Source of the DNA: Pegea sp. RAD2-039
Taxonomy: Eukaryota > Chordata > Thaliacea > Salpida > Salpidae
Direction of reading: 5' to 3'
Assembly: GCA_034620365.1 (NCBI GenBank)
Contig: JAQGEQ010000329.1
Location: 248,001-312,000 of the forward strand
DNA length: 64,000 nt
A program made the translations under genes and the position numbers. Below the pieces are notes generated by a model, which ran no database searches, was not told the DNA's origin, and saw only the letters and a program-made list of their open reading frames with translations. Below, piece after piece: positions 1 through 64,000 of the stretch (the stretch's first letter is position 1; each line of letters begins with the position of its first letter).

Positions 1-582
1 TTTTTAAATAGTTTTCTGTTAATTTGTAAACTAAATTTGATGAGCTGAATACGGTCATTGAATACAAGAGATGATAAAATAGTTAGATGCTAGATAAATC
101 TAAACTGTTTTTGATTCACAACGTAAGCAATTTCTGTAATGTTGTTAGACTTACTTTTGCTGCTAAAACTGACTATTTGAAGACCATTTACTTTAAGTAA
201 TTAGAGAAAGGTGATTTAGAATTGTTCTCGGATATATTCTCAATAGAATTGTTGATTTTTGATTTATAAAGTGATTAATACTTTGGTTGCTGTGTTTTAG
301 AAATAAGAAACATTTTAGAGTATACTTAGCATCTCAATTTAGTTAAACAGCTCTTCAGATGCAGATGAAAAGTCGTTTGCCACGCAGAAATTTTGTAGAA
401 GTTATTATTATTATTGTGTTTGCCTTTGTATTAATCATAAAAGTATGCAGTCAAATGCTTTCATAAGTTAAAGTGTTACATCATAAAAAAGTTTTAATTT
501 AAACTTTCAAAATATATTTTTGCAAACTTCTTGATATTACATCAATTCAAAATACAGCTGAAAATCGAAAATATCTATCTTG
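1..582. other. AT-rich region upstream of the USP-like gene
   Basis: No coding exon, RNA gene or repeat family member is recognised here. It presumably carries the promoter of the gene that follows, but no clear TATA box or other core element could be assigned. Confidence 0.4.
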
Positions 583-1389
583 ATGATTGTTGAACGAAGT
601 TATTATGATAAAATCTTAAAGAACGGGGGAAAATATAGAAACATCAAATTTGTAGATACGTGCGTTGTAAATTCATGCATTCATTGTGTATTTTGGGCTT
701 ACATAAAAAGTGACACTTTGAAAAACTTTGTTGATCAAGTAATGTATCCTTCAGTTTTTTGTATAATCTCTAAACTATACAAAGAAGGTGTGACAGAAAA
801 GCTACAACAGATAAAAGGAAAGTTGTTGTGGTCACTCTATAAGGAAAGAAAAGTTAGTGAAGAAGCAATTTGTTGCAAAGATAATGTTTTAGAAGTTATT
901 GATAAACTATTTGAAGCAGTACCTAGCTTAATTCAAGAAATAAAATGTCTAAAACACAAGAAGATTATAGAATTTATCTATACTTATGTCACTATAGATA
1001 ATCAGTACAACTTTTACAACTTAAACAAAGCACTTGATGAAGCTCTGAAAAAAGTAAGAAACCGAAGATTAGATTGCTGTGATGAGACAGAGAATCACAT
1101 TACTTGCTCATTTGAAATGCAAACAGTCTTGTGGATTGATACAAGCGAAATGAAATGGGGTATTGGTGACCAAATACCAACTTCCATTGAAGTCAGAAGC
1201 CAAGTGTTTCAAGTGCAAGCCTTCATCAATAAAGAAAAGCACGCGACTAATCACGTGGTCGCTTACTGCAAGCGATCATCTGATGCAGATTGGAATATTT
1301 TTGATGATACTTTGAGCAGCCTATCTTTAGGAAGAGATAGATCATTGTTTCAGCCAATTGCTATTTTATATATTAATGAAACAACATAA
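583..1389 (+). CDS. USP-like cysteine protease candidate (intronless)
   Basis: This is a single uninterrupted reading frame of 268 residues. The first ATG is at 583; the codon just before it in frame is TTG and is not needed as a start. The family is not recognised with certainty. The ends look like a ubiquitin-specific-protease type papain fold: an N-terminal box DTCVVNSC with candidate nucleophile Cys27, and a C-terminal box with NHVVAYCKR (His224) followed by WNIFDDT (Asp241 or Asp242). USP and USPL1-type peptidases carry Cys, His and Asp boxes in this order. The middle is lysine-rich, helical and not recognised. At 268 residues it is short for a USP core and lacks obvious zinc-finger CxxC pairs, so it may be a minimal or transposon-linked member. 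The intronless structure contrasts with most genes here and would fit retroposition or a mobile-element origin. SUMO or ubiquitin specificity cannot be read from the sequence. Confidence 0.5.
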   Translation: MIVERSYYDKILKNGGKYRNIKFVDTCVVNSCIHCVFWAYIKSDTLKNFVDQVMYPSVFCIISKLYKEGVTEKLQQIKGKLLWSLYKERKVSEEAICCKDNVLEVIDKLFEAVPSLIQEIKCLKHKKIIEFIYTYVTIDNQYNFYNLNKALDEALKKVRNRRLDCCDETENHITCSFEMQTVLWIDTSEMKWGIGDQIPTSIEVRSQVFQVQAFINKEKHATNHVVAYCKRSSDADWNIFDDTLSSLSLGRDRSLFQPIAILYINETT

Positions 1390-1879
1390 AACATCCGAAT
1401 ATATTTGTGTGAATTTCAGATACTTCAAATATTAAATGGCTTTTATTTATAAGAACTAAAATATTTTGCAAGCAGTGCTTCCTGAAAATGGGTTAAAAAA
1501 TATTAGCAAAAAAAGCTTTTATTATAAATCAAATACCAAATTTATTGATTTCAAGTAAAGTACAATGATTTAGATTAAACGTTTCATAATTCCTACTTTT
1601 TCATATTTATAAAAAGTAACTTGAGAAATTAATTTCAAAATAACTATTGATTCAAAAAATGGATCAAAACTTAAATAGATTTTAAATCTGCTGTTTATAT
1701 GATTAAGCGAGAAATTAGTTGAATACCTTTTTCACCGCATTTATCATCGGAAATAACTAATTTCAGATAAACTCATTTTATATTTGTCACATTTTTGTTA
1801 AACAATAATAAAATTGCAGTTTTTTTATGTTAAGTTTGTTGCGTTGTTTATCTTGTAATACAACTTCATACAGTAGAAG

Positions 1880-2045
1880 ACATAGTTAGGTGGATTGGTT
1901 ACTAATCCAATATTCTCTACACGCTCGGCTTCAAATTTCTACCGGTCGTTAGAGGTATGAGATTTTGCGTTGTTTAACGCCACCTAGCGAACACGGAAAG
2001 TATCTTCTCTAACTATGAGTAAGACAATTACCTTGTGGCTGCTTC
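1880..2045 (+). repeat. tRNA-derived SINE, family C
   Basis: A tRNA-like head is visible, with an A-box-like stretch TGGATTGGTTA at 1,891-1,901 and a B-box-like stretch GGCTTCAAATTTC near 1,928, followed by a body containing ACGCCACC, AAAGTATCTTCTCTAACTAT and AATTACCTT. The same body recurs in reverse orientation near 41,795-41,897, so this is a dispersed pol III type retroposon and not a single tRNA gene. Confidence 0.6.
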
Positions 2046-2278
2046 AACAAAATATTTTGCAAAAAAAAAACTTTTATTAAAAAATTTTTATTATATTTTC
2101 ACTGAAAACATTTTGGTGAAAGATTTTTTTGAAGAAAAATGTGAAATTATGGAGCTAAAATATATTTAAGTAAATAAATTGTAAAAAGTGAAATTCAGTT
2201 TTGATAGTAACATCTGAACTTTATTGATTTTATGAACAAGTTAAATATTATCACGCCATCATTAAGTAAATTTTAAGT

Positions 2279-2352
2279 TTATTTATTTATTTCAATAAAT
2301 GCAAAGGAGGGTGTCTGAAGAGATCACCTCCCGCTACCACACATTCTCACAA
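2279..2352 (-). repeat. SINE family B, 3' tail fragment
   Basis: On the minus strand this reads GTGAGAATGTGTGGTAGCGG, continues through a CTCTTCAGACACCCTCC segment and ends TTTGCATTTATTG plus an AATA-rich tail. The same 3' end occurs at 18,997-19,066 and in the full copy at 57,818-57,990. Confidence 0.7.
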
Positions 2353-2394
2353 ACAATATCTATTAAGTTAGAAATATAGAGTTTATAATAAAAT

Positions 2395-2610
2395 CTTCTG
2401 ATCCTGCTATCTTGATCTTCTGGTCTTGATCTTCTTATCTTGATCTTCTTATCTTGATCTTCTGATCTTGATCTTCTGATCTTGATCTTCTAATCTTGAT
2501 CTTCTAATCTTGATCTTCTGATCTTGATCTTCTGATCTTGATCTTCTGATCTTCTGATCTTGATCTTCTGATCTTGATCTTCTGATATTGATCTTCTGAT
2601 TATGATTTTT
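2395..2610. repeat. 14-bp minisatellite (CTTGATCTTCTGAT)n
   Basis: About 14 to 15 tandem copies of CTTGATCTTCTGAT with point variants (for example TCTAAT for TCTGAT). An open frame across it on the minus strand, giving an SEDQDQKIKI type repeat, is an artefact of the tandem array. Confidence 0.9.
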
Positions 2611-3404
2611 TAATCTTGATGTTACAATTGATCTTATGATGTTTTGATATTGCGAAAACAAATTCTTAAGTAATTAAATGTAGTTTTTAGGTCATGCTTT
2701 CGAACCAAGCTGAACCTATTGTTTCTTTTTATTGTTATTTGGGTAAACCTCATTATAGCTTGTTTATTGTAGATAAACTAAAATTTACTTAATGATGGCG
2801 TGATAATATTTAACTTGTTCATAAAATCAATAAAGTTCAGATGTTACTATCAAAACTGAATTTCACTTTTTACAATTTATTTACTTAAATATATTTTAGC
2901 TCCATAATTTCACATTTTTCTTGTTTATTACTTTGATTTTGATGCGAATGCTTTTAAACAAATTACAAGAATTTGTCATTACCAAAGTACTTTATTTGTT
3001 CAGTAATATATTTTCTCCTTGCTTCTTTTAAATATTGCACCACAAAGCACTTGGCCTGATACTTTTATTAACCTAAAGCCATTTAATATCATACCTATTC
3101 AGATGATGTAGATAACAATGACTGTTACCGATTACAAACCAATTTATGTATTACAGTAAAAATTATTTTAGTTATTCTTAAACTGATTTTAATGTTAAAC
3201 CAAAGGTTTAGTTATAACTTTGTTTTGTTTTGAAACAATATGTGTTTTTACATAAACTTGCTTTTTAACATTTACTTTTTTATAAACAACTTTGTTAAAC
3301 ATCGAAACCATTTTTTAATAATAAAATTAGAAATAATTAAAACTAAAAGAATATTTAACTAATGCCTGTTTACAAATCTTCGATGGTAAATAATAATTAT
3401 AATC

Positions 3405-3665
3405 ATTCTATGGCCATGCTGTTTGTCAGGACAGAAACTGTGAAGAACCAGTTGTTGCCCATGCAGCAGGATTCTACTCTCTACACCAACAAGGTATGCA
3501 GCTACGCCCTTTGGTGTCGCAGGTGTTGCCAGAGCGACACTGAATACATAGACAAATAGCTTACAAGGCTCCAACTCCGGCTTTAAATTCTGAGCTTTAG
3601 GTTTTCTAGAAGTGTTCTCATAAAACAGATTTTTAAGGCCCTTGTAGTTGGGGTCTTGTGAACTT
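3405..3665 (-). repeat. Long tRNA-related SINE, family A, body
   Basis: On the minus strand it contains ACCTAAAGCTCAGAATTTAA, AAAGCCGGAGTTGGAGCC, CCTGCTGCATGGGCAACAAC and TTTCTGTCCTGACAAACAGC. The same succession of motifs occurs at 45,779-45,995 (-), 47,846-47,945 (+) and 57,234-57,575 (+); only the last has the tRNA-like head. Small open frames of about 65-70 codons on both strands here lie inside the repeat. Confidence 0.75.
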
Positions 3666-5311
3666 TCTTTGTCGCAATACTTTGATAAATAATTAGTTTC
3701 AAAAATCGATCGATACTTTCTACTCTCAGCCTTCTAAAGATTATTACTTACTGATATAAATAAATAATCAATAAAATATATTGATTAACTAAAATTAAGT
3801 TGGAAATATGAATGTCTGATAGCGCATTAACAATTTGAGCATAAAGTATTTAATCAAAACTAAATAAATACTTGCATAAGAACGTCAGCAAAAATGTAAA
3901 TAAACTTTGCAATAAATTGTACTTTGCACATTGAAAAATGCTTTTTTGCTGATTGATTTCATGTTTAATTACTTTTTACATTTTTACTCTCATATCCAGC
4001 TGTTTGCCAATGCCTCATACTATAGAAGCTTCCATTTATAAAAGTTGATCATATGTAATACTTGACTGAAATAACTACTCATAAAGTTGAAACTTTAAAA
4101 ACATATTGAACTATTAACTCGTGACAATTTTTGTGGTCACGTGATGTTTGCTTGATACTGATTTAGTGTTGACAATATTTAAACTTTCACAAGTATTTAT
4201 CTTAAATAAAATTATTTGTAAGGATATAAGAGTTGTAAAAAATGGCTTAAATCTTATCTAAAAAAATAGATTTTCATAAAGCAATAAATAGCTACTTTTA
4301 TAAAAAAATAAAACTAAGTTTTTTTAGTTTCTATTTAAAAAAAATTGATTTTAAAATAGAAATCTTTATAATAGAATAAAAATTTTCGACTCAATAGTTC
4401 TATTTTTACAAGACACAACTTAAACAAAATCTTTTGAAGAATATTTTGTTATACTGATAAAATATATTAATATTTTTTGTGTCATTGTCCAGGGTAAGAT
4501 AAAAAAGATTATTAATATAATTCTTTTAAGGGACATTCTTGAAAAGTTTTGAAAAATACTTAAAAAAAATAAAGGAAGTTTGAACAATTTTCCGGTGTTT
4601 TTCTTAAAATCAGATTGTCATATTTGATTACCGGTTACAGTTTTAATCTAGAAATGTTATTTAATTCTAGCCTAATTTTAATGACATTTAGAGACATTAT
4701 ACAGCAGCCGTAAGTTTTAAAATGTCAACAAAACTCAGCAAGTTAGGGAAGATGCTTCATCATTGCCATCATTTCTTTATTAGAGATCGATTACATAATC
4801 AATACAGCTTGTTCAGCTAGTAAGCTACAAAAAAAAGTAATCAAATCAAATACTAGAAAACTGTTTTAAGTAAATACTAAATTTGTATTACAATGAGTTT
4901 ATTTACTTATAGTCAATGAAAAAAATTAACGATTTTTACATTTGTTGTAAGTACACGACAAAGTAACCTTCGAATGTAATTTATTTTAGCAATTTTGAAA
5001 GCATAGTTTTTCAGAAGTTAAATCATTATGATTCACTAAGAAGGATTTCTGTAGCTGTTATCTAAAAGTATAGATCGTGAATAATTACATCAATTATATA
5101 ATATTTTCATTAATTAGTACCAAAACTAAAATATCTACATAAAAATATAAACTTTTCATATAGCATTCGTCGTCAGATGTATACACAAAGTGTAGAAAAA
5201 TTCAAACATATTAAAATTTGACCGAACTTTTATCTTCTACAGTATTTTGAATCAAAATTTAAAAGGTTTTTAAATCAAAGACTGATAGGAAGTTTTGGAA
5301 TTTCCAGAAAC
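3666..5311. other. Intergenic, no gene recognised
   Basis: Very AT-rich DNA between the repeat block and the 3' end of the SLC6 gene. No coding exons or repeats could be supported. The right edge is expected to contain the 3' UTR of the SLC6 gene, but no unambiguous AATAAA was assigned. Confidence 0.4.
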
Positions 5312-8300
5312 TTAATCATCATATTCATATGCTGGGGGAGGTGAGCTATCAGAATTTATACTTCCATCTTTTCTTTTTCCACACCAAGACATTGAATTTA
5401 TATCTTGCTTTTCTGTATTTTTGATTGGTAGCAACTCTTGTTGTTTATTGTTGTATTTGTAGAAAATATCTTTGTCTTTTGGACCCCAATCCTCATCACA
5501 TTTAGAGAGCTCCTTAATGCGCTAAATAATAAGTTTCATGATAAACTGTTCTTGTTTTTAACAACTTTGATCTTACCTCTAAAAAGGTTCCATGGGCTCT
5601 TGGATGAGTGTACATCTTATAAAGACCTACTCCAGGAATACACAAAATAGAAACACATGCCGACATCCAACCAATAACTTCCCCCCATTTAGGATATGAT
5701 ATACCATTGTACTTGACAGGGGTGTAGTAGAAGAAACTGGCAAATATCAGCACCTAAAAACATTAAGTTGAATTGGTTATATTGAAAACAACTATGATTG
5801 AAAAATGTAAACTAACAGTGATACAAGCCGGAGTGATAAACTTCCAAGTTAGTATCCACCAAAAACTTCCTTTAGGTTTATAGCCAATCATACATTTGAT
5901 ATCATATAAAAATCTGTTTACTCCTGTAATGCATTATTCGAAATTCATTAAAAATAAAACAAACATTTATATTAAAAGAAAAGTTTAGCTATAATACACA
6001 CAAGTAAGATACTAACCATACACCCAAGATATGCAAATGATTTCACATGCCGCTGCAAACATCAGAGGAATACCCGATGCATACCAATCTACCAATGTAA
6101 CCCAATAAATTCCACTCTGTTTAAAAACCACACAGTTTTTGTTAATTAATGAATTATCAAAAATAAAAAAGTGATCCATCTTAAATAAGCGCTACAATGA
6201 GATTAAAGAAATCCATTTAAAGTCTAAAAACTCGATATATACTTTCTTCTTTTCTTTCCTAAAGTTACTTAAAGTCATAATTATCATGAATCAAGTAAAA
6301 ATCTATTTGAAAAATGTTCAATTTTTCGGAACAAATTACAGTAACGTATAAATTTATAAAGATTTTTTATATTTATATATTAAACAATTTATCAGGGTAG
6401 AATGTTTGATGTTTTATACCTGTGTAATCATTGGAATAGCCAAAAGTAATTGCACTAAGCATAATAAAGCGATGAATTTGACTCTGTGAACCCGGCACCA
6501 TGGAAACATATCTCTCATTCCACCGATCACAGCTTCAATCATACCAAACTGCGTAAACAAGTTTCATGATAATAAAAAGCGTAAATAAAGTTGATTGACT
6601 TTGATATTATTTATGTATCAAAATAGAGTTGCGTAGATAGTTATATTTATAATTTCATAGTTTTTTTAAAGTTAAAAATAAAACAAGTTTGTTAGAAAGC
6701 CGAATTTAAAATCTAGAAAAATGAAAAAAGTTTAATTTGTTACATACTCTAATTTAAACAACAAAATTATTTTCTTCAAATATTTATAAACTAGAAGTAA
6801 TTGAAATTTATAAATCAAATTACTTATGCCTCCTATATTTATATAAGTATAAAAAATTCGATTATATCTAGGTAACTTCCATATAATTTTTATGTACAAC
6901 TTATACAATTTTACTTTTTAAACAAGATATAATACTGAAGCTCAAAAGAAATCTATTTTATTAAAAAGCAATAAAGTAAAGCTAAACATAGCTTTTGATA
7001 ACCCGCAATTAGTATAAGTGGTAAAATAAAATAATTAATATCTAAATTACCCACTATACATATAAATAATTGCAAATAAAAACAAAGCAACAATTTTTTT
7101 CTCAAAATTTATAATTTAATAAGCTTTTTGAAACTATTAAATTCGGAAAACTATAAAAATTGTTTTAATTGCAAAAATGATGAGAAAATAAGTTTCTTTA
7201 CAAAATAATTGTAAGCTTAACATAAATCAAAGTACAAATGAAAATTAATGAGTATATTAAGGAATAAGAAGACTGATAAATCAGAATACAAGTTTAGAAA
7301 TTAAACTTGATCAATAAAATTACTTTAAATTATTGTTTTCAACAGAGTACTGGGGCAAGTCAGGTCCTTAATTTAAATGTCACTATAATTTTGAAGTTTA
7401 AATCGATTAAGTTGTTGTTTTTCAAGTAAGCTTTAGAAATGTAAATAGCTGTTGCTTTGATTTTATTTTAGTAGCTAAAACTATTTGTTAGCAATGCCAA
7501 TCATTTCATTAAGATATTTTGGTTTTGTATTACTACAAATGTAGGTCTATGTATACAATTTTTAACTAAGAACAACAACGCTAGTAGAAATAAATTGTTC
7601 ACCAGTTGTACGTTAGTCACCAATAACTACCAACCAGTTCAACAAACAAGTCGTAAAAACCATTTGTTGAACTGGTTAACTTTTACAAGTGACTAATGAA
7701 CATAAATGATGTTTGAAATTTCGTACAAAAATGTTCATCTAATTATGTTTAAGCGATATATATCTGTTAAATAAATAAATAAATAAAAATTTCTACAATT
7801 GTAAGATGCCCTTTCAAAGGACAGTTACCGAACACCAAGTTAAAGGGGGCGGCTATAGGGAGCTCTCCAAAGATGCGATGCCCGCTGCCAGCCAACCCCT
7901 TCTCTCCTGGTAAGATAATGAAAAAAACTTTGCTATGAATGTTTGCTTTTTGAAAGTAGAACAGTCGATTTCATCACACATCCACACACACTCTCAATTT
8001 TCAAATTATGACAAATATGATAGCAGCCATTTTCGACTTTAACTGATCGTACAAGTTTTTGGCGGGAAGCCTTGTTTACACAAATTTTATACAAAGAAAG
8101 TGTTTTATTTGGAATTTTGCTGATTTAAATGATTGACAGTTTTTTTATGGACAGTATTAGAGAAATTTTAACACGTATTTGACAGAATTAATCCACTACT
8201 TATCAAAAGGTGAAAGAGATAGTTTCTACTTGTATTTAATTACCTTTTAAGTGATTACCTTGTTTTGAAACCTTCAAAAATTTTGCTCTAGGTACTGCTA

Positions 8301-11300
8301 AAGAAGAAAAAATATTTATGAAATGTGAATAAACGACAAAGAAACAATTCAACGTTGTATACCTCACTAATTTCAAAAGTATTGAAATCTACTCAAAGTG
8401 CATCATACAAACGTTTCACTAACGGTGCCTCAGCTGCTTTTAGGAAAAAGAAACAAAAATATGTTAATTAGTTCAGATGGTAAACAGTTTAAACAAAACA
8501 CTGGAAGTTTTTCTGTAACCAATTAAGCTGAGAATGCAGCTTAAAATAAGATGTTCTTGTTTTAAGCTTTTTAAGAGTAAATTTAAATTTTTTTTATAAT
8601 ACTGGTTTTGTTAGTCGTTATAAGTTCAACTACTTTTTCGTGGAATAAAGATGAAAATATTTAGATGATTTATAATTTTACTTTATAATTGTTTAAAATT
8701 GATTAATTATTTTCAAGAATGTTGGAGATAGACTATAGATTACAAACTTGATGTTATCAAATTATATTTGATAAGCTTTTGTTTATAAACGTTAGAAATA
8801 TAAACGAATTGATATTTGTAAGATTTTAACGAACAACTAACCCTGAAATGTTGAGGAAATATTTAATAAAAAACAAGTTACCAAGAAAGCTTTAGCTATG
8901 ATCTATTTTTTGAGTGAAGGTCAAATGTTTTTAAATAATTCATGTTTAACTTGAACTTGTTTATCTTGAAGAAAGTTTTCATTAAATTTAGGTCAATCAA
9001 TAACAATTGAATCTTTAGTAATCTTAAATTTTGGTATTTTAAGTAAGTGTTACAGAGTTTTTAACTTGAACATTACTTGCTGCTGAATTAGATAATTTTT
9101 TCCCTAAACTCTATTCGTTGTAAATTCAATCACCAAAACAGAATGATTTTCAACAACTTATAGAAAAACTTTTGAAGAAAAAAGCTTTTTAATCTCATAA
9201 GCGTCAGTATCCACAAGCACTTTCAAACTGTTTGTAGAAAAGAAAAAACAAATAATTACTTGACTATCCAGTCCTAAAGTAAGCAACATTCCAAAAAATA
9301 AGAAAGCCCAAAGAGGTGCCACTGGAAGGTTTGCCACGGCAGCAGGATAAGCAACAAAAGTTAAACCACAACCTTAATTTAAAACAATTATAGCTTTAGA
9401 TAATCAATCTGTTAATTTTGTAGGTTTATAAATGGTTTTTTTACTTAGTTTTGTGAAAATTTTTATGATATTACACACAAATTTGTTTCACCTTGATCAA
9501 CTACATCTTCAACATTTCGCCCTGTTTGAGCAGCAAGAGAACCAAGGACTGAAAACACCACAAAACCAGCGAGTACGCTCGTACCACAGTTAATAGTTGT
9601 AATCATCATAGCATCTCTGTTAAGATCAGTTTATTTGAATTTTGTCAAAGCTAAGTTATTTGTGATTTGTAAGTTGTGTTTTTATACAAATTTTATTGAT
9701 CAAATAGCTACAAACCTGTAAACGTTATTACGGAAGTCATTCATATGTGAGTAGTTTAAGAGAACCCCCCATGCTGCTCCTAGTGAATAGAAAATTTGAA
9801 CAGCAGCGTCGCACCAAACCTAAAAAATACAAAACAAATGATAAGTGATCTCTTCAGCTCTATGTTGTTTACTATAAAAGTACTTGTTAAGCTACTTCTA
9901 TGAGGCAAATAAAATATTTTCATATCAAACTTACCTGAACGTCAGCAAGTCTTGTTGCGTTAGGATAGATGTAGAACTTGATACCAAGCATAGCACCTTC
10001 TTGTTGAACACCGACAATTAATAAAGCTACAAGTACTATGTAAGGAAAAGTTGCAGTGAAGTAAACAACCTATTGAATAAAGTGGTTAGAGTTTTTTTAA
10101 GTCTCATTGCAAAACAATAAGCTTGCCATACCTTCCCAGACCATTTCACACCTTTAAAAAGACAAAGAAAGACAATACACCAAGCTAGTATGAGAGCAAT
10201 TAAGAGTTGGTAGTTGACACTACCAGTCTCATCAATTCCACCACTAATTTTGAGCACATTCAAACTGAAAAGAAGAAGAATTTAATTTGCAAAGGCAAAG
10301 TTATAACAAGTTTACATAAACTTGTTGACTCATACAAACTGTAGCTGATCGAGTGCAGTAAATACAAAATTCTTAATTTTATTTTTGATAGCTCATATTA
10401 CAAATCGAAAACCGATTAATACACTTTAAACTATTTTATAAGAATGCTTACTCTAAATTTAATCTGAATTTAAAACCAAAATATAAAGAGACTTACGAGA
10501 AATACTCCTGTGCTGAAGTATTGTACATGATACAAGAACCATTTATAGTAACATTTGTAGCACCAACAGCCAATTGACTCGCATTAGGATAGTTGTTAGA
10601 ATCAAATATAGTGCTTCCGATATCATCAAACCAACCATATCCAGCATTACAAGTAGAGTTGGTCCATTCGGGGGGATTTGTTGTGTTTTGGCCTAAAAAC
10701 AATTTAACAAAATTATTAGCTTTATTTAAAAAGGTTTGCTGGCTTACAAGTTTTTTTTTTTAATTTATCAATGAATAATAAACAATTTTAATAAAAAAAT
10801 ATAATTAACTTCTTACTGGTAAATACTGAATAATTAATTTGTTCAAACAGCTTATAACAAATTTAAAGCGATTTTTGAATCTGTTATAAAAGTTCACCTT
10901 TTTCTTTGCAAAACTCGGTGTTGTAATCGTTACCACAACTAGCCCAAGGTAATGAAGTTGTAAAAGAGTTCCAGATAAAATGAAGAGCATAGGCAATGAT
11001 GACATTGTAGTAGATACAAACAATAAATGAGATCAACAGCATGCACCATCCAACACCTATCAAATAAAAAAGTCGTATTTTGAGAAAGATCAAGTCTCAG
11101 TTTGTACTAAATGTTTTTAAATACTAAAAATATTAATAATTTATATAATTTTTATAAGATTATATAATTATATTATTATTATTATTATTACATTATTATT
11201 ATATTATACTATTATATAAAATTACATTTTAAATGTAACTTCGGTAAACTAGCTATTCTATTTATGTAAACCTTATCAGTAGTTTACAAACACAATCTTG

Positions 11301-13524
11301 TGTTTGATAATAATATTTGTTTTTGAGATTTTTGGTAAACAGTGACTTGCTAAACTTAAATTTTTCCAGGATTTTCAATATTCAAAATGAAAAATACAAA
11401 AATCAAGATGAAAAATCTCACCCCTATTAATGAAAAATATTTGTTTTATACATTATAAATCGATTATTAGACACAAAAAACAGTAGTGTCTTTTAACAGA
11501 GTATTTAATGAGCCGTTGAAAAAGTAGAAGGTTCATATAAAAAGTAGGCGATAAGACAAAGAGTTGTGCAATTGCCCTGATTTGCCTGATTTAATTGTAT
11601 TATTCTGGAAGCTCACTTACCCTTGCCTAAGTTGTTCTATTAAGTGTTCAGCTTTGTTATTCGTTTCATTTAAAAAAATGTTCATTTTTCTATATAAATA
11701 TAATAACTACCACTTAAAGAAACAATTTTATGGTTTATACAATTTGATTATTCTGCTATGTAAGTTATTTTAAATGAATTCACAATGATACTACAATATA
11801 TTCAATTATGAAATTCATATTAGCAAACTGGCTTTAGAATTCTATTTAAAATACTTTGTAAACAATAAAAAGCGGTGATGGCAAACTACAGTCTGATAGA
11901 GTTTTTAAAAGCATTTAAAAAAAAATCAATGAAAGATTATAAATGTAGCCAATTACGTTTTTAATCTAATGTTTTTTAAATTTTACAAAAATATCTCAAA
12001 CCGTCGAAGAGTTCAAACAACAAAACAACTAGTATCAGAAGTTTCAATCTTCAAATAGTTTTTATCAATAGTACTTGAAAAAAACTAATTTCAATCTTTA
12101 TTAAAGCTGTTGAATGTTAATGACGTATTTCAACTTACCATTGAAAATAGGAGAAATTTTCCAGATAGAAACTGGTCCCAAAGCACCAAATTGGCCAAAG
12201 CTCAGCTCTAGGAAAAATAGAGGCATACCACAAATGAATAGAAAGAAAACATAGGGAATTAAGAACGCTCCTGCAAAAATAAGATACTTTATATTTGTGC
12301 TTTGTATACGAAAATATGAAAGGAATCAAAGTATTTGTCATTTTTTCAAAGCTTGTTTCTTAAAAATAGTTTCTACTGAGAATAAATCAAACTTCAGGCG
12401 TGTCCAATAGCAGAAGATTAAACTAATAGATTTAAGAATGAAGCACTAACAATAAAGATCAATTCTAAGAAATGAGATATCATCATAGACTCATGATGGA
12501 AGAGATAAAACGATTTTATCAGCCTTTTGTCTACTCAAAAAAGTGATTTTTAAAATAAGATTACATTTTGTTAAATTTCAAAAATTTCTAGATTGTTATC
12601 ATTTTCAAACTCTGAGTTTATCATCAAAATAAGTATTGAATTCATCAAGCTTATTTTCATCCGCCCTCTCTCACCTACTTTTCAATTTAGTGAACTTATT
12701 TGTATGCAACTGAAAGTATCTTTAGTAATCCTTGTTAAATTATACTTTTCATCAGTTTCATTTACTTACCTCCACCATTTCGATAACACAAGTACGGAAA
12801 CCTCCATATATTTCCAAGCCCAACAGCATATCCGATGCAAGAAAGCATGAAATCCAGTTTATTGTCCCATTTTTCTCTTTCCTCCTAAAAAGGAAAAGCT
12901 TATTAAAAAAACAATCATAAGATAGTTTGAAGGTGTAATATTGAAACTAAATAAACTTCTATCGATTTTTAAACTTCTTTTATTAATGTATTTCTTACCT
13001 CACAAGCTTCTACATTATCAGAAGCTACCACTACTTTAGAACCTTCTTTCTGCAAACCATTTTTATAATTTTAAATTTTCATACAACAATAAACATAAAA
13101 TTTTCAATTTACAAATTTCAAACATTTACAAAATTTTTTAGAAATCATTAATGAGTTATAAAAGTATTGAAATAATTTAAATGAGAAAAATTTAGTTCAA
13201 ATATCTTTATATGATAGAACTTTTTTTAAATTAATTAAAAAGCTGTACTGTAAAAAGACACTTAAAACTTCAAACCAACAAATATTGTTTACTTTTCAAT
13301 GCACTTCAAGAACTTATTGAATACTTATATATAAATGAGGTCTATTATTTGATAAATATCTTACTTCATGATGAGTTTTCTCAATTAGCTCCTGTCGAGA
13401 CTCAAGAACAATTTCAGCCTACATAAAAAAATATATTTGTAAAATAATTTGTAAAATCTATAAGTTAAAATAATTTGTTTGTAAACAATAAATAGCTTAC
13501 TGGTATTGGAGATTTAGTTTCCAT
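5312..13524 (-). CDS. SLC6 sodium/chloride-dependent neurotransmitter or amino-acid transporter
   Basis: Seventeen coding exons join in frame into 687 residues: 13501-13524, 13365-13418, 12999-13049, 12770-12884, 12139-12270, 10898-11056, 10497-10692, 10132-10264, 9935-10069, 9716-9819, 9492-9616, 9260-9372, 6420-6548, 6017-6116, 5817-5923, 5577-5753, 5312-5521, all with GT-AG borders. The TM1 signature [20 protein letters not shown] begins at residue 63. TM3 carries the substrate-site Tyr in CIYYNVII. The extracellular loop 2 exon (10497-10692) holds six N-glycosylation sequons. [10 protein letters not shown] and the TM6 motif [21 protein letters not shown] follow. The length and 12-TM layout fit the eukaryotic SLC6 family, nearest in appearance to the glycine/proline/GABA branch; the substrate is not certain. 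The protein co-transports Na+, Cl- and substrate at the plasma membrane. The C-terminus has a PPAY motif, a possible WW-domain (Nedd4-type) docking site. The largest intron (6549-9259) carries a hairpin and a LINE tail. Confidence 0.95.
7613..7696. repeat. Nested inverted repeat (hairpin) in SLC6 intron
   Basis: The inner arms AACCAGTTCAACAAA (7,632-7,646) and TTTGTTGAACTGGTT (7,663-7,677) are a perfect 15-bp stem with a 16-nt loop. Outer arms TTAGTCAC (7,613-7,620) and GTGACTAA (7,689-7,696) add an 8-bp stem after short unpaired flanks. It could be a small MITE relic or a structured RNA in the intron. Confidence 0.7.
7775..7915 (-). mobile_element. Non-LTR element 3' tail fragment
   Basis: On the minus strand a relatively GC-rich piece (GGCAGCGGGCATCGCATC, AGAGCTCCCTATAGCCGCCC, GTTCGGTAACTGTCC) ends in GTAGAAATTTTTATTTATTT and an (ATTT)n tail. 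A non-coding GC-rich 3' end with a simple-repeat tail is typical of LINEs or LINE-mobilised SINEs. It lies in the 2.7-kb SLC6 intron. Confidence 0.5.
11160..11218. repeat. (ATT)n microsatellite in SLC6 intron
   Basis: An imperfect run of ATT/TAT trinucleotides, with interruptions, in the intron between the exons at 12139-12270 and 10898-11056. Confidence 0.8.
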
Positions 13525-16500
13525 TATTATTGATCAAATGATTTAAAACAGTTTAAATTTGTATAAAACCTGAATAAAAACAGAAATAATTACATAATAC
13601 ACACAGTTAATTTCTTTTAATTATATCATTTAGACTAATTTATAAATTATGCAATTAAAAAAGATTTTTTATTACAGTAATTTTCCATGGAAAATTTTTT
13701 TGTACTTAAAAGTACAGAGCTCAAAGCCAACCAACTCGATCTATTCAACAGAGTCGAAAAAACTGCTTACTCTTAAAATACATGAAAGTAACCTGATACT
13801 ACTTTTACTAGATCAAATCTTTTACCAAGTAAATCAAGTTTTGACAGGTTTGAGAAATTGTGAAAGTACATCATACTTTTATCAACTTTAAATCTCATAC
13901 TAATCTTAAAAAATTAAACAAATTTACTTTTTAACTGCAACTAAAACTTTTAAAAAGCTTTTAACTCTCTTGTTTTACTCAGGCATAAAACACATAACTG
14001 TTCTCGCCAACTTTAAGCCTGCTGTTTTTTTTAATGCAGGCTTCAGCTTTGTTATATCTTCTGCGGGCTTACTTAGTAAATAAGCTTCAAACGCACACAC
14101 TCTTATATTTTCAACTCGTGGTAATTTTTGCTTCAACAGGAAGCAAGTTTTTATTTTAGCTATTCTATAAGAACAAAACGTATAAAAGGTAGCATGATAA
14201 CTTAAATATGAGAAACTATAATACAGTAAAAGCTATTTAATTCATACTATGGTAGTCATAGAACCAATACTAAACAGTAGAATAAAAGATAATGCTTTCA
14301 AAATTGCTTTCAATGAAGCCAACATAATGAGGTTTGAGTATAACTGAAATATGGTTTAGTTAGAATGAAACATTTCTCTTTTAAGACAAGGAAAAAAAGA
14401 GAATTACGTCATGGAAAATTTTTATTTTCTTCCTTTCAAAAAGAATCTGTAGTCTACAGACTGAGAAAACTATGCTAGTCGAATCAGAATCAACAAAAAA
14501 AAAAGCTGAACGCTATACCATACGGTTTCCAGGCGTTAGACATGCCTTCCGATTATCAAACTTTCTTGCAACTGTGCAGCTGAAATTAGTAAAAGTTTAA
14601 GCTACCTCTCGTTTATTTTAGTTTCTATATAGAATTCGATCTTTTTAGTAGCTTGTTATAATAACCAATTGTAAATATTTGATTTAAACAAAAAATATTT
14701 TTGTTTAATGCAGATAAATACACTACAAATAAAGTTTATTTATAATTAAAATTATTGAAAAACGAAAAAAAATCAATAATATTAAATCTTATTTCTCTAC
14801 ATCTACACAAATACATTCTTCATTTTGCTTAGTTTAGCTAATGATATCTCTACATAGTTTGTATTTCAATTCAAAAGTTAATTATTTACACAAATATTTA
14901 CAAATTGTACTAAAAACGTTAACAATTTGTAAATATACTTTTTCATTTATTTTTCTTTTAGATAAACCTCAAATTTTTTTAAAATATAAGAAGAAAAAAA
15001 TTAAAGATACTTTTACTCAGTTAACGAGATTTTTTTTTCACCGAAGTAAGCCAACTTAAGAAGTTGATAACAAAAATAAAAGATTACAAATATAAAAAGT
15101 TTTTATCTGTAAGATTTATCTTCAACATTGCCATCAAAACAAAGATTATTTAAGTGACTGATAACATAAGAATACAATTTATCAAACCCACTCCAATAAA
15201 GATTGTAAGTTTATTGTTAGAGGTTGGAAAAGTTTAAAACAATTCCAAACCATAAAAACAAACTGTTATTTCTATTGAATTATTTCTTTGCCTGATTTTT
15301 TCTGTATGACTAACTTTGCAAGGCAGCAAGTAAACTTACAAAAATAATATCTTGATAAGTACTGCAATATATATGAAATAAATAACTTTTCAATATTTCA
15401 TTGAAAGAAAAAAAAGCGTTTTATCTACGACCATTTTCATGAATTATTTAATTAGTTTACTATTAGAAGATAGGTAAAACATCCTTTTAGCCAGCAAGGT
15501 TTATCTACTGAATAAAAAAGTAATTTCAATTTCTTTTATAGTGTAAGCTTATGTAATTTATTTACAGTGCAAAAAAGGAATTCAGCAAGATACTGTATTT
15601 CTTAATCAAATCTTTGTAATGTTTTTGAAATTATTTTTTGTAAAGTGATTCTTAATAGATTGTGTTTAGTAAGTTTGCTTATGAAGTAATTACTAAACAA
15701 AAGTATACTATAACAAAAGTATTTTTTATATGTATGAATCATAAACATATCTCATTGTAAGCATATTTAGTTTGATATTGGTATAAATATTCCTAAAAGT
15801 TAACTCCAATTTTTGAAAACAGTTATTTATTAAAAGAAACAACCTACTTTAGAAGTTAAATAAAAAGTTATGCTACACAAGAATTTGGTTCAAAACAAAT
15901 TTCAATGTATATCTTAAATATATAAAAGTTGGAAAAAATTTAGTTATCTAACTTTTTAAAGTTTGTTTTATTAGATTTGACTCAGTTTAGTATTTATATT
16001 TTTCATATAAATAGTTTTATGAAAACCGTATAAACAAAAGCCATAAATATTAATATTTGAATAACAGTATCTCAGAACAGTTCTTTACTGTTGCAAGTTT
16101 TCATTGTAATCATAAGTTATTATAATTTTTTTTAATTAATAATTTTCTTAAAACTTTCATAAAGATACTTACAATTATTACAGTTTGCAACATAACATAA
16201 CTGACTTAGTCTGTTTATAATAGTATCAATTAGTTTATACCAAAATTTAAATTTGATACATTAAAAATTAAATAAAACCATTTGGTTTTTGTTCAGCAAG
16301 GATGCAAAACATGTTTTTTTGAAAATTTATTTGATTGAAAAATTATTCGTTTATAATTTATGAACTAACTATGTTTTGATATCATTATACCGACCTAAGT
16401 TTTAATTTTTGAAAATTGCTTATTTTAAAAAGTTTTTATAATTTATTTATCATGAAATGTTTTACAATTGCATTTAGATAATATTTATATGAACAAATCT

Positions 16501-18559
16501 TCCTTTTTTGAATAGAAGTGAATTTATTTTCAACTACCCAATTAAACTTGATTTCTGTCTAAATTTCTGTATTCTATACATACAGATCTACCATCACTTC
16601 TCTAATACAGTTTTTATCGTTTCCTTTTAAGATTTTTATTACAAAAAAAATGATAAAATCATTTTATAAAATATATTTTTTATACAAATTGATCAACATT
16701 TTTTGAAATGTATCCAATTTTTGGTATATTGAATTACTAACGTTTTCAGTAGATCCAACAAACATGTTTGATTTATGTTTAAACACTTTCTTTTAATCTA
16801 ATATTTTAAGATGTCACTCAACTTTATTTTTGCTATTTTCCATGTAATTTTTTTCTGATAATTTCAAAATATATAAAGCATATCAAAAATCTTAATAGCT
16901 TTCTGTTGAAGCAATTTTTCAATTAGACGAAAAGTAATTATTTTTTCTTTTATTTTATGTAGAAAAATTTTAATTAAAGAAATTATAAACTACAATCTGT
17001 AAATTGAAGCAAAGCCTTAATCAGCAAAATTTTTATCTTCTATAAAATGAGTAAAAAGTACCTTATTTGTTGAAATTAAGTTGAAATAAATAGTGAACTT
17101 TGAATTTGTTATTAGAAAATTGCATCGAGGAAATTTTTATTGAATATTATTAATTGCTTTTTAAGTTTCTTGTCTTTTGAAGCTTGCATTTTTTCATTGG
17201 GTTCAATTCATTTATCAAAGCCTCAATGTGTTATTGAAATTGAATACAAATGCTGTTATTATTGTCTTTTGTGTTAAAAGTTATTTCTCACCGTGGAATT
17301 CAATGAACTTGTTTTTTTTTAAGTTCATTTTTTATCGAAAATAAAAGTCTTAAGAAATTAAAAGTTTTTTTAATATAAAACTTGAAACAACTTGGTAAAT
17401 AAAAATAACTTTTGATCAGTTTTTGAGTAGCAACTTAATGATTTTGAGATATCAACTTAAAGCTGATCAAAACATTCAAGTTTCAACAACTTTTATCAAG
17501 CTTTTATATAATTAGATATTGGTTAGTTGCTCCAAAAACTACTTAAAAAATTTGAAATATTTTTAAAAGTTTGTTTCTAGCTTGTAAAATAAGAACATTT
17601 AAACGATAGTCTTTTTAACTGAAAAAAACACAATTTTGTTGTTAAACAGAAAATGTTTCATATTAATTGATTAAAAGTATAACTTTAAACAGTTGTATTT
17701 TAAGTTTGCATTAAAAACTTTGAGCTTTAACAAGGTTGACGCCGAATTTAATTCTATGTAAAATTAAACGATTATAATAAATGCTTCTTAGGTCGATTTA
17801 AAAACTTTTAAAAGCTTCTTCATCAAAACTATTTGTTTTCTAAGTAATCAATATAAATGCAGAAAGCCTAACGAACAAAAGAACTGGTAAATTCACTTGT
17901 CAACGTTCATGCCAATAATTAAAGTATTTTACACTTTTTCAAATCTCTGTTTCATAAATGTTTTAAGAATATCATCATTTAAGATTAAAACTGTGAAAAT
18001 TTATGGGCAAACTTGAATATAGTTAATTAGCAGTATGACTTAAAATAATGTTATTTTTTTAAATAATTCTTCAAAATGTAAACACAACTTATGAATATAT
18101 TTGTTATGATATCACATAGTATAAAAATAGCTGAAAATGTAAAATGTTTATAACTAAAATCACATCAGCTAGATATATGTAATTTGACAAATTATATTTG
18201 TTCAATATTAACAAAAAAAGTAGTTAACTAATACCGAGCTATTGATAAATATTTTGGTGTCTACTATTGAAAAGCTACTGAATGTATTTAAAATTGAAGA
18301 CTGAAAGTTTACGTGGAATCATAAAATTTCAAGTCCTTCGAATCTAGTAATCAGATAACATAATACAAAAATTATATATGTTTATACTAAGCAATTAGTG
18401 TTTTTGTATATTTTTTCCACCAATTTGTCATTTTATCCATTGCTATTTTAATAAATTTCTTGATTTGTCCTTTAAAATGTTAAATTAGAATTTTCAATCT
18501 TAATTTTGTTCAATAAATCTTAATGTAAGCAAGTTTTAGCGGTTGCTTTAAGAGAAACA
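13525..18559. other. Intergenic, upstream of SLC6 gene
   Basis: No coding exon is recognised. A pyrimidine-rich acceptor-like site (TTTTTATTCAG on the minus strand, AG at 13,570-13,571) lies 45 nt upstream of the SLC6 start and could end a 5' UTR intron or mark a trans-splice site. A small hairpin (AAGCCTGC at 14,015 with GCAGGCTT at 14,036) is present. The rest is AT-rich without visible structure. Confidence 0.4.
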
Positions 18560-18790
18560 AAGGTACTGGGAGTGAATCTATGTATGAACCTACAATCTGT
18601 TAGCCTTGGGGTGACTGGGCAATATCAGATTTACAGAATGGAGGCAGTTCAGTACACGCTGCTTTTCTCTTTAATCGAATCCCAACCGCATCAGGTAAAG
18701 AAAGACATATATCAACTTCCTTCCCTTTTACTGCTTGCGCGTACAAAGTTCAGCCAGAATATTAAAATCTTAACAAAATCTTAATACGTG
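18560..18790. other. Less AT-rich patch, possible repeat fragment
   Basis: Base composition shifts towards GC over about 230 bp. A 70-codon frame starts at 18,572 (+), but it resembles no known family, shows no splice context and ends inside the same patch. A decayed mobile-element piece is the most likely explanation; a match elsewhere in this window was not found. Confidence 0.25.
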
Positions 18791-18996
18791 TTACTTCTTT
18801 TTATTCCAAATATAGAAAGAGGGGCAGCTGGAGTTTTTTTACAAAATTTTGTTTAGTATTCAAAGAATTTTGATTTTAAAGTTTAGTAATTAGTAAAGAA
18901 TGTAGACTAAGCCAAGTGTTAATCATATAGGATTTTAAACAAAAAAAATTCCTTTCATAATTGAAAAAACTAATCATTAGAAAATGTTATTCGTGA

Positions 18997-19066
18997 GAAT
19001 GTGTGTCACTGGGAGGAAGTACTCTCTTCAGGTACCCTTCTTTGCGTTTATTGTAATGAATAAATT
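18997..19066 (+). repeat. SINE family B, 3' tail fragment
   Basis: GTGAGAATGTGTGTCACTGG, then CTCTCTTCAGGTACCCTTC and TTTGCGTTTATTG, matching the 3' part of the full copy at 57,818-57,990 and the fragment at 2,279-2,352. Confidence 0.65.
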
Positions 19067-20794
19067 ACTTCATTTAAAAGTTGTCATCAAATTTCCAGTT
19101 CTCCTAGCTTTTTTCACTAAAAGTATTTAATAGGGTTAAAACTTTAGGATAAAAAATTAAAACAAAAAATTACAATATTATTATTCAGTGCATATAATGT
19201 TGATGACAAAGACATTTTTCGATAGTGAACCATTCTAATCCAGCAAGGAATTCTACTAGCTATTAGTTTTTAAAGTTTGTTTTCTTTGTAAAGGACTTCA
19301 CTGAAGATTAAATGAATTTTTGAAACGATATATTTAGTAAGGCTTGGTATAGTTGCTTTAAGTAGATTGAACTTCTAAAACTTATAAGAAACCTTTTACT
19401 AACAAGTTTATAAATGTGGTATTGAGAAAAGATAAAAAGAACTTGTGATTGAACATTTTTTAATGGATTTTATTTAATAGTAGATACCAATGTATGTTTG
19501 TGAAATATCAACTCTGATAAAAGTTGTATTCGTTACTAGAAGTAAATGACGAGTTGTTCACTTGATTATGTATTTACTGAGAGTTGAATCAAAATATATG
19601 AATTTAAAATATTGTGTGATATTAAAGAATATTTATGAAAAAAATAACTAAATAAGAGAACCTAACAGAATATTGTTTTGTAAAAGCTTAAAGAAATAGG
19701 AACTTCGATACAGTACAACAAACAACTGAGGTAAACTGATTAAGCGGTTTATGTGTTTATTTAGATTCTAGTGTGACTACAAAAACGATTAAACTATGGC
19801 CTAGTCATACCATGATGGAAAGTTTTAATAAAATTTTGATGTAAACTTTTGACGTAATAAATTGCCCGTGTTTCATAGTTCTTCAAAATCGTGATTTGTA
19901 CCAAATTTCGTTTCGATAAAAATTTGCTCCGATAAATTAGTTCACTGATCGTATTTTATATAACTTGAGTTACAAAGCTTAATTAACAATTACTATATTC
20001 ACTTCCATCTATTATCTAAGCGACAACTAATATTATCAAAACTTACTAAAGTAAAAGAAATTTATTTAGAAAAGTTGTTTATGAAGAAAAAGATAAAGCA
20101 AACTGCTTTGGTCGAAAACGGTCATGCTGTTACCCATGCAACAGGATTCCAAGAACATATAAATTTGTCCAATTAAAAGCATTTTCTAAAATATTTCTTT
20201 TAATTTAGTAGATTTTCGTAGTCTGAAGCAGAAGATGATAGAAAGTTGATAGCAGACTTCTTTTCTTCGAGAGTATGTTCTTTAATTATAGTAGAGAGTA
20301 GCATGCGATGGACTACACTTTTTAGATCCGATCATTCATATAACTCAGTAAACTGTGATAGTAACCTTGAGGTCAACTGATTTTATATTTTTAAGATTTT
20401 TCTGGATGAATTTATCTACCAGGGCTTAAGAGGCACATCTACTTCTGTCTGGGCTTACTCACATAATTAGGAACAATGTTTTTCGCGTTCGTGAGGTAGC
20501 ACACCGCGACATTCTGTACCTTCGACATGGACTCAACCCTACGCTTGCAAAGCAAAATAAATTTGCAGTCAATAGAATTAATCACTCATCTGTGTTTTGT
20601 TAGCTATATATCATCCGAGCAAATCAAATTATAAATAAAAGTTTATTTGGTAGCTCATAGGAACTGATTTTTTTGAACAAATGTCTGTAGGAGAAAAGAA
20701 AGCTTTCCATATTTAAAAGGATCAAAAAACTATAAAATCTTTTACGTTAGATATTTTTCTCATCTTTTTGTTAGTAAGTATTTTTAGAACTCTT
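19067..20794. other. Intergenic, downstream of the TSP1/LamG/Ig gene
   Basis: No gene recognised. A 50-bp piece at 20,104-20,153 (-) resembles the CCTGCTGCATGGGCAACAAC core of SINE family A (here in the form TGTTGCATGGGTAACAGC), with the neighbouring CATGACCG motif. The stretch 20,290-20,560 is somewhat less AT-rich but was not identified. Confidence 0.35.
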
Positions 20795-23700
20795 CTAACT
20801 TTTTACATTTTTGACAGTTTCTTTCTTTCCTGTTGCTGATGTGTTAGCGTTCTGCTGTTCTGTTGAAAGACTTTTATCCGGCTTTTTATGCTTTTTCAAT
20901 CGTCCGAATAACTTATAGAATAAATAAGCTAAAATATTGAAAAGTACAATAAAAAATATGAGTAACATCGCCGCTCCTATTTGAGATGTATTAAAAGTAG
21001 TAGCCATGTCACCCAGAAAGCCAGAAGAAGCTAAACATATAAAAAAAATGTAGTTAGATAAGAACCATTTCAGTATTATGATGCTAATTTTTTTAGTTAT
21101 TATTTATTACAGCTTAAATAAATTATTATATAATGTCTAAACATTAAAAAACTTTCATGTTATACAAGAAAATTGCTTTATTAAGAATTTGTGTGAGATG
21201 AAACTCACTTAAAGCTAATATGATTACTGCATGGTTGATTAAGGCAATCTTTTCATCTGCTCTGTCAAGTACACAAGTATATACTCCTGTAACATTCTTG
21301 TCATCATCTCTAGAGTTTGATTTAAGTATATATAATGTAGAGCTTAGGTTGTTTTGTGCAAATATAACTTCATAAAAATCACTATTTGATACCTGAAAGT
21401 AAATTAATTTTAACATAGATATGAAAAATAAAGTTTTAAACTAAACCAGAATTTTTTTAGCTATAAATGTAAACAACACCTACTGGTAATCCGTTTTTGA
21501 ACCATTTGATTCCACTATCACCTTCAAAACTAACTGGGAAGTTGCAGTCAATACTACCATAGTAGTATTGGTTACCCGGCGTTGTTAGAGGATGTAAGGT
21601 AGATAGAAAGTACCAATGAGCAGTGAATGCTGAAATACATTTGTTAAAAGATATGCTCAAACCAGTAGATGAGTATTGAAACCTGGCTTTGAGATAAATT
21701 CTGAAGATAAAGATTTAAACTCAAAAGAAGATAAACGAGAAACGCCAGTAACAAGTTCAAGTCCATTTTCTGTGAAACTTGAAATATAACCTCTAAAACC
21801 TTTAAATCTTTTAAAGTAGTTGTTAACTTTCTGAATAATGATGATTGTGAGAAGAAGCTTCTAACTGTCCCAGCATAATCTAACCTGGTCATATCCACCT
21901 AGCACCCACGTAGGACTAATCTGTGTCTGATGCAGCAACCGACTAACACTGCTCTGGTTATTTAATATCAATTCAAAATCTCCGTTACTGCAGAAGTTTT
22001 AAGATTTAGAAGAAACCCCACACTCAGGTTATACCCCTTGGTTACCTCATAAAGAAAAATTCTATTTTGTTCCAAGCATTCATCTGTAAAGCGTCGGATG
22101 TTGAGACTGTAAAGATAGTTTTTTTTTCGTCATGAAGGACATATTTTACTCTTTTTCCAGCTTCTACAATTAAACCCTTCTGAAGTACTCCATCAGATGC
22201 TGAAAAATGAAGTGAAAAATAGGAAAAATAAGACTGGGACTAACCAATGCTCCAAAGTACAATTGAATCAGTAACCAATGGTTTTATGAATAAACAATAA
22301 TGTGTTCTGCTGTTATACTTCAAGTATTGGACAGTTTTATTCTGCTTGTCAGAATATTCCCACCAAACTGCTTTACGTGGAACTGATAGTCTACAAGATA
22401 AACTTATAATTTTAGAATTTCAATCTAATTTTCAACGTATGATTTTAAAGCCTTACTATCTTACCGATTATGTCCAAAAAAAATTAGTGAACGAGCTTCA
22501 ATATTTCGATTATGATACTCATCTAGAATTTCAATGTCATTCTCAGATAAAGGAGCTAAGAAAGTCTTATCTTCCTTTGGAGTTGTTAAATTCATATCGT
22601 TGTAGTTGATACGTAGCAAAGATATATAACCTTTAAAAATATTAACAACAAATTTAAATCCATTAACATACCAACAACTTTGTCAAAGAAACCTTGAAAG
22701 CCATTGAGTTTGTCTGAAGTTTTTCCAATCCTAATTTTCCCTTTAAAAGTCAACAATGATGGAGTGTTGATTCCAAACATGAAATTTTCAGAACCCTGCT
22801 TAAACTTAATTTCTCTTTTCAACCATTTTTCAGCATCATTAAGTCGAACTGACATAATTGGACTTGTTACTACCAGTTCAATAGTGTTCCATTCATCTAT
22901 CTGTGATTTTTTTAATGTTTGATGAAGATATTAGTTTAAAATTAAAAAAGTAATTTATCAAACATGTTTATATCATAAGAAGTTTATCCAAAGATTAAAA
23001 GTAAATAAGTGTAATAAGAGGTTAGACTTATAAAATCAAATTTAATTGATTTATAATTACCATAATTCCTGCAATCAGGTCTTTAGTAGGTAGGGTACCT
23101 TGAAACGCAGTTTGAATCACAAGATTTTCTTCGTATATGTCGATATGAATCATATCAGCTTTTATGATTTCAGAATCGCCATTTGTGTTTATCACAGATG
23201 TTTCGAACGAGTATTCCGCGATAGATCCATCGCGTGAAGTTGGGCGAAAGCGAATGAAGAAAGCTAAATACTGAAAGATTACTTGTGGTTGGTATTGAAT
23301 CCAACTTTTTTCATTCATAAATATAACTTTTTTATATTTAATTGAACCTACTGAAATAAAAAATTCAATTTTTAAGATATATATCAATTTTTTTTTGAAC
23401 AAAAATATATGAGTGAAAATGAAAATGACTAAAAAGGTTGTATTTATATGAGTCATAAAACATAAATAAACAAACTTGGACATTTTCGGATCATCTTGAA
23501 GCTCATAACATTACTTCTTCCCACACAAATTTTTCCTAAACCTGTTCTAGAAGTACAGTTTCTAGTGAAAGGTTGGTATACTTTACCGCACGGTTTGAAA
23601 TCGGTAATAGGTAAATACTCGTAGAACGACCATATGCCTGAAACTAAAATATAAGAATCGAGAAAAAGCTTCCATTTTTTAAATACAACTTTTTAACTGA

Positions 23701-25216
23701 ATGTTAGTGGCCAAAAATAAGCAACTTAAATTTAAAATTTTTAGAATCACAATCTAATAATAATATAGAAATAATTATAGATTTGTTATTTTCATATGAC
23801 ATGTAGTAAATTGAAAGACTGATTGTTGAAGTTTACGAGTCAGAATAAGTTTCAGCAACTTTAAAGTTCATGTTTAAGCAACTATTAAAAACTCAAACAG
23901 CTTTTTAAAATAAAAGTTCTAATTATTTCTTCTGTAACTAAAAATATATTCAACATTGATTTGTGTTATTAAATCAACCTTAGCTGATTTTGACAATTGC
24001 TTATATATTTCAAAATCCTATTTTTTAAGCTCCAAAATCTTTATAGAAAAATTAAAATCTGATGAAATTAAACAAATTATGTAAATTGTTTTTGCAAGCT
24101 ATACAAGAATCAAAAAGTTACCAGGACAGGGCGGTAACGTTAAACAGGGACTGGTTTCTTCTGCACTGCCGGTACAAGCTTTTGAGGCGTTGTAAGGCAT
24201 ACAATATCTAAAACGTGACGTATAACCCAGCCCACACGTCTTTGTACAAGCTTGCCAAACGGACCATTTACTCCAAAAATGATTGTTGTCTGTCTGTACT
24301 GCAAGTAAAAGGGATTAATGAGCTTAAGTATTCACAAAGAACGAACTTAAGCAATCATATGGATCATATCCAGTGCAGGTATCTGACTCGGCAAAGTTTC
24401 CAATACAATCTTTTCCCCATAAACTCTTCTTATCACAACTTCGAAATCTTATCTTTCTTCCAATACTTCCACATTTCACAGAACATTTACTCCAATTTTG
24501 CCATGAAGACCAAACGTAAGGTTCTAATTAAGAAATAACTTATTTTTTATGGAAACTATTCGTCCTTAAGAGCTAATAAACAAAGTTACCTGCACAAGAA
24601 GCCCCATGCTTAGCGCACATTAAAATCGACCAATATTTTGACTGTCATAAAAAACAGTAATTACTACTTTTACTAACAAATAATTATTTAAACAAAAAGG
24701 TATTTTCTATCGTTAGCTAAAATATCTTATATTCAATTTACTTTATAAACTGTTCTGTTAAGATACTTACAACTTCTTCTTCACTTATGAAAGTTTTTAA
24801 AATATCTAAAGCATCTTTATAAAGACATTCATTTATATAACAGGTAGTTAGAATAACTGCTGGAAATCTTGGATGAATTCTGGATAGAGCAATCTCTGCT
24901 AGTTTTCGCATGCTAACTTTACTCCCATATTCATCAACAAGAACTAAAAGTAATTACTTGTAGGTTGGTTATTGTTTTCAAGTTCGATTTTTTATCAATA
25001 TACAGAGCTATTAGAAGAACTGCTTAAAGTATTTATAATTCTCATAAATGGATATTCAACTTTTCAAAATGAATTACTTTTAAATAAGTAAATGTCATTT
25101 TCTTGGAATCACATACCTTCAGAATACACTTCTTGTAATACATCAGTGACAGGTGTAGTACCATAAGATGAATGAATTATAAGCAAAGTAATTAAAATAA
25201 AATTAATAAGTCTCAT
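20795..25216 (-). CDS. Type I membrane protein with TSP1, laminin-G and Ig modules
   Basis: Sixteen exons join in frame to 882 residues: 25117-25216, 24771-24943, 24590-24641, 24336-24523, 24122-24293, 23476-23637, 23061-23350, 22672-22900, 22465-22630, 22245-22390, 22046-22199, 21885-21987, 21683-21830, 21484-21629, 21209-21392, 20795-21030. The border between the fourth and fifth exons has an alternative (24347 and 24298) that also keeps frame. A signal peptide (MRLINFILITLLIIHSSYG) precedes a short helical region with two Cys. Two clear TSP1 repeats follow (WSSWQNWSKCSVKCG near 112; WSKWSVWQACTKTCG near 180), then a degenerate third (229-282). Two laminin-G-like domains (about 283-485 and 540-690) each end in a GYIS motif. 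One Ig domain (about 700-804) has the Cys, WFKNG and GVYTCVL signatures. A transmembrane helix near 820-843 and a 35-residue basic tail without a recognised signalling motif close the protein. Extracellular adhesion or receptor function is inferred. In-frame ATGs exist upstream of 25,216. Confidence 0.85.
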
Positions 25217-25629
25217 GATAGACGCAAAAGTCTTCAGAAAAATGTAGTAAAAGTATTTCATTATGATTTTCATGCTTTTTAAATAATATTTATTTAACGC
25301 TTGGCTGTGAGTTACAATTTCAACAGCTCTTATAGAGAACAAAAACCAAATATTATGAGCAAAGAGATAACCGTAAGGTCTTCGCTATCACAATTTAAGA
25401 TTAATACAGAAAGAATAGAAACACTGTAAAGCCATAAGTGAACCGTAAATTATGAATGTGACAAAATAGATCAAGAAAGTGAGGAAACTGGCAGTGCTAC
25501 ATATCACTTGTTAAAGAAACTACTTAAATCTTGTTTTTTAACAAAACTTCAAAAGATACGATAGATTTTGATGTAGTTATTAAATCGAAAAAGAAATTCC
25601 AAACTCTAGTTACCGTATTAAAAAGGCTG

Positions 25630-26790
25630 TTATTTCACTAGATCATATTAAAGTTGTTGAACGATTTGATTTACAATGAAGAACCTCTGAGAACGTAAAA
25701 AACTCTGAGAAGGGGAGATTGCGATCTTTAAAGTATTTTAGGAAGTTAAGATAGCAAACACCATTAATAACTTTAAATAGTAGTACAAGGTCAGAAAAAA
25801 GTCGTTGATGTTGTAAAGATTTATTATTTAGCTTATAGAGACAGTTTTCGTATGAAGAAAACGGCATGCCACATCTAAGAAAGTTTTCCTGGTGAATCAT
25901 ATTTGGACGGATTCAAGTTTTGTAATATCTTTTTGAAGGTGAGGACTCCATACGAAAGAGCTTAGCTCTAATTTGGAACGGATGTATATGGTAAAAAGCT
26001 TTAATAAAGTCCAAATATTTCTTGCCTTAAGATATTTGAAAATCTGGTATAAAATTAATGAACAAATTCTGAACAAATAATTTGTGGGATGTATCCATTT
26101 TAAGTCATGAGAGATGAAGACTCCTTGGTCTTTAATAAGCTGGTATTAGGAAATTTTATTGTTGTCTAAATAAAACTCAGTTGGTTAGAGCTGGAAGTTT
26201 TATTTATTGATAGATGCAAACATTTGTCGGTGGTGAGCCTGAGTTGTCTCGATTGAAGCCATAGATTAGTGGATTTCAAAAAGATTAAAGATCAACTGAT
26301 TAAGTACTAAAAAGTTTGATATCGTCGGCAAAAAGCATTTAATTTCCAGAACTATTTAGTGATGTAGATCTGTCTGTAATATCATTGGTAATATTGTAAA
26401 TAACAGGGCCAATAACACCCCTGAAACCCTCAAGAAAACATGAAGCAAAGTTATTAATTATGTTGTTGTTGATTTTAAGAAGTCGCTGCATCTAAGAGGT
26501 AATAGTAATAGGGTTAATGTTAAACTGTTTGAGGGCTTTTATTGTTATGGGATCTGAAACTAAGAAGATTTTCCAAATGTTTTTATGGAAGGTGATGGTT
26601 GTTAAATTATTTGCTGAAAAGTAAATTCACTGGTGGAGACAGAATAACAGCTGATCACTGAAGAAGGGTTATTGAAGAAGAAATTGAAACTGATAGACAG
26701 GAAATTGTTGTTGAGGAGATAAGTCAGAAATTTTGGTATACAAAAAAGTTCAGATGATTTTAAACACCGGTGTCGCCTTAGCATCATCTT
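25630..26790 (-). mobile_element. Decayed LINE (non-LTR retrotransposon) reverse transcriptase remnant
   Basis: Several frames and stops are mixed, but minus-strand RT landmarks can be read in order: a GVIGPVIYNITNDI segment near 26,400 (the region before the catalytic loop), FADDIKLFST with the FADD catalytic motif at 26,321-26,332, then LSSFVWSPHLQKDITKLES near 25,960, and a C-terminal QRLFSDLVLLFKVING segment near 25,780. These resemble Jockey/CR1-like LINEs. A stop codon directly before MLFADD, and further stops after it, show it is inactive. A second diverged piece lies near 45,110-45,400. Confidence 0.8.
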
Positions 26791-29700
26791 CTACTTAGTC
26801 TATATCTTTACATCAAGCTACATATTGCTAACTTCCACATTTCATCAAATAAACGGTGAACACGATACACAGTACATTTTTAACGATCTACTATTTATGA
26901 CGTCACAATAAAAAACTAAAATATTCAAATTATTTTATAAAAGATTTGAAATGACTAATTGATGGTTGCAAGCAGCTATTTACTAATTAATTCATATAAA
27001 ACAGTCATTATCGCTTTGGAACACGAAAAACCAAGTATTTGTCAGACTTGACATAAAATTATACAACTAGAAGATGAATTTCATAAGGCAAAGCTAATTT
27101 TTAAACCAAAGTATGCAACCATAGGTAAAATTGTAAACAGTATTTTAATAACAAACTAAATAATTTGGTTAAGCAAAAAAAAAACTTAGAAGTTTAATGT
27201 TGATGTACTAATTGATAAATTAGTTATAGTTTGAATGTATTATATACAATATTTTGTGCTCAATTGTAATTTGAGATACACAGAAACTAAAGAACAATCA
27301 ATTATCAACTTATTAAGCCTATATAACACCTGCAGAAGATATCAAAAGTACAACTAAAATGGCTTCATACTAGTATTTAATGTACCAAAATGTATAAAAA
27401 GAAATATTGTCAAACACATGAGAACAAATCAAGCTCTAAAGAAAATATTTCATTAAAATTATATTAGAATAGAGAAAATTATTATATTCAGTTTATTATT
27501 ATTTAGTTGAGCTGAAAAAAACAATGTCATTTGACTAGATCTTTCTATAAAACGTTAAACTCTCTTCTGTCGGTCTCACGAGCACATTGGATTAGTCTCC
27601 AGCAGTTCAACTCTCTTTATACTGTCATCATCCTTACTTCTGTGTACAAATTTGTTAACAAGTATTCGTTTTGACTTGCAAAGTCAATCTGGTAAATTGT
27701 ATCTTTGGTAGAGTTGTCTTACTGGTAGAAGTTATTGTCGTTATTATAAGTAATCGAGACATAAAAGCCGGACTACCACCTGAATGAATATAGTACCAAG
27801 TTTTAAGGGAAAAATAGAGTTTTCAAAGTAAGTAATTGTGGTATTGGAATGTACGGTGACGTATCAAAGTTTAATGTAAAACTTTAAGAAAACTTTAAAA
27901 CATATTTTGAATTTACTACAAAACTTTCTAACATCATCGAATTAGTAAGAGAGCTTTTTTGACCTTTTATTACAACGCATTCGAGTGACTCCCAAGGAGC
28001 ACAGAATTTGATGAAGCATTACAAGGCTTTAATTTGTCGTCGATATGGTTTTGAATTAGACTGTTTATAGCGTGTCCGGTCCTACATTTTTATCTTCTAC
28101 TTTTTACCGTTTGATAATGATGCAACAGATATCAGCTTAATCCTTCAACCCATAAAGTGCATGCGTATCACTAAGCACAACATTTGTTTATGACTTTTTT
28201 TGATTAGGTGTTGTTGGCTAAGGAGTTTTCAAAACAAAAATCTAAATATTCTAATTATTAGTTTCTTTTCGAATCAATTGAGTAAATAGTTTAATTTGGT
28301 TTAAAAGCATTGACAATTTTTCACTATAAAAACATTGGTCAAATAGTATACCACCAGGTTTCTTGCTGGAGTCTTTCAATGGTTCTCGAATATAATTTAA
28401 TTTTCTATTTTGAAAAGTATTTTTGAATATTCTACCTTTTATTGTTTAATAAACTTTATTTATGAAATTTATCTTAATATAATTTAGTATTTATAATTTA
28501 CAGAAATAGTTTTTTTTTAATACAGAATATATAACAATATTCTACCAGCTCAATAATGTTAAACTGTAAGAGAAAGAAAAACAAAAGATTTCTTACAAAA
28601 ATAAAGATTTTTTAAACTATTTTTCAACTTTGATTAAATTTTGGGTCTTACGAAAACAAAGAATAGTTTAAAATGGTTTCAAGAAAAGATTAATTTACTT
28701 TAAGTTTAGTAAACTAGTAAGTATTGCTGTTGTCTAAACATTTCAAATAAAGACTTAGATTAAAAATGTAAAGTTAAAATGAGTTTAAACAAAAGATGAT
28801 ATTGAAGATGTTATTCAAATTTGTATTTCAAGTTTGGTTTTAAGGAGCTGTCAAACAAATAATATTGAAATGCAAAAGATGAATACTAGTTATTATAGTA
28901 TGCATGAATACTCTAATTTAAAATTCAAAAATCTGAAAAAATTGTTTTAAAATCTTAAGTAGTTGTTTTAAGATCAAAAGTTTAGTTCTTCACATGTTTG
29001 ATTATAAACTAAAACAGCACAATGACTGAAAAGTTTTTTTTTCATCTGTAAATTACTTTTCATATTTGACAAACTAACAAAAATGTTAATTTCATAAAAT
29101 GACAGTTATGAAATATTTTCTTTTTAGATAATTATTATTTGTCTTTTTATTTGATATCAAATAATAAGTATTTATTTTAATTCAGTTAATAATTAAACCT
29201 CCATCTGGCTGCAAAATAAAAAAGATAATAGTCTGGTTTAAAACTCAGGAAGAAGCATAAAACGTAGAAAAATAAAGTAAATAGTGATTTTATTTACTTT
29301 AGAATTGCTTTTAATTTAATTCTTAAGTCAATCGATTTCATGCATATACAATTGAAACTCATTAAACACATAAAAGGCACACTTTCTGCATTCATTAAAA
29401 TCTTTACGTATCTACGCGGTCTAATATTTATTTAACATCAGACTGATTTTTGAATAAAACAGCTACACAGAAAAATAGTTGAAAAATAAATATTGGCTGT
29501 AACAAGAGAAAAACGATATGTCAATTAGATTAAATTGTAGATGTCTAACCAAACACTAAACGAAACGGAACAAGTGATGTTCAACAAAAGCATATGGTTG
29601 ATGTCTAAACACTATACGTTAGAAATACGTGAATCTTGTAAAAGACTAAACATTTAAAGAACAATTAAGTATCAATTGATTTTGGGTCAAATCATAAAAG

Positions 29701-32343
29701 ACTTCAGTATTAGCTTTCACCATAACTAGAAAAGTTGTAGATAAGAAAACTTTCTAACCTAATATAATAACATCTTGATATTTAACACATAAGAAGTTGT
29801 AGTTTTTAATAGATCATAGAAATTTGTTACAACTATCTAGTTGTTTAAGATCAGATTTATGCTGGTATGCAAGACATGTCCCAAAGATTTAATTTATATA
29901 TAGATGGATACTTAATTTAAAATATAAACAAATAATTATAAATAGATAAAAATAAAACAATTTTTCGTTTAACTTCAATGCGTTAAAAAGTCAAATGAAT
30001 TAGTAAAAGTATTTTTAGAATATTCAAACTTTTAATGAATTAGTTTCATGTAGTGAAATAGTATTGATCAATCACTCTTTAATACAATATAAAAATACTC
30101 TTTTATTTTTTGAAAATTTATAGTATGAAAACTTCAAATATGTTCTGATATTTTATAATAATTTACAACTCAAGAAGAACTAGAAAGAAAACTATATATG
30201 TATATTAGATTATTATTATTTAATTATTTACAAGTATCACAGTTACTACACTGGAGAACTTTTGGTAAATTTTTGATACGAGCAAATTTCAATTCTCCGA
30301 AGTGTTTTGCTTTATACATTCATACTGACAACTAACTCAATAGTATTTTTAATAAAATACAGAAATAGAATAATTTCATCTCAAAAATAGTAAAAATCTT
30401 TAAACAAAATTTTCTTTTAATGTTTTAAGACTTTTCAAATTGAAAAAGGTTATTTCAAGAATTAATTGATATAAGAAGAGCAAAACCAGCAAAACATTTC
30501 ATTGAACAAAAATATATGCTAAAAACTACATTAACAGAGCTTAGATGAACTTTAACATTGAGCTTTGACATTCAATTTGTGAAAATCTTTGACAGCTGTC
30601 AATTTTCATTCACTACCTTTATACAATGCTTTTAATTTTTTTCTGCTGCTTCATTATAATAACTATATATTATAATATTCCAATTAACTTTTCAGAATAA
30701 TGAAATTTGATGTCAGTCAAACATATTTAAATAAAAATTAATAAATTTGCCAAAAATAAAACCTGTGAGTACATTATAAATTAAAAAATTATTCTAATAA
30801 AATTTCTTAATTTTATCATCTGTAATCAAAAAGCTAGAACCTTAAAAAGGAGAATTATTCGATTTTCTGACATGTCTTTTCTACTAATTATTTCATTAGC
30901 TTTAATAAAAATATTACATATCAAACATACAGTACAAATGTGACTAAAAGAAATAAGCTACTTTATTAAAACCATTTTTATTCCACTTGATTATCTGGTA
31001 GTATTACTGTAGCTTTGACTGTGATTTTGTTTCAAATCCTTCGTGAATAGGATCAACTAATAAACACCTAGTTGATTTTAAGCCTAAACTTGTAAGACAT
31101 TCGTCGCCATACACATTTTTCAAACAGATAAACTATATAATGATTAAAGAAGACAAGAACTCATCTGTTTCTCTGAAGCACATAAGCATTTATTAAAATT
31201 GTAATTTATACACTTCTATATTTTTAAGATGAAAAACTCTTCAAGTTATCATCATTTGAATAACCTAAAATTAAAAATCTAAAGATAAAAAGTTGAACAT
31301 ATTGAAAATTATAAGGCTATTGGATTTCAAAAGGTAACTAAAATTGTATTATCTGTCTTTTTTTAAGAACGCTGTTTAAGATAATGTTACCATGTGACTT
31401 ATTGCTAATTTTGTTATTTTTAAGACTTGTTTTAAAGCTCTAAACTATAATTATTTTTACTCTCTATCTGTACTTTACTGAAGAATGATCTAGTTTATGG
31501 TTAAAGCTTTCCAATCTTTGTTAGCAGCTTATTGCTTCTTAGTTCAATATAAAGTTTAACTTGTAGCAACCAATAATTAGTGCTTAAAGTTATTATCAAC
31601 TTCTTAGTGATGTTAATGATATTTTTACTTGACAAGTTTTGTAATATTTGCCATTATTTTGTTCTTGAATATTCTGATCAAAAATGATTAATTTTGATCA
31701 AACTTTTTATACCTTTAAAAGGAAATATAATTATTTATTGTAAGTGTTATTTTAAAAGTGTAATTTGAAATCAATTAAAAAACTTTATAATTACATTTGT
31801 TGCTCAATTCTTTCTTATCTATATTCTTAAAATTAATTATGCCTTAGGTCCATTTTTATTTAGCTATTTTTGTCAAGCTATTTATCTATTTATTTTTAAA
31901 GTTATTTTAGTTAACTAGATTAGTAATAAAGCGTTTAACTTATTTCAAATCTTTGAGAACTAAAGTCATCTTTTAGATAATTGTCCATTGCGTAATTGTT
32001 CTTAAAGGAGTGTTAACTATTTTTTCTTCTAGTTTTAGGAGTATCTTCGAAAGATAAAATAATCAAATATGCAAAAAGGTTTTTCTTTGTAAAACGAAAT
32101 GACGTATTAAAAAACCCTTGATATCGATTTATTAAAAAAAAACTAATTTAAAAGTAATATGTACATGCCACTTGAAAAAAAGATAACTCTAGTAGAAAAT
32201 ATTTTGTTTATCTAATCGTTGCAAATGCTGACGTGAATCGGATATAGTTTGTAAACGTATTTGTAAGACAACAAAAATAAATCAATATTTTGAAAACACA
32301 ACAAACTAAATTTTGAAAGATTATTATTTCATCAACAGAAAGC
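26791..32343. other. Large intergenic stretch without recognised genes
   Basis: About 5.5 kb of AT-rich DNA. The stretches 27,540-27,800 and 27,960-28,110 are less AT-rich and may be old repeat pieces, but no match within the window was found. One TGACGTCA palindrome lies at 26,898-26,905. A C/EBP-like ATTGCGTAAT lies at 31,987-31,996, about 450 bp before the cytokine-like gene. Confidence 0.4.
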
Positions 32344-32345
32344 TG

Positions 32346-32353
32346 TATAAAAG
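32346..32353 (+). promoter_or_regulatory. TATA box candidate of the cytokine-like gene
   Basis: TATAAAAG lies 91 bp before the start codon at 32,444, which would put transcription start near 32,375 and give a 5' UTR of about 70 nt. It is the clearest TATA element seen before any gene in the window and fits a tightly regulated or inducible gene. Confidence 0.6.
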
Positions 32354-32443
32354 AGCTTGGAATCACATGCCACTACCATAACAGTTTGATTTAGTTGAAG
32401 CAAAAAGCTCAGTGTTTGTAGTTATAGCATTTGACCTGTTAAA

Positions 32444-33442
32444 ATGACTTCAATTTATAGTTTATTGTTACTAGTTGCACTTGCTTTTACCTCTTGTGGG
32501 TGTATCTCGGCTGGTCAAGTCTTTAGGAACTCATTTTTGGAGATGAAAGCAATTACAAATCGTGTGGAGAGAATTTTTGATCGCTTTGTGAGTTAAATTT
32601 TGATTTTATATAAATTAGTAATAAGTAGTCGGAAACATATATGTACGATTTTAAATTACAATAATCACAGTTGTTCAACTTTTTGAAAAAATTAATTTTC
32701 TTTATAAATAGTTATAGAAAAATAAAACTGTTACAGTTTTCAATTTTTACATTTCTTACAAGTTTCAGTTTTCCTTCACACTTTATTTCATTTTATGTCC
32801 ATTTTAAATTTATCAGATTCGAACTAACATGAAGTGTGAAGAACTTGCTCAATGTAGAGAGGAATTAACAAGCTTACAACTTACAAGCCTTCCCCAACAA
32901 ATCCGCTTCAGCCTCAAAGTTAGTTTAATAACTTATTGATATTAAGCTTCTAAGTGAATTTTTTAAGGGAAATTTTAATGATGTATGGAAAGAACAACTG
33001 AACGACCAATTAGAAGGACTGTACAGATTTTCCACCGCATTAAAAGGAGTTTCTTTGAGTGAATATCGAACCTCAAATTTTCATCCTGAGCCTCAGTTTA
33101 TAAAAGAGATTTTTAACGAACTGGATTTGATAAGTAGTGAGCTAACCCAATTCATCAGCACCTTACGTAAAAATGTAAGTAAATTATATAACAAGATGAT
33201 GGTAAGGTTTAATATGAGTCTGCATTTAGGTGAAAGCAACTTATTGTGTAACTTTAAAAGAACCAAACCCCAACAGCGAATGTGAGATATGCCTACATCC
33301 TCGTTTACCAAGTCGTCCTCTTGAAATCGTTAGAAATTATCAGTTTCTTTTGCAAATGCGGGACTACTTTGATAACTTCACGCGTAACTTCATTATTCTA
33401 TCAATGATGAATCCATCTAGCTGTTTATATGATGATGAATGA
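32444..33442 (+). CDS. Secreted helical protein, candidate class I four-helix cytokine
   Basis: Four exons (32444-32587, 32817-32918, 32968-33174, 33230-33442) give 221 residues; all three introns are phase 0. Residues 1-24 are a typical signal peptide (MTSIYSLLLLVALAFTSCGC and following). The mature part is about 197 residues and is predicted by eye to be four long amphipathic helices: A about 26-60 (exon 1 into 2), B 84-108, C 123-152 (both exon 3), D 182-210 (exon 4), with a long A-B loop in exon 2. Six mature cysteines (55, 61, 157, 169, 172, 216) could form disulfides; one N-glycosylation sequon lies at Asn200. Size, signal peptide, four-helix pattern, phase-0 introns and placing of helix A, the A-B loop, B-C and D in successive exons are all features of IL-6/LIF-type class I cytokines. 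No sequence identity to a named cytokine can be claimed. Alternatives are another secreted helical protein or a lineage-specific effector. Confidence 0.8.
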
Positions 33443-34971
33443 AATTGAAATTATTAAAATCTCGAAATATATATTAATTGATGTTGATTAGATTAAATGT
33501 AACTTTTGTAAACCTGTTTAGACGTCTTTTTAATTTTCTGTTTCATTCGCTTATGATTTTATTACTGAATATATTTTTAGGCATCATTTTATTTACAGAA
33601 ATTAACACAGAAATTGAAAATAAAATTTAATTTGAAATTAAATTTTCATTTTCATTTAATCATAAGAAAAGAAATTGAAAATAAAATATAACTTTATTAC
33701 TGAAATTATATTCACTGCATCTAATCACGGAAATATTTGTATATGTTAAGCAGTTTTGTTTTGTGGCGATTAATATTTGTTGAAATTTATCAACGCTCTA
33801 TAATTAGTAAATCTTATACTTTATGGTTTAAATCAAAATATATTTTTGTTACTTTTTCGTTAAATTTGAAAACTCTTGAAATAGACAGTTTTTTCAAATA
33901 TGATATTTTGATATTCAAATTTAGAATGATTTTTAACCAAAATAGGAAAGATGTTTTGGTAAATGAAATATATTGAGCGAAGGTTGAGCCTGAGCAGAAG
34001 ACATAATTGAATCAATTTTTCTGTTTAACTTGGAAATTTTCTTACTATACAACAAAAAAATACAAAATTGAAAAAAATCCAAAATTGTTTTGGTAAATCT
34101 TACATTTATCAAAAAAAGAATTAATTTGTTTGCAGCAATCAAATAGTTGAAAAATAAAATATTTTGTTAGTAATAACTTTCTAAAAAAATAAAAGTTTCA
34201 AAAACTAACTTTATTACTTTTTTACTTGGCAAATTTCTTCTTGACAATATTTGCTAATTTTTTTGTAATTTATCTATTTCAATGAAAGCTTATAGACAGT
34301 ACAAATAACAATTCATTTACCAAACCATTAGTATTGCTTTATTTAACTAAATAATCTATAAAAAAATGTTTACAAACATCCTAATCAAATAACCAAATTA
34401 ATAATTCATGGTAATAAAATAAAGTTCTTTTAATTTCTATTTGTAGAGTAGCGGCAAAAAGCAAACCGTTTCGCTTCATTTTGCAGACATTGTGTGATGA
34501 AGCGAGACAATCGCTTTCTTAGATAAGTTTCAAATGAATTGAAGTTTAGTTGAGCAGTTTTTAAGCTATATTCCTTTTAATATAAGAAACTGGGTTGTTC
34601 TTAAAAGCATGAAGCTAGGGTTACAGTTGCAATTATTTAATGTTGGAAAGTTAGCTTTTAGTTTTATTTCTAGTTTATATTTGAAAGCTTAAAGTTTCTA
34701 TTTTGCTGGTTTCATTTTTTGAAAGTGATTTATTGTTTGCTGTTTTAAAGTAAACCTTGAAGCATTGAACTATTTCTAGAATTACAATAAATTTTATGAC
34801 CATTTTTGTGATAATCAATATGTCAATTATAAATTTGAATGCGTCTGAATAAACTAAATACTCTTACTGATAACTGTCAAAATAAGTTTAATAAATTCTC
34901 AAAGTTCAGAAACTTGTTTCAAGTTTAAACTATTTATAACTTTTCAGGCAAACCATATTCATTTAGTAAAT
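33443..34971. other. Intergenic between cytokine-like gene and FKBP gene
   Basis: Holds the 3' UTR of the upstream gene; AATAAA occurs near 33,619. GAAATTGAAA, fitting the GAAANNGAAA interferon-response type pattern, occurs three times (33,441, 33,610 and 33,671). A 12-bp hairpin (34,468-34,479 with 34,497-34,508, one G-U pair, 17-nt loop) stands out. An acceptor-like TTTATAACTTTTCAG ends at 34,947, 24 nt before the FKBP start. Confidence 0.4.
34468..34508. other. Hairpin GTTTCGCTTCAT / ATGAAGCGAGAC
   Basis: A 12-bp stem with one wobble pair and a 17-nt loop, in the less AT-rich stretch 34,445-34,520. No known RNA family was recognised. Confidence 0.45.
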
Positions 34972-37786
34972 ATGGTATTCGATAGAAACATAATTAGCAT
35001 ACTTCAAGCAATTCTTGTAGTAACTAGTGTTTTTGCGATACCTATCTACGCCCAAAAGGATGAAGCTCAGGTCAGTGCTAACTTCTACATCTTACAAATA
35101 TTAAATTTGCTTCTTAGATTGAAGTCAAGGTCGTGTTCAGTCCTCGTGAGTGTTCCAGAAAAGTTCAACTGAAAGATTTTGTCCGTTATCAATACTATGG
35201 AATGCTAGAAGATGGAACATACTTTGATTCGAGGTAAAATTTTCATGTAAATAGAATCCTGTATATATCAGTTTCATGATAAATAAAAATAAATCGATTC
35301 GAACGGAAGGAGTTATTTTTCTTGACGTACTTTATAACTTACAACATTTCAAACTATTTTTAGACTTTAACCAATTTTTTTAGTTATCGATTAATATCTG
35401 TGTTGACACTAGAAGAAGTTTTTAACTGTTTGGAATTTGTTTAAACTTTATCACAGATGATACAGAAATTGAATCAGCTTAAAAATTAAAAATCACAAAA
35501 ATAGTCTGAAACGCATTTTAAAAATTCATTGCAGCCACAATAGAGGATACAGCTATGACACGTACGTTGGTACCGGATGGTTGATACCTGGTATGGACGC
35601 TGGTTTGGTTGGGATGTGCATCAATGAACATCGAATAATTAAAATTCCACCTGAGCTAGCATACGGAGAAAAGGGTATTACGCAATTTTGTCATCAGACT
35701 TTTTTATAATTTGTTAAGAAATACATCATTGAATATCATGCAAAAGTAAAATTCAAATTTGCTCTGTGATTATTTTGTTTTATTGAAACAGGTTCTGGAG
35801 CAATACCAGGAAATGCCACCATCTACTTCAATACAATTCTATTGGACGTTTGGAATGAAAATGACGAAGTTAAAGTAAGAATTTAAAAGCCGTTGCAAGA
35901 TAAATATCTTCTGAAATGAGCAATTATCATCATCTGCACTGTTGAGAACACTTTAATGATTTATTTAAAAACTGATTAAGCCATAACAGTGATGTGAAAT
36001 ACTTGCTAAATGCAGTCAACTTTAAATCTTTGCGGTGATGCAGAACAGTATGTTCAGACAAGCGTATCAAAGTGCAAACTTTTTATTATTCCCAATACAA
36101 CCACTAGGGGGGACTGAATCATAGACAAGAATTTACTGAATTTGATCGAGTATCTTCTTAAAGGTAACCACAACTTTTAAACCGATCACATGCGAGCGTA
36201 GGCTAGAAGTAAGCGATTACATTCGATACCACTACAACGGTACCTTAGCTAATGGCAAAGTCTTTCATACCAGGTAAAATGGTCTAAACTAATCAGATAT
36301 CCACTGAAATTATATAACAGCTACCAGGAAGGCCACACCTACAACACATATGTCGGTCAGGGCTGGTTAATCAAAGGAATGGACAAAGGACTGATTGGTA
36401 GTTGTGTTGGTGAGCGAAGGCGCATTCAATTTCCACCTCTTCTTGGGTATGGAGAACGGGGCGATGGTAAGGAATAAATAAGAAGTAGTCGTCATGACAA
36501 AAGCTTTTTGAGTAGGCAAGAACATTCCTGGATCTGCATCACTGACTTTCGATGTTGAAGTAGTCGATTTTCACAACCCAGATGATGACGTTGTAATTAC
36601 AGTAACTCACAAAATAGAAAACTGCCAACGACAATTGGAATCGGGCGATTATATTCGCTATCACTACAATGGAACTTTCATGGATGGAACTCTTTTTGAT
36701 TCAAGGTTTGGTGTAAGTAACAAACCAGCTTAGTTACCAGTTTGTTGCAGTTACCAGCGCAACCACACTTACAACACTTACGTTGGAAGGCAACGATTAA
36801 TTCCTGGCGTGGATCGCGGATTGATTGGGGTCTGCATGGGAGAGCGACGTAATTTGGTCATTCCTCCCCATCTCGCTTACGGCGAGCCTGGAGTTGGTAA
36901 GTCGCTTGTGACGTCATCACATCGTGAAGTAAAATCAATCGATGTGAAGATGATAAAATCCCGGGAAGTGCTGTCATCATATTCGATGTACACATTATCG
37001 ATTTCCACAATCCCAAAGATGACGTCACAGTGGAAGTGATGACGCAGGTAGAAGAAGACGCTCGGCAAGTTGAAAATGGAGATTATGTTGTATATGACTT
37101 TACTCTCAAACTAATGGATGATTCTATATTGGATACCAGGTGAGTCTTGTTGTTTCACATAGCTTGTGTGGAGTCAAGCTCTTGTTCTTAGTGAAGATGA
37201 AAGATGGGGAGTTTATGTTGGGCATCAAGAGGACCCTGAAGGATTAGCGAGAGGTTTGATTGGTATGAAAGTAGGTGAAGAACGAAAAGTAGTAATCCCT
37301 CCTCATGTTGGATACGGAGAGTTTGGCAAGAGTAAGATTTAGTTCTCTTTGACTTCTTCAGGATTTAATCTTTTTATTGCAGAGGATTATGTTCCTGGAA
37401 GTGCAGTTCTTGTTTACTTTTTGAAATGTAAAGAAATCCACGAAGGGGTCCCTAAAGGAAGTTTACTGAAGTGGAAAGTGCAGCAAAAAACCGAAGAAGT
37501 CGAAAAAACGTTCAAACTTGCTGATGTTGACTCAAATTCTTCTGTGGATGCAAAAGAAGTTAGAAGTCTTTGATTTGATGTATTTTTAGCTGATTCATTT
37601 GTTTTTCAGTTGACAGTACTTCTTGAAAACGCAGTAGAGAGTAAACAGCTCATTTTTGCTCCTCATCTGTCATCTGAATACGTTCTTCGTCAAGTTGTCC
37701 CAGAAAAATCTCTTTCTGAAGAAGATTTTTCAAAATTTCTCAAAGAAACTGGAGGTATCATCGAAGACCTGAAAGATGAATTATAA
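34972..37786 (+). CDS. FKBP9/10-like: ER peptidyl-prolyl isomerase, FKBP9/FKBP10 type
   Basis: Twelve exons (34972-35070, 35118-35233, 35535-35674, 35792-35874, 36164-36273, 36321-36466, 36516-36705, 36751-36896, 36950-37139, 37192-37331, 37383-37558, 37610-37786) give 570 residues, the usual length for this family. A signal peptide (1-27) is followed by four FKBP domains. The first three carry the LIPG(M/V)D and LAYGE/LGYGE-type motifs; the fourth is divergent and lacks the Trp-Leu-Ile-Pro-Gly box. An EF-hand loop [12 protein letters not shown] (501-512) and a C-terminal KDEL place it in the ER lumen, where such proteins isomerise prolines of procollagen and other secretory clients. Each FKBP domain is cut at the same two places (phase 2 after DS(S/R) or HT, phase 1 after the YGE motif), showing that the domain duplicated with its introns. 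The last seven introns are only 45-53 nt. AATAAA occurs near 37,984. Confidence 0.95.
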
Positions 37787-39853
37787 TTTTTCATCTCAAA
37801 CGACTGAATAGAAAGTTCTGAAGTAGTTTAAAAATAGGATAATTTTGAATTTAAAATATTTTCATTTTTTATTGGTCTTTCAGACATCAATCAACATTCA
37901 GCATATAATTTCATTTAGATTTATTAAATATGCTGATCTCAAACTTCTAGGAATCTTTTCTTCATGTTTAGGACATTTATTACAATAAAATATTCTACTT
38001 AAACAAGTTTTAAAAGCTCACCTTATAGTTGAAGTAAAATATTGAGAAATGGTTTCCGCTTGCGTAATTTCTAAGCTTCAAATTTAGTAAAAAAGTAAAA
38101 CGACAGAATTGATATAAACGGTCAAACGAAAGTTTTTTAGGATACTATAATCTATAAAGAAATCAAATTTTTGATAAGAATTGAAAAAAGTTTCATAATC
38201 TTTTAAATCAATTTTATTCAATCAGATATTTTTTGAATAGTAAAAAGTTTAACTTATCCAACACAATTTCATTACTTAGAGATAGTATCAAGCATCTTTA
38301 AATTATGATAATTTGAAATAACTTCTTAAAGTTGGAATTCTGAAATAAATAAATATGTTTTAAAATATAGTTTCAGACAAATTTAGGTGCCAATAAATTT
38401 AAACAGTTTTATAGTTTTACGATTTTAATTTCATCTATTATCTGACTATACTTTTTGATTATTCAAATTACTTTATCCAGAAATTATGATTCAAAATCTT
38501 ATAAAATAGACTTTGAAAATATAAAGGAAATTTGTAACGATCACAATGTATTCAAGATTATCTTTAAAAGTAAACATGACAAGATTATTGTATAAACATA
38601 ATATGTAAATAAGTAAATCAATATGCTGTTGAAGATCAAAACAAATCATCTCACATCGAAGATACTTCGATCTTGAATTAGTAATATTAATGATTTTACG
38701 AACAAATTGGTTATTTAGTTTAAAAACTATTTAGGTTTTTTTGAGCAAGTTTTTGGTCTAATATACAAATTGCTAAGTATTTATTCGATTTTAAACTTAA
38801 TTAAGAGATTAGCTATAATTAGTTTTGAATAAAAAAGTTGCAGATAATGTTAAAATGTGCAATTGTTTTGTTTTCTTCTCATTATTTTATTTAAAGAATG
38901 TTGTAGATTTAATAAAGAGTTATTTTTATTGAATTTATCAGACTAATTTGGATTGATCAAGTGTTGTGCTTCTTCTTTTGGTAGTAATATCTAAAGTACA
39001 ACTTTACCTTAAAAAAGAAATAAAAACTGTTTGCAATCTTTAAATTTTTAAACTTCTATAAACTTTCTTGCATTATTTCATAAGATTACTTTCAGACTTA
39101 CTTTTATAAATCGCTTAAAAATAAATTGAAAATCGTTTTAATAGCACAGAAGCAGCTTTCTATACGAGGAGAAGTTAGTGAAAATAAATTCAAACTGAAA
39201 AATCGATTTCTTATGTCATAATAAAAGAGCTTAATTTACATTTGATGTTAGATAAGACAGTGATTACTCTAATTGTAAGTTAAGTGATGTATAAGAAATA
39301 TGTAACCAAAAACTGTTTGAAGTTAAAACTTTTGGACTGTAAATATAGAACAGACTAAAGTTAAGTTAGTTTCGTTTTTATTTTAGTCAAATGATGTAGT
39401 TTATCAATCATAAGATTTACATTAGAATTAAAAAAGAAAGTTTAAAATAGTCATTTAAAGTTTTTTTTATAATTTTTCATTTTAGTAGCAATTGATTTAT
39501 ATCAAGGATCTGTTTACAATATTCAGATTTTTAAAAATATTAAATGATTTCATCTATAAAGATAGAGAGATAGTTATCTCATGAATCTTTTTGACAAACA
39601 GTTTCTGAGTATAATAAAAGTGTTTCTAAGGAACACATAACCTTCAGTTTTTATATTCATCTTTATTATAAAAATCACTTTACTGAAGAAAGACTTAAAT
39701 TTCTGATAACTATTTGATTTTATAAGAATTAAGTTTTTAAAAACCACTACGCACCATTATCATTACACTTTTTTATATTGATGTAAACTGTAAAATTAGT
39801 CTTGAAATATTTTTATCCTTTCATATATACAAGATTTTTAAATAAGAAACAAA
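37787..39853. other. Intergenic, no gene recognised
   Basis: The left edge is the FKBP 3' UTR. The rest is AT-rich without supported exons or repeats. Confidence 0.4.
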
Positions 39854-40821
39854 ATGAAAAAAGTCAGGTTTGGATCAGTTTTTTTTGAAGATGAGGCATC
39901 AAGACGTATTAGCTCTAGTGAGACTGAATCTTCCTCTGTTATTTCAAGTGAAAGACAAGATTCAATACTACCTTGTGATCAAGCGTATAGATTCAATGGA
40001 TATTTGATAATACCAATATCAAGATTACTTTTTTGTAATAACCCAACATACCACGCAACAAAAATTGTTAATTTCAATCATGAAAAAAACCAGTTTTGTG
40101 CAAGAAATAGAAACATTCTTATGATAAGTGGAGACAACATTGGTTTATTAGTATTAAATACTTCCAAAAAACAACATTTTGAGGAAAGCAAAGCTGAAAA
40201 ACTCCATTATGAAGATGAATATAATCAAAACTGTGCTAGAAGTGCTTTCAGTGGAGTTTTGAAGCGCTTACGGATCTTTCTCCGAAGTCTGAAGTCTTGT
40301 GCTTCTTTTAAATGTTATAATATTGAAAATGAAGAACACTTTGACTCATGCGGTAAGTTGATCAAATTTAGTTCTTGGTAAATCGTGAAGTTAAATTAAA
40401 TTTTCAAAAATCTACCTGCAACTTCAAATTAGAAATTATTGATTTTATTACTAACATTGTGTTGTAAGAAGTTGTTTATTATTATCTTTGATTTAAACTG
40501 ATCTAAATTAAATAAAGTTCTTTTTAAGTACATATAAAGTTCACAACACATTAATAAATATTTTGAAAAAATAAAATTATTGATTACAAAATATTTTGTT
40601 GAAAAATTTAATCACAAAGGTGAGTTTATGTGAACTGTAAGATACTTTACATTACATGTATATAAGAAAAACGCTTTTTAGAGAGTTTATCTCTGAATGT
40701 CTCGATGGATGGGAATAGTGACGACGAAGAAATCGTCTTTGAAACTTCTAATAAAGATTTTGATATTCATCTTGAAGATCAGGAAGATTCATCAGATGGT
40801 TCAGAAGAAGATTCAAATTAG
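39854..40821 (+). CDS. Unrecognised acidic protein with RVxF (PP1-docking) like motif
   Basis: Two exons (39854-40352 and 40682-40821) join in frame to 212 residues. The family is not recognised. The N-terminus MKKVRFGSVFF contains KVRF, matching the RVxF motif by which many regulators dock on protein phosphatase 1. A Ser-rich stretch follows (about 18-37), then a mixed region with seven scattered cysteines and an arginine-rich segment (VLKRLRIFLRSLK) near 140-152. Exon 2 is strongly acidic (DGNSDDEEIVFE and EDQEDSSDGSEEDSN at the end). There is no signal peptide or membrane segment, so a soluble cytoplasmic or nuclear protein is likely. If the intron is retained, the first exon reads through to a stop at 40,381 (175 residues), so a short isoform is possible. 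Confidence 0.65.
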
Positions 40822-42036
40822 AAGACTCAAAATGAAACGAAATTAACTGGTTATTTGTAAACAAGGGATTATTATAAAAACTATTAGCTTGAAGGTTTCA
40901 AAGATAATGTTTTGGTAATATATGAAATTGAAAAAGTAAAATGAGATCCTTGAATTTATCTCTTTTTGAAAATATTTGCAAGTACAATAAATATTCGTTG
41001 TTAAATAGGAATAATTCTGAAGCTCATAACACTTCATTGTAACTTATCTTAACTTATTTTTAACATTTAGGAAAATGTTCAGTTCTTTTTAGTTAAACTA
41101 TTAAAAAGTAAAGTCGTTATTAACTTATAAGATTATCTATATCTAATAAATTCACAGATGATAAAAAAAATCTAATTTAAATTCAATTGACTTTTTAATG
41201 TCTAGATGAAATATAATAGACATTGAATAAAGATTCTCAAGTGACATTGATCAGTTAAATATTGAATTTTAACATTAATATTTAAAAGCTTTTTAAGAAA
41301 AAAAGTTAATGATTTAAAATCAAACTCTTGAAATATTTTATGGATTTATTTTATTGCAGAAAAATGTTTGTTTGAAAAGCAGTTATAAAAAACTTTTTAT
41401 ATAAAGAAAAAAAAAAACAAATAAAATAAATCAGATAACAGATAATTTGTAACATTGAGTAAATACTTAAAAATTTTCTAAATAGTTGAAAACAGGCTTC
41501 AGTAAAGCTAGTTTTTGTAATTGTTGTTAGAAAATGTTTGTACCTCCATCTAAAACACTTTATAATAAAGCCTACATCGTGTTAAGTACACATTTATTAA
41601 TTACTATAATTTTGGTAAAGTTTTGTCAGTCGAAGCAGTTAACAAATTCCTTCCTGAGTATCCGTTTTGATTTTAGTAGAGAGCAACTCTTTTAATCTGT
41701 TATTCGGTGAACCTACTAATAGTAACATCGATGTAAACACATCGTAGGATTTATCTAGGTTTGCCTCCATAACCTTTATTTTTCTGAAAAAGCTAAGGTA
41801 ATGGCACCCATAGTTGAGAAAGATACTTTCAGGAATGAAAAAGTGGCGTTCTATAACCGTATCCTTGACAACGAAGTGAGATTCAAACCCTCACAATCAA
41901 TTTAATTATCAAATATTAAAAAATTAATAAATTCGAGAACACAATTTAGTTTTTAGTGATTTTATTCAACAAATCATGATGACATTGAAAGTTTGAATAA
42001 ATAAACAAACAACTTCACAAAAAAAAATAACTAAAA
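40822..42036. other. Intergenic, 3' flank of POLR3K
   Basis: Mostly AT-rich. AATAAA on the minus strand at 41,961-41,966 is the likely POLR3K polyadenylation signal, about 75 nt after its stop. A less AT-rich patch at 41,600-41,900 includes a SINE family C fragment. Confidence 0.45.
41795..41897 (-). repeat. tRNA-derived SINE, family C fragment
   Basis: On the minus strand: a B-box-like GGTTTGAATCTC, then AACGCCAC, CTGAAAGTATCTTTCTCAAC and CCATTACCTTAGC, parallel to the copy at 1,880-2,045. No A box is preserved at the 5' end. Confidence 0.55.
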
Positions 42037-42363
42037 TTAAACATTCCATCTGTGGTTACAAGAAGAATTTTCACATTTAAAGAAAAGAGTCATAGGCTCA
42101 TCAGCTGATCTAATTTGTAGCTCCTTGAAATAAGCTTTGGGATGATTACATTTAGGGCACTTTTCATCAGTAGTTTGAACATTCTTCCAAGCCTCATCCC
42201 CACCAAGAATATCATCAAGAGACTTTAGCTTAGGGTAGAAAGTTTTGGTGATAGGTTCAGTGATATTCCACAGGTAGGGGCAGGTAGGACAAGTCAGTTT
42301 ATTGTAGTTGTTCAAATATTTGATGGTCAACAAGTTTGTACAATATGGGCAAAATTTAAACAT
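42037..42363 (-). CDS. POLR3K: DNA-directed RNA polymerase III subunit RPC10 (C11)
   Basis: An intronless frame of 108 residues, the same length as in vertebrates. The N-terminal zinc ribbon has CPYC near 5-8 and CPTC near 26-29. The C-terminal TFIIS-like ribbon has CPKC, the acidic hairpin RSADEPMT (the Asp-Glu pair needed for RNA cleavage), and paired Cys ending CNHRW. The subunit gives Pol III its intrinsic RNA cleavage and takes part in termination and reinitiation. It lies 152 bp behind the SDR gene on the same strand, with an acceptor-like site 22 nt before its ATG, suggesting co-transcription. Confidence 0.97.
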   Translation of the reverse strand: MFKFCPYCTNLLTIKYLNNYNKLTCPTCPYLWNITEPITKTFYPKLKSLDDILGGDEAWKNVQTTDEKCPKCNHPKAYFKELQIRSADEPMTLFFKCENSSCNHRWNV

Positions 42364-42385
42364 CTTTCTAAATCTAAATTAAAAC

Positions 42386-42402
42386 CTGCGGGAGTAGAAA
42401 AC
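42386..42402 (-). promoter_or_regulatory. Candidate splice acceptor before POLR3K (trans-splice or 5' UTR intron)
   Basis: On the minus strand TTGTTTTCTACTCCCGCAG is a strong polypyrimidine tract plus CAG, leaving a 22-nt leader before ATG. Upstream towards the SDR gene there is an AATAAA (42,496-42,501), as expected between two genes of a trans-spliced operon. Confidence 0.5.
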
Positions 42403-42515
42403 AAACTAAAATTTACATTAAATATTTAAGAAGAAATCATAATACATGAAAAAAAAACTTTTATCTAAACTCATAATTCATTTGAATTAAAATATTTTAT
42501 TAAATAATTCTATAA

Positions 42516-43418
42516 TTAGTTAGGTGGTCTAGCAGCAGCAGTGATTTCAATAACTTCACCATTGATCATCTTATTTTCATATACTGCTAACACACAATCA
42601 GCAAACTCTATAGGCTTTCCTAATCTATTTGGAAAAACATTAAAAAGCTCAACATATTGAGAAATTTTTTTTGAAACATTAATTTCAGGAGTATAAGTTA
42701 GCTGTGATTCAAAAAAGGTTGGAGAGATTGTCACAGATCTGATGTTACAATGAGCAAGGTCTCTAGCAACTGGAAGAGTCATCGAATTGATAGCACCATA
42801 AGATGCAGAGAGTGAAGAGTGAGCAAAGTTTCCATGTTTACCATAAATTCCTGAAGTGTTTATCAAAACTCCTTGTTCATCCAGCGGTTTTATATCCTCT
42901 ACTTTGATATGCTCAATCATTTTTTGTGCACAACACCGAAGAAAATTAAATGAAGTAACAACATTATTATTCAATATATACTCTATATGCTGCATATTAA
43001 TCATATTGTCTGAAGACTGTCTATAAAATATATGATTTTGTCCAGTTCCAACACAATTAACTGCTAAACCAAATTTACTTGAATCATCGATATGAGATAA
43101 AGCAGCTTTTAACTGATCTTCACAAAGCATATCTCCTTGTTCAAAAATAAATTGTTTTTTTTCTTCAGATTTCAGTATTATATCATCAACAGAAAAAGGT
43201 TTAAAAGCACGGTTTATATATGGATAAGTAAAATCATTTGGTGGTTCTTTTTGATTTTCTTTTATCAATTTGTCTTTTTTCTTCTTTTCATGAAATGTTA
43301 TACTATCAAATCCAACCACCTTTGCTCCTAACTTAAGTAATTTAGCAGCAGTAGTACTACCCAATTCACCACTAGACCCAGCTACAAATGCTACCAAATT
43401 ATGATAAGGTCCTTTCAT
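42516..43418 (-). CDS. Short-chain dehydrogenase related to HSD17B10, catalytic residues lost
   Basis: An intronless frame of 300 residues. The Rossmann start VAFVAGSSGELGSTTA (about 10-25) carries the glycine-rich GxxGxLG motif, and NCVGTG stands in place of NNAG. The C-terminal half (MTLPVARDLAH, NIRSVTISPTFF, RLGKPIEFADCV, NGEVIEI) matches the HSD17B10 (type 2 3-hydroxyacyl-CoA dehydrogenase) pattern closely. The usual YSASK active-site block reads LSASY: the catalytic Tyr is Leu203 and the Lys is Tyr207. A lysine-rich insertion of about 45 residues (about 43-88) follows the second beta strand. It is therefore probably a pseudoenzyme. Animal HSD17B10 also works as the MRPP2 scaffold of mitochondrial RNase P, which does not need dehydrogenase activity; a similar role is an inference. 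No clear mitochondrial presequence is present. Confidence 0.85.
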   Translation of the reverse strand: MKGPYHNLVAFVAGSSGELGSTTAAKLLKLGAKVVGFDSITFHEKKKKDKLIKENQKEPPNDFTYPYINRAFKPFSVDDIILKSEEKKQFIFEQGDMLCEDQLKAALSHIDDSSKFGLAVNCVGTGQNHIFYRQSSDNMINMQHIEYILNNNVVTSFNFLRCCAQKMIEHIKVEDIKPLDEQGVLINTSGIYGKHGNFAHSSLSASYGAINSMTLPVARDLAHCNIRSVTISPTFFESQLTYTPEINVSKKISQYVELFNVFPNRLGKPIEFADCVLAVYENKMINGEVIEITAAARPPN

Positions 43419-45109
43419 TTTGTAGTTTACTTATACTATAGAAGATGAAAATAAACATGAGAATAACAATAGATGAGTTTTTTGTTTATATAAGTTGAAT
43501 ATAATATTAAGAGCATTCGCAAAGTTCTAAAACTATAAACTTAATTAGAATTATAAAACATAAATCATTTTATTAATAATCATTATCATAAAATACTTTT
43601 TATTACTTCAATTTTAACAAATATATAAAAAACTACAAAATACATTATGCAAAAATTCAAAATATGTAACATACAAACTAACAAATAGTTATATTTAAGG
43701 TTTTTTAATAACTGTTTATATCATAAATACTTTAATATACAAAGGTCATAGGGAATACTAAAATGAAAAAGGTAACAATATCTAAATATTTACCTAGAAA
43801 ATAAAATACATAAACTATCAAGCAAAGATCATACAATACACTAAACTATACAAATATCAAAAATATGGTACAAAAATATAACTAGATTATCATTCTACTA
43901 GCATTTTACTGATTAATCTACAATCTAATTATCTGTTTAAGTTTATATTATACTACAATTATTTTATATTATACTAAAACTAATTTAATATTCAAAATGT
44001 AAATAATAATTATTACACAAATATATGAAATGAGTATATTTATACATACTTGATTTAATGTTAAAATTGAAAATGATATATATATGTAAGATAAAAAGTT
44101 GATTAAAAAACACTAAATAATCTTGTGCAATATATTGATATAAATAATACCACATGGCTTTACCTTAAATGCACAAAACCTTCAACAGATTAAGTAACTA
44201 CAATAACTTAATTAAAAATTTATAACATACAAAACATATAAAGCGTTAACATTAAAAACTATTTCATAAAACAAAAATTAATATTAAAATTAAAGTTGGT
44301 CTTTTAGTAAATAGTTGAATTTATCAAAGAACAAAAAATTAAATAAGGCATTCTTATAACTTAAAAAAAGTGAACGAAATTATGTATAATAATGATTAAA
44401 ACACTTTTGTAGGTCTTAAAACATTAGCATTCATTAAAAGAAGATAAAAGCTCTTTTTAAAGATTTTAGATTACTAAATTTACAAAGCATGTGATTCAAT
44501 CTTCAACATTCAGATATTTAAACTTTAATTCAAGACTAATGTGACTTAAGATAAGAAATACGTTAGCTAAATTAAAAAAAGGGCATTAATTTAGGCTTAG
44601 TACCTTAACTGAAAAAGTTTAACGCTTTTTAATAAACTTATGACCTGCAAAATCATTTTAAATGGCCTAACTTCTATCAACTTTGCTTTCAACTTAGTTT
44701 TATACGAGCACCGGGCTACAAACTTGCAATTAATATTACTAATTTAATAATTGTATTATTAATGATAAACAGAAAATAGAAATATATAAAATGAAAGGTT
44801 TCAAGTATCACAGGTTAACAACAGTAGTGAAAACTGCTCAGGTAAAGTTATGCGAGGTATGATAAAGTTAGGAGTAATAAGATACAAAACGATTAGAAAA
44901 ATCACGGCACCATACACTCGTTGTCAATAAATAACTCAAGTCATACTTTTTTAGCATTTTTACAAAAATGACAAAGTTTAATGTAGTTCGGAAAAAGATT
45001 ATAAACAGTTTTTACTATTTGTTTTTTTATTACTTTAATGAAAAGGTATAAGTCAAATGGATTCAATAAAAGTGATCAATTGAGTAAATTTTGAAAAGCA
45101 GTTAATTAT
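43419..45109. other. Intergenic, upstream of SDR gene
   Basis: Very AT-rich with no supported exon or repeat. An acceptor-like CATCTTCTATAG on the minus strand ends 17 nt before the SDR ATG. Confidence 0.4.
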
Positions 45110-45400
45110 GACTTGTTGCTGTCTATCCTTAAGAAATTACTCAATCTGAAAATGACAGTTGGGTTAATACTAAACTGTCTAAGGTCTTTCACTAAAATAG
45201 ATTGTAAAAAGGAGTCGAAAGCTTTACAAATGTCTGAATTGATGATATTAGTAATTATGTAATTTGCTGAAGAACATTTCCATTCATGGAGTTAAGACTG
45301 ATCACTGGAGAATCTTTGAGGAAAGAAAATTAAAGTTCAAAAGGTAAGTTGCTGTGAAGAAAATGATGTAATGCTGCCTAGAAAAATAATCTGAAAATAA
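45110..45400 (-). mobile_element. Second LINE fragment
   Basis: It parallels 26,450-26,700: GGGTTAAT followed by AAACTG, an ACAAATGT-type segment, AATTATTTGCTGAA or AATTTGCTGAA, and GCTGATCACTG or ACTGATCACTGGAG occur in the same order and spacing in both. The copy is too decayed to translate. Confidence 0.5.
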
Positions 45401-45579
45401 CAGTTTAATACAAGTTAATACTTAAATGTCTAAAGTTTTATACTGAAAATGAGGTGATATCACTGATGAAGACCTTTTGAAAGCTAAAGTTGAAAATTTC
45501 AGCTTCACTATATTTTTTTATTCCACCAACAAGGTGTGGTATGAATGAACTATTTTAGATTTTACAAATTTATTTAAAT

Positions 45580-45995
45580 CGCGTGATGAACCGCTGACAC
45601 TCGTACCAGCTACAGCCGGCGGTGGTTGTTCAATGAGTACATCTTTTCCACTGACGGAAACTACATCTGGCGCCCGTTTCTTTGCCAAACCGGATTAGGC
45701 TTATAACCGGTAACTGTAGCGTTCCGTATTAATTTGACGCTAAACAGCAAAGCTGGAGTTTCTTCTCCAGATCACAATCTCAGGGCAGAATTTATGGAGA
45801 TTCCGTTGTTGCTCATGCAGCAGGATTCCACTCGCCACGCCAACCAAGTTATGCAGCAGAACAGACAGACTGATGCAGGAACTGTACTGATTGCAGTAAC
45901 AAACTGTCTGCGGGGCTTCGACTTCGGCCTTGGTTTCGAAGTTTTGCGTCTCCTAGAGCTTGGTATGAAAAGGAGTTTTCAGTCGAGTCAGAATT
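45580..45995 (-). repeat. SINE family A body joined to an unknown GC-richer segment
   Basis: 45,779-45,995 matches family A in reverse (AGTGGAATCCTGCTGCATGA, CAACAACGGAATCTCC, ATTCTGCCCTG). The adjoining 45,580-45,778 is distinctly less AT-rich, has a CTGGAG/CTCCAG hairpin near 45,752 and was not matched elsewhere here. A 116-codon frame starting at 45,734 (+) crosses this repeat and is not considered a gene. Confidence 0.6.
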
Positions 45996-47573
45996 TGGAT
46001 GCAATTCATTACATTTACAGAGTAAATAATTCTTTTAAGAGAATCATTATATATAAAATTTATACATGTAGTTACATGGCTTAAAACGAAGAAGAAACTA
46101 TCCCTACACTAGATAACTGTTTCCTTTTTACAGGCTATTTCTATAATTAGTTATTTCATTAGTTAAATATTTCTATAAATATTTTTTATTTCAATCATCA
46201 ACAACTATTCTGGATTTTATTAACACCAATTTTACTCAACTTTTGAATTTGTAAGAAATCTGTTTAAATTCTAATTTGATTTTAAGCCATATTTTCTAGC
46301 TATTATCTCATCCTTTATGACCAATTTTACAGCATGTCTTTAATTTAAACTATATGTTCGAAAAAATATCTTTAACTATTTTTGGATAGTAGTATATAGT
46401 TTTGATATCGTATTTATATCGTATTTATCATACTTATCTTAAATTTTCATTCAGTATTGCTTTTTATTTTAATAGAGAAAATATTCTAGCACCTGTAGTT
46501 TATCTGTTAAAATCTTTCTTTAGTTAAAATTTTTTTAAACATAATTACTATTTCTTATATACATGTCTGCTTAAATTACTTTTATTTGAATGTTTTATTA
46601 ATTTAGCTTTTAAGATTTTCATTCAATCAGTTGATATGAAGATATACTTTTTATTAAATATGCAATAAACTTTTTTTTTTACAAATTGAAACCATAAAAT
46701 TTGTCTTATTAATTTCAATTAGAAAAACTTTATTAGCTTCTTATTATTTCAAATAATTGATATTTGATCAGGGTAGTTTTATTGTCTAGTTTTTTTGCTA
46801 TTATGTTTTTTTGCCATGATTAATATTCATGAAAGTTTTTTTTAATAATTGTATGATTTCTAATAATTAATTTTTTGTCATCTTTAATATTGTAATATAG
46901 TTATCAAAAATATTGTTTCTTTTGTTTTTGACATGATATAATTTCTACAAAATAAATAAAAAATATTTATTCTTATAACTTCTTATCTAAAGCATTTGTT
47001 GTATATTTTAAATTATAAAATTTTTCTAATTATTTTCTAAATACATTATACTTGCATCGTTCATATCACTGTATTTATAGGTGTACATGTATTTACTTAT
47101 TATTTTTATTTAAGTAAATTAAAGTAAGTAGAATTTTTATGACATTAATACTGTTTTATGATAATATTTTTAAATCTCAATAAGCAGATTTTAAGTTTGA
47201 AAATGCTTGAATAAATGATAATAATGAGCCTTTGAATTTGTCTATTTGATGATTGAATCATTATCCTGATGTTCATCATTTGTGGCAGTTTTCATTGATG
47301 TGGTACAAATCCTTTAAATTTTGCATAAATTTTTTTAAAACAATGGTGATGAAGTCATTAATAAGACGCAACAGCAATGACGTCATCATAGCCTTTCATG
47401 AATAGTTTAAGGTTTATGATGATGTCATCATTTACTACAAAATAAAGTTTGCTAAGTATCAATAGATAGAACATGATTTATTCAATTGTGGGATAATCAT
47501 TTGGTCTAATAGACAACATCGAATATAGAAGATTTTCAAGTTTTATGGAAGAAGATAAAAATGTAAAAATTGG
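45996..47573. other. Intergenic, no gene recognised
   Basis: AT-rich DNA. One TGACGTCA palindrome lies at 47,378-47,385. No exons or repeats supported. Confidence 0.4.
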
Positions 47574-47587
47574 CCACTAGGTGGCGG
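47574..47587 (+). promoter_or_regulatory. CTCF-like core motif
   Basis: CCACTAGGTGGCGG fits the known bilaterian CTCF core CCASYAGRKGGCRS at every position, within a strongly AT-rich surrounding where such a motif is rare. Confidence 0.45.
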
Positions 47588-47845
47588 TAGGTGGTGATAT
47601 GATAGACAACATCTGGAGCATTTCAAATGACTTTACCTCCAATAAAAACTCTTCCAAGTTTCTCAGGGAACATCTCATTAACTTCTGATTAGAATTTGGA
47701 TCATTGAATTAATTCTTTGAATCTTAACTGAGTAACTGATAAAAATCAGTCCCTTAAATCCAGTCTCTTTCAGCTCATAACTTTCAGTGTCAAGAAGAGC
47801 TGATTTTGCCCATGAATCTTTGATCTTTAAACACTGTTGTTGTAG

Positions 47846-47945
47846 AAAGTGGAATCTTGCTGCATGGGCAACAACTAGATATCCATGGTTTCTGCCCTGG
47901 CTTACAGCATGGCCGTTTTCGGCGGAGGCAGGTCATGAGGAAATA
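47846..47945 (+). repeat. SINE family A, 3' part
   Basis: AGTGGAATCTTGCTGCATGG, GCAACAACTAGATATCC, TTTCTGCCCTGGC, CAGCATGGCCGTTTTC, ending GGAGGCAGGTCATGAG. It matches the 3' part of the copy at 57,234-57,575, which ends GAAGCAGGTCAT. Confidence 0.7.
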
Positions 47946-48701
47946 TGAGAACCACTTTAGTCATCCACTCTAGTAGTTCCACCCTCTCCCACCATATAAG
48001 TGAGGAATTGATTATCATCATAGTTAACTGCAACTCAACCATCAAGTTTGATAATCACATCACTTAACTTCTTTCCTCCTGATCATTTGATGAGCAAGAG
48101 AGTTGAAAAAGTAGTTGGAAGTTGCAGTTGAAATCTTTAATGGTTCAGAGCCACAAGGAACAATTTGATTATCAAAACCCTGATATAACTTACTTTCAAT
48201 ATCATGGTTACTATTTTAAAGACTAATGAACTTTGGAAGTTTTCCACTCTAGTTGTACCAGCTTCATCAGTTTCTAAAATATATTTTTTGATGTTGAAGT
48301 CTATAAAGTTGAAATTTGTAGTGTTCATCTCTAGAAGTTTCTTGAGATGTAGAAGTTAATTAACCAATCAGATTAAGTTTTGAAAAGCATCAACATGAAT
48401 CAGAGTCAGATGAAGTCATCAGAGATTGATTTTAAAAGAAGAGTTTTTTTGAATTCTTCGCGCTCTTTCTCAATCGATTCTTTTGTTATATGAAAAGTAT
48501 TTAATTTCATCTTCCTTCTGATCTCTGAATGATCAATCTTGTCTCTTCTTCATCCAAACTCTGGTTTATGTAAAAGATTTTTATGTCTTCTTCAGTTTCT
48601 TTTCTAATTAAATGTTATATATTCAAATAGATTAAGTGTGAAGCACTATCTAATTTGTAACAAAATTTGTATTTAAGGTTGAAATCCTTCAGTTGATAAT
48701 T
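47946..48701. other. Intergenic, upstream of C1D
   Basis: No gene recognised. Two acceptor-like sites (TATTTAAG near 48,676; ATCCTTCAG ending at 48,692) precede the C1D start closely. Confidence 0.35.
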
Positions 48702-49598
48702 ATGAGTTGTGAAAGTTATCCTAGAGAAATAAAAGATTCTTTGGTAAATTTCAGTCGTAAAATTGACAATTTAAATTCTGCAATCTTACCTCTAATAGAA
48801 AGTAATGGATCACAACTGACAAAAGATGTAAGTTGTCTTCCTCTTCTCTAATCTGTTCTAATAATAATCTTTTATAGCTGACAGCATTGGAAACCGTTAA
48901 ATTGAATTTAACAACTTCTTTGACCATCAATTCTTTATATTGGGGTAATTATATTTCATCTTTTATTAATAACTTTAGTAATTTGCGTTTTCATTTATTC
49001 AATTTATTTAGAATTTTTTTATGTCTTCAACTTTGGCATTAAATCTAATTTAGAAATATAAAAGTCATTTAAAGTTGTTTGTTTGTCATGAAAATATATC
49101 TTTGAAAATTTCAAATCAGTTTCTTTTTCAGCTTTTCTATCTACTCAAGGAATTGATCCAAAAAAGAATGCTTTGAATGAAGAAATAAAAAGAATACATT
49201 CCTGTATCAAGCAAATACAAGAAATTGAAAATAAGAAGAAGGGTTAGTAACTTCAATTCACTTTTAGCTTATTTTCAATTCTTATTTCTTTCATTAAAGC
49301 CCCGAAACTTGCCAAGGAAGCTGTCAAAAGGTTTATTTCTCATTCTTTGTATGATCATGCTGAAAGAAAAAAGGCAAGAAAAGAAGAAGAGAAAATGAAA
49401 AAGACATCAGATGATACAATCGATCTGAAGAAGACAACTGCTGATGCTAAAGAAGAGGCGACTCCTGATGTAGAGGAGGAAGCAGCTCCTGATATGAAAA
49501 AGGAAGCGACTCCTAGCATAAAGAAGAAGAAGACTAAAAAGAAGTCTTCATCTGTATTAAAATTGACAAAGAAGAAAAAGAAGAAGCAGAAGTCATAG
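48702..49598 (+). CDS. C1D: Nuclear nucleic-acid-binding protein C1D (exosome cofactor Rrp47/Lrp1 family)
   Basis: Four exons (48702-48827, 48878-48944, 49132-49242, 49300-49598) give 200 residues. The N-terminal Sas10/C1D helical domain is recognised by LTALETVKLNLTTSLTINSL, then YWAFLSTQGIDPKKN and EIKRIHSCIKQIQEIENKK. AKEAVKRFISHSLYD matches the family's RF(V/I)xxAL region. Family members bind the nuclear exosome subunit Rrp6/EXOSC10 and structured RNA in rRNA, snoRNA and pre-mRNA processing. The human protein is about 140 residues; this one has a C-terminal extension of about 60 residues in which an imperfect EEATPDVEEEAAPDMKKEA repeat is followed by lysine runs, probably a nuclear-localisation or RNA-binding tail. 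The first intron is 50 nt. AATAAA occurs near 49,663. Confidence 0.95.
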
Positions 49599-50429
49599 AA
49601 TTGTCTCTATTTGCTGTCTGTCATCAAATCTAATAATTTTTTGAGAAATTTTCTGATGAAGAAATAAACCAAAAATGTTTTTAATCTTTCAAAAGATTTA
49701 TCCCAAAATTATTCAAGAGATGTAGATTTTTTATATTCGAAAATCCCGTAGAAATGCTCTACTAGTAGTTGATGTTCAAACAAATTCTTTTTATCTCAAT
49801 TTGATGTTAATTGAAACTCTTAAGAATGAGCTGGATGCAAAAGATCTTCATCAGTTGTGATCTTTCACGTTTCACTGAAGTCTTCCACTCTCATTTACAT
49901 CACAAATGTATCTACTTGAATAATTTCTCAATCACTTTGTCAGATGTTTTTGCTCAAGATTAATTTTAAACCTAAATATATAAAATTGCTTTCATATAAA
50001 TTAGAAATTTAATTCTTTATCAATTTTCAACAACTCACCAAAAATAAGCATACTTCTATCATGAGATTAGAGTTACCACGATTAAACGCAAATTACAGTT
50101 TCTGATTTACAATCAGGAGTTATTTTAAAAGGGTTTTTATATCTACTTTAGATTTTTTGATGAAAAAATGTTACCAAATAATTATATAACAACTAAACAT
50201 CATATTTAAATATATTTTGATCATATATTCTAAGTTTTGTTGTTGACATCATTGTAATAATTTGATGTTTTTATTTTACAAATAGTTTATCTTAAAAAGC
50301 TGTTAGAAATAAACACGACATTTTTTACATTAGAAATTCCACTTGAAATTATAATTATCGATTTAATAAGATTTGCTTTCTTTTAAAAACTGAATACTTG
50401 GTAAGAAGTGGCATCAAGATGAAATCATT
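49599..50429. other. Intergenic, downstream of C1D
   Basis: C1D 3' UTR on the left; otherwise AT-rich with no exon or repeat supported. Confidence 0.4.
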
Positions 50430-51075
50430 TTGTGTTCTTTTGGCGTAGGGACCATCGTGTCTGAACACGTCAATGTGCTGAAGGCATCACAAGGGTGTGA
50501 TAATATAATTGCTCGGTGGTCGAGGAAGCCCCATCTTCATCGGGCTTTCTTCTTTTGTTTGCAGCGCCGGATGTAGCATGACTCAGAAAGGATATTGATG
50601 CACATGACTTCTCGATGTTGCATCATCTGCTACAAGTTGAGACTCGATTGTTTCAATACAATTTTTGATGACCGTTTATTCTCGATTCTACAAGTTCTGT
50701 AACTTGTGAGTGTTTCGATGATGGAAACTTAGATCCTAAAAGTAAAGTGAAACTAGATATCCCATAATTTGATGCGTATTATGTTTCGGAGGCAGTGTTG
50801 ACGGACACAATCCAAAAAGTTACAACTGAAACCGGATCCGCGCATATAAGTGGTCGGTGCAACAGCTCTATATAGATTTGTTACAACTTTAATTTCTCTG
50901 AGTTCTTTACTGGAGTCGACCAAAAGCTTTTACTGCTAATCTCTTGTCTACTTCCCTATCAATGTTAGCATCAGGTGATATCATCAAAGGATTCCCTGAA
51001 TTGATGCTGATATGCGGATGATCACATAAAAACGGGCGGATGAATAGCTTCCGTCTTTTCAAGACTCACTTCAGT
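50430..51075. other. Unidentified less AT-rich element with hairpins
   Basis: About 650 bp whose composition is distinctly richer in G and C than both flanks, with no long reading frame. The left part holds three short hairpins in a row: CGTGT-CTGA-ACACG (50,456-50,469), ATCACA-AGGG-TGTGAT (50,486-50,501) and GAAGCCC with GGGCTTT (50,525-50,548). It could be a non-coding RNA gene, an LTR or a mobile-element fragment. No known snRNA, SRP, RNase P or tRNA signature was found. Confidence 0.4.
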
Positions 51076-52331
51076 CTCGTTAGGAATCTTATTAAAGTTG
51101 CTTTTTATGAAATTCAGTAAAGTAACTACTAAACAAGTTAAATAATCTTTTGGTTTTTACCTGATAACTAATTTTTTGTTAAATTTAATTTTTAAAAACC
51201 AAATTAATTTGAATCTTTAGAATTTTACGAAATGTCAACTTTTCTGACTAAAGTACGATGTAACACATTGATTAATTTAACAATTATTTCAAAAATTACT
51301 TCCAAATGTATATTTCTAGCTAATATGAGGTTTCAACAAGTTAACGTCACTGAAATACTAATCAATATTCGAAATTTTATGCTTTTGTAGTTACAATAAT
51401 GATTTTTTAAACTTACATCATTCGTAAACCAAATTTCTAAAAGATTACTTTCATTTAACCAACTTGTTCAAAAAACTGAACAATATTTAGTCAAATAAAT
51501 TATTTTTTTAAGAATTCGAGCTATTCCAGGAATTTCAAATTCAGGTTTTTATGATGATGAGTTGTTAGAAGATTAAATGGAGTTTTTTTCGAAGTAAACC
51601 AGAATTTTAGAATTTACCAGAATAACATCCTGAACCTTGAAAGAAAAACTTCTCGACAAATAGAGGATCAGTTTTGAATCTCAGATTCTAGAACTTGTTC
51701 TCTGATTAATCTACAGCAACTTCAAAGTGACTGAAATTAGATAAACTTTCTTTTCATCAAATATCTATTTGTGAAAACATTTGTAGAAAAATAAATTCAT
51801 AATTTTTTAAAGATTATTTGTTATTTATAAATTTACAAAACTTTGAATATCAACAACATTTCAAGAAGAATCATTCTTCTGAATGGTCGGTTAGTCTTTT
51901 TTAATTTCAAGCGTTTCTTATGAGCATTTGTAGTCACAAAAGATAGAAACATTTTGATAATAAAAGAGAAAAAGTAAGATCAAATAAAAAAGAAGTAATT
52001 TGAAAACTGTTGTAGCGAATTTGTTATTATGTATCGAAGAAATATGAAAAAAATAAGATTATATCACAATGAAAAGTTAATTAAAAGTAAAATTATGAAG
52101 AAAAGCTGTTAAAAGAGTAGCAAAAAATGGGAATAATTAAAAAGTTTAATTTTCAAATATGGCTTTTTCAGGCCATTTTGGTCAAAACTCATAATGTAGT
52201 TGCATCATTTTACAACTCAAAACTATTCAAGTTTGAATTGCACCAGATGTTGTTTAAAATAATAAAATGTTAAATTACAAGTGTCTTAATGATAAAAACA
52301 AGTTAGTTATCAGTTGAAAGTTTAATTGATG
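51076..52331. other. Intergenic, downstream of BCAR3-like gene
   Basis: AT-rich with no supported exons; the right edge is the expected 3' UTR of the minus-strand gene. Confidence 0.4.
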
Positions 52332-55300
52332 TCAACCACCATCATTTTCAGACTTTACACGTTGAACTAAAAGATCAAGAATCCGATCCAATTTTTGGTA
52401 TCTTTCTATCGGCTCCATGATTACAGATTTTGATCCGTAAAGAACTCTCATATGAAATTCAGTACTGAAAATTTCTCGTAAATGTTCTTGCTGCTCAAAA
52501 TCTATGAAAAAAGAGCAAAATAGGATTTTCAAAGACTGTTTCATAAACTTCTAACCTTTGAACTTGTAATTTACATTCTTTTGAATAATTTCATTGGATC
52601 GTACAATTGAAGATGCAAGATTGAGATTAGAGATCAAAGAATCAAAGCTGTCATTAGGAAGATTTTTGTACCACTCTGACTATTTTGTTACGATAAGTTA
52701 ACCAACACTTCAAGTTTAGATAATCTTTACTTGACTCTCATCTGAGGTTAAAGACACGTCATCAGATGTTGATTTAGTGAGGTAGTTGTACTGGTTCTCT
52801 TTGTTGGGAAGATGAGGAATATAATCCAAAGAATTCTCATAATATCGAAGCACAGGTAATATGTGAGGGATGCAAGTCGAACGGTAAGCTGAAAAAATAA
52901 AAAAAATGATAAAAAAAAAACGATTCGATCAGAAAAATGTTGAAGATAATTGTAATTTATATCAAAAATGTATTCTCACCAATTTGGCCCTGTCCTTCGT
53001 CTAATAAAAGTAGTAATGGTCGTAGTTTCTTATCCATAGTAACCGAGTTGTTGGTATAATTCTTCCGTAGTGACGTCCACAGAAATGTCATTCCACTTAA
53101 CTGTGGGAAAAATACTATTTGTTTAAAACTACAACATTTACATAAAGTCAACGAAGACTTCTAACAAATAGAAATCATCAATTTTTCAACATTACTACTT
53201 GCTTTCTACAAAATATCAGTTTCTTGATTTTAACAATTATTTGAGTAATTTTTCCTTCAAATTGATATTTTAATGACGAATATTGAACTTACATGACTGC
53301 AACAAAGACCGTGCATAATAGCTGAAAAGCCAAATAAGTTACCAAGACTATGAACCAGCTCATTAGCAACCTAAAAATATAATTTATTTGAATATATAAT
53401 GAATAAATAAGTTTTTTGAAAAATAAGTTTTTCAAGATTTTTTTGTTTTTAAAAACTTTTTATAAAGTTCAAACTTTATTTTGCATAAAAAAATGGTGTG
53501 AAAGTAAATCAGTTGGAAAATATATTCGAGATGAAGTTTATATTATAAATATTTATTAATTTATTAAACAATAACTCAATATAAATTATCAATTAGATTT
53601 CAATCACATCAGCTAGCTACATTTTCAATTACTACATTACATAATTTTCTCAATATTCAAAAGAAATGTGAAAATTATTGTTTAATGAGCTTACTTTTAT
53701 GAAAATATTCAGAATTTGAACTCTTTGTTGTAAGCTACAACCTTCACGAACTATACAAACAACAACCCAAAAAGCTATTGACTGATACCTACAAAAAAAA
53801 ATAAATTATTGAAAGTTCATCAAAATATAATTTTTCTCGCCTTTCAAGTAAATCTTGTCTTAGTGTTCTTCCTTTTTGAAGAAAAATATCTTCAAGACCT
53901 CCTTTGCTTATTTTACAAATCTGAAATTAGATCAAAGGTTATTAAAGATCAAAGTCTTTTCATCAACTTTCAACATCTGTATTTTGAATTTTTCATTTTT
54001 TAAACTTTAGTCAATTGACTGATAATTTCTTTGAATTTAAATTTACATTTTTCTGACCTCACAATCAATTCTTGTTTGATGTCTTGCTAGTTTGAAAGGA
54101 TCAGTTTCAAGAAGAATTTTAATAGTTGTTGCCAAAGCAGTCTCTTCCATCGGTTTGTTTTCTTCGTGTAGAAAATGGCTTTTATAACATAAAGGCTGAA
54201 ATTAAAAAGAATTTACAGCTGTGTTTTCAAAATTGACGTTTCAAGGAAAATATTTTGAAAAATAAACATTTTCTGAAATGGAAAAATAATTTGTGTTTTT
54301 AGCAGTTGGTAGCTTGATGACGTCATCAGCAAGTGACGTCATCAGCAAGTGGTTGAATAAGCTAAGTTCTAAAGTTTGTTTTAGACATTTTGTTGGTTTA
54401 GTTCAATTTGGTTTTGATGAAGATCTAATTTTAAAAATTTAAAAGAAACTTTTTTGGGACTTACTTCGAACTGAGATCGTCTTTTCGCGTTTGTCAAACG
54501 ATCAGATCCTCCAGATGACCTCATAGGCAGCGATGACGTCATCGTATTTAAATTTGATCGAGCTGATGAACTAAAAATGAAAAGTTACAATTTCTGGTAG
54601 TAACAGAAGTTTGAAAACCAACTTATGATAATTCAGTTGCTTAGCAACTATGACGTCATTGGTTGTCATAGGTCGGTCAGTGGAACGAAAAGTGGGAACC
54701 CGGCTTGGCTTTGGTGGAATATTTTTCTTCTTTTGGATACTTGTTGATGACGTCACGATTGCATCAATGATGTCAGCATTGTTTGAAGTGTAGGGGTCAG
54801 TGGACATGAATGGTGACATCAACACGCTACCAGCTGCGCGCTTCGCGTGCACGTGTTCTGGTGACGTGGATGAACTGTATGAGGATAGTGAAGCAGACGA
54901 CATCGAATTGGAATGCGCCAAAACTTTCGAGTCGTTTCTGCTGACAAATTGTCGCGGTTTTCGCTTCAATGACGCGTACTTGTGTTCTGAGAAGGAAAGT
55001 GGCAACTTCCGGTTGACAGGGTAACGGATGATGGCACCGGAAGCCTCTGAAATAGGTGCACTATTTCCCACGTGGTGCATGACAAGTGCTGCGATTGAAT
55101 CAAAACTGTCATCTTCAATTCGATATTTCACGCTTGAGTAAGCACGACTTTTTTCTTCTTTAAAACGCGAAATCCTAAAATGAAGTGGTGCACCATTGTG
55201 TCTGTAACCAATCAGAAGTTAGATTGATTTATCGTCCAATCAACACTCACCTCAATGACATCGCATACTCGCCAGGGTTGGTCAATGATGAACGAATCAG

Positions 55301-55582
55301 GAAGCTTCCGTTACGCTTCAGTAACTCTTCCGCGTTTTCTCGCGGCAGATGACCATGGAACCAAGCATAACCCTCAATATCGTTTCCACTTTGACACAAT
55401 TCCTTCTCGAGCTGTTTACGAAGATGATCTGACTCTTCGCGCTCATACTTCGCGATTTGCTGAGGGTCTTCTGGAAGATCTAATTTTTTTCGAGTGAAGT
55501 TTACCTGAGTAGCAATTTCGTCAATTCATGTTTACGTCACAAACCATTTACATACCTCTTCATAAGTGTTTGATGACGTCAT
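52332..55582 (-). CDS. BCAR3-like: NSP-family adaptor (BCAR3/SH2D3 type), SH2 plus RasGEF-like domain
   Basis: Twelve exons (55556-55582, 55251-55504, 54623-55201, 54465-54570, 54058-54195, 53841-53920, 53695-53788, 53293-53370, 52980-53100, 52731-52888, 52556-52679, 52332-52501) give 642 residues in frame. The SH2 domain (about 57-155) begins AWFHGHLPRENAEELL, has the phosphotyrosine-binding Arg80 in FLIR, and ends in VKYRIEDDSFDSIAALV and SGAIIRYPVNRKLPL. A Ser/Pro-rich linker with PPKPSR follows. The C-terminal RasGEF-like (CDC25-H) domain is recognised from RYQSIAFWVV, RVQILNIFIK and the final FHMRVLYGSKSVIMEPIERY. In this family the GEF-like fold is mostly inactive as an exchange factor and binds Cas proteins, linking receptors to Rap/Rac and adhesion signalling. 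Six introns are 49-54 nt. The intron 53,789-53,840 begins with GC rather than GT. The start codon lies inside a TGACGTCA palindrome. Confidence 0.95.
53789..53840 (-). other. GC-AG intron in BCAR3-like gene
   Basis: Reading frame and family alignment (LLER joined to RYQSIAFW) require splicing from GAAAG|GCGAGA to TTTTTTGTAG|GTATCAG. No GT donor near this point keeps the frame. Confidence 0.7.
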
Positions 55583-55820
55583 CACCTCAAAGTTACTACT
55601 TGAATTTAGAATTAAGATTAAAATCTGTAAAAACAATAACAATTAGTAACAACAACAATTTATAACAACAACAATTTATAACAACAATCAGTAACAATAA
55701 CAATTTCGATTTGTGGTAGTTCTTTTGTACCAATATCAACCAGAAAGACTTTTTTATGTCTCTATCAACCATATGTCTGAAAAGTCTGGTCATTTCTCAT
55801 TTTCGCGTAATATGACGTCA
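54318..55820. promoter_or_regulatory. Cluster of TGACGTCA (CRE/ATF) palindromes
   Basis: Perfect TGACGTCA at 54,318, 54,334, 54,534, 54,651, 54,748, 55,574 and 55,813, in introns, exons and the 5' flank of the BCAR3-like gene. The first two are part of a tandem TGACGTCATCAGCAAG. Further copies are at 26,898, 36,909, 37,020 and 47,378. CREB/ATF/AP-1 proteins bind this sequence; whether it works here is unknown. Confidence 0.6.
55630..55712. repeat. (AAC)n-like microsatellite
   Basis: Imperfect tandem AACAACAACAATTTATAAC type repeat directly upstream of the BCAR3-like start. Confidence 0.8.
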
Positions 55821-55919
55821 TCAATAAACAAATCAACGACTGACAAACAAATTAGTCCAAAAATTACAATTAAACCAAAACCAACACGCACTCTCATATA
55901 ACTTTGAGAAGACTAACGC

Positions 55920-55933
55920 GTTGCCATGACAAC
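55920..55933. promoter_or_regulatory. RFX X-box-like site
   Basis: GTTGCCATGACAAC fits the RFX X-box consensus GTNRCCNNRGYAAC except for one position in the right half, and lies about 340 bp upstream of the BCAR3-like start codon. RFX factors control ciliary and some other genes. Confidence 0.45.
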
Positions 55934-57233
55934 TGGCGAGGCATTTTCGTTTCAATTATTTAAACTAAATCTAACAACGAGTTATTTCGAAAAGATCTTT
56001 TGTCAGCAGTTACTGAGTTGTTCCTGCTCAGTCATACATGACTGCTTCAGCGGCTAACAACGAACTTTACAACACTTCAAGCACATACACGTCTGCGTGT
56101 GTGCAGTCATGCGTATCTCAATAGAAAGGTCAATGGCAATACGTCAGCCAATCAGTAAAAGACGATGACCTACAATCATGTTTGAAATTAGTGAAAATGC
56201 TGGTAAATCATGGATCAGAAAAAGTTATAGAAGAATAGCGTATTTTCAAAATTAAAATTCCAAAAGTTAGATTTAGAAGCACGTGAGTATTGCTCAGATG
56301 AAAATTGAAAATTATAGATTTAAAACGAAAGTTTCTAATTAAATCTTTATTAATAACTAATCTCTTGATGTAAAGTTTTGTTTCTATTTTTCTATAACAT
56401 AACTTTCAATTCTAAACTAAGTGATAGTGATAACTTTATCTAATAAAGAAACCTTTATCAATCTTTTCAACTAAAAATATGCAGCAACAACTTACTAATG
56501 TAAAAATACTCGTTTGATAATTTCTTTATTATTCAATAAATTTTTGACATCAGTTTTCAAGCAGAATATCAAATAGAGTTATGTATTTGTCGAGCTCTCA
56601 TGAAACCACTCATCCATGACGGCTAGCTTTAGGCTTTTATTTTTTTTGTTTAATTTTTAACTTTTTTATATTTTGTAATTTCACAAAATAAAACCTCTTC
56701 TTTAGCTCGGAGGAAAATAATAATATTAGTAGATTCAACTAAAAATATTATTCATAATGTTATAAAATTATACATAAATAAATCTTCATTAAAGAAAAAC
56801 AAGTTTTTTTAAATGGGTAGAATATGAATCAACAGAAAAAGTTTAAAATTTCAATTGTTTTTACTTTATGATTAATTTATATTTTTTAGTAAATGTTACT
56901 CACATTCTTACATCTATTTACAGCGCTATCTACTGTTGTAAATTGTGTAAAGATAAAATTAAAATTTACATTTATCTGACATTAGTCATAAATGTCTAGG
57001 AATAAAATTGTCACCATCAAATTAAAAGTCTAAAAAATATAATTTAAACATTTCCTTCAAATGTTTTTTTCAAAATTTATTTGTTTACAATAAATAAATT
57101 CAAAAGTAACTAAAAAGCCTTTTCTTCAACAATTCCAAAAACATGAATTAATAAAAGTAAAAATGAACTGAAAAATACTTTTTCTATTTTTTCTCAAACC
57201 ATTCAATAATTTAATTTCTCAAATTGTCTATCT
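55934..57233. other. Intergenic, no gene recognised
   Basis: Upstream flank of the BCAR3-like gene; the first 200 bp are less AT-rich (possible promoter), the rest AT-rich without support for exons. Confidence 0.4.
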
Positions 57234-57575
57234 GTGAAGTTAGGCTACCAGGCGGAAGATACGGGTTCGAGCCCAGGTGGACACAAGGAAAAGTCCATAA
57301 GAACCCAGGTAGAACGGTCCTGTGATTTGGTTAGACTTCTAAAAGGCGCAAAATTCTTAAAAGATGAATTTAAAGTCGGAGCTTCTGTGGCAGTTTGTCT
57401 CTACTCAGTGTCCTGCCACACCAGCCGGGAGCAGCTCCTGTTCGGCTGCAGGACCTCGTTGGAGTAAAGACTGAAATCTCACTGCATGGGCAACAACTGA
57501 ATCTATAATTTCTGCCCTGGCATATTTAAGTATCGGGTCGTTCTCGACCGAAGCAGGTCATAAAAAGTCCTCGAA
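57234..57575 (+). repeat. SINE family A, longest copy with tRNA-like head
   Basis: It starts with the 3' half of a tRNA-like region (B box GGGTTCGAGCCC at 57,263-57,274, then AGGTGGACAC). The body runs through AATTTAAAGTCGGAGCTTCT, ACTCAGTGTCCTGCC, CACTGCATGGGCAACAACTG and TTTCTGCCCTGGC, ending ACCGAAGCAGGTCAT. The A box is missing, so the 5' end is truncated. A 77-codon frame inside is not a gene. Confidence 0.75.
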
Positions 57576-57817
57576 ATTCCAATATCATGAGTTACATTGA
57601 TGTTGCTATATCAACTTTTTCAAGGATTAATAAAATTACTTTTTACAAATAGAAATATTTCAACCTATAACCTAATTTGTAGATATAAATGTTTCTATGA
57701 TTGAAATTATAAGGATTGAAATTAGAAAAGGTAATGACAGCAAATGACAAAACTCATCTCTAATTATAAGGATTACTCAAAAGCGAGAAGATTATTTACA
57801 ATTGTAGAAGATAAATC

Positions 57818-57990
57818 GTCCTGCTTGGTGGCGAAGCGGTTACTACACCTACCTTCTAGCTAGGAAGTACCGGGTTCGACCCCAGGTGGAGACATATTTA
57901 TAAACTCCTGTGAAAAACCATAAAAAACTCGTGAGAATGTGTGTTAGCGAGATGTGCTCTCTTTAGGCACCCTCCTTCGCATTTAGATCT
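57818..57990 (+). repeat. SINE family B, full-length copy
   Basis: A pol III A box TGGCGAAGCGGTTA (57,829-57,842) and B box GGGTTCGACCCC (57,872-57,883) flank a tRNA-like anticodon arm, followed by AGGTGGAGAC and the family B tail (GTGAGAATGTGTGTTAGCGA through CTTTAGGCACCCTCCTTCG). The acceptor stem does not close, and the fused tail shows it is a retroposon and not a working tRNA gene. Confidence 0.8.
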
Positions 57991-58259
57991 ATATAAGAAG
58001 AAAAGAAAATATAAAACATTCAACAAAAGCTCAAATTGAAAAGTTATATTAAACAGAAGTTAGTTTTTATTTACTAAAATATAAAAATAAAAGAATTTTA
58101 AATTCTTACAAAATTTCTCAAAAAACCTTCTTTGCATTTAAAATAAACTTTTCTTAATTTGTTTTTTTCGTGTTTTAATAAAGAAATTGAAATTTTTAAA
58201 CATTTAAATTAAAAAGAATTTAAATCGATGGTGAAAGTAGAAAACAAATTTGTAAATAT

Positions 58260-58417
58260 CCTGTTTTCAACAATTTCAACAAATCGACTATTGAGACTGA
58301 TTTTTATAAAAATGTCAAAATTGTTGCTTTATTCATAAAACTTCTAAATAACGATCAAACAGCACCTTGATTCACGAATCATTCTAAAATCAAAAGTATA
58401 ATGATTCTCACAGTAGT
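58260..58417 (+). repeat. 158-bp dispersed direct repeat, copy 1
   Basis: Identical to 63,843-64,000 at all but two positions by direct reading (CAAACAG/CAAATAG and CACAGTAGT/CACAATAGT). No coding potential, no tRNA-like head. Copy 2 is cut by the end of the window. Confidence 0.9.
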
Positions 58418-61304
58418 TTAAATTTGAAGATAATTTTTGAACATTTTGATGATTCAGAATTTCGATGAATATATTGGAGTCCAGGAAAAGTTTTTACAAG
58501 CAAAGCATTTTACAATTTACAAAAAGGTTTACTCAATTTCAATTTTAATCTTTTTTTTATTATTTTAAAAATTTTTTAATATAATTTTGTTATTTTTCTA
58601 ATAAAACTTCTAATTCGTGATGCTCATAACATTCAAGTATTTCTTATTTTACAAACAATTTCTTTATGTTGTATTAAAGTGAAATAAATTTCAGTTTTAT
58701 TGAGACTTTTAATTAAATTATTTTTTATTTTGAAAAATATCTCTGTTTAATTTAGGATAATTTATTATTATTTGCTTTTCAAATATTGCCTTTCAAAGGA
58801 AAGATACAAATACGAAATAAATATATTCATTCTAGAATTTTCTATTCATCGATCCTGTTTTATAACTCAACTTTTATAGATTTGCTGAAATTAAGTAATT
58901 GCAAACGGAACAAGTTATTCAATGTAAATTGTATCCATCATAAAATGGAGTTGAAATAGATGAAACCACAGGAGTTTTGTTTGTGAATTAAGTTACTTAC
59001 TGAAAATTGTTTATCTGCACAAATCTGCAGAAGTTTTACATTTAGTTTGAGGTTTATGTAAGGAAGCAATAATCTTTTTTGCAAATTTGTTTTAAGTCTG
59101 CGCTGAAGCTAAAATAAAACTTTATTACTTAGTTGTTTGATTATTTACAATAAATATTTACTTGAAATAATATAAACTTTTTCAGATGAAACTTGTTCTT
59201 TTTATTGAGGCTTTAGAATAAATTTCAAAACTTGTTTCTTTTAATGTTTTAGTACCACTTTTATATTTTAATCTTTATAAGTGGTTTTTAGTACACTTGG
59301 TGAAAACTGAAGCTAACTTATATAAAAACTTTAATTTTAAAACTAAATAAGATTTATTTATAAAATGCTAGAAATGATTTTCATGATAACAAGTTTTATT
59401 TTGATGCTTAAAAATAGTTTTTCTAAGAATGTTTTTCAATCAGTTTCTTTGAATTTTTATTGTTTTTATGAAATAAATTTGCGATTTCAGCAAACATACG
59501 ACAGATTCTGTTTTTTACATCATTTACGCATTAGTAATATCAATATTTTGAAAATTTTTTCTTTAATTTTATTATTTTAGAGTTTTTACAACAATTTTTG
59601 AAGATATAAGAAACAGATAACTTGATTGTTTCAAGCTTATTAAGGTGTTAAGAGTTTTAGGAAACATTAAGTTTTCAAATACTTAAAGTATTTTGTTTAT
59701 GTTTACTATCATACTCTAAATTATTTAAAATTACATTTCAACAATTGCTAAAAATATAATTTGTGATATTTCAAGCTTTTAGTTTATTTAATTATTTAAA
59801 AAAAGAGAAAGTGATTCATGTAAAATTCTAGAAATGTTGTTGCTGATAACATTTGCTTTATGGAGTATACTGTTATGTTTTGAAGTTAGAAAGATGTAAT
59901 TTATCTTTTATATATCTTTAGCTTAAAAACTTAATTTATTTTTCGAATTGTTTTTCTTCTAAATGATTATTTTTTAGATTGTAAGTTTTTAATGATTCTT
60001 TGAGTTCTTCTAGAAAAATTTATCTTGTTTATAGAGCCTTTTATTAACTTACTTTATATATTTTGTGATAAAATCATTACTGATAATAAATTAAAAAAAA
60101 AACTAAACAGTAAAAATCAGCTGAACAAAAACTATTCAAAATTTTTATAAGAATATGATCAAGAACTAAACTGGTTTTAACTGGCTCATGATAAACTAAA
60201 AGTTTAAATCAGCTGGTAAAAGTTTGCTTACTAGGTGGCGCTATTTCACAGAATATTTCGGAAGTGACGTTATAGAAAGGAAGTAGTTAGTTTAGTGCTG
60301 CTGCTAGTAATGCATAAAATAGTTTTAATTTTAATTTTTAATCCTATAACTTTTGTTTATAATTATTTTGTAGCAATTTGGTAATCTTATTTTTTTCTTT
60401 TTCTAAATACTATGAAAAACATTTTTAAATGTATCAAGAATGTATTTTACTGATTTTATATGAGATCTTAAGATTTTTACCTTTGTAAATATTGTTTGTA
60501 AATATTGAGCTTTCATTTCAACTATAAAGTTGTTTTGTTCTATTTGATAAAAACTAAACAAATGTTGTAACCTAAACTTGTAAATATAGGATAGCGGGAT
60601 TTAAAGTAATAAAAAGTTCAACAAAAATGAAATTGAAATCTTCAAAAGCTTTCTGATTAAAATTATTACTAGAAATATTAAATTAAGAAATGCGACTCCA
60701 GATTATATGATAATTTAAGTATAAGAATTATTTTCTATAAACTATAATCGGATTAACTTTAAATATTCTATGACGTAAACTGGGTTTTATTCACAGTCTA
60801 CCACCGGATATGTTACGCATGTTTCTAGAGAAACTGAAATTGCCACCAGTTTTGACGGGTACCAAAGCTTATAAGATCAAAACTTGAAGTTTGAATTAGT
60901 TAATCTAAAAAAGCATTTAAAACTTGATGATTTTGTAAGACTAGTCAAGTTATATTTTATACTAATCAGTTTGTTTATTTATATTTAGTATTTATCTTGA
61001 TGATAAATGTTATCTGCTAGTATATTTATTTATTTATTTAGTAAACTTTTTACAATCATTAAATACAATTTTATTAATTTCGAATAAAATGATTAAGTTG
61101 AAATAAGAAATCAATTATAGTAATTTTCATCAATTTTGTATATTTTTGTTTAATTTATAATTATAATAAATAACTTGTTGCAAAATAAACTAATTTTTCT
61201 TGTTTATTTACAAAATATTATGTTATCATCATCTACCACTAAAACATTTTCACCAAATTCATCTTTAGAGAACTTTTTAGCAGTTTAAAAAACATTTTTT
61301 TGAA
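58418..61304. other. Intergenic, upstream of the Rap-like gene
   Basis: AT-rich. A short frame at 59,365-59,580 has no family resemblance. A CTCF-like ACTAGGTGGCGCTA lies at 60,230-60,243. An acceptor-like AACTTTTTAG ends at 61,280, 24 nt before the GTPase start. Confidence 0.4.
60230..60243 (+). promoter_or_regulatory. CTCF-like motif, second site
   Basis: ACTAGGTGGCGCTA matches the AGGTGGCGC core known from animal CTCF sites; the left CC of the long consensus is absent. Confidence 0.35.
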
Positions 61305-62462
61305 ATGAAAGAATATAAGATTGCATTAATGGGAGCTGGAGGTGTCGGGAAGACATCAATGATCAAACAATTTGTTGAAAATAGTTTTGATGAAATGTCA
61401 GTTTGTATTTTTGAAGTTTAAAGAAACTTTTTTCGATTATTATTTCAAAATTAAAACTTATTTGAACTCCGAATAGTTTTTAAGAGTTTATAAAAACTTT
61501 AAAGCTGTTTGTAAGACTTGTAACAAACTATTTTACACTAAATTAAAAGTTTATAGTAATCACAATTCAGTTGGTAAATTGGCAGCTTATTGGCATAATA
61601 ACTTTATTTCTTTTTTCATTAAAGCTTGGACAAAATTGAATAAGTTTTAAAAGCACTCAAGAATATTAAGAATAAAAATCTATATTCTCTGAGATTAGTA
61701 ATAATGAATTATTAACTATAAGAGTTCTAATCAATTATATTTTATCGCTAGATTTAAAACTTTTTAATCTTCTTACGGAGAGATATTTTTGAATTTAGGT
61801 ATGAACCAACTATAGAAGAAATTCATCGAAAGTCGATTATGTTTAACGGAGAGCAATGCCTAATAGAGATTGCTGATACAGCTGGCATGGAACAGTTTGC
61901 ACAAATGAGGGATGTCTACATCCGTAATGGAGATGGGTTTATCTTAGTTTACTCCATAATCGATCCAACAACGTTTGAAGATATCAAATCAATTCGTGAA
62001 CAAATTGTAATTAGTAAAATGAGGTGAAATAATGACGTCTTTAATGCTTAAGATGGGTGTTGTGGTGATGACGTAGATTGACGCCAGTTTTAAACTCAAC
62101 TTTTATTTATGGTTTTGTTAAAGTGAATTTTGTGCAATTATGATTTGACGCCAAAACAGTAATTGACCATTTTGTTTTTTTAAAGTGAACAAGTTCCGAT
62201 TGTTTTGGTCGGAAACAAAAGAGATTTATCAGAAGAGGAAAGACAAGTAAATACCGAAGAAGGTCTGGAGCTTGCTGCTAAATGGCCCAACTGTCGTTTC
62301 ATTGAGACCTTCGCCAGAAACCACACAGAAATAGAAGAAGTTTTTGTTCAATGTCTTAACACAATTGTTGATTTTGAACGAAATAAAAAAAGTCGAGTGA
62401 AAGCTCTTCACAAAGAAGCAACTGAAAAAAAGAAATCCAGCGGTAAGTGTCAGGTGATGTGA
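61305..62462 (+). CDS. Ras-superfamily small GTPase, Rap-like, with CAAX end
   Basis: Three exons (61305-61396, 61799-62023, 62186-62462) give 197 residues numbered like Ras up to residue 120. G1 is GAGGVGKT (10-17, Gly12 and Gly13 intact), the effector loop is YEPTIEE (32-38), G3 is DTAGMEQF (57-64), G4 is NKRD (116-119), and the C-terminal CAAX box is CQVM behind a lysine-rich stretch. YSIIDPTTFEDI and RDVYIRNGDGFILV resemble Rap and Ras. Position 61 is Met, where Ras has Gln and Rap has Thr, so intrinsic hydrolysis should be low and a Rap-type GAP mechanism would be needed. The G5 motif is ETFARN in place of ETSAK, which may weaken guanine binding. It should be a prenylated membrane switch. 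The exact Rap, Ras or divergent subfamily is not settled. Confidence 0.93.
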
Positions 62463-63842
62463 CATGATTGTTGCTGTTGAAGATTCTGTGATTCAGGCTG
62501 AAACTAAAAAAAAATTCTTTTTTAATCTCAATTTTTATTGTCTTTATTTTAATGAAACTTTTTTATTATGAAATCTTTTGAAAGTATTTATTCGCTTTTG
62601 TAAAATCAGATACTGTTTGTCAAAATTGTTTGTTTTCTACCAGCTGTTGTGAGTAACAAAATAAGAATTTAACAGTTGCTTTTGCAACCTTCAGATTAAA
62701 CGTTTCGTTTATAGTTCTGACTTATTTAAAGTAGATACAAATTTGATCTAAGTGTAGATCACAATTTTATTTTATGATAATTTTGTGAAAGTTAGCCTCA
62801 TATAAATAAGAAAGAAAAAAAAATTAAACTTTTTGAATAAAATTAATAGAAACTTAAAGTTTTATGTAAATACAAATTCGTAGAAAAAACTTCTCAATTC
62901 AATCAGTTAGCTTCATAAAAAGCTTCATATTGTTGTAGTATATCATCAAAAGAGTTATTCAAACTTTCTGTAACAATACAGATGACATTATTGATTAATT
63001 AGGATTATCTACAATCGATTCATATTCAAATAAAATCTTATTACAACATTTAGCAGTTTGAAATGTTGACTTTGTGACTAAAAACAATGAATAGAAAACA
63101 TGAAGCTGTTTACAGATAAAAACAAACAGTTGAGTAATGACATGATGTTTTTGAATTACAACTCAGTAACTGAGCAATTTGAATAGTTTATTGCTAATAT
63201 ACTGGTTAAAAAGCAAACGTGATAAAATTTTGAGTGGTAGTTCAAATCGAATCCAGTTTTAATTAGATACAAATGAGATATTTATCATATTTTGCTACAG
63301 CTTCCTACAAAGAAGTACTTTTTATTTTTGGTGTTAGATTTGTTACATGAATTTATTTATGTAGAAAATTAAAAAAAAACAGTTCCAATTGTTTATTAAT
63401 TTCATATTATGGTTTCACGTAAAATCTTAATTATTTGAACAATTTGTTAAATTGTTTTAAATTCAATATTTTATTATTTAATTTTGTATTTCGTTTTCAA
63501 AAGCACATTTCCACAGCACTGCTTTTATACTTGTAGTTTAAGCAATAAATCAATAAACGGTTTTTAACGATGTTCACTAACATTGTAACAACTCTAGAAT
63601 CAAAATTTGTTGTAATATTTGTATCTGAATTGTTTACAGATCTTTATCTTTTGTTTTAATTGTTAAAAGTTTGATAAGTTTGTATTTACATCATGATAAG
63701 AGGCATATATCAAAAATAGCTGACACAACTATATTGATTGCACTTAATTTGATTTTAATGTCACATCTTATTGATAATTATTGCTCTAGGAGTTGCTGAA
63801 AAGAATTCTTCAAATATTTACAAATTGTTCTACACTTAAGGT
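62463..63842. other. Intergenic, downstream of the GTPase gene
   Basis: 3' UTR on the left with AATAAA near 62,836; the rest is AT-rich without recognised features. Confidence 0.4.
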
Positions 63843-64000
63843 CCTGTTTTCAACAATTTCAACAAATCGACTATTGAGACTGATTTTTATAAAAATGTCA
63901 AAATTGTTGCTTTATTCATAAAACTTCTAAATAACGATCAAATAGCACCTTGATTCACGAATCATTCTAAAATCAAAAGTATAATGATTCTCACAATAGT
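63843..64000 (+). repeat. 158-bp dispersed direct repeat, copy 2 (cut by window end)
   Basis: Matches 58,260-58,417 with two differences and probably continues beyond the window. Confidence 0.9.

Follow-up and report, generated by a model that had tools for sequence, protein, structure and literature searches.

The window, a stretch of 64,000 nucleotides, carries a four-exon gene on its forward strand whose product is probably a secreted messenger with a predicted long-chain class I cytokine fold, which would bring class I receptor chains together and thereby switch on JAK and STAT, both of which have genes in this genome. The original prediction, a class I helical cytokine, is supported by AlphaFold models, by the best 50 matches of each of four PDB structure searches and by the presence of JAK and STAT genes. 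That the protein probably works like a long-chain class I cytokine rests on its predicted fold, its size, its likely secretion, the design of its gene and the pathway that accompanies it.

Gene structure and relatives

The gene and the signal-like words around it are arranged as follows, in window coordinates.

32346..32353, + strand: TATA-box-like word TATAAAAG, 98 nt 5' of the ATG, weak alone
32444..32587, + strand: exon 1, 144 nt, codons 1 to 48, signal-peptide-like N terminus and most of helix A
32588..32816, + strand: intron 1, 229 nt, phase 0, GT..AG
32817..32918, + strand: exon 2, 102 nt, codons 49 to 82, end of helix A and A-B loop with the invariant Cys55 and Cys61
32919..32967, + strand: intron 2, 49 nt, phase 0, GT..AG
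32968..33174, + strand: exon 3, 207 nt, codons 83 to 151, helix B (85-118), a short turn and most of helix C (125-156)
33175..33229, + strand: intron 3, 55 nt, phase 0, GT..AG
33230..33442, + strand: exon 4, 213 nt, codons 152 to 221 plus stop, last residues of helix C, then the C-D loop (Cys157, Cys169 and Cys172), helix D (180-210) and a tail with Cys216
33453..33458, + strand: first AATAAA/ATTAAA poly(A)-signal-like word past the stop, weak, such words being common in A+T-rich DNA

The four exons, all with lengths that are multiples of 3, encode 221 amino acids plus stop, and the three introns all lie in phase 0, as had been predicted. The six cysteines expected in the mature part are present at positions 55, 61, 157, 169, 172 and 216, and two more (18 and 20) lie in the signal region. 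The G+C content is 0.35 to 0.40 in the exons versus 0.20 to 0.27 in the introns; across the window it ranges from 0.21 to 0.38 per 2-kb bin. The proposed correspondence of helices to exons holds overall, but the last four residues of predicted helix A fall in exon 2 and the last five of helix C in exon 4. A TATA-like word does precede the gene, but it is weak evidence alone, because the + strand of the window has 10 copies of it.

Relatives were sought among 5.8 billion proteins at E ≤ 10. The window protein as query gave 2 matches out of 210 candidates, a three-row profile gave 5 out of 1,710, and a six-row profile returned the same 5 out of 4,744. The closest relative, P0001, also has 221 residues and shows 86% identity at 100% coverage of the query; the longest of its contigs measures 1,047 nt. 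Since its alignment with the window protein is gap-free at all three exon junctions, P0001 probably derives from a spliced transcript, and the equal length, the high identity and the absence of junction gaps argue that the gene model is not a product of chance. The other four relatives (P0002 to P0005; 217 to 228 residues) share 33 to 36% identity with the window protein. All five are unnamed and lack precomputed Pfam domains. Querying the genome (105,744,746 bases in 387 contigs) with P0002 recovered two exons of the window gene and no paralogue.

All six mature cysteines are invariant in the six family sequences; two lie in the A-B loop, three in or at the C-D loop and one in the tail. Helix D is the most conserved element, with a mean share of the commonest residue of 0.74 and nine invariant positions, among them the family-specific motif R-N-Y-Q-F. 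It is followed by the A-B loop (0.68, 10 invariant), the C-D loop (0.64, 8), helix A (0.59, 3), helix B (0.55, 4) and helix C (0.47, none).

Several other loci were noted in the window. Downstream on the same strand, at 36253-37342, lies a gene in which pieces of four or more FKBP-type isomerase domains were recognized, an arrangement like that of the multidomain FKBPs of the endoplasmic reticulum. The reverse strand carries conserved genes for a zinc-ribbon TFIIS/RPB9-like RNA polymerase subunit (42037-42378) and a short-chain dehydrogenase (42516-43430). An open frame of 275 amino acids at 562-1389 on the forward strand has no Pfam match over the cut-off. Elsewhere, none of 21 contig ends showed a telomere array, one of them (L136) having 15 CCTAA words within a longer repeat, and COX1 was not found in the assembly.

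Secretion, predicted fold and intron design

The best 11-residue hydropathy stretch (2.26 to 3.11) lies inside the first 18 residues in all six family sequences, and hydropathy revealed no later membrane-like stretch in any of them. This agrees with the predicted signal peptide, as judged by hydropathy only, and makes it likely that the window protein is secreted. The claim of four amphipathic helices stood for three of them: against 2000 shuffles per helix, the hydrophobic moment marks helices A, B and C as amphipathic (P = 0.0015, 0.0375 and <0.0005) but not helix D (P = 0.75), whose moments at 100 degrees are weak in all six family sequences.

Two AlphaFold models, led by different family members, consist of four long helices, of which B and C are joined by a short turn, whereas the A-B and C-D connections are long loops. 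The best 50 matches listed in each of four PDB structure searches were all long-chain class I cytokines or hormones, namely, IL-6, IL-11, CNTF, CLCF1, IL-27p28, G-CSF, LIF, OSM, leptin, prolactin and growth hormone. Class II cytokines (IL-10, interferons) were absent among the PDB structure matches listed; in a viral structure library, viral IL-10 homologues appeared at ranks 2, 4 and 39. No other secreted family emerged among the matches listed. On these models, whose handedness was judged from superpositions, the predicted fold of the window protein is that of a long-chain, four-helix class I cytokine resembling IL-6, IL-11 and prolactin. Structure prediction combined with a fold search supports the cytokine fold first proposed.

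The sequence searches, which had been anticipated to fail, gave no link to cytokines. Pfam has no family for the window protein, which does not belong to the IL-6/G-CSF sequence family by Pfam models. Its sequence had no match in the PDB, and a profile search of the PDB turned up no cytokine, its matches being confined to designed bundles, coiled coils and various helical proteins with E values of 0.08 or worse. NCBIfam matches were far below cut-off or had E values of 0.0027 or worse. Alignments made with hhalign against nine human cytokines were weak, and the four with shuffled controls (100 shuffles) scored no better than the shuffles. The IL-6 alignment spans the full length with the C-x5-C pair and helix D in register; its score of 12.5 lies below the median of the IL-6 shuffles (13.2), and it was given no weight for this reason. 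Scores for G-CSF, IL-11 and CNTF fell within their own shuffles.

In vertebrate long-chain class I cytokines, phase-0 introns separate helix A, the A-B loop, helices B-C and helix D, and the window gene shows the same split. In human IL-6, the first intron precedes the end of helix A by 5 residues, the second falls where helix B starts and the third lies 2 residues short of the end of helix C. When these positions are carried onto the predicted helices, the introns of the window gene, which follow codons 48, 82 and 151, are 1, 3 and 3 codons off. Three random introns would all fall within 3 codons with a probability of about 2e-4, or 2.5e-5 if all are also to be in phase 0 at a 50% rate. The match supports the cytokine reading without deciding it.

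The lack of sequence kinship leaves some room for convergence, in which a secreted four-helix bundle has come to look like a cytokine by itself and serves another purpose, such as ligand carrying or the construction of extracellular material, with neither a class I receptor nor JAK involved. Four-helix bundles are common, the weak profile matches were to designed bundles and coiled coils, and no receptor was found in the searches described below (140 of 577 WSXWS places read). An independent bundle is nevertheless unlikely, given that the structure matches listed were all long-chain cytokines or hormones and not mixed bundles, that the A-B and C-D crossover loops and the phase-0 introns fit the cytokine design, and that JAK and STAT are present in the genome.

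JAK, STAT and receptor genes

The JAK FERM F2 domain has one match in the genome, located inside a single frame of 1,144 amino acids. This frame also has two kinase stretches and, more weakly, matches to FERM F1 and to SH2-like and PH-like domains. Its best PDB match is 7t6f, a 1,173-residue JAK chain (JAK1), over residues 331 to 1135 (E = 2.3e-86). The JAK gene (contig L014, 1264-4698, reverse strand) is one unbroken frame of 1,144 codons, whereas the genes beside the cytokine candidate are cut by short introns. Contig C18 carries, in order, the STAT interaction, coiled-coil, DNA-binding and SH2 pieces. Two of these four score above the curated cut-off, and the DNA-binding piece is closest to STAT5B.

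A search of the same genome for gp130-like receptors with a WSXWS motif had been proposed as a check. Four codon patterns gave 212 + 170 + 76 + 119 = 577 places, of which 140 (60 + 40 + 40) were read in context; for the last 80, places with a plausible middle residue were chosen, and what appeared to be clusters of thrombospondin repeats or repeat elements were passed over. For one of the patterns, its reversed version, used as a control, occurred more often than the pattern itself (439 versus 212). Apart from thrombospondin repeats and short frames due to chance, the 140 contexts included a single true fn3 context, that of a CRLF3 orthologue with a WSPWS motif in a single frame of 474 amino acids (contig L116, 949-2373, reverse strand). 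No Domeless-like or gp130-like receptor was present among these 140 of 577 places. Pfam IL6Ra-bind had no match in the genome, in a search run without a positive control. In the fn3 search, 150 of 438 candidates were scored, mostly from one titin-like region of contig C1, where the best matches of a gp130 fragment query also fell. Two further matches of that query resemble, by eye, adhesion proteins with Ig and fn3 domains.

The titin-like fn3 arrays (contig C1, ~737000-836000, reverse strand) contain open frames that run for as many as 6,547 codons before a stop. Dense WSXWS clusters on contigs C3 (~1254000-1259700) and C9 (~126000-227600) are thrombospondin type-1 repeats in the loci read, and some of those on C9 are nearly duplicated ~10.5 kb apart. 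In the window itself, a WSKWS motif at ~24275 on the reverse strand lies, by eye, inside a thrombospondin type-1 repeat and not in a cytokine receptor.

As the sole cytokine-receptor-like gene found in the 140 of 577 places read, CRLF3 could itself be the receptor of a cytokine-fold ligand, in place of a JAK-coupled transmembrane receptor. PMC8063046 describes an insect CRLF3 that responds to erythropoietin and whose endogenous ligand is not known. We regard CRLF3 as the receptor as quite improbable, and the sole find carries little weight because only 140 of the 577 WSXWS-like places were read. Scarcely credible is a helical intracellular protein, for example, of the mitochondrial ribosomal mL59 type: three of the five relatives match Pfam mL59 (PF18126) at E ≤ 10 (P0003, 25.0 bits, 2.6e-5; P0002, 12.8 bits; P0004, 12.4 bits), but even P0003 falls below the curated cut-off of 31.5 bits and is covered over residues 81 to 152 only, mL59 was not listed for the window protein, P0001 or P0005, and the conserved cysteines and hydrophobic N terminus fit secretion.

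For the favored reading, a class I cytokine-fold messenger, we infer that the protein is secreted, forms disulfides, binds its receptor and signals through JAK and STAT. Removal of the signal peptide would leave a disulfide-tied helix bundle, whose main receptor face would be formed by the most conserved parts, the A-B loop and helix D with its invariant R-N-Y-Q-F. The ligand would then bring receptor chains together, so that bound JAK, and in turn STAT, would become activated.

Relation to known cytokines

The window protein resembles the IL-6 family and G-CSF in predicted fold, length and long A-B and C-D loops, and its gene resembles that of IL-6 in having three phase-0 introns at matching places. 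IL-6 and G-CSF have a C-x5-C pair just after helix A, and the window protein shares this feature. In contrast to these cytokines, it has no detectable sequence similarity to them, and, unlike the IL-6 family, it possesses an extra cluster of cysteines in the C-D loop and tail and its own helix D motif; moreover, gp130 was not found in its genome (140 of 577 WSXWS places read). It also differs from prolactin and growth hormone, with no sequence similarity (compared for growth hormone) and a different cysteine pattern.

With respect to function, the window protein would fill the same role as the insect Unpaired proteins (Upd1-3), that of an invertebrate ligand upstream of JAK and STAT, as described for Upd in PMC13203501. 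The same source places JAK and STAT from sponges onward, so that many invertebrates would have the pathway without a known ligand; rotifers are not named in its text. PMC3296744 states that the receptor-JAK-STAT system predates chordates. IL-6-like messengers have been reported as not found in most invertebrates. No helical cytokine of rotifers or other spiralians appeared among the matches listed from the open-access literature; in the available part of a rotifer lectin paper (PMC8878817), cytokines and JAK occur in the reference list only.

Tentatively, and with somewhat less than even confidence, we propose that long-chain class I cytokines predate vertebrates. The common ancestor of protostomes and vertebrates may have had a four-part phase-0 gene, of which the window gene would be a descendant in a spiralian, rotifer-like animal, still wired to JAK and to a STAT of the STAT5 kind, and beyond the reach of sequence searches. 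If the genes are homologous, IL-6-type signaling would be older than the protostome-deuterostome split, and the intron design would become a marker for tracing it. The window gene offers a small, expressible ligand candidate and shows a structure-first route to others.
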